Both the position numbers and the translations under genes were made by a program. DNA of 64,000 nt from Candidatus Binatia bacterium (GTDB lineage: Bacteria; Desulfobacterota; Binatia; Bin18). This document shows positions 1 to 64,000 of this stretch, piece after piece. The stretch lies in NCBI GenBank assembly GCA_022826945.1, contig JAJDTY010000044.1, positions 1 to 64,000 on the forward strand. The letters run 5' to 3'. Below the pieces are notes generated by a model that searched no databases, was not told the origin of the DNA, and worked only from the letters and a program-made list of their open reading frames with translations. Positions within the stretch are counted from its first letter, which is position 1, and every line of letters starts with the position of its first letter.

Positions 1-1
1 A

Positions 2-379
2 ACGACGGTCACCGAAGAGCAACTCGCCGCCAAGCTGAAAAGCATGTATGGGGACAATAACCCTTTTATGGCTCAAATCCCGCAGTTGCTCACCCCGGCA
101 ACGAAAAAAGAAATCCTCATCCGCATGCTCCGCAACCTGAAAGGCGTCTATCTGCAAAAGGGCGATTTTGAACGGGCCCTCAGCATTATTGATCGGATTC
201 TTTTGCTGGCACCGGATTTTGCCATGGAGATACGTGATCGCGGAGCCGTTCAGCAACGCTTGGGCCGCATGCAGGGTGCTGTCCGCGACTTCAAGAAATA
301 TCTGCAATTGGCACCCAAGGCCGAAGATGCGGCCAACATCCGCGCTCTTATCCAGCGCTCGGTCGCCCAGTTAAACTGA
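2..379 (+). CDS. SirB1-family protein, C-terminal part (5' truncated by the window edge)
   Basis: The frame is open from base 2, so the gene starts outside the window; 125 residues remain. The visible part begins just before a short linker and then holds two TPR-like helical repeats (KGVYLQKGDFERALSIIDRI and the following AVQQRLGRMQGAVRDFKKYL), which is the C-terminal half of SirB1-family proteins. In that family a transglutaminase-like domain precedes the TPRs; that half is not visible here. Its cellular role is poorly known. The Nudix gene begins 5 bases after the stop, suggesting co-transcription. I am fairly confident of the family and cannot say more about function. Confidence 0.75.
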   Translation, partial: TTVTEEQLAAKLKSMYGDNNPFMAQIPQLLTPATKKEILIRMLRNLKGVYLQKGDFERALSIIDRILLLAPDFAMEIRDRGAVQQRLGRMQGAVRDFKKYLQLAPKAEDAANIRALIQRSVAQLN

Positions 380-383
380 GATA

Positions 384-812
384 ATGGCCAATGCCATCCG
401 GCCTGTTCGCGTCTCAGCCGGTCTCGTGACCCGCTCCGGTAAGCTACTTGTCTGTCAACGGCGCAGAGACGCCCTGCATGCCCTGAAATGGGAATTCCCT
501 GGTGGTAAAGTCAAAGACGGCGAAGATGAGGCGGCCTGCCTGCTGCGGGAATTAGAGGAAGAACTCGGCATTCAGGCCACGCTGGGAGAAGAACTCCACC
601 GGACCAGCCATAGCTATCCGAACGGTCGGTGTGTGGCCCTGACCTTTTTCCATATTCCCGCCCATCAAGGGACGCCGGCCAATAAGGTTTTTGAGACGCT
701 CGCCTGGGTGGAGCCGACACAGCTCCTCGACTACGACTTTCTTGAGGGCAATATCGCCTTTGTCACCGACCTGGCGCAGGGCCGGTGGAGTCATATTTTC
801 TCCACCGGCTGA
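384..812 (+). CDS. mutT: Nudix hydrolase, MutT/8-oxo-dGTP diphosphatase type
   Basis: A 142-residue single-domain Nudix hydrolase. The Nudix box is complete: G41-x5-E47-x7-R55-E56-L-x-E59-E60-x-G62-I63, and the WEFPGGK segment before it is typical of MutT-type (deoxy)nucleoside triphosphate pyrophosphohydrolases. These enzymes hydrolyse oxidised or non-canonical NTPs to monophosphate and pyrophosphate in the cytosol, keeping 8-oxo-dGTP out of DNA. It directly follows the SirB1-like gene and converges on the YchF-like gene. The exact substrate cannot be read from sequence, so other NTPs remain possible. Confidence 0.85.
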   Translation: MANAIRPVRVSAGLVTRSGKLLVCQRRRDALHALKWEFPGGKVKDGEDEAACLLRELEEELGIQATLGEELHRTSHSYPNGRCVALTFFHIPAHQGTPANKVFETLAWVEPTQLLDYDFLEGNIAFVTDLAQGRWSHIFSTG

Positions 813-855
813 GACGCGGTGTTCCACCCTGCGCCCTTTCGGCGCAGGCTCCGTC

Positions 856-1902
856 TCACACCTTGAACCGGAAATGGACGACATCGCCGTCCTGAATGAC
901 GTATTCTTTGCCTTCGAGCCGCATTTTTCCCGCGTCCCGACAGCCTGATTCCCCGCCGTGTTCGATATACGCCTCGTAGGCGATGACTTCGGCTCGAATA
1001 AAGCCGCGTTCAATATCCGAGTGGATTTTTCCCGCGGCTTTGAGCGCCGACAGGCCGCGTTCTATGGTCCAGGCGCGGGCTTCCATCGGTCCCGCGGTGA
1101 AAAAGCTCATGAGGTTGAGCATGCGATAGGCATACTGAATGAAGCGGTCCCGGGCCGACTCCTCAACGCCGAGATCGGCCAGGAAGAGGCCACGTTCGTC
1201 TTCCTCCAGCTCGGCGATTTCCATCTCCACCTTGCCGCAGATGGGCACGGCGGTGAGCCCCTGTTCCTCAATATAGGACGCAACTTCCTGCGGCACTGCG
1301 GCATGCATCTCTTCTTCTGCCCGGTTGTAGACAATCAGCAGAGGTTTTTGACTCAGAAAGGCAAAGCCCGACAGCAGCATTTCTTCTTCGGGCAGAAACG
1401 TTTCGTTCCGCAAGGGCCGCTCGGCTTCGAGCACGGCCTGGCATTTCTCCAGCAACTCGCGTTCGCGCTCCTTGCCCTTTTCCTTGCGCAGCCGTTCCAG
1501 GCGTTTCTCAATCACCCCCATATCGGCTAGGATCAGCTCCGACTGAAAGTCACGTAAGGCACGGAGAGGGTCGGCGGGCGCGGTCGCCAGCGGATCGTCA
1601 AAGGCGCGCACCACCTGCGTCAGGGCTTCGACCTCGCGCATCTGAGCCAGCGAGCGCGTATCCAGCGCGGCCTTGCGTTCGGCCGAGGGCGGAAAGTCGA
1701 GAAAGGTCACTTCCGCGTATTTTTTCCGGTCCGGCTGAACGATCTCGGCCAGGGCATCAACCCGGTGGTCGGGCACTTTGACCACGGCAATCGCCGTGTC
1801 GCGTTTGGTTTCAAAGCTGCCGACCGCGGCGCTCATGCCGGTCAGAGCGTTGAAGATGGTGGTTTTTCCCGAGCGGGCAAATCCGACTAAACCGACTTTC
1901 AT
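856..1902 (-). CDS. ychF: YchF/Obg-like ATPase (variant with DUF933/TGS C-terminus)
   Basis: A 348-residue P-loop protein. The N-terminal G domain opens MKVGLVGF with the phosphate-binding loop GFARSGKT at residues 7-14. This departs from the GxPNVGKS loop of canonical YchF. The nucleotide-specificity motif reads NRAE rather than NKxD, as in YchF, whose NxxE favours ATP over GTP. A coiled-coil insert rich in E, K and R lies around residues 120-160. The end (GKEYVIQDGDVVHFRF) is a TGS-like/DUF933 domain. YchF proteins bind ribosomes and modulate oxidative-stress responses; this seems to be a divergent subfamily. It is transcribed toward the Nudix gene. A 32-bp tandem repeat lies just upstream. 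Confidence 0.82.
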   Translation of the reverse strand: MKVGLVGFARSGKTTIFNALTGMSAAVGSFETKRDTAIAVVKVPDHRVDALAEIVQPDRKKYAEVTFLDFPPSAERKAALDTRSLAQMREVEALTQVVRAFDDPLATAPADPLRALRDFQSELILADMGVIEKRLERLRKEKGKERERELLEKCQAVLEAERPLRNETFLPEEEMLLSGFAFLSQKPLLIVYNRAEEEMHAAVPQEVASYIEEQGLTAVPICGKVEMEIAELEEDERGLFLADLGVEESARDRFIQYAYRMLNLMSFFTAGPMEARAWTIERGLSALKAAGKIHSDIERGFIRAEVIAYEAYIEHGGESGCRDAGKMRLEGKEYVIQDGDVVHFRFKV

Positions 1903-1935
1903 GGGCCGGAGTCTAGCAGCTTAGGTGTACATTTG

Positions 1936-2021
1936 CACCGCTCAAGCGCCGCTCGGGTGTTGATTTACATCGCTCAAGCGCCGCTCGGGTGTTGATTTAC
2001 ACCGCTCAAGCGCCGCTCGGG
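1936..2021. repeat. Tandem direct repeat, 32-bp unit, about 2.7 copies
   Basis: Two full copies (1936-1967, 1968-1999) and a 22-base third copy (2000-2021) of a unit beginning CACCGCTCAAGCGCCGCTCG. Copy 2 differs by one base (CATCG). There are no spacers, so this is not a CRISPR array. The repeat lies between the stop of the selenoprotein companion gene and the start of the YchF-like gene. Confidence 0.9.
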
Positions 2022-2027
2022 CTCACA

Positions 2028-2044
2028 GCCCGCGCAACGCGGGC
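2028..2044. repeat. Short GC-rich hairpin
   Basis: Perfect 7-bp arms GCCCGCG/CGCGGGC around a CAA loop, 10 bases after the companion gene's stop on the minus strand and directly after the tandem repeat. There is no T-run on either side, so it is not a classical intrinsic terminator. It could be a 3'-end stabiliser. Confidence 0.5.
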
Positions 2045-2053
2045 CTGGTGTTT

Positions 2054-3139
2054 TCACGCATGACGAAACTCTTGAATGGACGTGGCCGACCGGCCGTCTT
2101 TGAGGGCGATCTGGCGGGTCACGGAGCGGGTCATAGCCCCGAACGTGGGCATCCAGCACGAGTGGCGGCCCGGACCGCCGACGACAAGAACCATGAGCCG
2201 TTCCGGCTTGCGAATTAACGGGATGGCATCGTCGTCGGGAAAGGCGTCATCCGGGGTAAAGCCCATACCGATCATACCGCCCGCCTCCCATTGTTCGCGC
2301 GGCACCCTGGCATGCTCAAAAACATAGGCACGGATGTCGTCTTTTGAGATGCCGTCTCGGGCCAGGATATCGGCGTGCTCGGGTCCAAGCGCGAGAATCG
2401 GTTCACCAAAGGCGTAGGCATTATTCGAGCCCATACCGGCCATGGTGCTGGCGATGGTCGTCAGAATCCCCGGCGCGGCACTGCTGATATGGTCGTTGAT
2501 ATTATGCGGCCCTTCCGCTCCGCACACCGTGACCGTGCTGGTCTCGGCCGCAAATCCGCGTTCGACGTGTAGCGGTCCCCAGGGGTTTTCCTCTTCGTTC
2601 TCGGCAATACAATAGCTGTACTTGGAGGGCTGGCCCTGGGTTGAGCGGTCCAGCATGCCCGGCGTTCCGCCCCCGACGTTCAGCAAGACCAGACGGACCG
2701 CTCGTCCGATTGTGGCGTTTGGCCGCCAGCCCTGACCCAAGGCGTTATAGCGCGAGTTGACGCCGATTTCCGCAGCAATCGGGCCGTTCAGAATCAGCAG
2801 TGGCGCGCAGGGGTGGGTTGTGCTCTGCACCCCATACAGATTGAACGGCCCTTCGAGCAGTGCTTCGATTGCCGCAATAATGACCGGAAAGTATTCAGGC
2901 ACACAGCCGGCCATGACCGCGTTCACGGCTAATTTTTCCAGGGTAGCCGTGCCGTATTTGGGCGGTATCGGCCCCAGGACGTCTTGGGGAGCACGGTCCG
3001 TCCAGGCCAGCATCTTTTCCACCCGCTCTTGTGTAGGCGGGATGATCGGGAGACCGTCTGTCCAGCCTTGGTCGTAAAACCAATCGTTGACGGCTTCGAG
3101 AGAGTCGTCCAGGGAGATTCTGTCTGATTGGAAATCCAT
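2054..3139 (-). CDS. Conserved companion of UGSC selenoprotein, function unknown
   Basis: A 361-residue soluble protein with no signal peptide or membrane segment. The N-terminal part carries WFYDQGWTDGLPIIPPT (about residues 20-36), and the C-terminal part carries a glycine- and cysteine-containing motif GGPGRHSCWMPTFG (about 321-334). Several other cysteines (CVPEYF, HPCAPL, YCIAE, VCGAEG) could act as thiol partners. I do not recognise a characterised family. It lies 52 bases downstream of the UGSC selenoprotein gene on the same strand, so a shared operon and a joint redox reaction are likely. That is inference from position. The start ATG has GGGAG 10 bases upstream. Confidence 0.7.
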   Translation of the reverse strand: MDFQSDRISLDDSLEAVNDWFYDQGWTDGLPIIPPTQERVEKMLAWTDRAPQDVLGPIPPKYGTATLEKLAVNAVMAGCVPEYFPVIIAAIEALLEGPFNLYGVQSTTHPCAPLLILNGPIAAEIGVNSRYNALGQGWRPNATIGRAVRLVLLNVGGGTPGMLDRSTQGQPSKYSYCIAENEEENPWGPLHVERGFAAETSTVTVCGAEGPHNINDHISSAAPGILTTIASTMAGMGSNNAYAFGEPILALGPEHADILARDGISKDDIRAYVFEHARVPREQWEAGGMIGMGFTPDDAFPDDDAIPLIRKPERLMVLVVGGPGRHSCWMPTFGAMTRSVTRQIALKDGRSATSIQEFRHA

Positions 3140-3151
3140 TACACGCTTGCT

Positions 3152-3174
3152 CCCTCTCCCCTGGAGGGAGAGGG
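3152..3174. repeat. REP-like palindrome (CCCTCTCCC/GGGAGAGGG)
   Basis: Perfect 9-bp arms around CTGGA, followed by the G-rich tail GTCGGGGTAAGGGG. This CCCTCTCCC...GGGAGAGGGT pattern recurs as an intergenic element in many bacterial genomes (from memory). Here it separates the selenoprotein gene from its companion and may affect relative expression. Confidence 0.6.
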
Positions 3175-3191
3175 TCGGGGTAAGGGGTTGA

Positions 3192-3791
3192 TTACGCTGA
3201 CACCCGCTCGATCTTTTTCTCCATGGGCTTGAGAAACCGATCTCGATACGCGTCGGCCAACTGCTCAGCCGGCTGGGTCAGAATGGCCAGAATTTCATCC
3301 ACTACCGCCGCAGCTTTGGCCTGCACCACCTGTGGCGTATTGCCGGCCAGGGGATGGGGAATCACGGCGATGGGCACATCACTCATGCCCAGGGTGCGGG
3401 ACTCGGCCCGGCCGAGCGGAGCAAACTCGTCACTGCAAATAACAGCGGTCGGAACGCCCTGTTTTTCCAGTTCAATGGTGTCGTGGAGACCCCACGACGT
3501 GCACGAGCCTCAATCGCCTATGGCCACGACAACCACATCACAGGTTGACAGGCGGGCCATAACCTCCTTGGGGGCGCCGAGCGAGGCATTCTTTTCACCC
3601 CTGATAACGGCGAAGTCTCCGCAGCGTTCGTGCAGCAGCGCTTCCACCTGTTCGAGCAGCAGACCGGCGTTGGCCTTCCGGTTATTCAGAAAGCCGATGG
3701 TTTTCCCACGCAGACTGCCCTCTCGTCGAGCAAGCGGCAGATCACCGGCTTGCGCTTCTCCAACCGGACTGAGGACTTCAATCTGTCCCAT
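3192..3791 (-). CDS. UGSC-family selenoprotein (in-frame TGA read as selenocysteine)
   Basis: A 199-residue protein whose frame is interrupted once, by TGA at 3510-3512 (residue 94). The TGA is followed by GSC, giving the motif GD-U-GSCTSWG, the signature of UGSC-family (seleno)proteins, in which non-seleno homologues carry CGSC. Both sides continue one domain: upstream LRGKTIGFLNNRKAN and CDVVVVAIGD, downstream AVICSDEFAPLGR and IPHPLAGN. A hairpin matching a bacterial SECIS follows the TGA. An ordinary gene caller would split this into two fragments (3510-3797 and 3192-3386). The start is ATG at 3791, with GGGAGG 5 bases upstream; a GTG two codons earlier overlaps that site. The chemistry is unknown; Sec with a nearby Cys suggests a redox or selenenylsulfide mechanism. 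No selA, selB or selC is in the window. Confidence 0.85.
3480..3498 (-). promoter_or_regulatory. Putative SECIS hairpin
   Basis: On the minus strand: perfect 7-bp arms GTCGTGG/CCACGAC closing a GGTCT loop. The loop begins exactly 18 bases after the TGA codon (3510-3512). The E. coli fdhF SECIS, as I recall it, also has a GGUCU apical loop 18 bases after UGA, where SelB contacts the loop G and U. The hairpin lies inside the coding region, as bacterial SECIS elements do. Confidence 0.8.
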
Positions 3792-3883
3792 ACGCACCTC
3801 CCTTGCCTTTCGCTATATAGTCCAACCCTCTTGCCCGTGCAATGGAACGCCGGGTAGAGTTTCGGCCACCAGGTAATGAAGCC

Positions 3884-4489
3884 ATGGCGAATGTCAAAAT
3901 CCCGGTCTACTACGATTATGCCTCTTCGCTCAGCTATATCGCCAAGCGCGTGATGGAACAACTCGACGATCAGCTCGCGATCGAGCTGTTGTGGAAAGGC
4001 GTAAACATTGCTCGCCGTCACCAGGGCTGGAAAAACGGTGAGATGATCGGAGACGAGGCCAAAGGTAAAATTGTCCGTATCTCGCGTGAGACCGGTATCC
4101 CGCTGCGCATCCCGGCAAAATGGCTGGATTCGGTCTACGCCTTAGAGGTGGCCGAATTTGCTAAAGACCACAATCTGTTTGCCGCCTATCACGAAGCGGT
4201 TTTTGTGGCCGCGTTTGAGGACGAGCAGGATATTGGCAAGCGGTCTGTTTTGCTTGGCGTGGCCGAACAGGTAGGTTTACCCGTAGCTGAATTGGAACAG
4301 TCGCTACAGTCCGGCGAACTGACCCAGCGGGTCCGGGCAACCGAACAGGAAGCCGCCGAGTTTGGCATAGTCGGCTATCCCACCTTTCTGCTCGGCGAGT
4401 TTCCGCTCATCGGCATCCAGCCCGCGGAAACCATGCGCCTACTTATCCAGCGCTATCTTGATAAAGCGCGCGAGCAGGTGGGGCATTAG
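3884..4489 (+). CDS. DsbA-family thioredoxin-fold protein (HCCA isomerase/kappa-GST-like)
   Basis: A 201-residue protein of the DsbA/2-hydroxychromene-2-carboxylate isomerase superfamily. The first strand [15 protein letters not shown] has serines where DsbA has CxxC, so a disulfide oxidase role is unlikely; such proteins are often glutathione-dependent isomerases or transferases. A helical insert follows (about residues 50-150), then the cis-proline loop [11 protein letters not shown]. There is no signal peptide, so it is cytosolic. The ATG at 3884 has AGG about 10 bases upstream; an ATG at 3842 would add 14 residues of unconvincing sequence. It is divergent from the selenoprotein gene, 92 bases apart. 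Substrate unknown. Confidence 0.75.
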
Positions 4490-4536
4490 GGTAGGCATTT
4501 CGCCCTTGGAACGGCTATACAGGGAAGAAGAGCGCT

Positions 4537-4779
4537 ATGAATTATCAGGATCGGATTGTTCGGAACCCGCGAGTCTGTGGTGGACAACCGGTCATCAAAG
4601 GGACGCGAGTAACGCTCAGTACGGTGCTATCGAGCTTAGCTGAGGGAGCAAGCATCGCAGAAATCCTGACCGATTTTCCCTCGCTCACACAAGAGGACGT
4701 TCGTGCAGCAATCGCTTTTGCCGCCGCTTCTGCCCACGAAGACCTTCCTGTTCCCGGCGTTCCAGATAATAGGTCATGA
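4537..4779 (+). CDS. DUF433 protein (antitoxin-like)
   Basis: An 80-residue protein with the DUF433 pattern: RIVRNPRVCGGQPVIKGTRV, then EGASIAEILTDFPSLTQEDVRAAIAFAA, a small winged/helix-turn-helix-like DNA-binding fold. DUF433 proteins are usually paired with a downstream DUF5615 PIN-like protein and thought to act as its antitoxin. Here the partner overlaps the 3' end (see next entry). The C-terminal VPGVPDNRS runs past the usual end, consistent with a small deletion at the gene junction. Confidence 0.8.
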   Translation: MNYQDRIVRNPRVCGGQPVIKGTRVTLSTVLSSLAEGASIAEILTDFPSLTQEDVRAAIAFAAASAHEDLPVPGVPDNRS

Positions 4780-5071
4780 CTGTGATACGGTCCTTGAGGA
4801 AGGACTGAAAGGTCAACCCGATTCCGTTGTATTGAGTTCGGCTCAACACGATCATCGCTTTCTCATTACTCAAGACCTTGACTTCTCCGATATTCGGAAG
4901 TTCAAGCCTGGGCCGTACGCCGACATTCTGCTTGTCCGCCTGAGCCTCTCAGGACGACAGGCTTTAGCAAATCGTATCCGACAAATGTTTACGACCGAAG
5001 ATGTCGAGAGCTGGACTCGATGTTTCGTGGTGGCGATAGAGCGTAAGGTCCGTATACGCCGGCCTCGCTAA
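4703..5071 (+). pseudogene. DUF5615 PIN-like toxin, N-terminus apparently lost
   Basis: From about residue 20 this matches DUF5615 PIN-like proteins: GHDCDTVLEEGLKGQPDSVV, then DHRFLITQDLDFSDIRKF and ADILLVRLSLSGRQALANRI. The family normally begins with a short strand carrying a catalytic acidic residue (a MKFLxDENLP-type start) right after the DUF433 stop. That segment is missing: upstream of GHDC the frame only re-reads the DUF433 coding sequence (MQQSLLPPLLPTKTFLFPAF) and no start with a good ribosome site is seen. I read this as a toxin gene damaged by a junction deletion. The alternative is a functional protein starting at 4703 inside DUF433. Confidence 0.6.
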
Positions 5072-5089
5072 TCCCCTCATAACTCTTGG

Positions 5090-5869
5090 TCAGAACTGAA
5101 CCGAAAACCCCTCGCGTTCGTCGTTCTCTTTGTCAATCACGGACGTGCGGGCGGAAGAATAGTTTCCGGCCGGATAGTAGAGAAAGCCGGACGCGCTCTG
5201 GCCGGGCTCAATGGTCATATCCTGGAGCGCGCTGCCCCCGCCCGGAGAGGAGACCGGAGCAACCCGCCCGCCACCTTCGGGCACCAGAAAAATCTTGCTG
5301 GCCTCTATTGCATAGGGTCGGGGCGTGTTGTTCAGGACCGTCACTCGCACGGGCAAAATCCCGCTCGCCTGCATATCAGAGCCCAGAACGTTCTGGGATT
5401 CAAAACTGTTGAGCGGCACAATGGTCAGTTGGAGGGTGCCGGTTTCGGGGTTCGCGGTTTGATACGCCTCGCGCCGCTGGACCATCTGATACGTCATGGG
5501 AAAGCTGTTCACAAAATGGTGGGGACGCTCGGCCGCCCCGATCAGCGACGGCACATTGACCGCATTCCGGGCGTCGATGGTCGCGCTGCTCTCGGTACAC
5601 GTAATAGTGACCACGCCATCGGTCGCACCTTCTTTGGTGGCCGAGATGCGCCCAACCTGCCCCGGCCGTGCCAGGTTGTATTCGGCGATAGTGTAGCCCA
5701 TGGTCTGGACAGATTTGTAGACCAGTCGATTCGCCTCTTCACAGGAACTTGCGATCAGCTTGGGCTTTTCCCGCACCACCCGAGGCGGCGTCTTGGGTGC
5801 GGCACAACTGACGATAAAAACCGAGAGGGCACACACAGTCAGGTAAGTGGGACGAACGCTCATCTTCAT
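5090..5869 (-). CDS. Lipoprotein of unknown function
   Basis: A 259-residue lipoprotein. The signal peptide MKMSVRPTYLTVCALSVF ends in lipobox IVSC, with the lipid-bearing Cys at residue 22. The mature part holds a lone pair of cysteines (SCEEAN and TITCTE), which could form a disulfide, an alpha/beta region resembling small outer-membrane lipoprotein domains, and a beta-rich C-terminal half (VRVTVLNNTPRPYAIEASKI) resembling an Ig-like fold. I recognise no named family. ATG at 5869 has AAGGAG 8 bases upstream. It is divergent from the nitroreductase cassette. Confidence 0.7.
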   Translation of the reverse strand: MKMSVRPTYLTVCALSVFIVSCAAPKTPPRVVREKPKLIASSCEEANRLVYKSVQTMGYTIAEYNLARPGQVGRISATKEGATDGVVTITCTESSATIDARNAVNVPSLIGAAERPHHFVNSFPMTYQMVQRREAYQTANPETGTLQLTIVPLNSFESQNVLGSDMQASGILPVRVTVLNNTPRPYAIEASKIFLVPEGGGRVAPVSSPGGGSALQDMTIEPGQSASGFLYYPAGNYSSARTSVIDKENDEREGFSVQF

Positions 5870-6041
5870 GGATATTGCTCCTTACAGTCTTGTCTGGTTG
5901 GCTGGAATCCTACCACAGCGTCGGGGGGAGATCGACTGGAAGAGTCCTCATTCCCACCCTTCCGGCAAGTCAGAAAAGTCTGTACACTCCCGCCTGTCAC
6001 GTGCTGCGCACAACGCAGCCTATCTTTTGGAGGACAGGTCG

Positions 6042-6830
6042 GTGGAATTCAAAGAAGTTGTTGGTCGTAGACGTTCGATTCGGTACTTCTTGCCGTGGCG
6101 TCCGGTGGAACGGGACAAAGTCCAGACTATTCTTGAGGCGGCGAGGTTGGCGAGCCGGGCCGGGAACGCCGACTTTGCGCGAGCGATTGTGGTCGAGCGG
6201 GATGCCCTGTCAAAGGCCGACCTTGAGTCGCTGACACTGCCGGTGAACGCTGGCATGATCGAAATGGCGCCCGTCCATATCTACTGGTGGGGCGACCTCA
6301 AGGCATTTGCCCGCGATATGCCCTCCCGAGCGGCGGAGCAGGTCGACATGGGCATCCTCAATATCAGTCATGGCTGGACGCATACCTTCATCAACGAAGT
6401 CGCCTACCCACAAGTCGTCCAGGCCTTCAGTTCTGACGATGTCCTCTGCGCCAAGGTGACGGGCTGTGAAGCGGGTCTGGCCATCGCCCAGGCCCTCCTT
6501 GCCGCAGTCGACGAAGGACTCGGGACCATGTTGTGTACCTATCCCGAAGAACCCGCCCGCCAGGTGCTTGGGGTGCCCGATTCCTGGACCTCGTTGTGGG
6601 TCCAGTTTGTCGGTTATCCGGCAGAGAGCTGGGAAGCCGGCGGCCAACGCCCCCGTCCTCCGCTGGGTGAGCTGTTCCATGAGGGGAAATACGGCCAGCC
6701 GTTCCGGGGTACGGAGGAAGGAGCAGCGCGGCTGCGGGCAGCAAAAATGCTGCAAGACCCGGCACCCTTCTCGTGGAGGCGAGAAGAAGTCCGGGCGGTG
6801 AGCCGGATGCTGGGTTTGCCGGAAGAATAG
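6042..6830 (+). CDS. Nitroreductase-family protein, copy A
   Basis: A 262-residue FMN-type nitroreductase fold. The N-terminus VEFKEVVGRRRSIRYFLPW is the usual RRSIRxF phosphate-binding start; the end AGLAIAQALLAAVDEGLGTML and VQFVGYP matches the family C-terminus. GTG at 6042 is chosen because GGAGG lies at 6029-6033 and because copy B starts at the equivalent residue. The frame is open back to 5847, but the upstream part is not conserved in copy B. The loop that reads PGNLQPWRAIVV in copy B is AGNADFARAIVV here, so flavin or substrate contacts may differ. An insert (about residues 85-145) is shared with copy B only. Confidence 0.75.
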   Translation: MEFKEVVGRRRSIRYFLPWRPVERDKVQTILEAARLASRAGNADFARAIVVERDALSKADLESLTLPVNAGMIEMAPVHIYWWGDLKAFARDMPSRAAEQVDMGILNISHGWTHTFINEVAYPQVVQAFSSDDVLCAKVTGCEAGLAIAQALLAAVDEGLGTMLCTYPEEPARQVLGVPDSWTSLWVQFVGYPAESWEAGGQRPRPPLGELFHEGKYGQPFRGTEEGAARLRAAKMLQDPAPFSWRREEVRAVSRMLGLPEE

Positions 6831-6860
6831 CAACTGCTCGCCGAGAGGATATCGCACACT

Positions 6861-7205
6861 ATGCCGATGGATATCGAGAACACCAAAACGGTTCAGACGT
6901 GGCTGCAGGGCCTGGAAGACCAGTCTGGCGTGTCCCGCAACGAGGGATTGCAGCGCGTGGCGGTCTTACAAGATTTTTGCGCTCTGGTGGAAAAAGAGCC
7001 GGATCAGATCATTGATGAGTGCTTGCGCGAGGTGGAGGGCGGGAAAAGAATTCGCGCCAAGGGCCGGCGTTTTTATGCAGACAAGATCACCGAGTTTGAA
7101 TCTGGTATTGGCGGGGGCGCGGGTGAAAAGCGGCAGAAGGGGAATTATATCCGCAGCTTTTTGATCCATAACGGTGTGCTCTTACAAACGAGCCCACTGT
7201 CATAA
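6861..7205 (+). CDS. Small helical protein A, resembles integrase N-terminal SAM-like domain
   Basis: A 114-residue all-helical protein homologous to the protein at 8108. Shared blocks are VQxW, LQxFC with K/E-PD-xxI, and a C-terminal NYIRSFLIHNGVLL. This layout (FC...EPDQII...NxIRSFxxHNGV) resembles the core-binding SAM-like domain at the N-terminus of tyrosine recombinases, but no catalytic domain follows. It sits 30 bases after nitroreductase A and 21 before nitroreductase B, so it is probably co-translated with them. Function unknown; a stand-alone DNA- or protein-binding role is only a guess. Confidence 0.6.
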   Translation: MPMDIENTKTVQTWLQGLEDQSGVSRNEGLQRVAVLQDFCALVEKEPDQIIDECLREVEGGKRIRAKGRRFYADKITEFESGIGGGAGEKRQKGNYIRSFLIHNGVLLQTSPLS

Positions 7206-7226
7206 GCTGGCATTAAGGAGGACAGC

Positions 7227-8060
7227 ATGGATTTTCTCGAAGTTGTTGGTTCACGACGCAGCATTCGGATTTTCAAGCCCTGGGAGCAGGTCGAAAAGGA
7301 GAAGATACAACGGATTCTCGAAGTCGTCCGTTTGACTACCTGTCCGGGTAACCTTCAGCCGTGGCGCGCCATTGTTGTTGAACGCGACAAGCTGTCAAAA
7401 GAAGATCAGGAAACCCTACTGGCCTGTGACAACTATCAGGGGGCACACGTCAACGCACCAGTCTGGATCTACTGGTTTGCCGATGTGGAGGGTTCTACCG
7501 CAGACACCTTTCGGACCCGGGTCCACGACCTGGTAGACCTCGGAGCCCTGCCGACGTTCTACGGCTGGACGCATGAGACGATTGATTCGGCCATTGTCAA
7601 AGGCGAGACCGCGCCCGAAGGCATGCCGGCCATCCACTCGCTCATTCATGGGCTCCCGCGTGAGGCAGCGGAAGCCGTGGCCCGGCAGGAGACGGTCGGA
7701 GCGTGTGCGGTCGCCGTCCTGGCCGCCGTCAACGAAGGACTGGGCACCTGCCTGCACATGGCCGCCTCGGCCGAGAAAACTCCCGATCTCCACGCCGTCC
7801 TGAACGCGCCCGAGGGCTGGGTGCCGGTCTGGTGTCAATTAGTTGGTTATCCGGCGGAGTCTCCGGATGGAGGCGGTCAACGACCGCGTCTGCCCTTTGA
7901 AACGCTCTATTATGACGGCAGTTATGGCAAGCCTTTTGAGCGCGATTCTCAGGTTGTCGAAGAGTTGAAAGAAGAAAAACTGATCCAGGAACAAATGCCC
8001 AAGCCCGGGCGTTTTGAAGAACTCAAACATCTGGCCCGCATGCTGGGTTTTCCGCTGTAG
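7227..8060 (+). CDS. Nitroreductase-family protein, copy B
   Basis: A 277-residue nitroreductase-fold flavoprotein. MDFLEVVGSRRSIRIFKPW is followed by the classical FMN loop CPGNLQPWRAIVVERD; the C-terminus has ETVGACAVAVLAAVNEGLGT and CQLVGYPAESPDGG. ATG at 7227 has AAGGAGGA 6-8 bases upstream. It shares the whole length, including the GWTH-containing insert, with copy A. Such enzymes reduce nitro, quinone or enone substrates with NAD(P)H, and some act on F420 or remove halogens. The substrate is not evident. Confidence 0.8.
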   Translation: MDFLEVVGSRRSIRIFKPWEQVEKEKIQRILEVVRLTTCPGNLQPWRAIVVERDKLSKEDQETLLACDNYQGAHVNAPVWIYWFADVEGSTADTFRTRVHDLVDLGALPTFYGWTHETIDSAIVKGETAPEGMPAIHSLIHGLPREAAEAVARQETVGACAVAVLAAVNEGLGTCLHMAASAEKTPDLHAVLNAPEGWVPVWCQLVGYPAESPDGGGQRPRLPFETLYYDGSYGKPFERDSQVVEELKEEKLIQEQMPKPGRFEELKHLARMLGFPL

Positions 8061-8107
8061 GGGCATATACGCCTTCATCCGGCCTTCAGCCGAGTGAGGG
8101 CAGACTG

Positions 8108-8455
8108 ATGGAGCAAAATACTGCAACCATGAACGACCTCCAATCTTACCCCAGTGTCCAAAAGTGGATCGAGAACGTCAATCGCTTTTACAATCTCAGC
8201 GATGAGGAGTGGAACAGCCGCATTCAGACATTGGCTGATTTCTGCCGGTCCGAGGAAAAGGACCCGGATACGGTTATTGCCGAGGCCCTCGCGGACAGGG
8301 GAGAGAAGGTTGACTTTATTCGGCGGCTTAAGAGATTCGTCAAAACCCAGACCTCGAATCCACGCGTTGGACACGATTTGGAGAACATCGTCCGCTCGTT
8401 CTTTATTCATAACGGCGCCCGGGTGGTGACCCGTCCGTATCGTGCCGACTCCTAA
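8108..8455 (+). CDS. Small helical protein B, resembles integrase N-terminal SAM-like domain
   Basis: A 115-residue paralogue of the 6861 protein: VQKWIENV, LADFCRSEEKDPDTVIAEAL and a conserved end NIVRSFFIHNGARV. No recombinase catalytic residues follow. It is the last gene of the duplicated cassette, 47 bases after nitroreductase B. An ATG seven codons downstream is an alternative start. The repeated pairing with a nitroreductase suggests a linked function, but nothing in the sequence names it. Confidence 0.6.
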   Translation: MEQNTATMNDLQSYPSVQKWIENVNRFYNLSDEEWNSRIQTLADFCRSEEKDPDTVIAEALADRGEKVDFIRRLKRFVKTQTSNPRVGHDLENIVRSFFIHNGARVVTRPYRADS

Positions 8456-8475
8456 ACTCTGAGAGAGACTCCGCT

Positions 8476-9054
8476 CTAGCGCGTCTTAGCCTGGAGCGAT
8501 TCCTTGAATTCCTTGAGATCGCGCAACGCCGCGACAATATCGCTCAGAGAGTAGTGCGCATTCCGCGGGCTGGTCGAGGGCACTGCAAACACGTGGGCAC
8601 CACCGAAGCGGTGGTCCCGGTCGCCTAGGCCGGCATCTTTGCCGCAACAGATACGATAGCCGGTCAGACCGTTAAAACACACGATACGTGGCGCATAGTG
8701 AACAATTTTTTCGCGAAGCGCTTTTGCGCCGCGACGAAACTCAGCTTGTGAGACCTCATGGATACCCCCGGTCGGACGCTTGACAATATCGGTCAGCCCA
8801 ATACCCCAGCCCATGAGTCGGACGTCATCTTCCGGCCCGACCGGGTCGGGGACCAGCCCCGAGGCGGACAGCGCCTCCCAAAAACGATTGACCTTGTTGG
8901 CAAAATAATGACCGACCTCAGCAGAATAGAGGCCGGGATTCAGGCCAACAAACACGATATCCAAGTTTTTTCGTAAATAGTCAGGCAAAGTCCGCCCCCG
9001 CCTGGCCTCTCCGCGCCGTCTCTGTCCAGGGGTTTTCTGTGTTCCTTTTTTCAT
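8476..9054 (-). CDS. mug: G/U(T) mismatch-specific DNA glycosylase (Mug/TDG family)
   Basis: A 192-residue uracil-DNA glycosylase-fold protein. Motif A is VGLNPG (about residues 36-41) with the family Asn, and the C-terminal DNA-intercalating loop is PSTSPRNAHY. It excises uracil or ethenocytosine from mismatches, leaving abasic sites for base-excision repair. A basic tail (KKGTQKTPGQRRRGEARRGR) at the N-terminus could add DNA affinity. Its ATG overlaps the stop of the squalene/phytoene synthase gene by 4 bases (ATGA), so the two are translationally coupled although functionally unrelated. Confidence 0.85.
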   Translation of the reverse strand: MKKGTQKTPGQRRRGEARRGRTLPDYLRKNLDIVFVGLNPGLYSAEVGHYFANKVNRFWEALSASGLVPDPVGPEDDVRLMGWGIGLTDIVKRPTGGIHEVSQAEFRRGAKALREKIVHYAPRIVCFNGLTGYRICCGKDAGLGDRDHRFGGAHVFAVPSTSPRNAHYSLSDIVAALRDLKEFKESLQAKTR

Positions 9055-10148
9055 AGGGAGTGCTCGACTGAATCCAGGTTCTGGCTTGAAAAGCGGGCCG
9101 CGTGGTAATGGCGTGTCAGCGCCCGATTTGACCAGACCGTCACTAAGGAGCCGAGGAGGAGTCGATAGAGGTGTGAACGTGGAATCTTCACCCGGACGGT
9201 CGGGTCGAGCAGGTCTGACGCATCATGCAGGAGATGGACGGTTGCGGCACCGATGAGTAAGGGCCAAGCGCAAGCGAGGCGTAGTTGCCACTCGCGTCTG
9301 GGGATGGCCCGGGTATAGACCCAGCCCTCTTGATAATGGCTCAGAGTGGCCGCCAGCAACTCGTTCAACAGCGGCCGGACCTTGTTCATGGTTTCCCGCC
9401 GGTCCGCGCCACGTAGTTGTTCCGGTTCGATTCCTACGGCAATCAGGTCGGTCCGGGGGAGATAGCAGCGTCCAATTCGCAGGTCTTGGCCAAGGTCACG
9501 CAGGATATTGGTGAGCTGCAAGCCTTTACCAAATCGCACCGCCCGCGCACACATATCCTCGGCATCCCAGTGTTGCAGCGAAGCAATATGGTCCAGCGAG
9601 ATTTTTGTCCAGAATTCGCCGACACAGCCAGCCACGAAATAGGTGTAGCGGTCCAGGTCGGCCCGCGTTTCCAGCATGCCCATCCGCCCCTCTTCTTCAG
9701 CCGGGAACACCGTCAAATCCATTTGCATCCCCTGCGTCAGGGTGAGGACAAGGGTACGGATATGGGCCTGGTCGTGCGGGTCGAGCGCGTCCAGACACGA
9801 GAAGCACTGTCTGAGGCTTGAGAGTAAGGTGCGCTCGGCGGGATTATCCTGGCACGGCGCAAGCTCGCTCTCCAAGGTCTGACAAACTGCCAGATTCCGC
9901 TCTGCAAATGCGGCTCGATACTCCAGCAGACACTCCAGGCGGCCCGCGCGCGGCACGAGACGCGTATCCGCTATGGTGTCCGCGGCCCGGCAGAACAAAT
10001 AGGCCAGTCCGATCGGCCGCCGGAGCGCTTTAGGGAGAACGCGGACGCTCAGGTAAAATGATCGACTCACCCGCGGCAGGATGTCGAACAGGAGCGTATT
10101 TTCAACGGAGCGCTTCCCCACCATGCGCGTCAGACTCATGCGGGTCAC
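9051..10148 (-). CDS. Squalene/phytoene synthase-family prenyltransferase
   Basis: A 365-residue head-to-head prenyl synthase. It has both diphosphate-binding acidic motifs: DTIAD at residues 57-61 and NILRDLGQD in the second half, plus the YxYFVAGCVG helix (here YTYFVAGCVGEF). The length and the MDLTVF and CYLPRTDL segments fit squalene synthase (two farnesyl diphosphates to presqualene diphosphate or squalene) somewhat better than phytoene synthase. The C-terminus has hydrophobic stretches (ACAWPLLIGAATVHLL, RLLLGSLVTVW) that suggest membrane association. GTG start at 10148; an ATG four codons in is an alternative. No other hopanoid or carotenoid gene is nearby. Confidence 0.8.
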   Translation of the reverse strand: MTRMSLTRMVGKRSVENTLLFDILPRVSRSFYLSVRVLPKALRRPIGLAYLFCRAADTIADTRLVPRAGRLECLLEYRAAFAERNLAVCQTLESELAPCQDNPAERTLLSSLRQCFSCLDALDPHDQAHIRTLVLTLTQGMQMDLTVFPAEEEGRMGMLETRADLDRYTYFVAGCVGEFWTKISLDHIASLQHWDAEDMCARAVRFGKGLQLTNILRDLGQDLRIGRCYLPRTDLIAVGIEPEQLRGADRRETMNKVRPLLNELLAATLSHYQEGWVYTRAIPRREWQLRLACAWPLLIGAATVHLLHDASDLLDPTVRVKIPRSHLYRLLLGSLVTVWSNRALTRHYHAARFSSQNLDSVEHSL

Positions 10149-10154
10149 ACCGGC

Positions 10155-10697
10155 TCAGCCGGCCAGTAAACCCGATGCCCGGAATGCCTCAAGCGCCTTG
10201 CGCCGCATAGAGAAACGATCTTTTTCCGCAGCGCGCATTTCGGCAAAAGTGAGGTGACTCGCCTCTGGCTGAAAAATCGCATCCCAGCCAAACCCCCTCG
10301 TGCCTCGCGGCTGATCGGGGATGGAGCCCTGAACCGTTCCGGCAAAGGTACGCACGTTTTTACCGTCGCAATAGCCAAGCAGCGTTGTGGCCGTGGCCGC
10401 CCGATTCGTCTCCGCCCGCATCATCCGACACAGGCCCTCGGGACCAAGACTGCTGAGGAACCATTTGATTAATGCGCCGGGTAGTCCATTCCAGGCCGCA
10501 AAGGCCAGCCCCGTGTCTTCAACCAGGACGGGGCGGTTGAGCGCGGTGTAGGCCAGACGGGCCTTGTGTTCGACGACCGGGAGCGGGTCGATGGACTGAA
10601 TTTCGTCGAGCGGCAGCGATGCATACGCCAGCGTCGCACCGAGCAGACGTTCGCATTCCCGGACTTTATTTGTATTTCCGGAGATAAAAGTCAGCAT
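10155..10697 (-). CDS. rdgB: Non-canonical purine NTP pyrophosphatase (RdgB/HAM1 family)
   Basis: A 180-residue ITP/XTP pyrophosphatase. MLTFISGNTNKVRE is the family SGNxxK start; VLVEDTGLAFAAWNGLPGAL holds the catalytic acidic loop, and GFGWDAIFQPE and the SMRRKALEAF end are conserved. It hydrolyses dITP, XTP and similar nucleotides to monophosphates. ATG at 10697 begins at the conserved residue; an in-frame TTG at 10715 is possible, though neither has a clear ribosome site. KWFLSSLG replaces the usual KxF..RLG, a mild divergence. It is 6 bases upstream of the prenyl synthase gene, in the same operon. Confidence 0.85.
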   Translation of the reverse strand: MLTFISGNTNKVRECERLLGATLAYASLPLDEIQSIDPLPVVEHKARLAYTALNRPVLVEDTGLAFAAWNGLPGALIKWFLSSLGPEGLCRMMRAETNRAATATTLLGYCDGKNVRTFAGTVQGSIPDQPRGTRGFGWDAIFQPEASHLTFAEMRAAEKDRFSMRRKALEAFRASGLLAG

Positions 10698-10715
10698 GAC
10701 ACACACGGCAGCCAA

Positions 10716-11387
10716 CTATCGTTTGCGGCGGGGTATGCGGGTGGAGGGTTGGTCTGGATCCCCAGGACGAAAGGCATGGACACGGTGCCCCTTCACCTGC
10801 AAGGACCGCAGTCTCAGAAACTCCTCCTGGTCGATCAGCACCACCCCCTGCTGTAATGCCGCTACCTGTACTTGCACCGACGATTTGTGCGGGCTCAGGA
10901 TCATGACCTGGTTGCACTCGGTCCTTTTTGACGTCTCACGGGCCGCGTCAATCACCGCCTCGTCCACGCTCGCATATTCAACCAGACACCAGACCCGTTC
11001 GTCACCTCTGACAAGCTGTAGATAAGTGGCTGAGTCATCGGGCGCGTTCTGCAGCTGCGTTTCATACCCTTGGGCCTGAAGGACGCCAATAGCCTGCTCC
11101 AGAAATTCTGCGCCCTCCATCTGATCGATCTCAACCAGTTGGGACGCTTCCGCTTGCTGAAAGCGCTCAGCCGCATTGGGGCGCCGACGCGTAAAAGTGC
11201 TTATAAGCAACCAGACCCCAACACCACCCGCCAGCCACAAAATGGAACTCGGACCAAAGGATCGCAGCAGGGTTGTCGTTCCAAGGATGATCAGAAGGAG
11301 AAGCGCCGTTCCCTTCATCAGCTTGTCTCGTGAGCGCTTCGCTCGACGAAGTTTTTGCACTTCAACTGGACGAGAAGGCTCCTGCAT
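10716..11387 (-). CDS. Membrane-anchored Mrr-like restriction-endonuclease-fold protein
   Basis: A 223-residue protein with two membrane helices near the N-terminus (LMKGTALLLLIILGTTTLL and SSILWLAGGVGVWLLISTF), then a soluble domain. GAEFLEQAIGVLQAQGYETQ and AALQQGVVLIDQEEFLRL are the ends of an Mrr-type fold. At the place where Mrr nucleases have QxK, this reads CLVEYAS, so the lysine is absent and nuclease activity is doubtful. The C-terminus is basic. Role unknown. A hairpin at 11420-11445 lies in the leader, about 33 bases before the start. Confidence 0.6.
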   Translation of the reverse strand: MQEPSRPVEVQKLRRAKRSRDKLMKGTALLLLIILGTTTLLRSFGPSSILWLAGGVGVWLLISTFTRRRPNAAERFQQAEASQLVEIDQMEGAEFLEQAIGVLQAQGYETQLQNAPDDSATYLQLVRGDERVWCLVEYASVDEAVIDAARETSKRTECNQVMILSPHKSSVQVQVAALQQGVVLIDQEEFLRLRSLQVKGHRVHAFRPGDPDQPSTRIPRRKR

Positions 11388-11561
11388 AGTGTGCTCCTAC
11401 GTGGAGGGATTACCCTTTTGGCCCTATCGATTTAGCTGATAGGCCCCTCCTCCCGCAAGCGCATCTGCATATTTCACCGTGTTGGACGGCGTCTCGTGGA
11501 GCCTAAGCCGGCAACCATACGAGTCACGGTACGCAACCGGAGAGGAGGAGGATGGAGCGCA

Positions 11562-12428
11562 TCACTGCTTTGTAGTCAGCACAACACCACCGATCACGCA
11601 GGCAGTCCCGAGGATCTGTACCCGAGTGACTTGTTCGCCGAGAAAGATGGCTGACGAGATCATTACGATGATCGGAATGAGGTTCATGAACACCGCCGCG
11701 CGATGGGGACTCACTCTGGTCAGGGCCTGGTAGTACAGGAGATTCGTCATCGGAGACAGCACCGAGAGAAAGCCGAGGGCGATCAGGAAGAGGGGTGAAA
11801 AATCAAAGCCTGCGCTGAACGGAGCTTCGACCAAACACAGCGGGACCAAAATAAAGGTCCCGGCGATATACGAACTCGCCGTTGCCGCGGCTGCCGAGCG
11901 ATGCGCGAGCGCGACCCGACTATAGACGGTGTACGACGACCAGCTGAGTTGGCCGAGCAGGATATATAAATCTCCCCAATTCAAAGACAGATCAAAGAGA
12001 ATATCCAGGGAGCCCTGACAAATAATGGCAACGAGGCCCACAAAGGACAGCAGGATGCCTGAGACATTGACGAGGGAAAGCTGGTCTTTCAAGAAGGCCC
12101 AGGAGAAAAAGGCAACCCACATCGGGGTGGAGGCGGCGATAATACCCGCATTCGAAGCGGACGTCGTCTTGAGGCCAATATAAAAAAGCGTTCCGGCTCC
12201 AATCACGCCGGTGAGGGTCATGACAGCCGTACTCTTCAGGTCTTTTCGGAGTTCAGCCCACCAATCGGGCTGCGACTTCCAGCCCATGAGCGTCAAGAGC
12301 ACCGCACCGACGACCGTGCGGATAGCGATCAAGGTCAGCGGACCGATTGCGCCGAGCATGAATTTCCCGGCCGGGAAGTTCATTGCCCATAAACACACCA
12401 CGCCGAAGAGGAGAAAATAGGCCGCCAC
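11562..12428 (-). CDS. EamA/DMT-family transporter
   Basis: A 288-residue inner-membrane protein with about ten hydrophobic helices in two EamA repeats; the first begins FGVVCLWAMNFPAGKFML and the second GDLYILLGQLSWSSYTVYSR. DMT transporters export amino acids, nucleobases or other metabolites, and the substrate cannot be predicted. GTG start at 12428 with AAGG about 8 bases upstream. The 174 bases upstream of the next minus-strand gene hold no further gene. Confidence 0.85.
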   Translation of the reverse strand: MAAYFLLFGVVCLWAMNFPAGKFMLGAIGPLTLIAIRTVVGAVLLTLMGWKSQPDWWAELRKDLKSTAVMTLTGVIGAGTLFYIGLKTTSASNAGIIAASTPMWVAFFSWAFLKDQLSLVNVSGILLSFVGLVAIICQGSLDILFDLSLNWGDLYILLGQLSWSSYTVYSRVALAHRSAAAATASSYIAGTFILVPLCLVEAPFSAGFDFSPLFLIALGFLSVLSPMTNLLYYQALTRVSPHRAAVFMNLIPIIVMISSAIFLGEQVTRVQILGTACVIGGVVLTTKQ

Positions 12429-12494
12429 GTATGCCTTATCCTTTAATCACAGCCAGGGGTGTGGCAACGTGTTTATCGTTGCAGGCCCGCACCC

Positions 12495-13016
12495 TCATTC
12501 ACCATCATACTGGATAAAGGAAAAGACAGGATGCGGGGTAAGGCGTTCTCGGCCGCCCAAAAAGGACAGCTCTATCAGGAAGGCGGCTTCGACGATGTGA
12601 GCCTGGAGTTTTTCCGCCAGCAAAACGGCGGCTTGTGCCGTGCCGCCGGTGGCTAAGAGATCATCGATCAGCAATACGCGACTGTTCGGCGGGAATGCAT
12701 CCTGATGAATCTCTACCGTATCCGTTCCATACTCGAGCTCATAGCTTGCTGCAAAGGTTGCTGCCGGCAGCTTGCCGGGTTTTCGAACCAGGGCATGACC
12801 ACAGCCCAGGGCATAGGCCAGTGCCGAGCCAAAGAGAAACCCACGCGACTCAATCCCCAGGACGATGTCGATTTTGTTTCTATACCGGTCGACGAGTTGA
12901 TTTATCACCTGCTGCCAGGCTGGTCCATTAGTCAGTAAGGGCGTAATGTCCTTAAAAACGATGCCTGGTTTGGGAAAATCCGGGACCTCACGAATCAATG
13001 TTTTCAAGTCCGGCAT
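12495..13016 (-). CDS. apt: Adenine phosphoribosyltransferase
   Basis: A 173-residue type I phosphoribosyltransferase. [20 protein letters not shown] is the APT-specific N-terminus, [10 protein letters not shown] the base-side loop and [14 protein letters not shown] the PRPP-binding motif. It converts adenine and PRPP to AMP in purine salvage. ATG at 13016 has GAGGAG 8 bases upstream. The next gene upstream, for a cell-wall peptidase, may share its promoter. Confidence 0.95.
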
Positions 13017-13054
13017 GCATTTCTCCTCAATCCCTTTTTTGTCTTTGTCCGGTT

Positions 13055-13792
13055 TTATTTCTGCTGCGTCGCGTGGCGCACAGGGGTCAAATAATGGAGC
13101 GGGTTGCGGGCGTTTTTACCACTGCGGACCTCAAAGTGTAAGCAGGGACCCGTTACCCGGCCGCTTTCTCCAACCTCACCAATAATATCGCCCCGCTGGA
13201 CGACCTGGCCGTCTTTCACAAGATTGCGGCGATGGTGCGCGTATACGGTGGTAAAACCGTTCGCATGCTTCAGAATAACAACATTGCCATAGCCGCGTAA
13301 TGCGTCGCTAAAGATGACCCGCCCTGCGGCTGCCGCACGGACCGGGGTGCCGACCGGAGCGGCAATGTCGATGCCATCGTGGAAGCTCCCGTTACGCGGA
13401 CCGAAACGGGAGGTCAACCTGCCGTTGAGCGGCCAACTGAAGAGCTTTTCCGTATCCTTGGGAATAGGTGGAGGTGATTTCGATCTCCAGCGTGACCGGC
13501 TCTGCCTCTTCTCAGCCCTGGAGCGGGAGGACCGGGCCGTTGCTGCCCTGGACCGGTTATATCTGGCTCCGGGCGGCATACGCAGACGCTGCCCGGCCGC
13601 TATACGGTCAGGATTGCGAATCCCATTCAGTGCTGCCAACTCCTGATACGGAATGCGGTATGCATACCCGATCTCGGACAGCGTCTCACCAGGCCGAACG
13701 ACGTGATATCCGTACTGGGTGCGGGAACATGCTGAAAGGCCGACCAGTACACATAGGAAGACGCCGAGGACCACTCCACCCCACCGCCGCAC
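13055..13792 (-). CDS. LysM/M23 peptidase-domain lipoprotein (NlpD/EnvC-like)
   Basis: A 245-residue lipoprotein: signal peptide ending LSAC, with the lipidated Cys at about residue 22. One LysM domain follows ([20 protein letters not shown] to QRLRMPPG), then a basic serine/arginine-rich linker, and a C-terminal M23 domain ([20 protein letters not shown]). Zinc ligands H and D of HDGID, the YAHH histidines and LHFEV are present, so it could be an active endopeptidase rather than a degenerate NlpD. It probably acts on peptidoglycan during division from the outer membrane. A promoter candidate is 58-86 bases upstream. Confidence 0.85.
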
Positions 13793-13849
13793 TGCTTCTT
13801 CCCTCTCCTAGAGCAAACGATTCACCCGCTATCATGCGCGCTATAAATT

Positions 13850-13878
13850 ATTGTCAGGCGCGCGCGCCACTTTGTCAA
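13850..13878 (-). promoter_or_regulatory. Candidate sigma-70 promoter for the LysM/M23 gene
   Basis: On the minus strand: perfect -35 TTGACA, 17-base GC-rich spacer, -10-like GACAAT (4 of 6). It is the only good match between the DUF368 gene and the peptidase gene. Confidence 0.45.
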
Positions 13879-13921
13879 GAAATGAGATTGATGAAAGACG
13901 CCCTCAACACGCCGGAGCAAC

Positions 13922-14893
13922 CTAGTTTTTGAGTCGGTCCAGGCCGAGGGTCGTTCCCACACCAAGGACGATCAACCCCAGCGCAGCGCCTATCTGCCCG
14001 GCGCTGGGCGGAAACATCCGGACCGGCCAGTCTTCGGCATCGATCTGGGACAGAGTTTCCGAGGTGATCGCTTGACCACGCACCCGATCACCAATCTGCG
14101 GGGGGACGCCGGCCTGAAACGGCCATAGGCCAATGGTCGCCCCCAGCACCAAGCCCATGAGAGCACCGAGTGTGGCCGTTCGATAGTGTTCCAGCAACCA
14201 ACGGATGAGATTACTGACCCCGATAACACCCGCCACCACACCGAGGCCGACCGGGATGACGACCCATAGCGCCTCGTGAATGAGGGGCCAGTGCAGTCCG
14301 GCCTGCTCACCCGCTCCAAACAGGCCCAGGCGCAGTTTTTCTATGCTTCTGAGGATGGGCACATATTGGCCGAGCAAGAGGAGAAGATAGCCTCCGGATA
14401 CCCCGGGCAGCACCATTGCGCTGGCCCCAGCCAGACCGGCAAGAAAGAGCAACCCGAGAGACTCCTCTCCCGGCCCCGTTTGCATCGGTGTCCCAAAGGC
14501 GAGCAGGCTCATCAGCAGAAAAGTGCCCCCGGCGCTGATGAAAAAGCGCGGCGACACCGGCTGCGCAAGACGCCACAGGAGCGGCACACTCCCCAGCGTG
14601 AGGCCAATAAACAGGCTGTACATGATCCAGCGGTGCGTAATAACCAGGGTTTTGGTGGGTCCGGCGAGGAGCAGAATGGCCAGGACCGCGGCGCCGCCAA
14701 TCGTCCCCAGTAGGACCACGGACGACCAGCGCCAGCGTAATGTCGTGATTTCAGCGATGGCCCCGATAAAGCCAGGATAGACACCGGTGATCAGCAACAT
14801 GGTGCCGCCGCTGATACCAGGAACGAGATTGGCCAGCCCCATTAGCGCTCCGCCAATAACGGCGTGGACGAGCGGGCTCGATTGTTCGGCCAT
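13922..14893 (-). CDS. DUF368 membrane protein, likely polyprenyl-phosphate transporter (PopT type)
   Basis: A 323-residue inner-membrane protein with about eight to nine helices. The family signature GLANLVPGISGGTMLL is at the N-terminus and is echoed by GASAMVLPGVSGGYLLLL midway, showing the internal repeat of two re-entrant PGxSGG loops. DUF368 proteins have been linked to returning undecaprenyl phosphate across the membrane. It starts 1 base from the stop of cimA, so it is at least co-transcribed with the amino-acid genes. Confidence 0.85.
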   Translation of the reverse strand: MAEQSSPLVHAVIGGALMGLANLVPGISGGTMLLITGVYPGFIGAIAEITTLRWRWSSVVLLGTIGGAAVLAILLLAGPTKTLVITHRWIMYSLFIGLTLGSVPLLWRLAQPVSPRFFISAGGTFLLMSLLAFGTPMQTGPGEESLGLLFLAGLAGASAMVLPGVSGGYLLLLLGQYVPILRSIEKLRLGLFGAGEQAGLHWPLIHEALWVVIPVGLGVVAGVIGVSNLIRWLLEHYRTATLGALMGLVLGATIGLWPFQAGVPPQIGDRVRGQAITSETLSQIDAEDWPVRMFPPSAGQIGAALGLIVLGVGTTLGLDRLKN

Positions 14894-14894
14894 A

Positions 14895-16475
14895 TCAGGG
14901 GGTATCTTTTTGCAGCTTGAACTCCATGCTGTCCACCAGTGCCTGCCAGCTTGCCTCTATGACGTTATGGGACACGCCCACGGTTCCCCATCGGTCGGTT
15001 TCGTCACCGGATTCAATCAGAACCCGCACCGTGGCGCTGGTCCCCTCGCCCGCGCCCAGAACCCGAACTTTATAGTCATGCAGTTCGACCGATTCGAGTT
15101 GGGGGTAAAATTTGGTGAGAGCTTTGCGCAAGGCCTGGTCCAGGGCATTGACCGGCCCATTGCCCTGGGCCGCGGTATGCTCTATCTGGCCGTCCGGTCC
15201 TTCCAGCATGATGGTGGCTTCGGACAGTGGCGGTTCATCCTCTTTCCGTTTTTCGTCTATCACCCGAAACCCGATGAGACGGAAATGGCGGACCGTCCCA
15301 TTCAGGGCTTTGCGCATTAAGAGCTCAAATGAGCCCTCGGCCCCTTCGTACTGAAAGCCGGAGTGCTCAAGCTGCTTGACCTCATTCAGGATGTTCTTGA
15401 CTGCGGGATCGGCGCTCTCGATATTCAGGCCGAACTCTTTGGCTTTGTACAGAACATTACTACGCCCAGAGAGATCGGAGACCAGCACACGCTGGGTGTT
15501 GCCAATCAGTTCCGGGTCAATATGTTCATAGGTCTCGCTGTTTTTCTGGACCGCGGCGACATGCAGACCGCCCTTGTGCGCAAAGGCGCTCGCACCGACA
15601 TAGGCCTGGCGTTTATTCGGCTCGATATTGGCCAGCTCGTACACCAGCCGAGACAACTGGGGCAACTGCTTAAGCTGCTGGGGACCGACACAGCGATAGC
15701 CCATCTTAAGCTGTAAATTGGGAATGACGGAACACAGATTGGCGTTGCCACACCGCTCGCCAAAGCCGTTGATCGTTCCCTGGACCTGAACGGCCCCGCT
15801 TTCCACCCCGGCGAGCGAGTTTGCCACGGCCAATTCACAGTCGTTGTGACAGTGAATACCCAACTTCGCCTCGACCGCTTGAAAGGCGGCCTGCATACCG
15901 GCACGAATGTCGTGCGGCATACTCCCGCCACGCGTGTCGCATAACACCAGAACGTCCGCGCCGGCCTGAGCCGCGGCGGTGAGGCACTCCAGCGCATAGC
16001 TCGGGTTGGCCTTGAAGCCATCAAAGAAATGTTCCGCGTCAAAAATGACTTCATCGACACGCTGTTTCAGATAGGCGATCGAATCGCCAATCACTTCGAT
16101 ATTGGCCTCTTTTGAGATACGCAGATCGTCTCGAACGTGGAGATCCCAGGTCTTGCCCACAACAGTTACCACCGGAGTGGCAGCCTGTATGAGCAAGCGG
16201 ATATTCAGGTCGTCCGCGGCCGTGCTATTCACCCGCCGGGTCGACCCGAAGGCGGCAATCCGAGCCCGTTTCAGGCGGAGCTTTTTGACTGCCGCAAAAA
16301 ATTCTTCGTCGCGAGGGTTCGAGCCCGGCCAGCCTCCCTCGATGTAGTGCACACCGAAGGCGTCCAACTCCTGGGCAATGCGTAATTTATCATCCAAGGT
16401 GAGCGAAACATCTTCAGACTGACACCCGTCCCGTAGGGTTGTGTCGTATAGCATGATCGTGGGCGTTTTGTTCAT
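14895..16475 (-). CDS. cimA: (R)-citramalate synthase
   Basis: A 526-residue DRE-TIM metallolyase. LYDTTLRDGCQSEDVSLTLDDK carries the catalytic RDG, HCHNDCELAVAN the metal-binding HxH, and NGFGERCGNANL the family signature. The length and the C-terminal regulatory domain (about residues 400-520) fit CimA type 2 rather than LeuA. It condenses pyruvate and acetyl-CoA into citramalate, the threonine-independent route to 2-oxobutyrate and isoleucine. lysC lies directly upstream, giving an amino-acid biosynthesis pair. Confidence 0.9.
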   Translation of the reverse strand: MNKTPTIMLYDTTLRDGCQSEDVSLTLDDKLRIAQELDAFGVHYIEGGWPGSNPRDEEFFAAVKKLRLKRARIAAFGSTRRVNSTAADDLNIRLLIQAATPVVTVVGKTWDLHVRDDLRISKEANIEVIGDSIAYLKQRVDEVIFDAEHFFDGFKANPSYALECLTAAAQAGADVLVLCDTRGGSMPHDIRAGMQAAFQAVEAKLGIHCHNDCELAVANSLAGVESGAVQVQGTINGFGERCGNANLCSVIPNLQLKMGYRCVGPQQLKQLPQLSRLVYELANIEPNKRQAYVGASAFAHKGGLHVAAVQKNSETYEHIDPELIGNTQRVLVSDLSGRSNVLYKAKEFGLNIESADPAVKNILNEVKQLEHSGFQYEGAEGSFELLMRKALNGTVRHFRLIGFRVIDEKRKEDEPPLSEATIMLEGPDGQIEHTAAQGNGPVNALDQALRKALTKFYPQLESVELHDYKVRVLGAGEGTSATVRVLIESGDETDRWGTVGVSHNVIEASWQALVDSMEFKLQKDTP

Positions 16476-16522
16476 AACTCTCTCACGTATTTGCCGACCG
16501 TCTTGAATACCCGTCTCGTTGG

Positions 16523-17734
16523 CTAGGTCGAGGAGATAAAGGCATCGTGCAGCACCCGTACGGCTAACTCGGCATACTTGGCGGCAATCACAATGGAGAT
16601 TTTAATCTCCGAGGTTGAAATCATCTGGATGTTGATCCCTTCTGCGGCCAACACTTCAAACATGCGGGAGGCCACCCCCGCGTGGCTGCGCATGCCCAGC
16701 CCCACAATCGAGACCTTGACGACCTCGGAGTCATAGACAACATCCTCTGCCCCGATCTCCGGCGCCACATTTTTAACCCGCTCAAGCGCCTTCTGCACAT
16801 CACCGCGCGGGACCGTGAACGTCACATCGGTCTTTTCGTCCGCGCTGGCGTTCTGGATGATCATATCCACGACGATATTGTCTTGCGCAATGGGTGCGAA
16901 CAGCTTAGCGGCTAGGCCGGGCCGGTCAGGCACTCGCATCAGGGTAATTTTCGCCTGATCCAGATCGGACGTGACACCCGAGACCGTCACTTCTTCCATG
17001 CTTTGATCCTCCGGTACTAACCACGTCCCTTCGTCCTGCGAAAAGCTTGAGCGGACATGCACCGGGACCTGATAGCGCTTGGCAAATTCTACTGAGCGGA
17101 TTTGGAGTACTTTTGCGCCCAAACTGGCGAGTTCGAGCATCTCATCATAGGAGATACGCTCCAGCTTATGGGCCTGGGGACAGATGCGCGGGTCAGCGCT
17201 ATACACGCCGTCGACATCGGTGTAGATCTCGCACACATCCGCCGGTAGTGCCGCGGCAATGGCCACGGCGGTTGTGTCTGAGCCACCCCGCCCCAGGGTG
17301 GTAATATCCTGCTGCGCATTTACGCCCTGGAAGCCGGCAATCACGACGATATTGCCGTCCTTTAACGCGTTCGACAGGCGTGGCGTCCGGACCTGCGTGA
17401 TCCGCGCCCGACCATAGGCGGCATCGGTTTCGATCTGCACCTGATGGCCAAGCAGCGACACCGCCGGTATTCCTCTCCCTTTGAGGGCCATGGCAAGTAG
17501 GGCGATTGAGACCTGTTCACCCGTTGAGACGAGCATGTCACTCTCGCGCGCGTCAGGCTGCTCGGCAATCTGCCGCGCCAGGGCGAGCAAACGGTTGGTT
17601 TCACCGCTCATCGCGGACAGCACGACGGCAACCTGATGACCGGCGTCACGCGTGGCGGCTACCCGTTCTGCGACTTCCTGGATTCGGTCAATCGAGCCGA
17701 CCGAAGTGCCACCGTATTTCTGGACAATCAACAT
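16523..17734 (-). CDS. lysC: Aspartate kinase
   Basis: A 403-residue aspartokinase of the alpha/beta-fused type. [14 protein letters not shown] is the kinase start motif, [17 protein letters not shown] the ATP/aspartate loop, and two ACT domains follow (about residues 265-400; [15 protein letters not shown] and [20 protein letters not shown]), so feedback by lysine and/or threonine is expected. It makes 4-phospho-L-aspartate for the lysine, threonine and methionine branches. The ATG overlaps the end of tsaE by 7 bases. Confidence 0.95.
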
Positions 17735-18210
17735 CGGCGCTTCTTACTCTCTCTGCATATCTGGGTCACCAGCCACTCGTAGCGTGCGCCGTACGGAGTC
17801 AGGGTCAGCATACGCCTGTCCCCCTCTCCGTACTCGACCGCAATCAGCAGGTATTCTTCTAGCGAATCACGCACATCGTTCGGCAGGAACGGAAACCACT
17901 CAATAACCACTACACCTTGCCCAAAGAGATATTCCTCATAGCCCAATTCTTCGCCTTCCACCCCTTCAAGCCGGTAGAGGTCGATATGGTAGAGCGGCAC
18001 CCTTCCCCTATAATGCTCAGCCACAAGAGTAAAGGTGGGGCTGGTAATGGTTTCAGGGGCAATCCCGAGTCCCTCCGCTATGCCTTTCACCAGGCACGTC
18101 TTGCCTGTGCCCAAGTCGCCCCTCAGCCCGAGGATCATGCCTGGGGTCAAGAGTTGCCCAATCTGACGCCCAAGGGCCATGGTCTCTTCAGCCGAGAATG
18201 TCTGAATCAT
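17728..18210 (-). CDS. tsaE: tRNA threonylcarbamoyladenosine biosynthesis ATPase TsaE
   Basis: A 160-residue P-loop ATPase. Walker [20 protein letters not shown] is preceded by [23 protein letters not shown] and [11 protein letters not shown] are TsaE-specific blocks. With TsaB and TsaD it makes the t6A modification at A37 of ANN-decoding tRNAs. ATG at 18210 gives the usual length; the frame extends to 18276, but that part is the shadow of the upstream gene. It overlaps the end of nnr by 23 bases and lysC by 7. Confidence 0.93.
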
Positions 18211-19780
18211 ATGCGTCCTGCGCATCGACCTGGCCAGCCCGGGAGAGGGCGCGCAGGGTGTCCGGCAGGTTGTCAATCACGTCGCGCGCCAGCAGCCCGG
18301 CCTGACCATGCTGTTGGGCAAAGATATCGGCGGCAGCTCCATGGAGAAACACGCCGAGGCAGCACGCCTTATCGGGCGCATAATCTTGAGCAAGCAAGCC
18401 GCCGATAATGCCGGACAGGACATCGCCCATACCGCCGCTGGCCATCCCCGGATTCCCGGTCGGATTGATCCAGGCACGACCGTCGGGAGCTGCAATAATG
18501 CTGCGGGCGCCCTTGAGGACGAGATAGCAGCCGTACCGAGTGGCAAACTGACGAGCGACCTCCAGACGCTGGGCTTGGATGTCTGCGGTTGACAGTGCGG
18601 CCAGCCGAGACATTTCTCCGGGATGAGGGGTGAGTACGACCGGCACCTTGGCCGTTTTCAGCATGGCCACCTGAGACGCCACACAGTTCAGCCCGTCAGC
18701 GTCGATAAGCAGCGGGACTTGGCTGTTTTTAAGAAGCCAGCGCGCCATCCGATTTGTTTCAGCAGACACGCCAATACCGGGCCCAAAAACGAGGGCGCTT
18801 TTTCCGTGCAGCGTCTGGCTTAATACGCGCACATTCAATTTCAGACTACCGTCTACACGCTCAGGCTGAGGGGCGGTCATAGCTTCGAGCAAAACCGAGG
18901 AAAATATGGGTATGAGTCCCTGTGGACCGGCGAGAGTGACTAGGCCGGTGCCGGTCCGTAAGGCGGCAGAGGCGCTTAACACGGCCGCGCCACTCTTTCC
19001 GCGTGCGCCGGCAAGGACCAGCAGGTGGCCAAAATCACCCTTATGCGACTCCGGGTGGCGGGTGCGTATCTGTCCACCCATCTCGCGGCGGGTCAGAACG
19101 TGGATTTGGGGCGCAACCTCGGTCAGCGCTTGCGGGGCAATCCCGATATCAACACAGGCGAGTTGTCCGACCTGAGTCGTCCCAGGATAGAGCACCTGGC
19201 CGAGCTTGGGATAGCCGAAGGTCACCGTCAGCGCCGCTTCAACGGCACTGCCTACGGGTTGTCCGGAATCGGCGTGCAAGCCGGACGGTATATCAACTGA
19301 CACAATGGGGACCCCGCTCGCATTCATGGAGGCGATAAGCGCAGCCTGGAGACCTCGCACCGCGGTATTCAGTCCCGTCCCAAGCAGGGCATCAACGATC
19401 ACATCGCAGCGTTCGAGCCGTTTCTCGACAGCAGGTAACTGATCCAGTGCGGCGACTTCTTCGACTCGACCTCTGAGGCGCGAGAACGCCTGCAAATTGC
19501 GCCTGGCATCGCCCCGCACCTCTCTCTTTTTAGCCGCAAGAATCACCTCACACGCGATCCCCTGCTTTTTCAGCAGGCGTGCCATGACAAAGCCGTCGCC
19601 GCCGTTGTTGCCTCTGCCGGCGACCACAACCACTCGTTTGGGCTGCTGCTCAAAAAAGTCGAGCAGGGCCTGCGTCGCTCCGCTGCCGGCTCGTTCCATC
19701 AGGACATGACCGGGAGTGCCATATTTCTCAATTGTGAGCCGATCAAGCTCACGCATCTGGGCGGCAGAGACAAGATACAT
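18188..19780 (-). CDS. nnr: Bifunctional NAD(P)H-hydrate epimerase / ADP-dependent dehydratase
   Basis: A 530-residue fusion. The N-terminal YjeF_N domain (about 1-215) has VVAGRGNNGGDGFVMARLL and VDALLGTGL; it interconverts the R and S forms of hydrated NAD(P)H. The C-terminal ribokinase-like domain has HPGEMSRLAALS and the catalytic NPGMASGGMGDVLSG; it dehydrates S-NAD(P)HX using ADP. It sits in the common nnr-tsaE order, upstream of tsaE and downstream of glmM. Confidence 0.95.
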   Translation of the reverse strand: MYLVSAAQMRELDRLTIEKYGTPGHVLMERAGSGATQALLDFFEQQPKRVVVVAGRGNNGGDGFVMARLLKKQGIACEVILAAKKREVRGDARRNLQAFSRLRGRVEEVAALDQLPAVEKRLERCDVIVDALLGTGLNTAVRGLQAALIASMNASGVPIVSVDIPSGLHADSGQPVGSAVEAALTVTFGYPKLGQVLYPGTTQVGQLACVDIGIAPQALTEVAPQIHVLTRREMGGQIRTRHPESHKGDFGHLLVLAGARGKSGAAVLSASAALRTGTGLVTLAGPQGLIPIFSSVLLEAMTAPQPERVDGSLKLNVRVLSQTLHGKSALVFGPGIGVSAETNRMARWLLKNSQVPLLIDADGLNCVASQVAMLKTAKVPVVLTPHPGEMSRLAALSTADIQAQRLEVARQFATRYGCYLVLKGARSIIAAPDGRAWINPTGNPGMASGGMGDVLSGIIGGLLAQDYAPDKACCLGVFLHGAAADIFAQQHGQAGLLARDVIDNLPDTLRALSRAGQVDAQDAYDSDILG

Positions 19781-19792
19781 GAGACGCTACGT

Positions 19793-21178
19793 TCAGGCAG
19801 CTTCACCCGTCCCAAGGTGGGTTCGCACAGAGTCAGCGACCTCCTCAGCATAGGTACGGACGAGGCTTTCGTCTTCGCCCTCGACCATGATCCGCAGCAG
19901 CGGCTCAGTCCCGGAATAGCGGACGAGGAGCCGTCCGGTCTCGCCCAGTTTGTCGGTGACCTGCTGGATGACGCGTGATACCGGTTCGATGGTCCGTAAA
20001 TCCTGCCGTTCTCGGACGCGAACGTTGATAAGCGTTTGCGGGTAGCGTCGCATGAGTTGGCGCAACTCTGAGAGGGGTTGCTGTCTCTGAACGAGAATCG
20101 CCAGGAGCGAAAGAAAGGTGGCAATACCGTCACCCGTTGTGTTCAGATTGAAGAAGATAATATGTCCGGATTGTTCGCCACCAATGCAATATCCTCCGCG
20201 GCGCATCTCCTCGACAACATAGCGATCACCAACCGGGGTCCGGACCAGTTTGCCGCCCATCTGACGGAGCGCGATCTCCAGGCCCAGATTACTCATCACC
20301 GTCGCTACTATCGTCTTGTGGGGCAGCGTGCCTTGCTGGAGGTGCTCTCGGGCGGCAATGGCCAGTATGGCATCGCCATCAACGACTTCTCCTGTCTCGT
20401 CAACCAGAATGGCTCGGTCGGCATCGCCGTCCAGGGTAATACCGACCTGAGCGCCGTGCTCGCGGACAAGCTGTTGCACCCGCTGTGGATATAACGCCCC
20501 GCAGTCGAGGTTGATGTTCGTGCCATTCGGCGCCGTCCCTATCGGAACGATCTCGGCGCCAAGCTCGGTCAACACAGCCGGCGCTATGGTATAGGCGGCG
20601 CCATTGGCGCAGTCGATCACCGCTTTTATTCCGTCCAGCCTGAGATGGCGGGGAAAGGCGTTTTTCACGAACTCCTGATAACGGCCCAGGGCGTCGTCAA
20701 TGCGGATCGCTTTTCCGATGGACTCGGCTGTGGGACGCTCGTCATCGATCGTGTGACTCAGCACCAGTTCCGCTATCTCGTCCTCCACCGCGTCGGGCAG
20801 CTTGAACCCGTCGCGTGAGAAGATTTTAATGCCATTATCCTGGAAGGGATTATGCGAAGCAGAGATGACCACGCCAGCATCCGCGCGCAGGTTACGGGTC
20901 AGAAAGGCGATTCCAGGTGTTGGCATAGGACCGACGAGAAGAGCGTCTGCGCCTATAGAACACACGCCGGACGCGAGCGCGGCCTCCAGCATCGCGCCGG
21001 AAAGGCGGGTATCTTTACCGATAACGATTTGATGGCGACCGGGACGATTGTGGAAAACGGACGCCAGGGCTCGGCCAACGCGCAGGGCGGTCTCCGGGGT
21101 CAGTGGCTCCACATTGGCCATCCCGCGAATCCCGTCCGTGCCGAATAACTTCGTACTGGGCACTCCGGCGAACGACAT
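19793..21178 (-). CDS. glmM: Phosphoglucosamine mutase
   Basis: A 461-residue alpha-D-phosphohexomutase. [20 protein letters not shown] is the GlmM start, [14 protein letters not shown] holds the phosphoserine, [13 protein letters not shown] the metal-binding DGDxDR, and [14 protein letters not shown] the phosphate-binding end. It converts glucosamine-6-phosphate to the 1-phosphate for UDP-GlcNAc, peptidoglycan and lipopolysaccharide. It follows ftsH, as in many proteobacteria; folP, often between them, is absent. A terminator lies between the two. Confidence 0.95.
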
Positions 21179-21227
21179 TCAGATAGCCCTCTCCGCCAAA
21201 AGACAGACAGGTCCACCGTCAGCAGAT

Positions 21228-21274
21228 AAAAAAAGAGGCGGATGCAGAACAGTGGAATCCTTTTTGCACCCGCC
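21228..21274 (-). terminator. Intrinsic terminator after ftsH
   Basis: Minus strand: 10-bp stem GGCGGGTGCA/TGCATCCGCC (one G-U) with an 18-base loop, followed by TC and seven T. It lies 70 bases after the ftsH stop and before glmM, so glmM may have its own promoter. Confidence 0.75.
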
Positions 21275-21344
21275 CTTCATGCGACCACCCATCGAGCACC
21301 AAATGCGCTGGAATACGGAAGGGACAACGACCGCCTATGCCGGA

Positions 21345-23168
21345 CTACGCTCCTGTCGGCTCCGGGTCAACTTCAACATTGAATTGTTTCAGTATGCCGT
21401 CGATCTCAGGTCCGTCCAAAGCTTCTTTTTCCAGCAGGACTTCAGCCATCTTGTGCAGGATTTCAATATGTGTTTGGAGAAGGTCCTGCGCCCGGTTAAA
21501 GGCGTCCTTGATAATGTTGCGCACCTCGGTATCGATCTCAATGGCCGTCTTTTCCGAGTAGTCTTTGGTCTGGGTAATATCCCGGCCCAGGAAGATCTGT
21601 TCTTCCTTTTTTCCAAAGGTCATGGGGCCGAGGCGCTCGCTCATGCCCCACTCGCAGACCATGCGTCGAGCCAGGTCGGTCGCTTTTTCAAGATCGTCTC
21701 CAGCGCCGGTCGTGGTGTGGCCAAGGACCAGTTCTTCGGCTACGCGGCCACCGAACATGATGGCGAGGCGTTTCAGAATATAGTCTTTGGAAAAGGTGTG
21801 ACGATCATCAACGGGAAGCTGCTGGGTCACGCCCAAGGCCATGCCGCGCGGAATGATGGTCACCTTATGGACCGGGTCCGTCCCCGGAATCAATCGGGCA
21901 ACGAGCGCGTGGCCGGCCTCGTGGTAGGCTGTATTGCGACGCTCATCAAGACTGAGAATCATACTGCGGCGCTCGGCTCCCATGAGGACCTTGTCCTTGG
22001 ACAGCTCGAAGTCGTCCATTTCGACTTTGTCTTTGTCTTTGCGAGCCGCCAGGAGTGCCGCCTCGTTTACCAAGTTTTCCAGGTCAGCCCCGGAAAACCC
22101 CGGTGTGCCCCGGGCAAGCTGAGAGACGTCAACCTTGTCGTCCAGTGGCACCCGGCGCGTATGAACGTTGAGGATTTCCTCTCGACCGCGAACGTCAGGT
22201 GAGGGCACAACAACCCGCCGGTCGAACCTTCCAGGGCGCAGTAAGGCCGGGTCCAGGACGTCCGGACGGTTGGTCGCCGCAATCAAAATGACACCCTCGT
22301 TTGCTTCAAAACCATCCATCTCCACCAGGAGTTGGTTTAAGGTCTGCTCGCGTTCGTCGTGCCCGCCGCCAAGGCCAGCGCCGCGATGGCGTCCGACCGC
22401 GTCAATCTCATCAATAAAGATAATGCACGGCGCTTGCTTTTTCCCCTGAATGAAGAGATCGCGGACGCGCGAGGCCCCGACCCCGACAAACATCTCAACA
22501 AAGTCGGAACCGCTGATCGAGAAGAACGGCACCCCGGCTTCCCCGGCAATCGCCCGGGCGAGCAGGGTCTTTCCAGTGCCGGGAGACCCAACCAGCAAGA
22601 CACCCTTGGGGATACGCCCCCCCAGGCGTGTAAACTTTTTCGGGTCTTTGAGAAAGGCGATGATTTCTTCCAGTTCCTGTTTGGGCTCTTCCACGCCAGC
22701 AACGTCGCTGAACGTGATACGCTGTTGGTTTTCCGTCAGCAGTTTGGCCCGGCTCTTACCGAAAGACATGGCCTTGCCACCGCCCATTTGCATCTGGCGC
22801 ATAAAGAAGATCCAGACACCGATAAGGAGCAGCATTGGGAACCATTGAATCAGGATGGTGATATACCAGGGATCGCCTTCTTCCGGCCGCGCGGCCACTC
22901 GTACCCCCCGGTCGCGCAAGGCCCGCATAAGGTCGGGGTCGTCGGTGGGAGCGTAGGTCTTGAAGCGGTCGTCATTGCGGAATTTTCCACGAATGACCTG
23001 CCCCTGAATGACGACCTCGGAGACCTCGCCTTTTTCTACAGCCGTGAAGAAATCACTAAAGACAACTTCAGGTTCTCTCGGTTGTTGGCGATTAAACAGG
23101 TTGAACATGAATAGGAAGATCACCCCGAGGACCAACCACAGTGCGAGATTAGAAGAAACCTTATTCAC
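21345..23168 (-). CDS. ftsH: ATP-dependent zinc metalloprotease FtsH
   Basis: A 607-residue AAA+ membrane protease: N-terminal helix [19 protein letters not shown], periplasmic domain, second helix around residues 100-125, AAA domain with Walker A GSPGTGKT and Walker [12 protein letters not shown], and M41 zinc motif HEAGH. It degrades misfolded membrane proteins and regulators such as LpxC. GTG at 23168 is preferred because AAAGG lies 8 bases upstream; the ATG at 23183 lacks a ribosome site. tilS lies upstream, and a terminator follows the gene. Confidence 0.95.
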
Positions 23169-23198
23169 TCCGTCACCTTTCATGTAGCCGTTGCTAGC

Positions 23199-24593
23199 CT
23201 ACCACAGTTCTTCATCGACCGGCAACGGGCTGACCTGCATGCGATAGACCTGTCGGGTCGCCGCCGTCACCAGCGCATTCTGGCCTCTGACGCAGCCCGG
23301 TACCCAGGCAATCTCCCCGTTCATTTCAACCACCGGGAATCCGGGACGGAGCGCGGGCGGGATTTTTGCATCAACCAAGACATCCCGAACTTTCCTATGA
23401 CCGCGCATACCGAAAGGACGAATACGATCCCCGGTATGGGCGTTGCGGACAATACAGGTATCCTCAGTACCAGCGAGGTCGCAATCAAAGACGGCAGACC
23501 AGCGGTCTGCACACCGAGCCGCACCCGGATCACCTTGCCATTCAATAACGGCAGAAACGCTCAGGTTCCAGCGTGAGGCCAACCGCCTGTTCTGGCCGGC
23601 CTGTAAGACATAGGAATAGTCTCGCTCCATGGCAGGTGGTCTCTGAGCTTGGAGAATCAGCCGCGTTCCCTGGCGAACGACGACCTGCTGGCCCGGCAAC
23701 TCTACCCTGCCCTGGATTTTTCCTTCGCTGAGTTCTCTCAACCGATGCACCTGAGCCGCTTTCAAACCTTGCACCCACCCTTCCACCCACTGGCGAAGAA
23801 TGCGAGACCGTAAGGCGGCAGGCTCTCTGTCCAAGGCGGGGAGAGAAACGCTATGGTCATGTCCGATGATACGCGCCCGCGCATTCGTCGCCAGCTCTTC
23901 GAGCCAGTCCTCCTCTTCTCGGGTCGTTTCAGCCAGAGAGGCCAGATGACGCCGGACTTGCGGAGAAAATTCTTGTTCCAAAAAGGGCAGGAGAACGTGC
24001 CGGATCTTATTCCGGGTAAAACGCAGGTCAGCGTTACTCGGGTCTATGACATAGGGGAGCTTTTTTTCTTCTGTGTAGGCGTCGATTTCCTGTCGCGAAC
24101 AGTGCAGGAAAGGCCGAAGCAGCCAATTGTCTCTCACCGGTGGAATACCGGCTATTCCACGCCGGGCGCTGCCGCGCATGAGGCGAAAGAGAACGGTCTC
24201 AGCCTGGTCATCCTGCGTATGGGCAGTGGCAATATAATCGAGCGGAGCCGCGGCAAGACTCTCTTGAAAAAATGCATAGCGTGCTTCTCGCGCCCAGGCT
24301 TCGATTCCTTTCAGGTCGGGGGGAGGTTGGAGTTTTTTGACCGAGATCGGCACCCGCCACTGCTGACACAGGGTTTGCAACACGTCCTGTTCCTGGTCGG
24401 ACTCGGGGCGCAGGCCGTGATTGACGTGGAGCACCCTCAGCCGATAGTCCCGTAGCGGCATAATCGCCAGCAGGGCGGAGAGCAGGGCAATCGAGTCGGG
24501 GCCACCGGAACAGGCTACGCCGATACGCAGGCCGGACGTGTCCGGAAGCAGTTTGTGAAGAGAGGCCCAAAGCTTGTGCTCAAGGTGCAGCAT
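23199..24593 (-). CDS. tilS: tRNA(Ile)-lysidine synthase
   Basis: A 464-residue PP-loop ATPase: VACSGGPDSIALLSALLA gives the SGGxDS loop, and ATAHTQDDQAETVLFRL and GIPPVRDNWLLRPFL are TilS blocks. The C-terminal substrate-binding region ends near GHRKVRDVLVDAKIPPALR. It lysidinylates C34 of tRNA-Ile2 (CAU). It is upstream of ftsH with a 30-base gap, a common gene pair. An intrinsic terminator directly precedes its start on the same strand, so the promoter must lie within or after that. Confidence 0.93.
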   Translation of the reverse strand: MLHLEHKLWASLHKLLPDTSGLRIGVACSGGPDSIALLSALLAIMPLRDYRLRVLHVNHGLRPESDQEQDVLQTLCQQWRVPISVKKLQPPPDLKGIEAWAREARYAFFQESLAAAPLDYIATAHTQDDQAETVLFRLMRGSARRGIAGIPPVRDNWLLRPFLHCSRQEIDAYTEEKKLPYVIDPSNADLRFTRNKIRHVLLPFLEQEFSPQVRRHLASLAETTREEEDWLEELATNARARIIGHDHSVSLPALDREPAALRSRILRQWVEGWVQGLKAAQVHRLRELSEGKIQGRVELPGQQVVVRQGTRLILQAQRPPAMERDYSYVLQAGQNRRLASRWNLSVSAVIEWQGDPGAARCADRWSAVFDCDLAGTEDTCIVRNAHTGDRIRPFGMRGHRKVRDVLVDAKIPPALRPGFPVVEMNGEIAWVPGCVRGQNALVTAATRQVYRMQVSPLPVDEELW

Positions 24594-24600
24594 ACACCTG

Positions 24601-24629
24601 AAATAAAAAAGGCGCTCCTGTGGAACGCC
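24601..24629 (-). terminator. Intrinsic terminator after tRNA-Met/microprotein unit
   Basis: Minus strand: 8-bp stem GGCGTTCC/GGAGCGCC (one G-U) with ACA loop, followed by TTTTTTATTT. It closes the transcript that would run from tRNA-Met through the 35-residue ORF, immediately before tilS. Confidence 0.8.
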
Positions 24630-24676
24630 CTTGGTGTACGGGTCTCTGGGTCACGGTCGCTACGGTTGATCCTTCC

Positions 24677-24784
24677 CTATTCGTCGCCTTTTGCGTTCCG
24701 CATCATGACGGCGATGGCAGAAACGAGCGTACAGAGCACGGCAATCCCAGCTACTACCTGCATAAATATCGCGAGTGGATCCAT
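24677..24784 (-). CDS. 35-residue single-helix membrane peptide
   Basis: A short ORF: MDPLAIFMQVVAG, then a hydrophobic stretch with one cysteine (IAVLCTLVSAIAVM), then a charged end MRNAKGDE. ATG at 24784 is preceded by AAAGGAG 6 bases upstream, a strong ribosome site, which is the main evidence that it is translated. One membrane helix is predicted by eye. It lies between tRNA-Met and an intrinsic terminator. I recognise no homologue; an accessory subunit or regulatory peptide is possible. Confidence 0.55.
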   Translation of the reverse strand: MDPLAIFMQVVAGIAVLCTLVSAIAVMMRNAKGDE

Positions 24785-24840
24785 AGTCTGCTCCTTTAAT
24801 CAACGGCAGTTTTAGCCGCCACGGTGAGATTATTCCAGCC

Positions 24841-24914
24841 TAGCGGCGGGCGGACTTGAACCGCCGACCTAGGGATTATGAGACCCTCGCTCTAGCCTCC
24901 TGAGCTACGCCGCC
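24841..24914 (-). tRNA. tRNA-Met (CAT)
   Basis: A complete 74-base cloverleaf. Acceptor GGCGGCG pairs with CGCCGCT (one G-U), D arm AGCTCAG...GAGC, anticodon loop CTCATAA (anticodon CAT), T arm GGCGGTTCAAGTCCGCC. No CCA is encoded. The stem resembles elongator tRNA-Met rather than initiator (1-72 is G-U, not a mismatch); tRNA-Ile2 with a CAT anticodon cannot be fully excluded. Confidence 0.92.
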
Positions 24915-24921
24915 ATGGAGT

Positions 24922-24950
24922 GTTAAATCCGGCAGTTCGGGGAAAGTCAA
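24922..24950 (-). promoter_or_regulatory. Promoter of tRNA-Met
   Basis: Minus strand: -35 TTGACT (5 of 6), 17-base spacer, -10 TTTAAC (4 of 6), placing the start point at about the first tRNA base. Confidence 0.65.
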
Positions 24951-24995
24951 GAGGAGGGACCGGGCGGGATGCAGCTCTTCGCGGCCCGAGAGAGT

Positions 24996-25730
24996 CTACC
25001 GTTCGGCGCGTCCGTTTTCCCAATACGCCTTCGTATTGGTCATCACGACCTGCCGGCTGCCCCGTTCGATCTGAAAGAGTTTTTTCTCCGTAATGTCCAG
25101 ACAGGTCAGTTTTCCGCCATAGACGAGGCCGGTATCAATCCCAATTTTATACGGTAGGTCAAAACCAACTTCCCGTTGGGGGGTATGTCCGAAGACCACG
25201 GTATACGGCAGGTCGTGTGGGTGGGCAAAAAAATCCTCACGAATCCACAGCAGATCTTCCGCCCTCTGGTCCTCCAGGCGGTAGCCTGGGTTAATCCCGG
25301 CATGCACACAGAGAATAGCATCGGCTGGCAGATAGAGCTCAAGATTCAGGAAAAACGCTCGGTGAGCGTCGGGCAGGAGTGTCGCAACCTCATGACCGGG
25401 CGTCCAGGGATCGCACTGATAGCTGGCAAGGGTTTGGTCCCCGCCGTTCATCAGGAAGGACTGACCGTACAAGCCGTCATACCCCAGAAAGTCGAGGAAC
25501 ATATCTTCATGATTGCCCTTGAGAAACGTACAGCGACAGGCCTCAGCCGCCTTCACCCCTAAAAGCAGATCGACAACGGCCTTGGCATCGGGCCCGCGGT
25601 CAATATAGTCGCCCAGACATACCAGGTGATCTTCGGGCTGTAATGACAGCGCAGCCAGCAGGGCCTCAAGTTCCGCCGGACAGGCATGGACATCCCCAAC
25701 AATACACAATCGGCTGGCTTGCTCTCCCAC
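24996..25730 (-). CDS. Metallophosphoesterase (serine/threonine protein phosphatase / ApaH-like)
   Basis: A 244-residue calcineurin-like phosphoesterase. It has GDVHACPAEL, LGDYIDRGPDAK, KGNHEDMFLDF and VFGHTPQ, the metal-binding series GDxH, GDxxDRG, GNHE and GHTP. It fits PP1-like bacterial protein phosphatases or ApaH-type Ap4A hydrolases. GTG start at 25730 with AAGGAGG 5 bases upstream. It lies 9 bases after the enoyl-CoA hydratase stop, so one operon with it and lipB. Confidence 0.85.
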   Translation of the reverse strand: MGEQASRLCIVGDVHACPAELEALLAALSLQPEDHLVCLGDYIDRGPDAKAVVDLLLGVKAAEACRCTFLKGNHEDMFLDFLGYDGLYGQSFLMNGGDQTLASYQCDPWTPGHEVATLLPDAHRAFFLNLELYLPADAILCVHAGINPGYRLEDQRAEDLLWIREDFFAHPHDLPYTVVFGHTPQREVGFDLPYKIGIDTGLVYGGKLTCLDITEKKLFQIERGSRQVVMTNTKAYWENGRAER

Positions 25731-25739
25731 ACTGCCTCC

Positions 25740-26513
25740 TTATCGTCCCGTGTAGACCGGATCGCGTTTCTCGCGAAACGCCCGAATCCCTTCCTTCACA
25801 TCTTCGGACTGGAGCAATTTTCGCTGCTCTGCCATTTCAGCGGTCAATACATCTCCCAGACCGGCACCCAACGCGTTATGTATGGACGCTTTGATCGTCG
25901 CGAGTGCCAGAGGAGCATTCTTTGCCAAACGAGAGGTATAGTCTGCAACCTGCTCCCGAAAGTTGTCTCCGGGGAGAATACGGTTGACCAAGCCCATATT
26001 GGCCGCTTCCGGCGCATCGACCATCTCTCCGGTGAGGGCCATCTCCATACCGCGCAGGCCCGCCAGGCGGGGCAGGAAATAGCTGGCACCACCGTCAATC
26101 GTCAGCCCACGTTTCACAAAAATCAAGGAAAAACGCGCCGCCGGCGAAGCCAGGCGGATATCAGCAGCCAAGGCCAGCGAGCAGCCATATCCGGTAGCAA
26201 CCCCGTCAACCGCGGCAATCACCGGTTTGGGCAGATTCCAGATCATCCGAATCACGGCGTTAAAGCCGTCCTCGGTCAGTTCTTCCCCGGGAGTCGTCGG
26301 CTGTGAGGGGGCGGCCAACAAGTCCGCACCAGAGGAAAACGCCCCACCGGCCCCAGTCAACACAACCAGGCGGGTATCGGCGTCACGCGCGCTTTCGGCC
26401 AACGCCGCCTTCAGGGCATAAATGGTGTCACGATCAAGCGCGTTGCGACGCTCGGGCCGATTCAACGTCAGCCACCGAACATGGTCTTGTTTGTCATTCA
26501 GGAGATTCTCCAT
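25740..26513 (-). CDS. Enoyl-CoA hydratase/isomerase-family protein
   Basis: A 257-residue crotonase. VRWLTLNRPERRNALDRDT and GAGGAFSSGADL form the acyl-CoA oxyanion hole, then DGVATGYGCSLALAADIR and a third block ERGLTIDGGASYFLPRLAG. Asp-Gly-Gly replaces the usual acidic residue pair partly, so hydratase or isomerase activity is both possible. The start at 26513 is chosen for GGAGG 9 bases upstream; the ATG at 26522 overlaps that site. It overlaps the end of lipB by 20 bases. Confidence 0.85.
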   Translation of the reverse strand: MENLLNDKQDHVRWLTLNRPERRNALDRDTIYALKAALAESARDADTRLVVLTGAGGAFSSGADLLAAPSQPTTPGEELTEDGFNAVIRMIWNLPKPVIAAVDGVATGYGCSLALAADIRLASPAARFSLIFVKRGLTIDGGASYFLPRLAGLRGMEMALTGEMVDAPEAANMGLVNRILPGDNFREQVADYTSRLAKNAPLALATIKASIHNALGAGLGDVLTAEMAEQRKLLQSEDVKEGIRAFREKRDPVYTGR

Positions 26514-27198
26514 CGCGTACATCCTCCATGCGCGCCTCAAAAATCGAAGCAACGTTCTCAACGACAGCTCGCTCAACATCGGAAAAATCAATGGGCAGAA
26601 CGCTCTCCTGTTGTAAACTGGTCACTCCCTTATCAGCAAGCCCACAGGGCACGATGTCCGCAAACGGCCGCAGGTCGAGATCAACGTTGAGCGCAAAGCC
26701 GTGCAAAGACACGCGCTTGCAGACCGCAATACCGACCGCCCCGATTTTTTTCTCACCCACCCAGACGCCGGGATATCCTTCCTGGCGGCTTGTGTGAACG
26801 CTAAAGCGGAGACAGGTCTGTCGCATGACTTCCTCAAGCTGCGTGATGAAACGTCGCACCCCATATTTCTGTAACAGAGAAGAAAAGACCGGATACACAA
26901 CAAGCTGACCGGGGGCGTGGTAGGTCGCACCTCCACCTCGCTCTATATACTCGACGCTCAGCCCTTTCTCCCGAAGCTGGGCAGCCGAAAGCTTGATCTG
27001 CTCACACGGCCGGCGGTAGCCGAGGGTGATCACCGGCTGGTGTTGCGTCAGCAGGAGCGCGTTTGTCCACCGGTCAACGCACCAGGCGTGCCAGCGTCGC
27101 TGCACCTGGAGCGCCTGGGTATAAGTGGTCAGACCCAGCCGTATGCAGCGAATACCGCGCTGCAGCGTTTCGCCTCTTCGAGTCTGACGGTTAGCCAT
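26494..27198 (-). CDS. lipB: Octanoyltransferase LipB
   Basis: A 234-residue lipoate-pathway enzyme. LTQHQPVITLGYR, RGGGATYHAPGQLVVYPVF and VGEKKIGAVGIAVCKRVSLHGFA (catalytic lysine) precede IVPCGLADKGVTSL, with the catalytic cysteine. It transfers octanoyl from acyl carrier protein to lipoyl domains. ATG at 27198 (MANRQTRRG) is chosen because the further upstream frame is not conserved. It is divergent from the 27293 gene. lipA is not in the window. Confidence 0.93.
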   Translation of the reverse strand: MANRQTRRGETLQRGIRCIRLGLTTYTQALQVQRRWHAWCVDRWTNALLLTQHQPVITLGYRRPCEQIKLSAAQLREKGLSVEYIERGGGATYHAPGQLVVYPVFSSLLQKYGVRRFITQLEEVMRQTCLRFSVHTSRQEGYPGVWVGEKKIGAVGIAVCKRVSLHGFALNVDLDLRPFADIVPCGLADKGVTSLQQESVLPIDFSDVERAVVENVASIFEARMEDVRDGESPE

Positions 27199-27292
27199 GC
27201 TTCCCTTGTATTCTGGGGGCCGTAGCCCGTCTCTGGGAACATCCACTCTCTTGACCGTTTTTTCTTCGGGTGGTAGCGCGAGTGTATCCACT

Positions 27293-27658
27293 ATGCGTAC
27301 TCTCTCCGCGTTGTTTCGCAATATCCTTTTCGTTATCGGCGTTACTCTGGTCGCTCTTGGTCTGGGCAACACGCTGGTAGCGCACTTCAAAGTCCGGGAG
27401 TATCAGAGCGCTCTGGCCCGTACACCCCCTCCTGTTGCGGCCGAGCAAACGTTCGAGAAGAGTACCAAGTTGCACCACTTCTCAAGTGAAGCCTGGAGCC
27501 GCCGGTCCCTCAGCCAGGCGAAGCTTGACTTCTACCACGTGCTGCATACCGTCGGCTGGTTCATGCTGTGCAGCGGCGCACTGTGTGCGATTATAGCGGC
27601 TCGTCGCCAGCGCTACCGGCAGCCACGCTGGGTGTCGTCCTCAGCGGAGCACGGGTAG
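27293..27658 (+). CDS. Small two-helix membrane protein
   Basis: A 121-residue protein with two hydrophobic helices (RNILFVIGVTLVALGLGNTL and TVGWFMLCSGALCAIIAARR) around a polar 50-residue loop. ATG at 27293 is taken; there is no strong ribosome site. It is divergent from lipB, 94 bases apart. I recognise no family and cannot propose a function. Confidence 0.5.
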   Translation: MRTLSALFRNILFVIGVTLVALGLGNTLVAHFKVREYQSALARTPPPVAAEQTFEKSTKLHHFSSEAWSRRSLSQAKLDFYHVLHTVGWFMLCSGALCAIIAARRQRYRQPRWVSSSAEHG

Positions 27659-27716
27659 GGATTCATCTTGGATATTCCCCAACGCGGCGGAGACTCGCTT
27701 GAACCGCTTCGCTGCC

Positions 27717-27745
27717 AATATCACGAAAAAGTGATATTTTCGTGA
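27717..27745. promoter_or_regulatory. Nested palindromic operator upstream of the cof operon
   Basis: Two overlapping perfect inverted repeats: AATATCAC/GTGATATT (27717-27738, 6-base spacer) and TCACGAAAA/TTTTCGTGA (27721-27745, 7-base spacer). They lie 9 bases upstream of a TTGACA -35 box, the position of an activator or of a repressor that blocks it. A related half-site GTGATATT recurs at 27833. Confidence 0.65.
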
Positions 27746-27753
27746 TTCCCCCG

Positions 27754-27782
27754 TTGACATTACCCCCCCGCTCTACTAGTGT
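27754..27782 (+). promoter_or_regulatory. Candidate promoter of cofGHDE
   Basis: -35 TTGACA (perfect), 17-base C-rich spacer, -10-like TAGTGT (3 of 6). A weak -10 with a strong -35 fits a regulated promoter. Start of transcription would be near 27790, upstream of the GTG at 27817. Confidence 0.5.
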
Positions 27783-27816
27783 CGCAGTGGCATTTCAGCA
27801 TGGGAGACATCGCGTG

Positions 27817-28968
27817 CAATCTCACATTTCGGTGATATTAGACAAAGCGCTTTCAGATGCCGTTTTGTCCGCTGAGGACGGCTACCAGCTCATCAACTGC
27901 TCTGAGGAGGACTTTCCGGCACTCCTGGAGGCGGCGGGAACCCTGCGCGACCGGCACAAAGGCCGGACGGTGACCTATTCCCGGAAAGTCTTTCTGCCCG
28001 TCACCAATCTGTGTCGGGACCGGTGTTCGTACTGTACCTTTCGCAAGGACCCACGCGACCCGGACGCCTGGACCATGAGTCCGGAGGACATTCGGAGTTG
28101 GTTGGAGCGCGCTAAAAAACAGGGGTGTAAAGAAGCCCTCATGTGTTTGGGGGATAAGCCCGAAAAAGCCTTTCGGAGCTATCGGGAAACCCTGGCAGGC
28201 TTTGGCCACACCTCAACGACCGCCTACGTCTATCAGGCGTGTGAAATCGCCCTGTCCTACGGCGTCCTGCCCCACACCAATGCGGGTGTGCTGAGCTATG
28301 ACGAGATGAAATGGCTCAAAGACGTCAATGTCAGTCTTGGCCTCATGCTGGAAAACATCAGCCCCCGGCTGTGCGAGCGCGGCATGGCCCACTTTTCCGC
28401 GCCGGACAAGCGGCCCGAAGTCCGTGTCAAAATGATTCGCGAGGCCGGCGAGTTGGAGATCCCATTCACCACCGGCATTCTCATTGGTATCGGAGAAACC
28501 CGCGAAGAAGTGGTTGACAGCTTGCTCGCGATTCGCGCTCTGCACGAGGAATACGGCCACATTCAAGAAGTGATTGTGCAGAACTTCCGGGCCAAGCCGG
28601 ATACCAGAATGGCCGATGCCCCAGAGCCGGAAAGTTATGAAATGGCCCGAACGGTTGCCCTTGCGCGGTTGCTGTTGGGAGGACCAATGAATGTTCAGGC
28701 GCCGCCCAATCTCAGCCCGCACGACCACCGGCTGCTGTTGCGTTCCGGGATTAATGACTGGGGCGGTATTTCGCCGGTTTCGATAGATTACGTCAATCCA
28801 GAGGCGGCCTGGCCGCATCTGAATTTGCTTGCCAAGACGTGTACGGACGCCGGTTTTACCTTGCGCGAGCGGCTGGCCATTTATGAAGAGTATATAGACC
28901 GTCCGGGCTTTCTCTTGCCAGCCCTGCAGCCGCGTACACGCGAGTTGCAAGCCGAAGTGACGGCCTGA
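27817..28968 (+). CDS. cofG: FO synthase subunit 1 (CofG)
   Basis: A 383-residue radical-SAM enzyme. LPVTNLCRDRCSYCTFRKDP holds the CX3CX2C cluster; GYGVLPHTNAGVLSYDEMKWL-like SAM-domain features follow (HTNAGVLSYDEMKWLKDVNV). With CofH it makes 7,8-didemethyl-8-hydroxy-5-deazariboflavin (FO) for F420. GTG at 27817 is chosen for GGGAG 8 bases upstream and because it lies after the promoter; GTG at 27742 (+25 residues) would fall inside the palindrome. cofH follows 51 bases later, in the same operon. Confidence 0.92.
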   Translation, partial: QSHISVILDKALSDAVLSAEDGYQLINCSEEDFPALLEAAGTLRDRHKGRTVTYSRKVFLPVTNLCRDRCSYCTFRKDPRDPDAWTMSPEDIRSWLERAKKQGCKEALMCLGDKPEKAFRSYRETLAGFGHTSTTAYVYQACEIALSYGVLPHTNAGVLSYDEMKWLKDVNVSLGLMLENISPRLCERGMAHFSAPDKRPEVRVKMIREAGELEIPFTTGILIGIGETREEVVDSLLAIRALHEEYGHIQEVIVQNFRAKPDTRMADAPEPESYEMARTVALARLLLGGPMNVQAPPNLSPHDHRLLLRSGINDWGGISPVSIDYVNPEAAWPHLNLLAKTCTDAGFTLRERLAIYEEYIDRPGFLLPALQPRTRELQAEVTA

Positions 28969-29019
28969 TTTTCGCATCTGAGAGTAAACAATAATTTTCG
29001 AGCGTAAGGAGACCCAGCC

Positions 29020-30306
29020 GTGGCAACCGATCACATTGCCGGCATTCTCGATCACATTGATCCGCAGATTCGCACGATTCTTCATCGCGCCTTGGAAGAG
29101 GGAGAACTCTCCTGGCGAGACGGCCTCCAGCTATGCCAGACGAATGGTGTCGATTTTCACGCCGTCTGTCTAGTCGCCGACGAGATGCGCCGCCGCCAAG
29201 TCGGTGAGGTGGTGACCTATGTGGTCAACCGGAACATCAACTTCACCAATGTGTGCATTAAACACTGCACGTTTTGCGCGTTCAGCCGGGAGTACCGCGA
29301 GGAAGAAGGCTATTTCCTGCCCGAAGAGGAGATCGTGCGGCGGGCCCAAGAAGCGGTGAATATGGGCGCAACCGAAGTCTGCATGCAGGCCGGCCTGCCA
29401 CCCAAAATGAACGGCAGCCTCTATATCGATCTGACCCGGGCCGTGAAGAAAGCATTCCCTGACCTCCATATCCACGCGTTTTCGCCCGAAGAAGTCTTGT
29501 ACGGGTCGCTGCGCTCGGGGGTTTCCATTCTCGAGTATGTGCGAGAACTCAAAAATGCGGGCCTGGATACCCTGCCCGGTACCTCAGCGGAAATTCTGGA
29601 TCAGGATATCCGCGATATCATCGCCCCTGGACGCATTTCGACCAAGCAGTGGATTGAGGTCATTACCTCGGCTCACAGCCTCGGCATCCCGACCACCTCA
29701 ACCATTATGTATGGCCATATCGAGACACCCGAGCACTGGGTCAAACATATGAACCTGCTGCGCGACATTCAAAAGGAGACCGGCGGGTTTACCGAGTTTG
29801 TGCCGCTGTCGCTCATCCACCAGGAAGCGCCCATGTATCAGCGCAAACTCGTCAAAGGCGTCCGCGAGGGCGCGACCGGGGTAGAGGTCGTCAAGATGCA
29901 CGCGGTTGCCCGGCTGATGCTGGGCCCCACTTTCCGCAATATTCAGTCCTCCTGGGTCAAAGAGGGTCCCAAGCTGTCGCAATACTTGCTAACGGTGGGC
30001 GCGAATGATCTTGGGGGAACGCTTATCAACGAGAGCATTTCGACCTCAGCCGGTGCGCAGTACGGCCAGTTGGTTCCACCCAAAGAGTTGCGGCGTCTGA
30101 TCCGCGACGTGGGCCGCACCCCGGCTGAGCGTTCGACCACCTATAAGCTGCGGACGGTTTTTAACGGAACGGACGACAAGATCAGTCCTTTGGATATGGT
30201 TGAGAATGCCGACGAGCAATTCGGTTCCTACCGGAAGCTCGCCGCCTCGGACCAGTTTCGTTACGTTCACCCATTCGAGCGGGATAAACAAGAAACCGCA
30301 CACTAA
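29020..30306 (+). CDS. cofH: FO synthase subunit 2 (CofH)
   Basis: A 428-residue radical-SAM enzyme. NINFTNVCIKHCTFCAFSRE has the CX3CX2C cluster, and EVCMQAGLPPKMNGSLYIDL is typical of the CofH/MqnC branch. It supplies the tyrosine-derived intermediate that CofG condenses to FO. GTG at 29020 has AAGGAG 8 bases upstream. Context with cofG, cofD and cofE rules in CofH over the menaquinone enzymes MqnC/MqnE, which are similar in sequence. Confidence 0.92.
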   Translation: MATDHIAGILDHIDPQIRTILHRALEEGELSWRDGLQLCQTNGVDFHAVCLVADEMRRRQVGEVVTYVVNRNINFTNVCIKHCTFCAFSREYREEEGYFLPEEEIVRRAQEAVNMGATEVCMQAGLPPKMNGSLYIDLTRAVKKAFPDLHIHAFSPEEVLYGSLRSGVSILEYVRELKNAGLDTLPGTSAEILDQDIRDIIAPGRISTKQWIEVITSAHSLGIPTTSTIMYGHIETPEHWVKHMNLLRDIQKETGGFTEFVPLSLIHQEAPMYQRKLVKGVREGATGVEVVKMHAVARLMLGPTFRNIQSSWVKEGPKLSQYLLTVGANDLGGTLINESISTSAGAQYGQLVPPKELRRLIRDVGRTPAERSTTYKLRTVFNGTDDKISPLDMVENADEQFGSYRKLAASDQFRYVHPFERDKQETAH

Positions 30307-30342
30307 TCTGGAAGCGGAGGGCGTCCCTTCGCCCGTTCGATC

Positions 30343-31323
30343 GTGTCTAGCCTGACCTCCTTACGCATCACCGCCTTGGCCGGCGGTGTGGGGGCCGCGC
30401 GTTTCCTGCGCGGGGTCGTGCGGGTTGTGCCGGAGACAAGCCTGAGTGTCATCGTCAATACCGGCGATGACGAAGAATTCTTTGGCCTGTCAGTTTCTCC
30501 TGACCTAGACACGGTGACCTACACCCTGGCCAATGCCGTTGATTCTGAAAAAGGCTGGGGCTTACCCCAGGAAACTCATCGCTGCCTTGAGGCGCTCGGG
30601 CGCTATTATGCCGATACCTGGTTTGGCCTGGGTGACTCCGATCTTGCAACCCACCTGTTTCGGACCCAAGCGCTGGGCCAGGGGCAGACTCTCAGCCAGG
30701 TGACCGCGGCGATTGCTCGGAAGTGGGGTATTGAAGCAAGCGTGCTCCCCATGAGTAATGAACGCGTTCGGACGGTTGTGCATACCGAGGCGGGTGCCCT
30801 ACCCTTTCAGGAATACTTCGTGAAACAACGCAGCGAGGGCCACGTCTCGAAAGTGGAATTCCGTGGCCTTGAAACGGCCCAGGCAGCACCTGGAGTCGTC
30901 GAGGCCATTCACGGCGCCGACCTAGTGATCCTCCCGCCGAGCAATCCCATTGTCAGTATTGGCCCCATTCTTTCCTTACCGGGCGTACGCGAGGCCCTTC
31001 GAGGGACTACCGCTGCCGTGGTCGCAATCAGCCCCCTGGTCGCAGGGAAGCCTATCAAAGGGCCAGCTGACCGGATGCTTGAGGGCTTAGGTATCGAAGT
31101 CTCTTCGGTTGGGGTCGCTGAGTTGTATCAAGATTTTGTGGACACTTTTGTGCTCGATCAGCAGGATGTGGAACACGACCCAGCACCACGCGGACGCCTG
31201 GAAAAAATGGGGATGGCTGTTATTGTCACCGATACCGTCATGAGCGATATGGACAAGTCGATTGCTCTGGCACGAACGGTTATTGAGTTTGCCCATCAGA
31301 AACGCCCCAAAGCTATGTTATAA
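30343..31323 (+). CDS. cofD: 2-phospho-L-lactate transferase (CofD)
   Basis: A 326-residue enzyme beginning LRITALAGGVGAARFLRGVV, the CofD/FbiA nucleotide-binding motif. VNTGDDEEFFGLSVSPDLD and ILPPSNPIVSIGPILSLPGV are conserved. It joins FO to a phospho-lactyl or phosphoenolpyruvyl guanosine donor, giving F420-0. GTG start at 30343; GGAGG is 22 bases upstream, which is too far, so the true start is uncertain by a few codons. 36 bases after cofH. Confidence 0.92.
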   Translation: MSSLTSLRITALAGGVGAARFLRGVVRVVPETSLSVIVNTGDDEEFFGLSVSPDLDTVTYTLANAVDSEKGWGLPQETHRCLEALGRYYADTWFGLGDSDLATHLFRTQALGQGQTLSQVTAAIARKWGIEASVLPMSNERVRTVVHTEAGALPFQEYFVKQRSEGHVSKVEFRGLETAQAAPGVVEAIHGADLVILPPSNPIVSIGPILSLPGVREALRGTTAAVVAISPLVAGKPIKGPADRMLEGLGIEVSSVGVAELYQDFVDTFVLDQQDVEHDPAPRGRLEKMGMAVIVTDTVMSDMDKSIALARTVIEFAHQKRPKAML

Positions 31324-31351
31324 GTCGCACGGAGGACCTTGAGGACTTCTC

Positions 31352-32104
31352 ATGAGTACGATTGCCATTATCCCCATTCCCGGCGTTCCTCAGATCAAGC
31401 CCGGCGATGACCTGCCCGCCATCTTGCTCAAAGCCATCGATGACGCCAAAGTCGGCCTCAAGGATGGCGATATTTTGGTCATGTGCCAAAAGATTGTCTC
31501 CAAAGCCGAAGGCGCAGTCATTGACCTGCGGACCATCACCCCTTCACCGTTTGCCATACAAATTGCAGACATGTGGGAGAAAGACCCGCGCATGGTCGAG
31601 GTGGTGCTGACCGAGAGTAGTCGGATTGTTCGTATGAAAAACGGCGTGGTTATCACCGAGAGTAAACACGGCTGGGTGTGTGCCAACTCCGGCGTTGACG
31701 CCTCCAATACCATTGCCGACGACATCGTCATTCTCCTGCCCAAAGACCCGGACGCTTCAGCCCGTCATCTTCGTTTAACTATTGAGCAGCAGCGTCACAT
31801 TGCTATTGGCGTCATTATTACCGACACGTTTGGCCGGCCGTGGCGCGACGGCTTGGTCGAATTCGCGCTCGGTGTTTCCGGCCTTGACCCGCTCGACGAC
31901 CAGCGCGGAGAGGAAGACCTCCAGGGTCGCGAGCTACATCATACGGTCATTGCCGTGGCTGACGAACTCGCCGCGGCCGCAGGGCTGCTGATGGAAAAGA
32001 GTGCCGCCATGCCCGCCGTTCTGATACGCGGCTATCGCTTCAAACCAGCCGACGTTGGGAGCGAATCCCTGAAACGACCGGCCGACGCCGACCTGTTTCG
32101 CTAG
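31352..32104 (+). CDS. cofE: Coenzyme F420-0:L-glutamate ligase (CofE)
   Basis: A 250-residue protein with IPIPGVPQIKPGDDL, DILVMCQKIVSKAEGAVIDL, SKHGWVCANSGVDASNTI and VIITDTFGRPWRDGLVEFAL, all CofE/FbiB N-domain blocks. It adds gamma-glutamates to F420-0 with GTP. There is no FbiB-type nitroreductase domain fused, unlike in actinobacteria. It ends the cofG-H-D-E operon; dehydro-F420 reductase and the cofC/fbiD guanylyltransferase are not in the window. Confidence 0.92.
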   Translation: MSTIAIIPIPGVPQIKPGDDLPAILLKAIDDAKVGLKDGDILVMCQKIVSKAEGAVIDLRTITPSPFAIQIADMWEKDPRMVEVVLTESSRIVRMKNGVVITESKHGWVCANSGVDASNTIADDIVILLPKDPDASARHLRLTIEQQRHIAIGVIITDTFGRPWRDGLVEFALGVSGLDPLDDQRGEEDLQGRELHHTVIAVADELAAAAGLLMEKSAAMPAVLIRGYRFKPADVGSESLKRPADADLFR

Positions 32105-32267
32105 CCGTGGTCTTTCCCACCCCTTGGATGGGGAGCGGTCAGGGTCATCTGAAAAAAAGTTGTAGAGTGAGAGGCCGGGTGTTAGTATCTATCCTGATCG
32201 CTCGGTCGAACTTGACGATAATCCCGACTACCTTGCCGACTATGGTGGAAAGGGTGGCATTATCACA

Positions 32268-33767
32268 ATGGCTTCGCGTGATGTGGCTGGAGCGCGGCAC
32301 AGTCGAGACGGCGACCCTGCACCCTCACTCTTTGGGCACTACGAGCTTGACGCGCAGTTTTTTGACGAAACCTTTGAGTCCGTAGGGCAACCCCGCCCTC
32401 ACTACCAACTCCTTATCGACGAAATGGAGCGGATGTCCCAAGAGGAGGTTACGCGACTTCAGGAGCGTGTGACCCGCTCCTTTCTCCACGAGGGCATCAC
32501 CTTCACCGTGTACGGGGACGAGGAGTCTATCGAACGAGTCATCCCCATCGATTGCGTTCCCCGCCTCGTACTCGCCCGGGAGTGGGAGCATATCGAGCGG
32601 GGGCTCATTCAGCGTGTCCGGGCGCTGAACCTCTTTCTCGCGGATGTCTACGGCAAGGGTCATATTATTAGCGACGGTACCGTACCGCGCGACCTGGTGC
32701 ATGGCTGTCCGAATTACCGCCCCGAGATGGAGGGGGTCCAGGTGCCGCTCGGGGCCTATGTGTCGGTGTGTGGGAGTGACATCGTACGGACCGCCGATGG
32801 CTTCATGGTCTTGGAGGACAATCTCCGGGTACCTTCTGGAGTGTCGTATATGCTCGCCTGCCGGGAGGCGATCCGGCGCTCCTTCCCGCGGGTCTTTCGC
32901 CGCTACCACGTCCGGGCGGTGGACCACTACGGCCAGGAACTCCTCCGCGTTCTGCGCTCCCTCTCGCCTCGGAAGGGAGAAGAGCCGAGCATCGCCCTGC
33001 TTACACCCGGCGTATATAACTCGGCGTACTACGAACATGCCTTTCTGGCACGAGAGATGGGCATTGAACTCGTCACGGGCGACGACCTGCTCGTACGGGG
33101 AACACAGCTCTATATGCGCACGGTCCAGGGGTTGCGTCCCGTAGACGTCCTCTACCGGCGACTCGACGATGACTTTATCGACCCCAAAGCCTTTCGCCCG
33201 GATTCCCACCTGGGCGTTCCGGGGCTGTTTGAGGTCTATCGGGCCGGACGCCTCGCGCTGGCCAATGCACCCGGCACCGGGGTTGCGGACGACAAGGCGG
33301 TGTATTCGTATGTGCCCCGCATGATCCGCTATTACCTCGACCAGGAACCAATTCTCGACAACGTTGAAACCTTTCTCTGCCGAGAACCCGAGGGCCTGGC
33401 CTACACGCTTGAGCACCTTGAAAACTTGGTGGTCAAGGCGGTGGGCGAGTCTGGCGGGTACGGCATGTTGGTCGGACCACACGCCAGCCGGGAAGAGCGG
33501 GAAGCATTTGCCACCAAGCTCCGGGATCAGCCCGAGAATTATATCTCTCAGCCCGTTCTAGACCTATCTCGCGCACCATGCCTTATCGACGGACGCCTTG
33601 AGGCACGCCACGTCGACCTCCGACCCTTCGTGCTGCACGGGGAGGAGACCCGGATCGTGCCTGGCGGGCTGTGCCGGGTCGCTCTGCGCAGGGGCAGCCT
33701 GGTGGTGAACTCGAGTCAAGGTGGCGGCTCCAAAGATGCCTGGATCATTGAGGAGGATATGCCGTGA
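32268..33767 (+). CDS. Circularly permuted ATP-grasp protein (type 2)
   Basis: A 499-residue ATP-grasp with permuted domain order: catalytic GGYGMLVGPHASREER loop after RIVPGG-type segments; VLEDNLRVPSGVSYML and VKAVGESGGYGML are the family signatures. Members form amide or thioester bonds with ATP, proposed in comparative genomics to make or modify small peptides. It is normally next to an alpha-E (DUF403) gene, and is here, overlapping it by 4 bases (GTGA). ATG at 32268; no strong ribosome site. The substrate is unknown. Confidence 0.88.
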   Translation: MASRDVAGARHSRDGDPAPSLFGHYELDAQFFDETFESVGQPRPHYQLLIDEMERMSQEEVTRLQERVTRSFLHEGITFTVYGDEESIERVIPIDCVPRLVLAREWEHIERGLIQRVRALNLFLADVYGKGHIISDGTVPRDLVHGCPNYRPEMEGVQVPLGAYVSVCGSDIVRTADGFMVLEDNLRVPSGVSYMLACREAIRRSFPRVFRRYHVRAVDHYGQELLRVLRSLSPRKGEEPSIALLTPGVYNSAYYEHAFLAREMGIELVTGDDLLVRGTQLYMRTVQGLRPVDVLYRRLDDDFIDPKAFRPDSHLGVPGLFEVYRAGRLALANAPGTGVADDKAVYSYVPRMIRYYLDQEPILDNVETFLCREPEGLAYTLEHLENLVVKAVGESGGYGMLVGPHASREEREAFATKLRDQPENYISQPVLDLSRAPCLIDGRLEARHVDLRPFVLHGEETRIVPGGLCRVALRRGSLVVNSSQGGGSKDAWIIEEDMP

Positions 33768-34747
33768 TACTCGCCCGTGTCGCAGATTCGCTCTACTGGA
33801 TGAACCGCTACCTGGAACGAGTGGAACACATCGCCCGTCTCCTGGGCTTGCAGCTCGAACACCTCCCCTCCAGCCCGGTCCATGAGATCGCCAATGGTTG
33901 GCGACGGCTCTTCAGCAGTCTTGATGCGCGTCCCCCCGGTGCGGATATCTACGGCGGCCCGGAGGACGAGGACGATTTCTTTTTCGCCGACGGCTATACC
34001 CTGACCGACTATCTGACCTTCGATACCACCAATCCCACCTCCATTGTGTTCTGCCTGACCGCGGCTCGGGAAAATGCCCGTCAGGTACGCGACGCCATCA
34101 GCAACGGGATTTGGTCGAGCCTCAACCGCGCCTACCTGCGCTTACGAGACACCAACTTGGTGGATATCTGGTCCAGGGAACCCGTTATGCTGTACCGCGA
34201 TATCGTCGAGACGGTCCAACTCTTCGACGGCGTGTGCGCGAGTTCCATGCGCCGGGACGCAGGCTGGCACTTTATGCGCATCGGTCGATTTATCGAGCGG
34301 GCCCAACTCGTCGGTTCCCTCCTTGAGGCGCATTGTGCAAACGTCAGGGACACGGCTGAGGAGGATAGTGACTGGGCGGGCCTTCTTCGGGCCTGTAATG
34401 CCTTTGAGGCCTACTGCCAACTCCACGGTGCCCAGATTGGGAGAGACAAGGTGCTGGGCTTTCTGGTGTACGATGCTGAATTGTCTTATTCCTTGCGTTT
34501 CGCCGTCAATCGGCTCCGGACGAGCCTGGAGACGATTGACCCACCGGTCCGCGGACGCCTGCCGGGGGAGCCATACGAGATTGTTGGGCGTCTGGATTCG
34601 GCCCTCTCCCACCACATGGTTAATCTGACAGATGGTGGAGGAGGCTGGTATGATCTTGCCGATCTCGTTATATTGTGTCGGAATTTCCACGAAGCCCTCG
34701 AGCGGACCTATGTCTATTATCCAACCGAAGCGCAGGCGGCTTCCTGA
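33764..34747 (+). CDS. Alpha-E domain protein (DUF403)
   Basis: A 327-residue all-helical protein. ILARVADSLYWMNRYLERVEH is the alpha-E start, ENARQVRDAISNGIW and GRFIERAQLVG are its core, and the length matches the family. Its partner is the permuted ATP-grasp protein, which it overlaps, and together they are proposed to make a peptide-like product. GTG start inside the ATP-grasp stop. The next gene starts immediately after the stop. Confidence 0.88.
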   Translation: MILARVADSLYWMNRYLERVEHIARLLGLQLEHLPSSPVHEIANGWRRLFSSLDARPPGADIYGGPEDEDDFFFADGYTLTDYLTFDTTNPTSIVFCLTAARENARQVRDAISNGIWSSLNRAYLRLRDTNLVDIWSREPVMLYRDIVETVQLFDGVCASSMRRDAGWHFMRIGRFIERAQLVGSLLEAHCANVRDTAEEDSDWAGLLRACNAFEAYCQLHGAQIGRDKVLGFLVYDAELSYSLRFAVNRLRTSLETIDPPVRGRLPGEPYEIVGRLDSALSHHMVNLTDGGGGWYDLADLVILCRNFHEALERTYVYYPTEAQAAS

Positions 34748-35239
34748 ATGTCCGGCGGGCGCACCGCGCGTATCATGGTGAAACCGATGCCACCCCGCGA
34801 ACCCCAACCGAACATTGATATCTCCCTCGCCTCCGACCTTTCCGCCCTTCCCATGCTCGCCCAGGCTATCCAGGAGTTCGGGACTGCCCACGCGCTCAGT
34901 CGGGACCTTCAAAGTCGCCTGAACCTCGTTCTGGACGAACTGGTAACAAACAGTGTTTGCTATGCCCTCCCCGATCTTGTCGAACCTGAGCTTCGATTGC
35001 GTCTATTCGTTGACCAGGACACCATCGTGGCTCAACTCGAAGACAACGGCGAGGCGTACAACCCATTTGAGGAGGCCCCAGAGCCGGATACCAGTCTGGG
35101 CATTGCGGAGCGTCCCATCGGCGGTCTCGGCATTTTTTTTGTCAAGAAGCTGACCGACAGTAGCACCTATGAGCGTATCGATGGACGTAATCGTATTACC
35201 CTGAAAAACGCGATTGGAGGGCAAGCCAGTGACGAATGA
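34748..35239 (+). CDS. RsbW-like serine kinase/anti-sigma factor (HATPase_c_2)
   Basis: A 163-residue GHKL ATPase. N box LNLVLDELVTNSVCYA, G1 LEDNGEAYNPFEEAP and G2 GGLGIFFVKKL are present, as in RsbW and SpoIIAB. It would phosphorylate the STAS protein encoded next or bind a sigma factor. ATG at 34748 directly follows the alpha-E stop. Its stop overlaps the STAS gene by 11 bases, so the two are made together. No sigma factor gene is in the window. Confidence 0.88.
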   Translation: MSGGRTARIMVKPMPPREPQPNIDISLASDLSALPMLAQAIQEFGTAHALSRDLQSRLNLVLDELVTNSVCYALPDLVEPELRLRLFVDQDTIVAQLEDNGEAYNPFEEAPEPDTSLGIAERPIGGLGIFFVKKLTDSSTYERIDGRNRITLKNAIGGQASDE

Positions 35240-35579
35240 AAATGCGCTGTCCGTGCAAACCGAGCGAGCCGAAAAGGCCGTTATCGTCTGTCCGGTAGGG
35301 CGGGTGGACGGAAGCAATGTGGGAGTGCTGGAAAGCGCTATTCGAGAGCTGCTCGATGCGGACCAGAAGACGCTCGTCTTCGATTTTGAGGAGCTGAACT
35401 ACATCAGCAGTGCTGGCTTGCGTGTGCTTCTGGTAACGGCCCGACGGGCACAGGCGGAAGGGGGAAAGGCGCTATTTTGCGGGCTGGCCGAACACATCGC
35501 CCATGTCTTTGAGATCAGCGGGTTCACGAATATCTTGACGATTTGCCAGAGCCGCAGCGAGGCGCTGGCTGCCTTGTAG
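35229..35579 (+). CDS. STAS anti-anti-sigma factor (RsbV-like)
   Basis: A 116-residue STAS domain: VDGSNVGVLESAIRELL, then NYISSAGLRVLLVTARRAQ, with the SSAGLR serine that is phosphorylated in RsbV/SpoIIAA. GTG at 35229 has GGAGGG 7 bases upstream, inside the RsbW coding end; a TTG at 35214 is a weaker option. It is the phospho-switch between the RsbW-like kinase and the PP2C phosphatase encoded next. Confidence 0.88.
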   Translation: MTNENALSVQTERAEKAVIVCPVGRVDGSNVGVLESAIRELLDADQKTLVFDFEELNYISSAGLRVLLVTARRAQAEGGKALFCGLAEHIAHVFEISGFTNILTICQSRSEALAAL

Positions 35580-35609
35580 ACACCGACTCCGATAGAGAGG
35601 GACCAGACC

Positions 35610-36800
35610 TTGACAACATCACCTGTTCGCCTCCTCGTGGTAGATGACGAAGAAGACCTCGAACTGCTCATCCGCCAGAAATTTCGTCGTCGTATCCGTA
35701 AAGGCGAATTCGATTTCGTTTTTGCCCGGCATGGCCAGGAAGCACTCGAAAAGCTCGCCGAGAACCCCGACATTCACTTGGTACTCTCGGATATCAACAT
35801 GCCCGTCATGGACGGGCTCGCGCTGCTGAGCAAGCTCGAAGACACCAACCCTGACGTCCAGGCGGTCATCGTTTCCGCCTACGGCGACATGGAGAATATC
35901 CGTACCGCCATGAACCGGGGTGCCTTCGATTTTGTAACCAAACCAATCAATTTTGACGACCTCGAAATCACGATTGAAAAGACACTCAACCATATCCGCG
36001 CCCTGGAAACCGCCCAGGAAGCACGGGACCGGCTCGTCGTCCTCAAGCGGGAACTCGATGTGGCCCAGCAGGTGCAAATGTCCGCCCTGCCCAAGGAGAT
36101 CCCGAGCAGCGAGACCCACGATGTCCAGGCGCTGATGATCCCGGCCCGGGAAGTCGGCGGGGACTTCTACGATTTTTTTCCCCTGAGCGATGAATTGATC
36201 GGTCTGGTCATCGCGGATGTCTCGGGCAAAGGGATTCCGGCGGCGCTGTTTACCCTCATGACGCGGACCCTCCTCAAAGGAACGGCCCGAGATTCCCCGT
36301 CACCCGCCGACTGCCTGAGCAGGGTGAACGATCTGCTGGCCGAGGACAACGAAACCTGTATTTTCATCACCCTTTTCTATGGGGTGTTTGATCTGCGGGA
36401 CGGCGTCTTCCTTTACAGCAACGGTGGGCATAACCCACCCCGCCTGTTGCGGAGCGATTCCCGGATCGAGGAGATTCCCCCCACTGGGAATCTGGTCCTC
36501 GGGATTGCCCCCGGACACGAATATCGCAACGGTGAGGTCCGGCTTGCCCCTGGGGATACCCTTTTCCTGTACACAGACGGCATTACCGAGGCCCAGAACA
36601 CCGATGATGAAGAGTTTGGAGAAGAGCGCCTCGATACGAAACTGGCCAGTCTTGGGCAGGTATCCGCCCGTGATATTGTGACCACGGTCGTCGATGAGGT
36701 GCGTACCTTTGCCGGAGATGCGCCGCAATCGGACGATATTACCTGCATTGCGATGCGCGTCGCCACCCTGCTTTCTTCCTCCGCTGTCGACGGGACATGA
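35610..36800 (+). CDS. Response regulator with PP2C/SpoIIE phosphatase output (RsbU-like)
   Basis: A 396-residue protein: receiver domain 1-125 (LLVVDDEEDLE, LSDINMPVMDG with the phospho-Asp, KPIN), a coiled-coil linker around 125-155, then a SpoIIE-type PP2C domain (MIPAREVGGDFYDF, LVIADVSGKGIPAALF, LYTDGITEAQN, GDAPQSDDITCIAM) with the metal-binding aspartates. It would dephosphorylate the STAS protein when its receiver is phosphorylated, freeing the sigma factor. TTG start at 35610. The partner kinase at 37963 is a likely input. Confidence 0.92.
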   Translation: MTTSPVRLLVVDDEEDLELLIRQKFRRRIRKGEFDFVFARHGQEALEKLAENPDIHLVLSDINMPVMDGLALLSKLEDTNPDVQAVIVSAYGDMENIRTAMNRGAFDFVTKPINFDDLEITIEKTLNHIRALETAQEARDRLVVLKRELDVAQQVQMSALPKEIPSSETHDVQALMIPAREVGGDFYDFFPLSDELIGLVIADVSGKGIPAALFTLMTRTLLKGTARDSPSPADCLSRVNDLLAEDNETCIFITLFYGVFDLRDGVFLYSNGGHNPPRLLRSDSRIEEIPPTGNLVLGIAPGHEYRNGEVRLAPGDTLFLYTDGITEAQNTDDEEFGEERLDTKLASLGQVSARDIVTTVVDEVRTFAGDAPQSDDITCIAMRVATLLSSSAVDGT

Positions 36801-37966
36801 TGCGCTCTACCCCAGCCCTTTTTCGTGCTACCCTGGGTCTCGTCGCCTGGGTCGGCGTGATGTTACATACCGTGCAGACGGTTGGCGCCGAAGAGTTGGT
36901 CTTTGGTCAGTCCGCAGCCTTGAGCGGCCCGGCCCGAGCCCTGGGCCAGGGGATGCGCGTCGGCCTGCTTGCCGCTTTCGAGGCGGTCAATCAGCAGGGA
37001 GGGATTCATGGCCAGCGCCTCGTCCTGGATTCCCTGGACGATGCCTATGAACCCGAGGCGGCCATCGCCAACACTCGTGAGCTTATCCGGCGTAACGTCT
37101 TTGCCCTAGTTGGTGCGGTTGGCACCCCGACTTCTTTGGCCGCCCAGCCGATTGCCACCGAGGCCGGTGTTCCCTATCTCGCGCCCTTTACCGGGGCGGA
37201 GTTCCTGCGCGACGCCCAACTCCGGCCCAATGTGCTCAATATGCGAGCCTCCTACTATCAGGAAACCGAGGAGATGGTCGCTCGTCTCACTGCCGACCTG
37301 GGTGTGCAGCGGCTCGGTATTCTCTACCAGAACGATTCCTATGGACGCGCCGGGCTGACGGGCGTACGCCGTGCCGTCGCCCGTCTTAATCTGCCCCCCG
37401 TTGCGGAAGCGGACTATCCGCGCAACACCGAGGCGGTCAAAGTCGCCCTGCTCGACCTGCGCCGCTCCCGGCCCGAGGCGATTGTCATCATCGGGGCCTA
37501 CAGGCCCGCGGCCGCCCTGATCCGCTGGGCTAGGCGGCTCGACTTCAACCCGTATTTCATCAATATTTCCTTTGTCGGCAGTTCGGCCCTGGCGAGGGAA
37601 CTCGGCCCCGACGGGGCTGGGGTCTATGTCACCCAGGTCGTTCCCTTCCCCACTGACGTCAGCCTCCCGGTAGTCGCCCACTATCAGCAAGCCCTGGCTG
37701 CGGTGGACCCGGAGAGTACGCCGGGCTTCGTGTCACTTGAAGGGTATCTGGCGGGCCGCCTCGTAGCAGAGGGCCTGCGTCTGGCCGGACCCAACCCAAC
37801 CAGGACAGGATTTCTTGACGCGCTACGAAAGGCTGAGACCATCGACCTGGACGGTTTCCTGCTGCGCTATGGTCCGGCTGACAATCAAGGTTCCGACCAA
37901 GTCTATCTGACCATTATCGACAGTCAGGGACGTTTTCGGTCAGTCCAGAGAATGGTGCCGCAATGA
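36797..37966 (+). CDS. Periplasmic binding protein (Leu/Ile/Val-type, Peripla_BP_6)
   Basis: A 389-residue type I periplasmic binding protein. The signal peptide MMRSTPALFRATLGLVAWVGVM ends about residue 31 (AEEL). Then FGQSAALSGPARALGQGMR and GAVGTPTSLAAQPIATEAGV mark the branched-chain amino-acid type. No ABC permease or ATPase is nearby; instead its stop overlaps the histidine kinase start (ATGA), so it is probably a ligand sensor rather than an importer subunit. It overlaps the phosphatase gene by 4 bases too. Confidence 0.85.
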   Translation: MMRSTPALFRATLGLVAWVGVMLHTVQTVGAEELVFGQSAALSGPARALGQGMRVGLLAAFEAVNQQGGIHGQRLVLDSLDDAYEPEAAIANTRELIRRNVFALVGAVGTPTSLAAQPIATEAGVPYLAPFTGAEFLRDAQLRPNVLNMRASYYQETEEMVARLTADLGVQRLGILYQNDSYGRAGLTGVRRAVARLNLPPVAEADYPRNTEAVKVALLDLRRSRPEAIVIIGAYRPAAALIRWARRLDFNPYFINISFVGSSALARELGPDGAGVYVTQVVPFPTDVSLPVVAHYQQALAAVDPESTPGFVSLEGYLAGRLVAEGLRLAGPNPTRTGFLDALRKAETIDLDGFLLRYGPADNQGSDQVYLTIIDSQGRFRSVQRMVPQ

Positions 37967-40251
37967 GCCATGACGACCGCCCCGTCACCACCTCCGGAGA
38001 AGCCCTGGCCCTGCGCCCTTCCCCTTCTGCAGAAGGAGTGGAACCGGAAAAGGGACGCCGGCTCCGCCTCGGGATCGGGCCACAGCTCTATATCGGTCTG
38101 CTGGGCGGCGTCCTGCTGACCCTGAGTGCCAGCCTAGTGGCTTATTTCTCTTTTCACCAGATTGTCCAGCACGGCTCCCGACTGACGGAGTCCAGCATCC
38201 CCAACCTGAGCAGTGCGGTAGACGCGGCGCGCCAGAGTTCTGTTGTGGTGAACGGGGCACTCCGCCTCATCTCCGCCTCTTCGCTCCAGGAACACGGAAC
38301 AGTGGCCGAAGAGTTGGCCAGAGAACAGTCCGCCCTCAGCACCCTCATCCAGGAACTCGCGTCCCAGACCGCCTTTGGTGAACAGACCCGTCTGATCGAA
38401 GACCACCTCGCCGAACTGAGCGTCCACCTGGAGCTCATCCAACAATCGGCCGCCCGCCGTCTGGTCATCGCACAGGCATTGGAGGGCCTCAAGCTGGAAC
38501 TTGACGAGACGAACCGACGTATCGAGCAACACATCGTGACCCTGATCGATGATCAGGACTTCTATCTGGTGGAGGGGCTGCGCCGCCTGCAAGACCAGCC
38601 GAGCCCGATCAATGAGCGCGCTTCCGAAACCGAGCTCACCTACTCCCGAGACCTGACAACCCTGAACCACCAGGCTAATCTCTCCGTGCTCCTGTTGAGC
38701 AATGCCCTGGCCCTGTCAGACCGAGGCCTGCTTCCGCCCCTCCGCGAGCGCTTCCGCAGTACTGTGCAGAACTTCCGGCGCGCCTATGAGCGGCTGTCGG
38801 TGCGGACCCCGGACAGCGTTCTCGGAACAGACCTGGAGCGCCTGGCACAAATGGGGGAGGCTGATGAAGGGAGCGCCCCCTTACGCGAAGAATCCCTCCC
38901 CTCGTTGACCAGTGCGGTGATCGATACTGGGATTATTCCCCTGCGCGAAGAGACCCTGCTTCGCCTGGAGCAAGAAGAGGCCGCGCTGGCAAAAGGTCGT
39001 GCGGCTTCTGCCATGCTCCTCACCGAGGTGAACACCCTGGTAGAAGAGATCAACGATGAAGCGGTCGAATCCAGTAACGCTGCCCAGTCTGCCGCCCAGA
39101 CCGGGCGGTTGATCCTCGGAGTCCTCAACATCCTGAGCATCTCAGGCGCCCTTCTCATCGGCTGGTTGTTTGTCGGACGCTATATGATCCGCCGCTTGGT
39201 TGGGCTGGCTACGGCCATGCGCTCCATGGCCAGCGGCGACCTGGAGGTGCCGGTCGAGGTGAAGGGCAGTGACGAGGTGACGGATATGGCCAACGCCCTG
39301 GAAGTCTTCCGACGCTACGCCCTGGAAGTGCAGCGGCTGAACTTGGTCGAGAAGCTGGCCAAAGAGCTGGATGCGAAGAACCACACCCTTGAGCAGACCT
39401 TAGAACATCTCGAACAGGCGCAAGAACAGATCGTCGTCGAACAAAAACTTGCCTCACTCGGTCAGCTCACCGCCGGGGTGGCCCATGAAATCAAGAATCC
39501 GCTGAACTTTGTGAGTAACTTCTCCGAAGTGTCTGTCGAACTGGTTGATGAGATCGAGGAAGTCATGGAGGAGGCGAAGAGCGGAGAGGTCGAGATGTCT
39601 GAAGAAATCACGCCCATCCTCTCGGACCTCAGGCTGAACCTCCAGAAGGTCAAGGAGCATAGCCAACGCGCCGACGGTATCGTGCGGAGCATGCTCGAAC
39701 ATTCCCGTGGCGGGCCGGGAGATTGGCGGGAGACCGACCTGAACGCTCTGCTGAAGCAATACGTGGACCTCTCCTATCACGCGATGCGCGCGAATAATAC
39801 AGACTTCAATGTGACGCTGACCCAGGACCTCGACCCGGAAATGGGTATGCTCACGGTTGTCCCCCAGGACATCGGTCGGGTATTCCTCAATCTCGTCAAC
39901 AATGCCTGCCAGGCCCTCGATGAAAAACGCCAGAACTCGGACGGGGGCTTTGAGCCGGAACTGCGTATCACCAGCAGCCGCCTGGAAGATCACGCCGAGT
40001 TCGACATTCGCGACAACGGCCCCGGTATTCCGGAGGAACTACGCGAGCGGATCTTCGAGCCCTTCGTGACCACGAAGAAGCCGGGCGAAGGAACAGGACT
40101 TGGCCTGTCACTAACCATGGACATCCTCACCCGCCACGGAGGTTCCATCCATCTCGATACCGAGGAGGGCGTCTTTACCGAGATGCGAGTAATCCTCCCG
40201 CTCGAACCGCCTCAGGATACCGGTCACGAACCCCCTGCAGCAGCAGGGTAA
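37963..40251 (+). CDS. Membrane sensor histidine kinase
   Basis: A 762-residue kinase. TM1 GPQLYIGLLGGVLLTLSASL (about 44-66), a 330-residue helical periplasmic domain, TM2 GRLILGVLNILSISGALLIG (about 384-405), HAMP, coiled coil, then HisKA GQLTAGVAHEIKNPLNFVSN and HATPase (LNLVNNACQAL, DNGPGIPEELRERIFEPFV, GTGLGLSLTM). It is built like TorS-type kinases that read a periplasmic binding protein. The binding protein gene overlaps it by 4 bases, and its likely target is the receiver-phosphatase of the same operon. Confidence 0.92.
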   Translation: MSHDDRPVTTSGEALALRPSPSAEGVEPEKGRRLRLGIGPQLYIGLLGGVLLTLSASLVAYFSFHQIVQHGSRLTESSIPNLSSAVDAARQSSVVVNGALRLISASSLQEHGTVAEELAREQSALSTLIQELASQTAFGEQTRLIEDHLAELSVHLELIQQSAARRLVIAQALEGLKLELDETNRRIEQHIVTLIDDQDFYLVEGLRRLQDQPSPINERASETELTYSRDLTTLNHQANLSVLLLSNALALSDRGLLPPLRERFRSTVQNFRRAYERLSVRTPDSVLGTDLERLAQMGEADEGSAPLREESLPSLTSAVIDTGIIPLREETLLRLEQEEAALAKGRAASAMLLTEVNTLVEEINDEAVESSNAAQSAAQTGRLILGVLNILSISGALLIGWLFVGRYMIRRLVGLATAMRSMASGDLEVPVEVKGSDEVTDMANALEVFRRYALEVQRLNLVEKLAKELDAKNHTLEQTLEHLEQAQEQIVVEQKLASLGQLTAGVAHEIKNPLNFVSNFSEVSVELVDEIEEVMEEAKSGEVEMSEEITPILSDLRLNLQKVKEHSQRADGIVRSMLEHSRGGPGDWRETDLNALLKQYVDLSYHAMRANNTDFNVTLTQDLDPEMGMLTVVPQDIGRVFLNLVNNACQALDEKRQNSDGGFEPELRITSSRLEDHAEFDIRDNGPGIPEELRERIFEPFVTTKKPGEGTGLGLSLTMDILTRHGGSIHLDTEEGVFTEMRVILPLEPPQDTGHEPPAAAG

Positions 40252-40353
40252 CCGGCCGTTTCTCGCTGGTGCTCCGACCTGCGTCCGCCTTTGCGCTCCT
40301 GCGGCTGTTTGTGGTAGTCACAGGCAAATATTTATCTCGCGAGGGGAAACCGC

Positions 40354-41595
40354 ATGAAATTCTGGATGTTTCATCTTATGCCATGGCCACACCTGCCTGA
40401 GAATTTTACCGAGCAATACGATACGGCCTGGGTGACGTGTTCAAACAGTCTGTTTGATCCCGAGCGTGGCCCGGAGGTCTATCACCAGTATATCGATCAG
40501 CTCGCTTATGCCGATACGCTGGGCTTCGACGGGGTGGTCATCAATGAGCATCACCAGAATGCCTATGGCATTATGCCTTCGCCCAATTTGATTGCCGCCG
40601 CACTGTCGCAGCGGATCACACAGGCCCGTGTCATGGTGCTGGGCAACGGCCTGCCGCTCTACGATGTCCCGCTCAAGATCGCCGAAGAATTTGCCATGCT
40701 CGATAATATGTTCCGCGGGAAATTTGACTGTGGCTTTGTCGTTGGCGGTGGCCCCGAGTATTACTCCTACAGCAAGAATCCGACCTATGCCCGAGAACGA
40801 TTCCGCGAAGCCACCGAACTCATTCTCAAGGCCTGGACCGACCCAGGTCCGTTCTCCTGGGAGGGCAAACATTTTCCGCTCCAATACGTCAACACTTGGC
40901 CACGGCCCGTGCAGTCCCCGCACCCTCCCGTGTGGATCCCCGGTGTGGGCAGTATTGAAACCATGGAGTTCGTCGCCCAGAAAGGGCTTATCTATGCGGC
41001 TCTGACCTACTCGCACGTTGAGGCCTTTCGTCGCAATGCAGCCTTTTTTCAGGAGACCGTGGCGCGGGTTGGCACATCTCCCTATCACCCAGAGATGCTA
41101 GGCTGGCTGGTTCCCATGTATGTGGCGGAAACCGACCAGAAGGCGCGAGAAGAAGCGGAAGAACATATCTGGTATTTCATTGATAAACTGCTCAAAGGCT
41201 TTGCCGGCAAGGGCCGAACCTGGATGCCTCCGGGCTATACCTCACTCCAGTCGCTCCAGCGTCTCCAGGAACTCAACGATCCGGGCAGCGGTCACGCCTC
41301 GGAGAGCAACTGGCAACTCGGCCATGCCAAGAATTGGGATGATATCGAAGCGGGCGGCTCGGTCCTGATTGGCAGTCCGCAGACTGTGCGGGAACAACTC
41401 CTCAAATACGTGGCCGAGTTCAAGGTCGGACATATTCTTGCCCTGCCGCAGTTCGGAAGTCTGCCCGATCATCTGACCCGTAAGAATATGGAACTACTGG
41501 CCGGCGAAGTCTTTCCCTATGTGCGCAAACATGCCGGAGCGGCGTTTGAGAGCGCCCCGGCGATGGACGCCCAACCCGCTCCGGCTTCGGCCTAA
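40354..41595 (+). CDS. LLM-class flavin-dependent oxidoreductase
   Basis: A 413-residue luciferase-like TIM barrel. FDGVVINEHHQNAYGIMPSPNLIAAALSQR includes the EHH segment; KFDCGFVVGGGPEYY and HPPVWIPGVGSIET are conserved. Family members use FMN or F420 to oxidise or reduce alkanes, amines or sugars; F420 is made by this organism, so F420 use is plausible but not shown. ATG at 40354 has GAGGGG 8 bases upstream. The alpha/beta hydrolase gene follows at 78 bases; the substrate is unknown. Confidence 0.85.
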   Translation: MKFWMFHLMPWPHLPENFTEQYDTAWVTCSNSLFDPERGPEVYHQYIDQLAYADTLGFDGVVINEHHQNAYGIMPSPNLIAAALSQRITQARVMVLGNGLPLYDVPLKIAEEFAMLDNMFRGKFDCGFVVGGGPEYYSYSKNPTYARERFREATELILKAWTDPGPFSWEGKHFPLQYVNTWPRPVQSPHPPVWIPGVGSIETMEFVAQKGLIYAALTYSHVEAFRRNAAFFQETVARVGTSPYHPEMLGWLVPMYVAETDQKAREEAEEHIWYFIDKLLKGFAGKGRTWMPPGYTSLQSLQRLQELNDPGSGHASESNWQLGHAKNWDDIEAGGSVLIGSPQTVREQLLKYVAEFKVGHILALPQFGSLPDHLTRKNMELLAGEVFPYVRKHAGAAFESAPAMDAQPAPASA

Positions 41596-41673
41596 ACGAG
41601 CCGTTGAGGTCGGCGACGCCGGCCTCCCTGCCCTGCTTGCATACGCCCAACCCCGATCGACAGGACATATACT

Positions 41674-42495
41674 ATGACACTTCGCTCAGAAATCCTGACC
41701 ATCCGCAATCAAAAGGTCCATCTCCTGCAAGACGGTGCAGGTCCTCCCCTGCTCTATCTGCACGGCCTGGTGGCGGACCTGCATAGCTTCCCGGCCGACG
41801 GTGGGCTGACCGCTTTTCACGAAACGCTCGCACAGTCGTTTACCGTCTACGCACCAGCCCTGCCCGGCTATGCGGAGACCGAGGGCTATGACGAATTGGA
41901 GACGGTTGAGGACCTGGTCTTCTTCTGCCTCGACGTGCTGGATGCCTTGAAATTGGACACCGTGCACCTGGTTGGCACCTCCCTGGGGGGCTGGGTCGCG
42001 ACCGAACTGGCAACCCGTCATGCGCACCGCTTACACAAACTCGTGCTCATTAACCCACTCGGCATCTCCACGTCGGAAGCCCGTATTGGCAATTTCTTCT
42101 ATGCCGTGACACCTAAGGCGGAGGGCGGCAATCACGAAGTCCGGGAGTTGATCTTTTCTGACCAGAATTCGGAATTGGCCATGGGAGCTATCCCAGATGA
42201 CATGGCACCCGAGTCCCAGTTTTTATTCTATAAGGCGCAGATGGTCTCGGCCCGTATCGGCTGGACCCCTCCGTCGCTCTACAACCCCCGGCTCAAAGAT
42301 CGTCTCTACCGCGTCACAGTGCCGACGCTTCTGGTCTCCGCGGCGGAAGACAGGCTTGTGCCAACCTTGGTAGCCGATGTGTATCAGACCGGCTTGCCCG
42401 AGGCCAAGCTGGTCCGGGTTGCGGACGCCGCGCATGCCATCTGGCTTGAACGGCCGCAACACACGGCAGAGCTCGTTACACGATTTTTGCAGTAA
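41674..42495 (+). CDS. Alpha/beta hydrolase
   Basis: A 273-residue serine hydrolase. LYLHGLVADLHSF gives the HG oxyanion loop, VGTSLGGWVATELATRH the GxSxG nucleophile, AAEDRLVP the acid and DAAHAIWLERP the histidine. It resembles MhpC/dehalogenase-type enzymes for C-C, ester or halide bonds. ATG at 41674. It directly follows the LLM oxidoreductase, a pairing that suggests a two-step degradation such as monooxygenation followed by hydrolysis; that is inference. Confidence 0.85.
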   Translation: MTLRSEILTIRNQKVHLLQDGAGPPLLYLHGLVADLHSFPADGGLTAFHETLAQSFTVYAPALPGYAETEGYDELETVEDLVFFCLDVLDALKLDTVHLVGTSLGGWVATELATRHAHRLHKLVLINPLGISTSEARIGNFFYAVTPKAEGGNHEVRELIFSDQNSELAMGAIPDDMAPESQFLFYKAQMVSARIGWTPPSLYNPRLKDRLYRVTVPTLLVSAAEDRLVPTLVADVYQTGLPEAKLVRVADAAHAIWLERPQHTAELVTRFLQ

Positions 42496-42508
42496 AGCGT
42501 ACGCCAAT

Positions 42509-42667
42509 ATGGGCGCCAAGCATGCATTGATCTCCCTGGTCTATCTCGTTGGCGCAGCCCTCCTTTTCAGCCTTGCGCGGGCGGAGTTTTGGCAGGAGCG
42601 GATACCCGAAACGGCCCCCTTTGAACACCATGACGAGCTCCCAGACTTTGCCTCGTCCGTGACGTAG
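42509..42667 (+). CDS. Small membrane peptide, tentative
   Basis: A 52-residue ORF: MGAKHALISLVYLVGAALLFS forms one hydrophobic helix, followed by a polar tail PETAPFEHHDELPDF. It lies 13 bases after the hydrolase stop, but has no clear ribosome site. I recognise no family. It may be a real small membrane protein or chance. Confidence 0.35.
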   Translation: MGAKHALISLVYLVGAALLFSLARAEFWQERIPETAPFEHHDELPDFASSVT

Positions 42668-42700
42668 TCCGCTCACTTGCCGCCCCAGTTTTGGCGCTTC

Positions 42701-42725
42701 TTTCTTTCCTGTGATAGGAAAGAAA
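42701..42725. repeat. Perfect 10-bp hairpin upstream of fbp
   Basis: Arms TTTCTTTCCT/AGGAAAGAAA around GTGAT, 45 bases before the fbp start. No T-run follows on the plus strand, so it is either an operator or a terminator of the upstream unit on the opposite strand. Confidence 0.5.
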
Positions 42726-42769
42726 ACCGGGTCGTGTCATACGAAGAATAGCTGCGTAAGGAGGATGGT

Positions 42770-43765
42770 ATGTCCGATGAGAGGATCACATTAACCCGTC
42801 ATATTCTCATGCAACAACAGCAGCATCCGGGTGCAACCGGAGAATTCTCCATTCTCTTGTCCCAGATCGCGCTGGCCGCGAAGAGAATCTCCCGACGGCT
42901 GAGGGTGGCCGGGCTGACCGATGCGCTCGGGGCAAAGGACGAGATCAATGTGCAAGGCGAAATCGTTCAGAAATTAGACGAAATCTCGAATGACGCCTTC
43001 CTCGAATCGTTTGCCTATGGCGAACTCGTGTCGGATATGGTGTCCGAAGAGATGGATCAGCCGGCCCAAATCCTGGGGAATGCAGACAAGGGGAAGTACG
43101 TTGTCTTTGTCGATCCCCTGGACGGCTCGTCCAATATCGATGTCGATGTCACGATTGGCTCCATTTTCTCCATACATCGTCGGCCGGCGGGCAGCGGCGA
43201 CGCCTTGAAAAAAGCGCTGCACCTCAAGGGCAGAGACCAAGTTGCAGCCGGCTATGCTTTGTATGGTCCCAATACCATGCTGGTCTACACCGCGGGTGCT
43301 GGGGTCCACGGTTTTACCCTCGACCCCGGTATTGGTGACTTTTTTCTATCGCACGAGGACATTCATATTCCGAGCCGCGGCTCGACGTATAGCATCAACG
43401 AAGGCCGCCGCAACGCTTGGTTTCCCGAAACGCGGCGTTACGTCGAACACTTGCAGCAGAAGGACAAAGACTCCGGACGACCCTACTCCGGACGCTACGT
43501 CGGCTCTTTTGTCGCGGATTTTCACCGCACCTTGCTGAAAGGCGGCATCTTTATCTATCCCGCCGATCCCAAGAATACGAACGGCAAGCTGCGGCTGATG
43601 TACGAAGCCGCGCCTATGGCCTTGGTCATTGAACAGGCCGGCGGCCGGGCCAGTAACGGGCGGCGGCCGATTCTGGATCTCGTTCCCGAGGCTCTGCACC
43701 AGCGCACCCCCCTCCTCATTGGTAGTGCCGAGGATGTAGAACAGGCAGAGTCTTTTTATGCCTAA
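42770..43765 (+). CDS. fbp: Fructose-1,6-bisphosphatase, class I
   Basis: A 331-residue class I FBPase. VFVDPLDGSSNIDVDVTIGS holds the metal-binding DPLDGSSN, and RYVGSFVADFHRTLLKGGIF, KLRLMYEAAPMALVIEQAGG the substrate and metal loops. It removes the 1-phosphate from fructose-1,6-bisphosphate in gluconeogenesis. ATG at 42770 with AAGGAGG 7 bases upstream. It is followed by a class I aldolase, 46 bases away, giving the two consecutive steps. Confidence 0.96.
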   Translation: MSDERITLTRHILMQQQQHPGATGEFSILLSQIALAAKRISRRLRVAGLTDALGAKDEINVQGEIVQKLDEISNDAFLESFAYGELVSDMVSEEMDQPAQILGNADKGKYVVFVDPLDGSSNIDVDVTIGSIFSIHRRPAGSGDALKKALHLKGRDQVAAGYALYGPNTMLVYTAGAGVHGFTLDPGIGDFFLSHEDIHIPSRGSTYSINEGRRNAWFPETRRYVEHLQQKDKDSGRPYSGRYVGSFVADFHRTLLKGGIFIYPADPKNTNGKLRLMYEAAPMALVIEQAGGRASNGRRPILDLVPEALHQRTPLLIGSAEDVEQAESFYA

Positions 43766-43811
43766 ACGGCACTGATATGTATCTCAAGAATGCACGTGAG
43801 GAGGTAGGATC

Positions 43812-44735
43812 ATGACGGAACGCGTACAAGAAATCCTGAGTTGGTATGATGGTGACAATCCTGGCTCGCGGACGAATATCGCCCGCTTACTCAATCATGG
43901 CCGTCTCGGCGGCACTGGCAAACTGGTCATCCTGCCGGTTGACCAGGGCTTTGAGCACGGGCCGGCCCGCAGCTTTGCGCCGAATCCCGCGGGTTATGAC
44001 CCCGATTACCACTTTCAGCTCGCTATTGACGCTGGCTGTAATGCCTATGCCGCTCCGCTAGGTTTTCTCGAAGCTGGAGCCGATACCTTCCTCGACCGGG
44101 TTCCCCTCATTCTCAAGCTCAACAACCACGATGTACTGCACGATGAAAAAGACCCCCTCTCGTCGGTCACGAGCAGCGTTGACGACGCGCTCCGGCTCGG
44201 TTGTGCCGCGGTCGGGTTTACAATTTATCCGGGCTCATCCGCGGCCCAGACCATGTATGAACAACTGCGGGAAATCACCAAAGAAGCTAAGTCCAAGGGG
44301 CTGGCGGTCGTGGTGTGGTCATACCCGCGCGGCTCGGACCTGAGTAAGGCCGGGGAGACAGCGATTGATGTCGTGGCCTATGCCGCGCAGATCGCCGCCC
44401 AGATGGGGGCGCATATCATTAAGGTGAAGCTGCCCAGCAGTCATATTGAACTGCCTGAGGCGCAAAAGGCGTACCAGAAACATCACGTACCCATTGAGAC
44501 GCCGGCCGAACGTGTCCGCCACGTTGTGCAGAGCGCGTTCAACAACAAACGAATTGTCATCTTCTCGGGTGGTGCTGCCAAAGGCGATGAGGAGTTCTTC
44601 GATGAAGTCCGTGCGATTCGTGACGGTGGTGGGTTTGGCTCGATTATTGGTCGGAACTCGTTTCAGCGTATCAAAGAAGATGCGCATAAATTCCTGGACA
44701 CCGTGATGGGAATTTACGAAGGGTCGGTACCCTAA
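43812..44735 (+). CDS. fbaB: Class I fructose-bisphosphate aldolase (DhnA/archaeal type)
   Basis: A 307-residue TIM-barrel aldolase of the DhnA type. VILPVDQGFEHGPARSFAP, YAAPLGFLEAGADTF and HIIKVKLPSSHIE contain the Schiff-base lysine; IVIFSGGAAKGDEEFF is the phosphate loop. It makes fructose-1,6-bisphosphate from triose phosphates. GGAGG 7 bases before the ATG. Encoded next to fbp, it points to gluconeogenesis rather than glycolysis. Confidence 0.92.
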   Translation: MTERVQEILSWYDGDNPGSRTNIARLLNHGRLGGTGKLVILPVDQGFEHGPARSFAPNPAGYDPDYHFQLAIDAGCNAYAAPLGFLEAGADTFLDRVPLILKLNNHDVLHDEKDPLSSVTSSVDDALRLGCAAVGFTIYPGSSAAQTMYEQLREITKEAKSKGLAVVVWSYPRGSDLSKAGETAIDVVAYAAQIAAQMGAHIIKVKLPSSHIELPEAQKAYQKHHVPIETPAERVRHVVQSAFNNKRIVIFSGGAAKGDEEFFDEVRAIRDGGGFGSIIGRNSFQRIKEDAHKFLDTVMGIYEGSVP

Positions 44736-44775
44736 TTACTCCGCCCGTCTTTCTTACAAATCACGGTTCTCTCCC

Positions 44776-44801
44776 GGAGAGGGGCGCAAATGCCCCTCTC
44801 C
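44776..44801. terminator. Palindrome between convergent genes, candidate bidirectional terminator
   Basis: Perfect 10-bp arms GGAGAGGGGC/GCCCCTCTCC around GCAAAT, between the aldolase stop (44735) and the minus-strand glycosyltransferase stop (44807). It has no T-run, so termination would be weak; it also resembles the REP-like palindrome at 3152. Confidence 0.45.
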
Positions 44802-44806
44802 ACTAT

Positions 44807-45484
44807 CTAGCGCGTATCCGCATAAAACATCTTGAGTGCGGCCGGCGAAACCCCAAGGAAATGACATAGCCGCAGCCCCCACATGAGCAGAATGGTTTTT
44901 GTAACGCCGTGCTTCTGCCAACGGCGGGCGGAGGTTTTCACGTGTGCCCGCAGGCAGGCAATTTTTCCCAACCGCTTGAGTTGACGGCTGAATTCCAGGT
45001 CTTCCATGATGTCCCATTCCGGGTAACCGCCAATCGTTTCAAACACTTCACGACGGACGAAAATTCCCTGATCGCCGGTGGCAATGCCGGTCAGACGGGA
45101 GCGGATATTCATCAGGGTGCTGATCGCCCGGAAGGGCCAGCCCGGCGCGGCCACATGGACGTCAAACCGTCCGCCCACAACCTCCGGGTCGGCCAGAACG
45201 TCCGCGATCAACTCGGAGAACTGTTCTGGGGGGATGGTATCCGCATGGAGAAAGAGCAGCGCTTCTCCGCTTGCTGCTCGGGCTCCAGCATTCATCTGAC
45301 GGGCGCGGCCACGCGGGGCTGTAACGAGCCGGTCAACGTATGGCTGCGCGCACTCCGCCGTGCCATCCTCACTGCCGCCATCCACAACAATGATCTCGCA
45401 ATCACCCACCTGACGAACCCACTTGAGCGTCCGCTCAATAGTTCCGGCCTCGTTCAGTGTGGGAATAACAATGCTGACGCGCAT
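44807..45484 (-). CDS. Glycosyltransferase family 2, TIGR04283 type
   Basis: A 225-residue GT2. VSIVIPTLNEAGTIERTL, IIVVDGGSEDGTAE and ALLFLHADTIPP (DxD equivalent HAD) are followed by GDQGIFVRREVFETIGGYPE and DIMEDLEFSRQLKRLG, typical of the TIGR04283 group. Related enzymes act on nucleotide sugars for glycolipids, including arsenosugar pathways, but nothing here supports arsenic. Its start shares 1 to 3 bases with the stop of the next upstream gene. Confidence 0.82.
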   Translation of the reverse strand: MRVSIVIPTLNEAGTIERTLKWVRQVGDCEIIVVDGGSEDGTAECAQPYVDRLVTAPRGRARQMNAGARAASGEALLFLHADTIPPEQFSELIADVLADPEVVGGRFDVHVAAPGWPFRAISTLMNIRSRLTGIATGDQGIFVRREVFETIGGYPEWDIMEDLEFSRQLKRLGKIACLRAHVKTSARRWQKHGVTKTILLMWGLRLCHFLGVSPAALKMFYADTR

Positions 45485-45801
45485 CAGCCCCCTACCCGCA
45501 GAAAAGCCATGGTCAGTTGGTGCTTAAAACGAGTCCGGTCCGCTCCAGTGACGTTTTTATACGAAATACTCAGAAGCGTACGCTGGACAAGAAGCGTGGG
45601 GCTGAACGGGCTACGCTTCGGTTCGAGCGGATGCATGACCAACTCAAGCGTTCCCTGGCCGAGTGCCGTCCGGTAATGCCGATCCGTGTCTCCGTCTTCC
45701 TGGGTATACGTATAGTCATGCTGACGAAACAGGTTTTCGAGGCGAGAGATAACCTCGTCCGGAGAAAAGGCCACATTCCATTCCATTGTGGTGTCCGTCA
45801 T
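45484..45801 (-). CDS. Conserved small protein of unknown function
   Basis: A 105-residue protein: MEWNVAFSPDEVISRLENLF, DRHYRTALGQGTLELVMHPL and FKHQLTMAFLRVGG suggest a small alpha-beta fold, without a signal peptide. The ATG at 45801 is used; the longer frame to 45846 has no support. It lies between two glycosyltransferase genes in one operon. The family is unknown to me. Confidence 0.6.
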   Translation of the reverse strand: MTDTTMEWNVAFSPDEVISRLENLFRQHDYTYTQEDGDTDRHYRTALGQGTLELVMHPLEPKRSPFSPTLLVQRTLLSISYKNVTGADRTRFKHQLTMAFLRVGG

Positions 45802-46502
45802 GCGGCTCTCCTCGCGTATCGAAAGACCGTCCAGAGGATTTTCCACCCGGCTAATATGGTCCCTTTGATCGTTCCGCTCACTTTTGAGGTGCCAATCCGC
45901 TGGCGATAGCGGACCGGCACCTCAGTGATACGTAGCCCGTGGCGTATGGCCTTAATCTGCATTTCGACCGTCCAACCATAGGTTTTATCCTGCATATCGA
46001 GGGCCAGAAGTTTCGGAAAACGAATGGCGCGAAACGGTCCAAGATCAGTATAGCTAAAACCGTATAGGAGGCGGATGAGCCACGTCGCCAGCGCATTACC
46101 TAACCGGGCATGAGCGAGCAGTGCTCCCGCTCCTGCTCGCTGCGACCGGGAGCCGATCACCATGTCATATCCCTCCTCAAGAATAGGCCACACAACGTCG
46201 CCGAGTTCGTCAGGGTAATCGCTGTAATCACCATCGAGAAAAACGAGAATATCAGGTTGTTTATCCTTCAGATAATCAATGCCTGCCAGACAGGCCCAGC
46301 CATAGCCGCGACGCGGTTGGCTGAGAACAGTCGCACCCTGCGCTTGGGCCACCGTTGCGGTCCGGTCGGATGAGCCGTTGTCGACAACCACGACTTCCGC
46401 AAGCCGCTCCCACGGCAAGTCTCCCAGCACCTTGGGTAGGGATGCCTCTTCGTTGAGGGCCGGAATGACCACCGCAATACGTTCCAGGTTTTCTGTCTTC
46501 AT
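45798..46502 (-). CDS. Glycosyltransferase family 2, dolichol-phosphate-mannose-synthase-like
   Basis: A 234-residue GT2. IAVVIPALNEEASLPKVL, VVVVDNGSSDRTATVAQAQG, ILVFLDGDYSDYPDEL (DGDxSD metal motif) and GSRSQRAGAGALLAH are conserved. There is no C-terminal membrane domain, so it is cytosolic and may make a lipid-linked sugar (undecaprenyl-phosphate glucose or mannose) that the GT-C enzyme uses. It is in an operon with the other transferase and the lipoprotein. Confidence 0.88.
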   Translation of the reverse strand: MKTENLERIAVVIPALNEEASLPKVLGDLPWERLAEVVVVDNGSSDRTATVAQAQGATVLSQPRRGYGWACLAGIDYLKDKQPDILVFLDGDYSDYPDELGDVVWPILEEGYDMVIGSRSQRAGAGALLAHARLGNALATWLIRLLYGFSYTDLGPFRAIRFPKLLALDMQDKTYGWTVEMQIKAIRHGLRITEVPVRYRQRIGTSKVSGTIKGTILAGWKILWTVFRYARRAA

Positions 46503-46505
46503 ATG

Positions 46506-47219
46506 TTACGGCAGCAGCTCAAAGGTGACCTGTACTGGAGTCTTATCAGGCGGCAATCTCTCCGTATCTGCCTGAAACCGCCCCGGACGGGTCATATAGT
46601 CGGCGATACTCAACCCACCGTTGCTGAGCTTACCGCTCGGGCAACTGTATAAACACACCAGGCAGCCCGGCCGGAGGGCAAACGGCACCCGATTAAACCA
46701 GCGGTCCCGATTGCCTTCGAAATTCCAGACCGGAAGCTGGGGGTCGGAGGGAGACGAACGAAAAATGTGGTGGATCGGGAGACGCTTGGGCTCACCCCGC
46801 CAGGAGAGAAACACGGCAAAGCGGCTGCCGCTGGCCTTCTGCCGCGAGGCAGGATTGGTCGGATCGGTCCGTTGCGTCCATGCCTTCATCGACAGCGTAT
46901 TACCCGGTTGGCCACCAATTTTGATCAAGGCGTCGTGAAAGGCGAGATCATCAACCGGTGTCTCAATGAGCGCATTTTTGGAGTGACCGCCCTTCCAGGT
47001 CAACAAATGGTAGCGCGCCTCGTCTCCTTCGGACCGATTAAAGCGACCAGGATAGATGACGCCATAGAGGGTGACCTGTTTTGACCCCGGAGAAATAACA
47101 AGCGGATTCTCGGGCGTTGCCGGCTGACTCGCTCGGGCGAGCGACGCACAGCCCTCCAAGAGGCAAACGACGCTCAGGCAGACAGCGTAAAATTTCCAGG
47201 CTAGACTATGGCGCTTCAT
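46506..47219 (-). CDS. YdjY-domain lipoprotein
   Basis: A 237-residue lipoprotein: signal peptide FYAVCLSVVCLLEGC with lipobox LEGC. Then a YdjY-like domain (VTLYGVIYPGRFNRSEGDEA, YHLLTWKGGHSKNALIETPV, FHDALIKIGGQPGNTLSMKA) and a C-terminal region with two cysteines (CLVCLYSCPSG), unusual for the family. The start at 47219 gives a standard signal; upstream frame is not conserved. It ends 3 bases before the GT2 start and overlaps the GT-C gene. Function unknown. Confidence 0.75.
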   Translation of the reverse strand: MKRHSLAWKFYAVCLSVVCLLEGCASLARASQPATPENPLVISPGSKQVTLYGVIYPGRFNRSEGDEARYHLLTWKGGHSKNALIETPVDDLAFHDALIKIGGQPGNTLSMKAWTQRTDPTNPASRQKASGSRFAVFLSWRGEPKRLPIHHIFRSSPSDPQLPVWNFEGNRDRWFNRVPFALRPGCLVCLYSCPSGKLSNGGLSIADYMTRPGRFQADTERLPPDKTPVQVTFELLP

Positions 47220-48604
47220 ACCAGCGCAACTCCCCGCCTCCGCCATGCTTCCCACGCCAGTACAGCGTAAAAAGGGAGATATTCCAACCAGACCACCCAG
47301 CGAAACGTTTCCGGATCGCCACGATAGAGAAAGTAGAAGGCAGTGTAGTATAGCCCTAAAAGGCCTGACAAGAGCAGCCAGGAAACGCATGGAAAAAGGC
47401 AGACAAACGGCATCACCCACATAAAATACCACGGATTGCCGACCGGGCTGAGGAGAAGCAACGTCCCCATCACAAGGAAACACCCATATAAGAACTTGAC
47501 TTCATTCCCCTCGCTGTTCCAGCGTAAAGCAACGCACACCGCGCCTATCAGACAGCCCACCACAACGCCGTTCGCCAGCCAGCGATCAACGAGCATCTGA
47601 TGTAATAAGGGGAAGACAAAGCTGTTCGTTTGCCAGTGCTCGGCAAATATGGCAAAGCCCTGCCACAACCCGCTCCCAGCAGCCGCAAACGGAGCATAGC
47701 CACCAGTGATCACCAGACCGGTCAGCGCGAGTCCGCCGCACGCTCTTCCAAACCCGTAACGCCGCCAGGCATGCCAGGCAAAAAGGGGCAGCAGAACACC
47801 CGGAAAGACCTTCCCCAATATGGCCCCACCCAGGCTGAGAAATCCGGCCGGCAGCCGTCCGGTGACAAGCGCCAGCAAGGCCAGCATCAGCAGAAAGGTC
47901 GGCACGACGTCATAGTGTGACGAGTTGATCGTTTCTTTGATGACCAGCGGTGACCAGGCGTAGATCAGCACCCACAGCGGGGAACTCCCCAGGTGACATA
48001 ATAGTCGGATAATGACCAGGCACACCGCTAGGTCAAAACAGAAGAAAATGATACGTAAGGTGAACAAGCTGCCCGGTGCAATCAGGGCGGCCAGACCGAA
48101 CACGGCTTGCGCAACCGGGGGGTAGAGGGTCGGTACGTCCGGGTGATTTATTCTTGACAAGAGCAGGCCAAAGTGCACGTCCGTTTCGGCCAGCTCCCGG
48201 TAGGGTTGGAGCGGCCCTTCTTTTCCGTTGTTCGTTTGTATCTCTCGCGGAGTGAAACGGTAGGGATTCAGACCGCTGGCAACCACCTTGCCATCCCACA
48301 GATAACGATAGAAGTCGTCCTCCTGAATGGGCTCGGAAAAGAGGAGGACAAGCCGAAAGAGCGCGGCAAAGATGAATACCAGCGTAAGCGATCCGGACTC
48401 GACAGCTTGTCGCCTGACCCGCCAGATCGCTACGACATAGACAATAGACGCAAGACCGTACACCCCCACAAAGCCCAGGATCGGCCGGTCCTGGTGCCCG
48501 TGGCCATAGCTGAACGATTGGCTCAACCAGGCGATGACGGCATAGAGAATCAGCGAGAGCACGCCGAGAATGGTCAGCCAGAGGGAGAGACGGCGGTCAG
48601 ACAT
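47216..48604 (-). CDS. Membrane GT-C glycosyltransferase
   Basis: A 462-residue integral membrane protein with about ten to twelve helices. An acidic motif SEPIQEDDFYRYLWDGKVVA follows the second helix pair, as in GT-C enzymes that use polyprenyl-phosphate sugars; NPYRFTPREI and PPVAQAVFGLA are also typical. It would transfer a sugar from lipid-linked donor to a periplasmic acceptor, probably using the product of the 45798 transferase. It overlaps the lipoprotein gene by 4 bases. Confidence 0.8.
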   Translation of the reverse strand: MSDRRLSLWLTILGVLSLILYAVIAWLSQSFSYGHGHQDRPILGFVGVYGLASIVYVVAIWRVRRQAVESGSLTLVFIFAALFRLVLLFSEPIQEDDFYRYLWDGKVVASGLNPYRFTPREIQTNNGKEGPLQPYRELAETDVHFGLLLSRINHPDVPTLYPPVAQAVFGLAALIAPGSLFTLRIIFFCFDLAVCLVIIRLLCHLGSSPLWVLIYAWSPLVIKETINSSHYDVVPTFLLMLALLALVTGRLPAGFLSLGGAILGKVFPGVLLPLFAWHAWRRYGFGRACGGLALTGLVITGGYAPFAAAGSGLWQGFAIFAEHWQTNSFVFPLLHQMLVDRWLANGVVVGCLIGAVCVALRWNSEGNEVKFLYGCFLVMGTLLLLSPVGNPWYFMWVMPFVCLFPCVSWLLLSGLLGLYYTAFYFLYRGDPETFRWVVWLEYLPFYAVLAWEAWRRRGVALV

Positions 48605-48622
48605 GATAGCAGCGAAAATTCT

Positions 48623-49585
48623 TCAGCTCTCTCGTTCGTTCTTTGCAAATACGAATTGAGACGGCCAGAGCGATAAGCCGGAGCGCAGCAGCAGGAAGAG
48701 CCCGCCTAGTGTAATAGGCAGATATTGGGCAAGGTGGGTGACAATAGAGAAACTGAGCGCTTCTTCCTTAGGCACAGAGAAGAAAGATAGGGCTAGTACC
48801 ACGGCATATTGAAAGACGCCAATAAAACCCGGCGCCGCCGGCAGCGCAACACCCACAGCCAGCAGCAGCATAACGATAAGCGCCGCTTCAATCGGTAGAG
48901 AAAAGGCGCAGGCGTACAATAACAGCCAAAAATAGATCACCATGCCGCCCCATATCGCCGTCGAGAGTGCCAGAGTCTTCAAGAAGCGTAGACCACTACG
49001 CATAACCTGGAGACTCTCCAGGAATTCTTCGATCCTGGGCTGTATCCGCTGCGGCACTCTTCGCACCCACCTCGGATTGTCTCCCTGAACCAGAAACCAG
49101 GCTGATCCAAGCAGCATAACGACGAGACTCAAGAACAGCGCATTTGTCACAGAATAGCCCTCCAGACCAGGTATGAGAGGGAGGCTGATACTGAGGAGCA
49201 GACTTATGATCAGCATGTCAAACACACGATCCAGGGTTCCGGTTGCCAGGGCGTGACTCGTGGAGACCGGCCCTAAACGAGCCAGGGCGTACATCCGCAA
49301 CAATTCTCCAGCCCGCAACGGAAGAAGATTATTGCCCATAAACCCGATGAGCGTTGCCGAGAAGAAGACCGAAACGGGCACAGAAGCAATTGGCGCAAGG
49401 AGCAATTGCCAGCGATACGCCCGTACCAGAAAAACAAGGCCGAGCCAAAAAGTCGCAAGGGTGAGGAGACCGAGGTCTACGAAGCGGAAGGCTTGTACGA
49501 CTTCCGACCACACCACGTCACGCACGGCCAGATAGCCGCAGCCAAGGCTAAGCGCAAACCCCAAAGCAATTTTCAGAATTTTCAA
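48623..49585 (-). CDS. UPF0104/lysylphosphatidylglycerol-synthase-type membrane protein
   Basis: A 320-residue membrane protein with seven to eight helices. FLVRAYRWQLLLAPIASVPV and GFMGNNLLPLRAGELLRMY are the AglD/UPF0104 family signatures, and ALPAAPGFIGVFQYAVVLAL the second. Members move or synthesise glycolipids or aminoacyl lipids. TTG at 49585 is proposed; the reading frame extends into tRNA-Arg, where it translates to the well-known spurious PVAQLDRAPGFEPVGWVFES, so the longer ORF is rejected. Confidence 0.8.
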   Translation of the reverse strand: MKILKIALGFALSLGCGYLAVRDVVWSEVVQAFRFVDLGLLTLATFWLGLVFLVRAYRWQLLLAPIASVPVSVFFSATLIGFMGNNLLPLRAGELLRMYALARLGPVSTSHALATGTLDRVFDMLIISLLLSISLPLIPGLEGYSVTNALFLSLVVMLLGSAWFLVQGDNPRWVRRVPQRIQPRIEEFLESLQVMRSGLRFLKTLALSTAIWGGMVIYFWLLLYACAFSLPIEAALIVMLLLAVGVALPAAPGFIGVFQYAVVLALSFFSVPKEEALSFSIVTHLAQYLPITLGGLFLLLRSGLSLWPSQFVFAKNERES

Positions 49586-49631
49586 GCCCGGCTCTCTTGT
49601 CTGGGAAGTATAAGGGATTTCTTCCAAAAGG

Positions 49632-49705
49632 CGCGCCCGGGGTGACTCGAACACCCAACCTACGGGTTCGAAGCCCGGTGCTCTATCCAATTGAGCTACG
49701 GGCGC
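49632..49705 (-). tRNA. tRNA-Arg (TCG)
   Basis: A complete cloverleaf: acceptor GCGCCCG/CGGGCGC, D arm AGCTCAATTGGATAGAGC, anticodon loop CTTCGAA, T arm GGGTGTTCGAGTCACCC. CCA is not encoded. It lies just upstream of the UPF0104 gene on the same strand. Confidence 0.93.
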
Positions 49706-49804
49706 GTTGTGGGAAAATCGGGCCACAAACCTATGTCGCAGACCGTGAAAGCGCAAGTCCGACCGTCGAGGGGAAGGCGCACCTTCTCCCCTTTCAGAAG
49801 GAGA

Positions 49805-50980
49805 TTATGTCCTGCGACTTTCCCCCATGCGGTACAATCGGCACGAGGTTGCCTTAATCACCAAGAAGACCTCACTCCCAACCCGGAGACCTAACTCAAC
49901 AAACGACTTCTCAGTCACCTCAACAGTCAGCGGCGGCAGATGGGGGCTGAGTTCGGCCGTTGCCAACTCAACAGGGCCAGCGGAACGGAGTTGGGTGATA
50001 CGGGCGAGCAGAACATTGCGGGCGGAGAGCCCTTCTGGCCGCTGCGTGGCCAGCATAATATCGTGCGCAGGAATACCGGCCAACAGCGCCTCGCCCGGTT
50101 GCGCCTCGGAGCGGAGCGTCACCAGCTCGACCGGCGCTCGTTCAGCGTCTCCCCCTTCGCCCAAGCGCACCTGCCCTGTACTGCCACCTCCCTCCACCGC
50201 ATAGCAGGGCAGAATATTCTCGAAGCCGTGTTGTTCGGCCAGGGGGAAAATATGAGAGGCAGTCAGTACTGCGCGTGGGTCGCCGTGCGAGATAATCATT
50301 CCGTCTCTGAGCACGATCAGATCGTCGCACAGGGCCTGCACTTCGAGCGGGTCATGCGACACGAACAGCATGGGGATTTGGAATTCTGCCCGTACCCGCC
50401 GCAGAAAGGGCAGGAGTTTCCGTCTCAGGGCAACGTCCAACGAGGCAAACGGCTCGTCAAGCAGGAGTAAGCGCGGACCGGAACACAGGGCGCGACCAAG
50501 GGCGACGCGCTGCCGTTCGCCACCGGACAAGGCATGTACGCTGCGTTCAAGGAGTGGACCGAGTTCGAGGATGTGGACCACGGTTTCAAACGTCTGCCGG
50601 ACAGGATGACCGCGCCGCACGCCACGTTTCCTGCCAGCCAGTAGATTGTGCCGGACGTCCTTGTGCGGGAAGAGCAGACCGTCTTGGGGGACATACCCGA
50701 TATGGCGCTGCGATGGCTTGACAAACACTCCTCGGTCGCTATCCAGCCACGTCTCTTCCCCCAGCGCAATCATGCCTCGCGCCTGGCGCCGAACACCACA
50801 GATCGTTTCCAGCAAACTGGTTTTGCCCGCCCCGGAGACGCCGAAAATCCCGGTTACATGTTTTTCGGTATGTAAATCTATATTCAACTCAAAACGGTCC
50901 AGCGGGAGGCGGACCTGCACGGTCAGGCCATCCAGCGAACCGGCCCGTCGATTGTCGTGGGTGGGTGGGACGCTAGTCAT
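49805..50980 (-). CDS. modC: Molybdate ABC transporter ATP-binding protein ModC
   Basis: A 391-residue ABC ATPase with C-terminal mop/TOBE domain. Walker A GVSGAGKTSLLETICG, signature LSGGERQRVALGRALCSG, Walker B RLLLLDEPFASLD. The C-terminal part (ARITQLRSAGPVELATAEL to VELGLRVGSEVFLVIKATS) is the molybdate-binding Mop fold. With ModB and ModA it imports molybdate. It starts at the modB stop, inside the same operon. Confidence 0.94.
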   Translation of the reverse strand: MTSVPPTHDNRRAGSLDGLTVQVRLPLDRFELNIDLHTEKHVTGIFGVSGAGKTSLLETICGVRRQARGMIALGEETWLDSDRGVFVKPSQRHIGYVPQDGLLFPHKDVRHNLLAGRKRGVRRGHPVRQTFETVVHILELGPLLERSVHALSGGERQRVALGRALCSGPRLLLLDEPFASLDVALRRKLLPFLRRVRAEFQIPMLFVSHDPLEVQALCDDLIVLRDGMIISHGDPRAVLTASHIFPLAEQHGFENILPCYAVEGGGSTGQVRLGEGGDAERAPVELVTLRSEAQPGEALLAGIPAHDIMLATQRPEGLSARNVLLARITQLRSAGPVELATAELSPHLPPLTVEVTEKSFVELGLRVGSEVFLVIKATSCRLYRMGESRRT

Positions 50981-51672
50981 TATGGACGGGCCAGCCCGGG
51001 GAGTGCACGGCTGTGCCCCAGCAGTTCAGCACTCAGAATGGCCAAGAAGCCCAACACGATAGCAACCAGCATGAAAAAATCGGCTCGGGCTTGCGCGCCG
51101 ACCTGCTGGGCGCTGAAAATAGCTGAGGCTATGGTTTGCGTTTGGCCTGGAATATTGCCGGCAATGGTAATCGTGGCACCGAACTCACCCATGGCCCGCG
51201 TAAAACCGAGGATGACGGCCCCCAGTAAGCCGCGCCGGGCCATGGGCAAACTGTACTGAAAAAAAGTGGCCAGCCGGCCGTGCCCTAAGGTGTGGGCCAT
51301 TAATTCGAGCCGCGGATTGATGCCTTCAAACGTCGCCTTTGCCGTCCGTGCAACGAGCGGCAGGGACATGGTTGCCGTGGCAATGACCGCCCCTTTCCAG
51401 GTTAGCAATATGTTCAAATCAAACCCGAGCGTCTCCCGCCCTAAGGGTCCATCGACCGCAAACAGCCGTAACAGGAGAAAGCCGACCGCGGTGGGCGGCA
51501 GAACGAGCGGTAAGCCGACCAGCGCAGATAGAACATTCTTGCCGGGGAATTCGTATCGGGCCAGGACATATCCCAGGACCGTGGCTGGCAGCAGCACGAC
51601 CAAGGTCGACACGGTTGCGACTTGGAGCGTCAGCAGGATAACCGATAATACTTCGGAACTCATGGCAGTCAC
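50980..51672 (-). CDS. modB: Molybdate ABC transporter permease ModB
   Basis: A 230-residue membrane permease with five to six helices. ALVGLPLVLPPTAVGFLLLR and RGLLGAVILGFTRAMGEFGA contain the EAA-like loop (LGFTRAMGEFG), typical of ModB. GTG at 51672 overlaps the modA stop by 4 bases (GTGA), while an ATG three codons later is an alternative. It overlaps modC by 1 base. Confidence 0.94.
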   Translation of the reverse strand: MTAMSSEVLSVILLTLQVATVSTLVVLLPATVLGYVLARYEFPGKNVLSALVGLPLVLPPTAVGFLLLRLFAVDGPLGRETLGFDLNILLTWKGAVIATATMSLPLVARTAKATFEGINPRLELMAHTLGHGRLATFFQYSLPMARRGLLGAVILGFTRAMGEFGATITIAGNIPGQTQTIASAIFSAQQVGAQARADFFMLVAIVLGFLAILSAELLGHSRALPGLARP

Positions 51673-52484
51673 GACAACGGACGAGTTCCTCCTTCGTCTA
51701 CAACAAACCCCTGCGTGTTGTAAATTGCGCGGGCTTCGGGGCTCTGTAAAAAGTCGAGAAATCGGGCCGTGAGGGCGGGCCGCGGACGATTCTTGAGGGC
51801 CACGGCACAGTAGACGATCGGTTGGTGCAGGCTGGATGGAACCTCATACACGACCCGCACATGGTCTGAACTCATGGCATCTGTTCGGTACACAATGCCA
51901 ATGATGTTGGGATCAGATTCCACTAGGCCGAGGGTCGCCCGGACATCGGCGGTGGGAACGATTTTATCTTTGACGGCTTCCCAGACCGAGCGGTCTGCCG
52001 TTTCGACCGCCTGCAAGAAGGTCTTGGCATAGCGTCCGGCGGGCACCGCCTCGGGGTCAGCCAGAGTCAGGAAGGTGAATGTAAGCACGGGCAGCCTGCT
52101 GGGCGCGGACAACTGGAACCTCGCATCCTTCCGACTGATGAGCACCAGACGATTCGACAGAAAATTGCAGCGCGATTCAGGCAGGATCAAACCCGCCCTT
52201 TCGAGTACATCGACCCACTCCGGGTTCGCCGACAAAAAAACATCGGCCGCTGGAGCGGCACGAAGCTGCTGCGCGAGGGTATTGGACCCGGCAAAATTAT
52301 AGACTAGGTCAACCGCGTGTGCCTCAGAAAAGCGCGCACCAATGTCTCGGACAACATCGCGCAGGCTGGCAGCGGCAAACACCACGACCGCCGGCCTTTC
52401 CTGTTCGGACGAGCCGTTATGGCCACATCCTGCGGATAGCAGAATGAGTGCGAACACCGTGAACGCAAAACCAACAGGTTTCAC
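51669..52484 (-). CDS. modA: Molybdate-binding protein ModA (lipoprotein form)
   Basis: A 271-residue substrate-binding protein. Signal peptide FAFTVFALILLSAGC ends in lipobox SAGC, so it is a lipoprotein, while E. coli ModA is soluble. Then VVVFAAASLRDVVRDIGARF, VYNFAGSNTLAQQLRAAPAA and ADVFLSANPEWVD mark ModA. It ends YNTQGFVVDEG. GTG at 52484. It is the first gene of modABC; the divergent or upstream cysS shows no molybdate-sensing motif I recognise. Confidence 0.9.
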   Translation of the reverse strand: MKPVGFAFTVFALILLSAGCGHNGSSEQERPAVVVFAAASLRDVVRDIGARFSEAHAVDLVYNFAGSNTLAQQLRAAPAADVFLSANPEWVDVLERAGLILPESRCNFLSNRLVLISRKDARFQLSAPSRLPVLTFTFLTLADPEAVPAGRYAKTFLQAVETADRSVWEAVKDKIVPTADVRATLGLVESDPNIIGIVYRTDAMSSDHVRVVYEVPSSLHQPIVYCAVALKNRPRPALTARFLDFLQSPEARAIYNTQGFVVDEGGTRPLS

Positions 52485-52583
52485 CTTTGCACCGATCCGA
52501 ACCGACCTGGAGGGGGGAACATCTCTGTACGATGGTTAAGGAGGATTCACCTGTGGCGGACTCGACATGGCCCTTAGCGGCCC

Positions 52584-54005
52584 TTACTTCACCGTCCACG
52601 TCGTCCCCGTCGGACTGTCCTTGAGTAGAACGCCTTGCTCGGCAAGCTGTGCGCGAATCTCATCCGCCCGCTGAAAATTCTTCTCTTTCCGCGCTACAGC
52701 CCGCTCGTCTATCAGGGCCTCAATGACCTCGGGCGTGAGGCTGGCTTCAGCCAGACCGGTCTGCTTTTGACGCTCTAAAAATTGTGCAGGAGGTTCTTGA
52801 AGCAGGCCGAGGACCCCTCCCGTTTTTGCGATTTCAGATCGGAGTATTGCTGCCTCATCGATCTGGCCTGCGTCCAGTTTACGATTCATCTCGCGCACAC
52901 CGTCAAAGATCACACCGAGGGCGCGGGGAGTATTGCAGTCATCATCCATTGCCTCTCGGAAACGATTGACAAAGAAAGAGTCATCAGACACCTCCCCTAT
53001 CCCGGTGTCACCAATCGCTTCGTCGGTGCGGGCGAGCGTTTCATAGATACGCGCCAGTCCCTTTTCCGCCTCTGCCAGTTTTTGGGTCGAGAAATCAAGC
53101 GCCATTCGATAGTGAGACGAGAGCAAGACTTGACGCAAGACTTCCGGCGTAGAGACTTTGCTCAGCGCCGCCTCGATGGTCAAGAAATTGCCCAAGGATT
53201 TCGACATCTTTTCCTGCTCAACGGTCACCATGCCGTTATGCAGCCAGTAGCGAGCCAGGGCACAGCCCCTGGCCCCTTCGGACTGGGCGATCTCGTTTTC
53301 GTGATGGGGAAAAATCAGGTCGGCACCACCGCCGTGGATGTCGAAGGGCTGACCCAGATATTGGCTACTCATGGCCGAGCATTCGATATGCCAGCCAGGT
53401 CGGCCCTTGCCCCAGGGGCTGTCCCAGGCCGGCTCTCCGGGCTTGCTGGACTTCCACAGGGCGAAGTCCATGGGGTGACGCTTGCGCGTGTCCACTTCTA
53501 TGCGCGCCCCGGCCGCCATGTCTTCCAGACGCCGGTGGGCCAGCTTACCGTATGCGGCAAACCGGTCCACCGCATAATATACGTCCCCATCCACCGCATA
53601 GGCGAGTTGTTTAGCTTCGAGCTCCTGGATAAGGGCGAGCATAGCCGGAATGTGTTCGGTGGCCCGGGGTTCATGCGTAGGCGGCAGACAACGCAACGCC
53701 TGCATGTCGTTATTGTAATCCTGAATATAGGTTTCGGTCAGCTCTTCGGTCGAGATGCCCCGCTCGTTGGCGCGGTTGATAATCTTGTCATCCACGTCCG
53801 TAAAATTGCGGACAAAGGTCACCTCATAACCGGAGAATTGGAGATAACGATAGATGACATCAAAGGCGACAAAGGCCCGCGCATGGCCGATATGGGAGCG
53901 GTCGTACACCGTGACCCCACACACATACATGCGGGCTTTGCCAAGCGTAAGCGGAACGAACTCTTCTGCCTTTCCCGTCAGGGTGTTGTGAAAACGTAGG
54001 GCCAT
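52584..54005 (-). CDS. cysS: Cysteinyl-tRNA synthetase
   Basis: A 473-residue class I synthetase. [20 protein letters not shown] has the HIGH motif (HIGH) and the zinc-site cysteine; [15 protein letters not shown] is the zinc loop; [10 protein letters not shown] is KMSKS. It is standard length. Located on the minus strand between modA and acs with no clear functional link. Selenocysteine is not its substrate, which fits separate Sec machinery. Confidence 0.97.
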
Positions 54006-54025
54006 ACGATTTGGCTCACCCCTGC

Positions 54026-55978
54026 CTAGAGCCGTCCCTCGACTAATTGATCGACCACGGAAGGATCGGCCAGGGTTGACGTGTCGCCGAGCTGATCGAT
54101 CGCGCCTTCGCCGATTTTCCGCAGGATACGCCGCATGATCTTTCCACTCCGCGTCTTGGGCAGCCCGTCGGCGAACTGCACCTTATCCGGGGTGGCGTGC
54201 GGGCCGATCTCTCGGCGGACCGTGTGATTCAGCTCTTTTACCATGTCCGGAGAGGACTGCTGTCCGGTCTTGAGTGTTACAAAGGCATAGATGCCCTGCC
54301 CTTTGAGATCGTGCGGCATCCCCACTACTGCGGCCTCGGCCACGGCCGGATGCTTGCCCAAGGCGCCTTCGATCTCGGCGGTTCCCAAACGGTGCCCGGA
54401 CACGTTGATCACGTCGTCCACCCGTCCGGTAATCCAGTAGTAGCCGTCTTCATCTCGCCGGCAGCCATCGCCCGAGAAATACTTGCCGGGGTAGCTGGAG
54501 AAATAAGTCTGAATAAAGCGTTCGTGGTCACCGTACACCGTGCGCATAATGCCCGGCCACGGGAACTTGAGGCATAAATTCCCGGAGACACCGTTGCCTT
54601 CGATCTCCGTGCCTTGATCGTCTACCAGACAGGGCTGAACGCCAAAGAAGGGCCGCGTGGCCGACCCAGGCTTGGTTTTGGTTGCTCCTGGGAGGGGAGT
54701 GATCAGAATTCCGCCGGTTTCGGTCTGCCACCAAGTATCGACAATTGGGCAGCGTTCTTGGCCGATAGCCTGAAAATACCAGTGCCATTCGGGGCTCTTG
54801 ATCGGCTCTCCGACCGTACCGAGAATGCGCAGACTCGACAGGTCATACTTGGCCGGCCATGAGTCGCCTTCCTTCATCAGCGCGCGGAGCGCGGTTGGCG
54901 CGGTGTAGAAAATATTAATCTTATGCTGCTCGACAATCTGCCAGAAACGACCGAAATCCGGGTAATTAGGGACTCCCTCGAACATCAGGGTCGTCGCCCG
55001 GTTCGCCATCGGACCGTAGACGATATAGCTATGCCCGGTCACCCAACCAATATCGGCCGTACACCAGTAGATATCCCCCGGCCGATAGTCGAACACATAG
55101 CGGTGGGTCATGGAGGCGTAGACCAGATAGCCCCCCGTCGTATGCAGCACGCCCTTGGGCTTACCGGTCGATCCGGAGGTGTACAGGATGAATAACGGAT
55201 CTTCCGCGTCCATGGATTCCGGTTCACACGTCGGCGGCTGCGTTGCCACCTGCTCGTGCCACCACACGTCGCGGCCTGCCTGCATGGGGACCTCGTGTCC
55301 GGTGCGTCGGACGACAACCACATGCTCAATCGACGGGCATTCAGCCACTGCGGTATCGGCGTTGGTCTTCATGGGGATATCGTTCTTCGCCCCACGCAGT
55401 CCTGTATCTTGAGTAATCAACAGCGTACATTCCGAGTCTTGAATACGGTCACGCAGGGAATCCGGTGAAAATGCGCCAAACACGATGGAGTGGACCGCCC
55501 CAATCCGCGTACACGCCAGCATAGCCACCGGTAGTTCGGGGATCATCTGCATGTAGATACACACGCGATCCCCTTTTTTCACGCCGAGCGCCCTGAGCGC
55601 ATTGGCAAACTGGCAGACCTGATCCAAAAGCTCGGTGTATGAAAACTTTTGGCTTTCGTCCTGATTATTGCCCTGCCAGATAAGAGCGGTCTGGTCGCCG
55701 GCCCCGGCGTTAACATGCCGGTCCAGGCAATTATACGAGACATTAAGCTTCCCGTTGAGAAACCATTTAATATCAGCCTTGTGAAAATCCCACTCCAGGA
55801 CCTTGTCCCATTTTTGAAACCACTCAACCTGTTTTTCGGCGTGTTCTGCCCAGAACCCTTCCGGGTCACGGACTGAGCGCTCGTACATCTGCTGATACGT
55901 CTCTGGATCAATGGCAGTCTGCCCCTGTACAGCAGTCGGAATATCATAGGTCAGGTCACCGCTTTGTTCGTCTGCCAT
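54026..55978 (-). CDS. acs: Acetyl-CoA synthetase
   Basis: A 650-residue AMP-forming acetyl-CoA synthetase. [20 protein letters not shown] is the ATP loop, [17 protein letters not shown] the adenylate site, and the C-terminal [15 protein letters not shown] contains the lysine acetylated by Pat-type acyltransferases. It makes acetyl-CoA from acetate. ATG at 55978 has GGAGG 5 bases upstream; a longer start at 56008 lacks one. Hairpins lie between it and the DHH gene. Confidence 0.97.
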
Positions 55979-56041
55979 GATGGCCTCCTGTCTTTCACTC
56001 TGCGTCACATTCTGCGTAACCGGATTGGCTCATAGCGTACA

Positions 56042-56080
56042 TCTTCAGGAGAGGGGTACTGACAAAACCTCTCCTGAAGA
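56042..56080. repeat. Perfect 13-bp inverted repeat upstream of acs
   Basis: Arms TCTTCAGGAGAGG/CCTCTCCTGAAGA around a 13-base loop, between the DHH gene stop (56149, minus) and acs start (55978). No T-run; it could end the DHH transcript or regulate acs. Confidence 0.55.
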
Positions 56081-56083
56081 CGC

Positions 56084-56130
56084 CGCGTCCCTCCCGGTGG
56101 CCTGGGCTCATCGCCTTGAGGGACGACGCG
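56084..56130. repeat. Imperfect hairpin downstream of DHH gene
   Basis: Arms CGCGTCCCTC and GAGGGACGACGCG (two-base bulge) about 24 bases apart, 19 bases after the DHH stop on the minus strand; with the 13-bp repeat it makes a double hairpin. Confidence 0.4.
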
Positions 56131-56148
56131 ACCAAGGATGTCACCGGT

Positions 56149-57288
56149 TTATTCTTTAATGCCGAGTGCCTTGAAGAAGCGCTCCTGCACAACGCTACAG
56201 GTCATTTCGTAGAGCATATCCCTATTGGGCGATTGTGCCAGGAAGCCGAGCGGGATTTGAAAGCCACCCTTATCCTTGATGTTTCCACCACCGTAGTAGG
56301 ACTTTCGGTCTTCATCCACACCAAAAAGTTTCTTCAAAAACGCATCAGGGTTCACGGTATCGCTCCGTGTACGGAGCGAGCCATCGACCGTCTTGCCATC
56401 CACAATACCGAACACAAGAACGGTGTCTGTGCCTTCTCGCTGGAGCAGGAATTCTGCAACCTGGGGGATGCCATCGCGATGCTCGCCCCGCACAAATCCC
56501 ACATCGGTAAACACAAAAGAATCAAACACCTGCTTCCGCTCCAGGGCTTTTTGAATCATATCCATGACAATCGGCGGCAGCGATTTTTCCGAAATCGTCT
56601 TGAGGAGGGGTTGATCCACGCACGGCCATAAATACGCTGCGGCCTCAAATTCCAATCGACTGGCCTCAACCAGCGCCATGGTATCAGAACGAATGCCGTG
56701 CATGAGCGCGGTTGCCAGTCGCACCTGATCAGTCTCGCCAGGATTCAGTCCGTCGGGATACTGCGCCCGTAAATATTCGGTATAGATGGCGCAGGTCGAG
56801 GCCGCATCCTCTCGGATATCAACAAATTCGGCCAGCGGAGTCCCCAGACGACGGTGATGGTCGATAAAGGAGAGAAGGGTCTTGCCGCCAAGCTTATCCG
56901 AAATCGGTGTCTCTGGATTTTGGGTATCAACCAGCGCGTAGGCAGAATATGGCGTGAGGTCGAATTCCTCATCATAGAGTTGCAGGTCGATCTCAAGGCG
57001 CTTCACCAGCGCGCGATTTTCGTGGTGGCTGACCTCATGAAAGCACAGCAGCGTGGCTTCGATGTCGAACTCTTTCGCCAAGAACTGATGCGCCAGACCG
57101 GAAGCGATATTATCAGGATCGGGGTAGCCCACCAGGATGATGAGGATTTTTTCTCCATGGTGGCGGGCCAATATCTCACGTAATTTTTTCCACTGCTTTT
57201 TTGGCGAGTCTTGCTCAGCAACAGCACTGTCTTCAACAACCCGTAGCGGGGGTTCTTCCACAGGTGATACGCCAACAGCGTTTGCCAT
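56149..57288 (-). CDS. DHH-family phosphoesterase
   Basis: A 379-residue protein of the DHH superfamily. LVGYPDPDNIASGLAHQFLA gives the first metal-binding Asp loop, LVDTQNPETP the next aspartate, and SFIDHHRRLGTP the DHH triad motif. The C-terminal DHHA1-like region (FVFTDVGFVRGEHRDGIPQV) follows. Such enzymes degrade short RNA, pAp or cyclic dinucleotides; NrnA/GdpP-like activity is possible. ATG at 57288 with GGAGG about 7 bases upstream. Divergent from mlaE. Confidence 0.85.
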   Translation of the reverse strand: MANAVGVSPVEEPPLRVVEDSAVAEQDSPKKQWKKLREILARHHGEKILIILVGYPDPDNIASGLAHQFLAKEFDIEATLLCFHEVSHHENRALVKRLEIDLQLYDEEFDLTPYSAYALVDTQNPETPISDKLGGKTLLSFIDHHRRLGTPLAEFVDIREDAASTCAIYTEYLRAQYPDGLNPGETDQVRLATALMHGIRSDTMALVEASRLEFEAAAYLWPCVDQPLLKTISEKSLPPIVMDMIQKALERKQVFDSFVFTDVGFVRGEHRDGIPQVAEFLLQREGTDTVLVFGIVDGKTVDGSLRTRSDTVNPDAFLKKLFGVDEDRKSYYGGGNIKDKGGFQIPLGFLAQSPNRDMLYEMTCSVVQERFFKALGIKE

Positions 57289-57322
57289 AGTGTTTCCTCC
57301 ACATGCCGCAGACAATAGGAGA

Positions 57323-57352
57323 AGCATACCCCTCTTTTGGTCCATCTGACAA
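57323..57352 (-). promoter_or_regulatory. Candidate promoter of the DHH gene
   Basis: Minus strand: -35 TTGTCA (5 of 6), 18-base spacer, -10 TATGCT (4 of 6), about 35 bases before the ATG at 57288. Confidence 0.4.
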
Positions 57353-57510
57353 GAGGACCACACCTCTCTTTCGACCCTCCCCGAGCGGGGGACTCTACTT
57401 GAGTCAACGGCGCGCCTATGGTAGGGGACGTGTCATCGTTAGAGAGGCTTCAGTCTCAACGCGACCGCGGCCAGCCCGCTCGTTACACGCCCAATGAGAA
57501 AGGAAGAGGA

Positions 57511-58281
57511 GTGCTCCGCTTTGTACGCTCGTGTGGGCGCCTAACCCTCAGCACCCTGCGCGAAATGGGTCGCATGGGGATTTTTCTTGGCACAACCCTG
57601 GTCGATATCTTTCGCCCTCCCCTGCAAGGCAGTCAGCTTGTCCGCCGGATTTACTTTATCGGCAGCCGCTCTCTCCTGCTCATCGTCTTTACCGGAGCCT
57701 TTACGGGTATGGTCGTTGCCCTACAGGGATATATTGCCCTGCGGCGCTTTGGGGGCGAAGAGGCGCTGGGTCCTATGGTCGGACTGAGTCTCATTCGTGA
57801 GCTTGGCCCGGTCCTGTCTGCACTGATGATCACAGCCCGTGCAGGCTCGGCTCTGACCGCAGAACTCGGGATTATGCGTATTACCGAGCAAATAGACGCA
57901 CTCGAAGTCATGGCCCTCAACCCCATCAAGTATTTAGTGGTCCCCATTTTTCTAGCGGCCTGCATTACTTTTCCCCTTTTGAATAGCGTGTTTGTGACGG
58001 TTGGCATTTATGGCGGCTATATTGTCGGCGTTGAGTTACTGGGCGGCAGTTCGGGGGCGTATTTTACGCAGATGAGTAATGCGGCGGATTCCAGCGATAT
58101 TTGGATGGGCGTGTATAAATCGCTCTCGTTCGGCGTGATTGTTGCCTGGGTGAGCTGTTTTAAGGGATTCTATGCCGCACATGGGGCCGAGGGGGTCAGT
58201 CACGCCACAACGCAATCCGTTGTGATGTGTGCGGTTTTGATCCTGGTGTGGGATTATTTCATTGGTTCGGTCCTCGTGTAA
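57511..58281 (+). CDS. mlaE: Lipid ABC transporter permease MlaE
   Basis: A 256-residue permease with five helices. FIGSRSLLLIVFTGAFTGMV, GPVLSALMITARAGSALTAE and the EIGTMRxxEQIDALEVM-like segment (LGIMRITEQIDALEVMALNP) are MlaE/TrbA-family hallmarks. It moves phospholipids across the inner membrane with MlaF and MlaD. GTG at 57511 is chosen for AAAGGA 6 bases upstream and a typical length; the frame extends to an ATG at 57418. First gene of the Mla operon, divergent from the DHH gene. Confidence 0.9.
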   Translation: MLRFVRSCGRLTLSTLREMGRMGIFLGTTLVDIFRPPLQGSQLVRRIYFIGSRSLLLIVFTGAFTGMVVALQGYIALRRFGGEEALGPMVGLSLIRELGPVLSALMITARAGSALTAELGIMRITEQIDALEVMALNPIKYLVVPIFLAACITFPLLNSVFVTVGIYGGYIVGVELLGGSSGAYFTQMSNAADSSDIWMGVYKSLSFGVIVAWVSCFKGFYAAHGAEGVSHATTQSVVMCAVLILVWDYFIGSVLV

Positions 58282-58311
58282 CCAGATGAAGCCAGCATTG
58301 AGCATTGTCGC

Positions 58312-59058
58312 ATGATCCGCCTCGTTAATGTCTATAAATCCTTTGGCAGCCAACAGGTCTTGTCCGGGCTGAATCTCGATATCCCCGACCGAGCGGTGTA
58401 CGTCGTGGTCGGGGTCAGCGGAGCCGGGAAAAGCTGCTTGCTCAAGCATCTGATCGGCTTAATGCGTCCCGATTCCGGGCAGGTTTGGATAGACGATATA
58501 GAGATTACCAGCTTGGGACGACGATCTCTCAATCGAGTTCGGAACCGGTTTGGCATGCTCTTCCAGGGCGGGGCACTGTTCGATTCCATGTCCGTGTATG
58601 ACAACGTCGCCTTTCCTCTACGTGAAAAAACGCGAAAAAGCGAAGCCGAGATTCGGGACAAAGTCCATGAACGCCTTTTCCAAGTCGGGCTCGCCGGTGT
58701 AGATGCCAAATTCCCTTCCGAGTTGTCAGGTGGAATGCGTAAACGTGCGGCCCTCGCTCGCTCGCTCGTCTCCGATCCTGAGATCCTCTTGTTTGATGAA
58801 CCGACAACCGGCCTTGACCCCATCCGGGTCAATGCCATTCACCGCCTTATTCTTGACCTCCATCAGTTGCTGGGCTTTACCGCGGTTGTCGTCAGCCACG
58901 AGATTCCTGCGGTCTTTTCTCTAGCCACCCATATCGCTATGCTACATGGAGGGGTGATTGTTGAGTCCGGTTCGCCCAGCGCTCTGCAGGCGTCGGATAA
59001 TCCGATCGTGCGGCAGTTTATGAGCGGCCAACTCGAAGGTCCTATCGATGTGTACTAA
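58312..59058 (+). CDS. mlaF: Lipid ABC transporter ATPase MlaF
   Basis: A 248-residue ABC ATPase. Walker A GVSGAGKSCLLKHLIG, Q loop FQGGALFDSMSVYDNVAF, signature ELSGGMRKRAALARSLV and Walker B ILLFDEPTTGLDPI are diagnostic of the Mkl/MlaF type. It powers MlaE. It lies 30 bases after mlaE and 18 before mlaD. Confidence 0.95.
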   Translation: MIRLVNVYKSFGSQQVLSGLNLDIPDRAVYVVVGVSGAGKSCLLKHLIGLMRPDSGQVWIDDIEITSLGRRSLNRVRNRFGMLFQGGALFDSMSVYDNVAFPLREKTRKSEAEIRDKVHERLFQVGLAGVDAKFPSELSGGMRKRAALARSLVSDPEILLFDEPTTGLDPIRVNAIHRLILDLHQLLGFTAVVVSHEIPAVFSLATHIAMLHGGVIVESGSPSALQASDNPIVRQFMSGQLEGPIDVY

Positions 59059-59076
59059 AATCCGAGTTCGGAACGT

Positions 59077-59613
59077 ATGAAGGCTGACGCAGAACTGCTT
59101 TTTGGCACGCTTTTGCTTGGTCTATGTGGCCTTCTGGGATATCTTTCCCTACAGCTCGGCCAAGTTGAGCTGGGCTCTGACAGCTATCCCGTGTATGCGG
59201 ATTTTATTACGGCAGGCGGACTGCAAGACGGAGCAGTTATCGAACTCGCAGGAGTGGAAATAGGCAGAGTCGAACGCGTTCGGTTGGCTAATTACAAAGC
59301 CCGCGTCACCCTGAAAATTCGGAACGATATTGCATTACGGGAAGACACACAGGCGGCAATCAAAACCAAGGGACTGATTGGCGAACGCTATATCGTCATT
59401 ACGCCGGGCTATTCCTCCACCACCATTGTCCCCGGAGGGACTATTGACAAGACGCTAGAGCCGGTCGACATTCAAGAATTAATAGGGAAATTCATTTTCG
59501 GCAATGTAGGGAACACTCAGGCTCCGGAGCAGACAACGGAAAGTGACCCGGATCGCCAGAACGGCGGGGAGGATACGGATCTGTGGTCGCTCGGTCTTGA
59601 TGAGCCCTCGTGA
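59077..59613 (+). CDS. mlaD: Lipid-binding MCE protein MlaD
   Basis: A 178-residue inner-membrane MCE protein. N-terminal helix LLFGTLLLGLCGLLGYLSLQ, then the MCE domain (VYADFITAGGLQDGAVIELA, VEIGRVERVRL, IKTKGLIGERYIVITPG). It forms the hexameric periplasmic lipid ring on MlaFE. The acidic, glycine-rich C-terminus is a short tail. Same operon. Confidence 0.93.
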   Translation: MKADAELLFGTLLLGLCGLLGYLSLQLGQVELGSDSYPVYADFITAGGLQDGAVIELAGVEIGRVERVRLANYKARVTLKIRNDIALREDTQAAIKTKGLIGERYIVITPGYSSTTIVPGGTIDKTLEPVDIQELIGKFIFGNVGNTQAPEQTTESDPDRQNGGEDTDLWSLGLDEPS

Positions 59614-59631
59614 GCCTATAAGGGGGGGAGG

Positions 59632-60381
59632 ATGCTGAAAAAACTGGTACTAGTCGTGAGCATAGTGGGGATAGTCCAGGCTGGATTCTCCCTCACCGGG
59701 GCCTGGGCACAAATGGGGAGCGCGGGACAGGATGAGGTGGCTCCCCAGCCTATTGCCGATCCGTTTGAACCTTTTAACCAGGCAATGCTCAGCTTCAACC
59801 TCAAGCTGGACGAGTATATTCTGCACCCAGTTGCCAGCGGCTATGCTGCCATCCTTCCGCTCGGTGCCCGGCAGGGGGTGGGACGCTTCTTTCACAATAT
59901 CAATATTGCCCCACGGCTTGGTAATAAACTCCTGCAAATGAAATTAGTCGGAGCCGGCAAGGAGGTCGGTCGCTTCGTCATCAATACCACCCTCGGCGGC
60001 CTGGGGTTTTTTGACGCCGCGGGCAGTTGGTTCGGCTTGGAAGCCGGCCATGCCGACTTCGGACAAACATTGGCACAGTACGGCATCTCCCCCGGCCCGT
60101 ATCTGGTCTTGCCCTTCTTCGGCCCCTCAACCGTTCGAGATGCGGTCGGTCTCGGTGTTGACGGCGCCATGCAACCCATGAACTATCTCTTACCAACGTA
60201 TCCCGAGACCATCGCAGCACGGGGCGGCTGGGTGATGGGCAACGCGGTCAACTTCCGCTCGCTCAATCTTGAATTGTTCGAGAATGTTGACCGGTTTTCT
60301 GTTGATCTGTACGGCGCCGTTCAAGATGGCTACCTCCAACAACGCGAGCGGGTTGTCCAGGACGCGCTCTCGGAGCAGTAG
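59632..60381 (+). CDS. mlaA: Lipid transport protein MlaA/VacJ (no lipobox)
   Basis: A 249-residue VacJ-family protein. ADPFEPFNQAMLSFNLKLDE and ARQGVGRFFHNINIAPRLGN, GRFVINTTLGGLGFFDAAG and TLAQYGISPGPYLVLPFFGP are family blocks. The signal peptide MLKKLVLVVSIVGIVQAGF ends at AWAQ with no cysteine, so it is not a lipoprotein as in E. coli. Encoding MlaA within the operon is common outside enterics. 18 bases after mlaD. Confidence 0.92.
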   Translation: MLKKLVLVVSIVGIVQAGFSLTGAWAQMGSAGQDEVAPQPIADPFEPFNQAMLSFNLKLDEYILHPVASGYAAILPLGARQGVGRFFHNINIAPRLGNKLLQMKLVGAGKEVGRFVINTTLGGLGFFDAAGSWFGLEAGHADFGQTLAQYGISPGPYLVLPFFGPSTVRDAVGLGVDGAMQPMNYLLPTYPETIAARGGWVMGNAVNFRSLNLELFENVDRFSVDLYGAVQDGYLQQRERVVQDALSEQ

Positions 60382-60392
60382 GAATCCGACCC

Positions 60393-61040
60393 ATGAAACT
60401 GCCACGACTTCTCTTCCTGCTGACGCTTGGCGGCCTCACACTCTTGTTCCTGCCGATACGAGGGTTGACGACAGACTCCCCACTGGAAGCCGTTCGTTCC
60501 ACCACCAATCGAGTTGTCCTGGTTCTCAAGGCCCCAGAGAATCGAGGCCCTCACCTGCGAGAGAAGCGCATCAAGCAAGTCAGCGAAATTGTTCGGCCCT
60601 TGTTTGACCGACGAGAGGTTGCCCGGCGAACCCTGGGTGTGTACTGGCGTGACCGGACAGAGGAGCAGCGTGAAGAATTCATCGAGATCTTTACCGAGTT
60701 GATCGAAAAATCCTATGGGGAAACCTTTGACAAGCAGGCTGAAAAATATCTGGATCAAGTAGAGTTTTTGTACGATCAGGAGACGATTGACGGGAACTTT
60801 GCCGAAGTCAACACGCGTATCTTCGTTCCTTCTCAGAAGAAGCATTTTTCGATTAATTACCGTCTGCATCAGGTCGATGGGCAGTGGCTCATCTATGACG
60901 TTGTCGTAGAGAATGTCAGTATGGTCCGGAACTTTCGCACGCAATTTTATCGTATTATCGGGAAGGGCTCTTATGAAGAATTAGTGCGGAAGCTCCAGGC
61001 GAAACTCAGACAAATGGACGCCACCCGCTCCCCTTCTTAG
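60393..61040 (+). CDS. mlaC: Periplasmic lipid carrier MlaC
   Basis: A 215-residue Tol-tox/MlaC protein. Signal peptide LPRLLFLLTLGGLTLLF, then the helix-rich carrier domain with RREVARRTLGVYWRDRTEEQ and FIEIFTELIEKSYGETFDKQ, and VDGQWLIYDVVVENVSMVRN. It ferries phospholipids between MlaA and MlaFED. 11 bases after mlaA; last gene of the Mla operon. Confidence 0.93.
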   Translation: MKLPRLLFLLTLGGLTLLFLPIRGLTTDSPLEAVRSTTNRVVLVLKAPENRGPHLREKRIKQVSEIVRPLFDRREVARRTLGVYWRDRTEEQREEFIEIFTELIEKSYGETFDKQAEKYLDQVEFLYDQETIDGNFAEVNTRIFVPSQKKHFSINYRLHQVDGQWLIYDVVVENVSMVRNFRTQFYRIIGKGSYEELVRKLQAKLRQMDATRSPS

Positions 61041-61108
61041 GCCTGCGGTGGACCTCATACGATCCGCAGGTTCCGCGTAGCGTCTCGCGCACCACACAGA
61101 TTCCAACC

Positions 61109-62674
61109 ATGCCGGTTACGATCTCAACCTCGGACTTTGACGCGGTGCTGTTCGACCTTGATGGGGTAGTGACCCAAACAGAAAAGTTACACACGATTGC
61201 CTGGAAAGCGCTCTTCGACGAGTTCCTCGGCCGTTACGCGCACAGACACGGCACGCCGTTTGTGCCGTTTGACGCTGAGACTGATTATTTACAGTATGTG
61301 GACGGCAAGCAACGCTATGATGGCGTGGCCAGCTTTCTTGCGGCGCGGGATATTGCGCTCCCGTACGGCAATCCCGACGACGACAGTACCCGCGAAACGG
61401 TCTGTGGGTTGGGAAACAAGAAAAATCGCACTTTTCTTGACTGTCTGGCAGAAAAAGGCGTCGAGGTCTTTGAATCGACTATCGTCCTTATCAAAGCGCT
61501 TCGCCAACAAGGTCTCAAAATAGCGATCGTTTCGTCGAGCAAGAACTGTAAAATCGTGCTGGAGCAGGCCGGGCTGACCGACCTGTTTGACACCCGTGTC
61601 GATGGGGTTGAGAGTGCGACCTATAAGCTGCCGGGCAAACCAGCTCCTGATACCTACCTGGAGGCAGCCCGACGGCTGGACGTCAGGCCGGAGCGCGCGG
61701 CCATTGTCGAGGATGCCAATTCTGGAGTTGAGGCCGGGCAGAGAGGCGGCTTCGGACTTGTCCTGGGCGTTGCCAGACAGGACAACCAGACTGCCCTGGA
61801 ACGGCACGGAGCCGATGCGGTTGTGACTGACCTGGAAGACGTACAGGTTCACGATACTCCAGAGCAACCACGTATCCGGAACGTCTTGAACCTCCCGCCC
61901 GCCCTTGACCATCTGCCGGCCTTCATGGACGGCATGCAGGAGAAGCGACCGGTTGTCTTTCTCGATTACGATGGCACGCTGACTCCCATCGTCAGCCGTC
62001 CCGAGCTTGCTACCTTGGCGCCCGACATGCGACAGACCATTGCCACGCTGGCCGAACGGTGTCCGGTCGCCATAGTGAGTGGCCGGGACCGCGCTGACAT
62101 TCAGTCCCTGGTTCAACTCGAATCCGTCTACTATGCCGGAAGTCATGGCTTTGACATTGCGGGTCCCAACCAAGTACGCATGCAGCATACCGAAGGGCTC
62201 GCATTTCTGCCGCTGCTTGATACAGTCGAAACCCATCTACAACAACAGCTTAGACCAGTCCCGGGCTCACTTGTCGAGCGGAAGAAGTTCACCATCGCGG
62301 TCCATTTTCGGAATGTTTCACCGGAACAAGTTGGACATATTGAGGCGCTGGTCGATGCAGTTCTGAGGGGCCACTCGCAACTCCGTAAGGGTCTAGGGAA
62401 AAAAGTTTTCGAGCTTCAGCCACAGCTCGATTGGCATAAGGGGAAGGCCGTCCTGTGGCTGCTTGACACCCTCGCCCTCCGCACACCGGACGTCGTCCCG
62501 ATCTATATTGGAGATGACATCACTGATGAGGATGCGTTCCACACTCTGGCTGAACGCGGTCTCACCATAGTCGTAGCCGATACCCCGCGTCGGACGGCGG
62601 CTCGCTATGCGCTCCAGAATCCCATCCAAGTCCAGACCCTACTCCAGAGGCTCGCCGCGTCGTTATCCACATAA
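61109..62674 (+). CDS. Fused HAD phosphatase (beta-phosphoglucomutase-like) and trehalose-6-phosphatase OtsB
   Basis: A 521-residue two-domain protein. Domain 1 (about 1-245) is a beta-phosphoglucomutase-type HAD: AVLFDLDGVVTQTEKLHTIA, IVSSSKNCKIVLEQAG, KPAPDTYLEAARRLDV. Domain 2 (about 265-521) is OtsB: VFLDYDGTLTPIVSRPELAT, VAIVSGRDRADIQ, DWHKGKAVLWLLDTLA, YIGDDITDEDAFHTL. It can dephosphorylate trehalose-6-phosphate. This domain pair followed by GH65 equals M. tuberculosis OtsB1, here split into two genes 16 bases apart. ATG at 61109. Confidence 0.88.
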   Translation: MPVTISTSDFDAVLFDLDGVVTQTEKLHTIAWKALFDEFLGRYAHRHGTPFVPFDAETDYLQYVDGKQRYDGVASFLAARDIALPYGNPDDDSTRETVCGLGNKKNRTFLDCLAEKGVEVFESTIVLIKALRQQGLKIAIVSSSKNCKIVLEQAGLTDLFDTRVDGVESATYKLPGKPAPDTYLEAARRLDVRPERAAIVEDANSGVEAGQRGGFGLVLGVARQDNQTALERHGADAVVTDLEDVQVHDTPEQPRIRNVLNLPPALDHLPAFMDGMQEKRPVVFLDYDGTLTPIVSRPELATLAPDMRQTIATLAERCPVAIVSGRDRADIQSLVQLESVYYAGSHGFDIAGPNQVRMQHTEGLAFLPLLDTVETHLQQQLRPVPGSLVERKKFTIAVHFRNVSPEQVGHIEALVDAVLRGHSQLRKGLGKKVFELQPQLDWHKGKAVLWLLDTLALRTPDVVPIYIGDDITDEDAFHTLAERGLTIVVADTPRRTAARYALQNPIQVQTLLQRLAASLST

Positions 62675-62690
62675 CGACCCCTGATCGATT

Positions 62691-64000
62691 ATGGCCGAAC
62701 AGACTGACTGGATAGTCCGATTCGAGGGCTTCGACTCGAAACAGGAACGGCTACAGGAGACCTTGTGCACGCTCGGCAACGGCTATTTTGCCACACGGGG
62801 AGCAGTTGAAGAGACCCCGGCTGATACCGTCCACTATCCGGGCACCTATCTCGCTGGTGGCTATAATCGCCGGAAAACAGAAATAGCTGGACGCACTGTT
62901 GAAAATGAAGATTTTGTGAATCTGCCGAACTGGCTCAGCCTGACCTTTCGGCCGGAAGATGGCGAGTGGTTTCATCCGAACGTCTACGAAATTTTGACCT
63001 GGACACGTGAGCTAGACCTCAAACGGGGCATCCTGACGCGGACGTTGCACGTTCGTGACCCACAAGACCGAGAGACCCGCTTGTGCTATCGGCGTTTTGT
63101 CAGTCTGGCAGACCCTCACCTTGCGGGCATCAGCCTCAGTCTGACTCCTGGGAACTGGGCGGGTCGGCTACACATTCGCTCCGCGCTGGACGGACGGGTA
63201 CGCAATGCCGGGGTGAAGCGCTACCAACAGTTACGTAGCGACCATCTGGAGGCCCTCCTCAGCCGGCCAATCGGCGAGGAGGGGATAGTACTTGTTGTCC
63301 GGACCAATCAGTCCCAGCTCACCATCGCACAAGCTGCCCGGACTCAGCTCTTCCGGCAGTCGCCAAGTGTTGCGCCTGAGCGTACGACCCAGACGGCACC
63401 CGGCTATGTCGCCCAGGACATGGTGGCTACTGTCGTTTCGGGAGAAACCGTTACCGTTGAGAAAATCGTGGCGCTCTTCACCTCCCGAGATCGGGCGATT
63501 ACCGAATGCCGCTTGGCCGCGCAACAGGCCCTCCGTCACGCCGAGCGGTTTACGCCCCTCGTGGAGCAACATACGCAGGCGTGGCAGCGAGCCTGGGAGC
63601 TGTGTGACAGTGTCGTCGCCGAGCAGCCACGGATACAGCGCATATTACGCCTGCATGCTTTCCACCTGCTCCAAACCGTGTCAGCGCATACCCGTGACCT
63701 CGATGTCAGTATCCCGGCGCGCGGCCTCCACGGCGAGGCCTATCGAGGGCATATTTTCTGGGACGAACTCTTTATCCTCCCTTTCTTCACCTTCCGCCTG
63801 CCCGAGCTGACCCGCGCCCTGTTACTCTATCGCTACCGCCGTCTTCCCCAGGCACGTCTGGCCGCTCGTCAGGCCGGGTATCAAGGCGCGATGTACCCCT
63901 GGCAGAGTGGCAGTGACGGGCGTGAAGAAAGCCAGGTCGTCCATCTCAACCCCAGTTCAGGGCGGTGGATTCCCGACCATAGTGCGCTGCAACGACATGT
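62691..64000 (+). CDS. GH65-family glycosyl hydrolase/phosphorylase (3' truncated by the window edge)
   Basis: An open frame from ATG 62691 to the window end, 436 residues. GFDSKQERLQETLCTLGNGY is the GH65 start, and GLHGEAYRGHIFWDELFILP is the catalytic-domain entry with a candidate acidic residue; MYPWQSGSDGREE follows. GH65 enzymes phosphorolyse trehalose, maltose or kojibiose, or hydrolyse trehalose. Position after the OtsB fusion suggests trehalose or a trehalose-like substrate. The C-terminal half is outside the window. Confidence 0.85.
   Translation, partial: MAEQTDWIVRFEGFDSKQERLQETLCTLGNGYFATRGAVEETPADTVHYPGTYLAGGYNRRKTEIAGRTVENEDFVNLPNWLSLTFRPEDGEWFHPNVYEILTWTRELDLKRGILTRTLHVRDPQDRETRLCYRRFVSLADPHLAGISLSLTPGNWAGRLHIRSALDGRVRNAGVKRYQQLRSDHLEALLSRPIGEEGIVLVVRTNQSQLTIAQAARTQLFRQSPSVAPERTTQTAPGYVAQDMVATVVSGETVTVEKIVALFTSRDRAITECRLAAQQALRHAERFTPLVEQHTQAWQRAWELCDSVVAEQPRIQRILRLHAFHLLQTVSAHTRDLDVSIPARGLHGEAYRGHIFWDELFILPFFTFRLPELTRALLLYRYRRLPQARLAARQAGYQGAMYPWQSGSDGREESQVVHLNPSSGRWIPDHSALQRH

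Follow-up and report, generated by a model that had tools for sequence, protein, structure and literature searches.

The window analysed here, a stretch of 64,000 nucleotides from Candidatus Binatia bacterium, contains a further member of a known selenoprotein family (UGSC). What is added is the reassignment of this family, from profile comparison, to the selenoprotein B superfamily, together with a nearly constant partner protein encoded beside it. Most likely, judged on sequence, UGSC supplies the selenol in a bond-cleaving reductase of two subunits, the other of which does not resemble GrdE/PrdA, the pyruvoyl subunit. With this kinship and this partner an "unknown redox protein" becomes a protein with a testable function. 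The features of the locus are the following:

3192 to 3791, minus strand: UGSC-family selenoprotein gene, 199 residues, Sec94 (NF041046 and PF24696 matches; AlphaFold2 model)
3510 to 3512, minus strand: in-frame TGA, codon 94, motif U-G-S-C (sequence; paralogues; external sites)
3480 to 3498, minus strand: bacterial SECIS hairpin GTCGTGG-GGTCT-CCACGAC (fold, covariation, published bSECIS constraints)
3792 to 3804, minus strand: likely ribosome-binding site AAGGGAGGTGCGT ahead of ATG 3791 (inferred from reading the sequence)
2054 to 3139, minus strand: partner protein, 361 residues, no Pfam/NCBIfam family (adjacency, co-occurrence, model)

The frame runs from ATG 3791 to TAA 3192 and contains a single internal stop, TGA (3512-3510), followed by Gly-Ser-Cys. 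The two open reading frame fragments, 3510-3797 (starting from an upstream GTG) and 3192-3386, form the halves of this 199-residue frame; the sequence-only reading had joined them in this way and was correct in the coordinates and in residue number 94. It had also placed the protein in the UGSC family, and the frame lies above both curated cut-offs: PF24696 spans the TGA with E 1.1e-51 and 175.9 bits against a Pfam cut-off of 25 (residues 7-175, numbered from GTG 3797), and NF041046 spans it with 146.6 bits against an NCBIfam cut-off of 125. The description of the gene as hidden stands in that a standard caller splits the frame, but curated Pfam and NCBIfam models exist and publications on the family go back at least to 2008 (PMC2398784, accessible text). 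The available part of a 2026 review is in line with the remark that the chemistry of the family is undescribed. The host genome (G000; 4.71 Mb, 86 contigs, completeness 90%, contamination 5%) contains seven UGSC genes including this one, each with exactly one TGA, in the same alignment column.

The profile comparisons show UGSC, as far as homology can be read from alignments, to be a short relative of the selenocysteine-bearing C-terminal part of selenoprotein B (GrdB and its kin), a subunit of the glycine, betaine, sarcosine and D-proline reductases. With hhalign the UGSC profile matched the GrdB C-terminus with a probability of 96.6% (E 5.3e-10), selenocysteine being aligned on selenocysteine; the values were 95.9% for full-length GrdB (the GrdB alignment comprises five sequences only) and 93.3% for a mixed PrdB-like set. 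The controls gave 0.1% (partner profile) and 1.8% (UGSC against GrdE). These alignments derive from 31 PF07355 matches read past the TGA, five full-length GrdB and 24 C-terminal-only sequences being aligned and L133 and L138 excluded. The alignment covers UGSC residues 84-176 only, the N-terminal half having no shown counterpart, and the common blocks are UGxC, E-x-x-GIP and HPLG. Single-sequence matches were weaker: TIGR01917 matched the window protein with E 3e-4 and 19.7 bits, far under its cut-off of 602.2. Among 60 UGSC members the matches below E 0.01 were to TIGR01917 (17 members, best 3.7e-6), TIGR01918 (9) and TIGR04483 (1), the eight families matched including two unrelated ones close to the noise, a caspase family (3, best 0.0013) and MshA (1, 0.0072).

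Matches to PF07355 were identified in 23 of 42 genomes and most of them end at model positions 345-347 of 347, at or just before the TGA; the Pfam GRDB model seems to stop at the selenocysteine, leaving the catalytic C-terminal part uncovered. Three PrdB/GrdB-like genes of the host genome are likewise interrupted by an in-frame TGA, with PVC or PLC as the next residues (L114, C83:114092; L115, C54:16274; L116, C29:2750), although this genome has no GrdE/PrdA match.

The AlphaFold2 model of UGSC (alignment of 60, pLDDT 94.2) is a five-strand alpha/beta structure with strands at 31-36, 61-66, 86-92, 115-120 and 141-144, helices between them and Sec94 just past the third strand. A Foldseek search of the PDB gave 1769 matches, 25 of them reaching E 0.001. 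Rank 1 went to a GTPase-Q complex chain, not a flavodoxin; ranks 2-11 are azoreductases (or carry an older name for them), of flavodoxin fold, with E 6e-5 to 2e-4. Further flavodoxin-like and Rossmann-type chains come after these among the best 50 of the 1769, and query-normalised TM scores in these 50 are modest (0.27-0.47). Searching solved structures by sequence with the UGSC, partner and GrdB alignments gave nothing convincing (best E 0.0024, 0.0041 and 0.0067); the best row for each alignment is a designed protein (LHD101B4 and the origami triangle). The model thus predicts a flavodoxin-like fold, contrary to the thioredoxin-like fold to which UGSC is assigned in PMC2398784 (accessible text).

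This assignment bears on the reading of UGSC as a thioredoxin-fold thiol oxidoreductase or peroxidase with UxxC as a disulfide-type redox centre. The motif itself is in its favour, as is the assumption made for UGSC in the literature, and a sentence in the available part of the 2026 review can be read likewise. The five-stranded model is a confident one, no thioredoxin occurs among its best 50 of 1769 PDB matches, and no thioredoxin family was matched in Pfam or NCBIfam, the eight families matched by the 60 members including GrdB ones; a thioredoxin fold is therefore unsupported and we regard this reading as unlikely. A peroxidase role with another fold is possible. If the flavodoxin-like fold is true, the UGSC family leaves the thioredoxin-fold group of the 2008 survey.

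Azoreductases bind FMN. Their position at ranks 2-11, at the E-values given, and the occurrence of two nitroreductase-family genes close by in the window speak for a Rossmann- or flavodoxin-type oxidoreductase in which the selenocysteine assists a bound flavin or nucleotide, azoreductase-like. This too is improbable: the TM scores concerned are modest (0.37-0.45) and the fold class is a common one, Pfam and NCBIfam gave no match to a family that binds flavin, the nitroreductase genes lie on the opposite strand, and Nitroreductase is absent among the 25 families listed, of 93, in co-directional neighbours.

The two nitroreductase-family genes follow one another on the plus strand (5847-6830 and 7227-8060), each trailed by a gene for a protein of about 115 residues (6861-7205 and 8108-8455, plus strand). 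The small proteins are alike by eye, and the two pairs look like a cassette duplication. Twenty genes scanned around the host's own paralogues include amidohydrolases, a luciferase-like monooxygenase, an enoyl-CoA hydratase, BKACE and a MaoC protein, alongside MscS, an MFS transporter, ankyrin repeats and further genes, which suggests at most a catabolism of organic acids in general. TctC receptors were identified in 15 of 122 co-directional neighbours and, as a control, in 8 among 122 further genes from these loci (drawn at random from 257; each tally lists 25 families), and since the control genes match too this enrichment was discarded. No single pathway emerges from the gene neighbourhood.

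The reading of UGSC as one subunit of a two-part reductase draws on the gene that accompanies it. In the host genome a member of the partner family adjoins each UGSC gene (7/7). Searching named genome contigs with a profile of the partner confirmed at least 584 relatives, the best 80 being kept as loci. Viral contigs gave no match. Within these best 80 a UGSC match lies at most 2 kb from the partner on the same strand in 73, UGSC coming first in 66 and the partner in 7, with a median gap between the matched regions of 88 bases (largest 1484). Of the seven partner loci without UGSC, the partner gene starts at a contig end in L044 and L076 and stops 180 bases short of one in L036; no UGSC match was present in the DNA around it in L078, L102, L105 and L112. 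The two proteins are fused in 23 of the 77 UGSC frames from these loci, in frames of 527-587 residues with the TGA inside. The accessible text of PMC2398784 reports UGSC fused to a further domain, "Unknown_1", which may correspond to the partner family.

In a phylum sample UGSC was identified in 22 of 198 genomes with 55 matches (47 with one TGA, six without a stop, one with two TGA, and one with a TGA and two other stops). The partner was present in all 22 UGSC-positive genomes and in none of 20 UGSC-negative ones, the latter being those listed of 176 negatives and not a fresh draw. The divergence of UGSC correlates with that of the partner (r 0.64, 53 pairs, 0 of 2000 permutations as high), also within the host's own seven paralogous pairs (r 0.84, 27 of 5040 permutations), where species history cannot account for it. 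From pairing, fusion and co-inheritance we infer a two-subunit enzyme: the two proteins would work together, probably as a physical complex.

Some loci depart from the simple pair. Two consecutive partner-family matches lie behind one UGSC gene in L049, L084, L091 and L107, and in the Poribacteria loci L102, L105 and L112 the partner match is in two pieces within one frame. Genome G033, of the same phylum, has 16 UGSC and 24 partner matches, its UGSC frames having 567-637 residues and four of them no stop. The host genome has an eighth partner gene (L151, C22:17740-18774, minus strand), 96.4% identical to that of the window; since its contig ends there, a UGSC gene lying upstream would be lost, and it is either a recent duplicate or derived from a second strain in the assembly.

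At E 0.1 the window's partner has no match in Pfam or NCBIfam, and the seven partner members of the host genome gave nothing convincing (best 0.062 and 0.016, one member each). Its profile comparison with GrdE gave 0.2, and on this and the lack of a convincing family match a GrdE/PrdA homologue was rejected; the host genome contains no match to that family (PF09338). With no GrdE/PrdA in the genome and a partner unrelated to GrdE, the substrate-activation step of these enzymes cannot be transferred. The partner model (pLDDT 94.8) found no PDB match at E 0.001. Class I fumarases head its Foldseek list (E 1.8e-3), and of 60 members all have cysteine C79 and at least 90% have C177, both of which would suit an iron-sulfur hydratase akin to these fumarases with UGSC as its redox or repair subunit. 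The structural match has a TM score of 0.27 and an rmsd of 17 and the profile comparison with seven fumarases from these genomes gave 0.3%, which does not support a class I fumarase relative and makes such a hydratase very improbable.

We consider it very probable from the following comparisons that the TGA is read as selenocysteine. The genes that the sequence-only reading had proposed to look for were all found in the host genome above their cut-offs: selA (603.7 bits), selB (384.9), selD (309.2) and tRNA-Sec (70.7), with selA and tRNA-Sec about 240 bases apart on contig C29. The selD gene (L032 1349-3643, contig C17) is one long frame of the cysteine form, MRCGGCGSK. Read by eye, its N-terminal part resembles an NADH dehydrogenase and looks like an Ndh-SelD fusion, a type mentioned in the accessible text of PMC2398784. 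In the phylum sample selA was present in all 21 genomes with a TGA-type UGSC and absent from the one with cysteine forms only; as 18 of the 20 UGSC-negative genomes carry it too, selA is a weak predictor of UGSC.

The expected exchange of selenocysteine and cysteine at residue 94 was also observed. In 79 external UGSC matches from the best 80 of at least 584 loci (those above 60 bits; three weaker ones of 41-58 bits were dropped) the site is TGA in 74, TGC in 3 and TGT in 2, with no other codon. The motif, x being selenocysteine or cysteine, is xGSC in 65, xGGC in 6, xGAC in 5 and xGSS in 3. The last three (L087, L098 and L093) have serine in place of the second cysteine, so that Cys97 is not strictly needed. 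A tree of 60 UGSC proteins requires three changes between selenocysteine and cysteine, each of them forced by well-supported branches, with the bootstrap not settled. Measured along the tree, the closest row to that of the window is L034, a cysteine form from Candidatus Binatia with 52% identity. In this gene (L034:135-659) six of the seven SECIS stem pairs are kept and the loop GU is absent, which looks like a recent change from selenocysteine to cysteine.

The hairpin behind the TGA has a stem of 7 bp and a 5-nt loop with G in first position, lies with its loop 18 nt from the UGA and has a folding energy of -13.2 kcal/mol in a stretch of 36 nt. With the T of the TGA as position 1, the stem pairs positions 15-21 with 27-33 and the loop GU is at 23-24. 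It satisfies all bSECIS constraints given in the available part of PMC13188914 (loop 3-9 nt with G in its first two positions, stem 4-16 bp, distance from the UGA 16-37 nt, MFE at most -7.5). The loop GU is present in 76 of 80 selenocysteine genes (these 80 being all 7 of the host and 73 external ones out of 74, the remaining one having too little DNA for this reading) and in none of 5 cysteine genes. Four selenocysteine genes lack it, namely L056:9559, L082 (where a run of N stands), L087 and L098, and in the last two the TGA may no longer be decoded. In 64 distinct selenocysteine stretches 89.7% of cells are paired; 500 synonymous recodings average 66.8% and never exceed 73.7%. In 76 distinct sequences the figure is 92.1%, with changes on both sides in six of the seven pairs, and none of 500 shuffles attained any of five measures. 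Versions of the hairpin slid along the alignment reached no more than 57.9% pairing, and their covariation score went no higher than 0.110, where the true position has 0.193; one slid version has more further pair types (12 against 11). That the gene is a pseudogene, or a cysteine codon misread as TGA, would fit its being broken in two by a standard caller, yet this is practically ruled out by the same TGA in seven paralogues and 74 of 79 relatives (from the best 80 of at least 584 loci), by the distribution of the loop GU, by the compensatory changes in the hairpin and by the machinery in the genome.

For the two-part reductase the following course is proposed by analogy. The partner would bind and polarise a small substrate; the Sec94 selenolate, placed just past the third strand of the flavodoxin-like fold, would attack it and break a bond; the seleno-adduct would be resolved by Cys97 as a selenenylsulfide, and a cellular dithiol would reduce the latter. 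Precedents are the C-N cleavage of glycine and D-proline reductase (PMC10298544) and the C-F cleavage proposed for a GrdB-like protein with a pyruvoyl-less partner (PMC10838667), both as described in the accessible parts of these papers. That the window gene encodes a selenoprotein with GrdB kinship, a neighbour-encoded partner and a bond-cleaving mechanism at Sec94 is a prediction to which we give slightly better than even chances. The seven pairs of the host are mostly well diverged, which suggests different substrates. The broader proposal, that UGSC and its partner form a third, pyruvoyl-free class of selenoprotein-B-type reductases next to the glycine and D-proline types, spread over many phyla, largely aerobic ones among them, and diversified inside individual genomes (such as the host and G033) for bond cleavage in different organic substrates, we hold tentatively, at a little under even chances. 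Neither the link to GrdB nor the partner rule was found in the accessible parts of PMC2398784, PMC13188914, PMC9312934, PMC9402790, PMC1088965, PMC5029168, PMC10838667 and PMC10298544; most subscription papers and preprints lay outside this literature search and priority is not established.

Compared with known systems, the window gene is like the rest of the UGSC family (NF041046/PF24696), with selenocysteine at the defining motif and nothing different in the gene itself. GrdB (PF07355/TIGR01917) has a homologous selenocysteine region, aligned selenocysteine on selenocysteine, and belongs to a two-part enzyme as well, but it has about 430 residues including an N-terminal part, whereas the window UGSC has 199 and its partner is unlike GrdE. 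D-proline reductase (PrdB/PrdA) is similar in combining a short selenocysteine subunit carrying UxxC with a second subunit, and differs in that the UGSC partner is by profile not of the GrdE/PrdA family (PF09338). In FarB/FarE the GrdB-like FarB is proposed to cleave the C-F bond of fluoroacetate, and FarE is a GrdE homologue without the pyruvoyl-forming cysteines (PMC10838667, accessible text). The UGSC partner is not such a homologue; by description, the two systems are alike in joining a GrdB-like selenocysteine protein to a partner without pyruvoyl.
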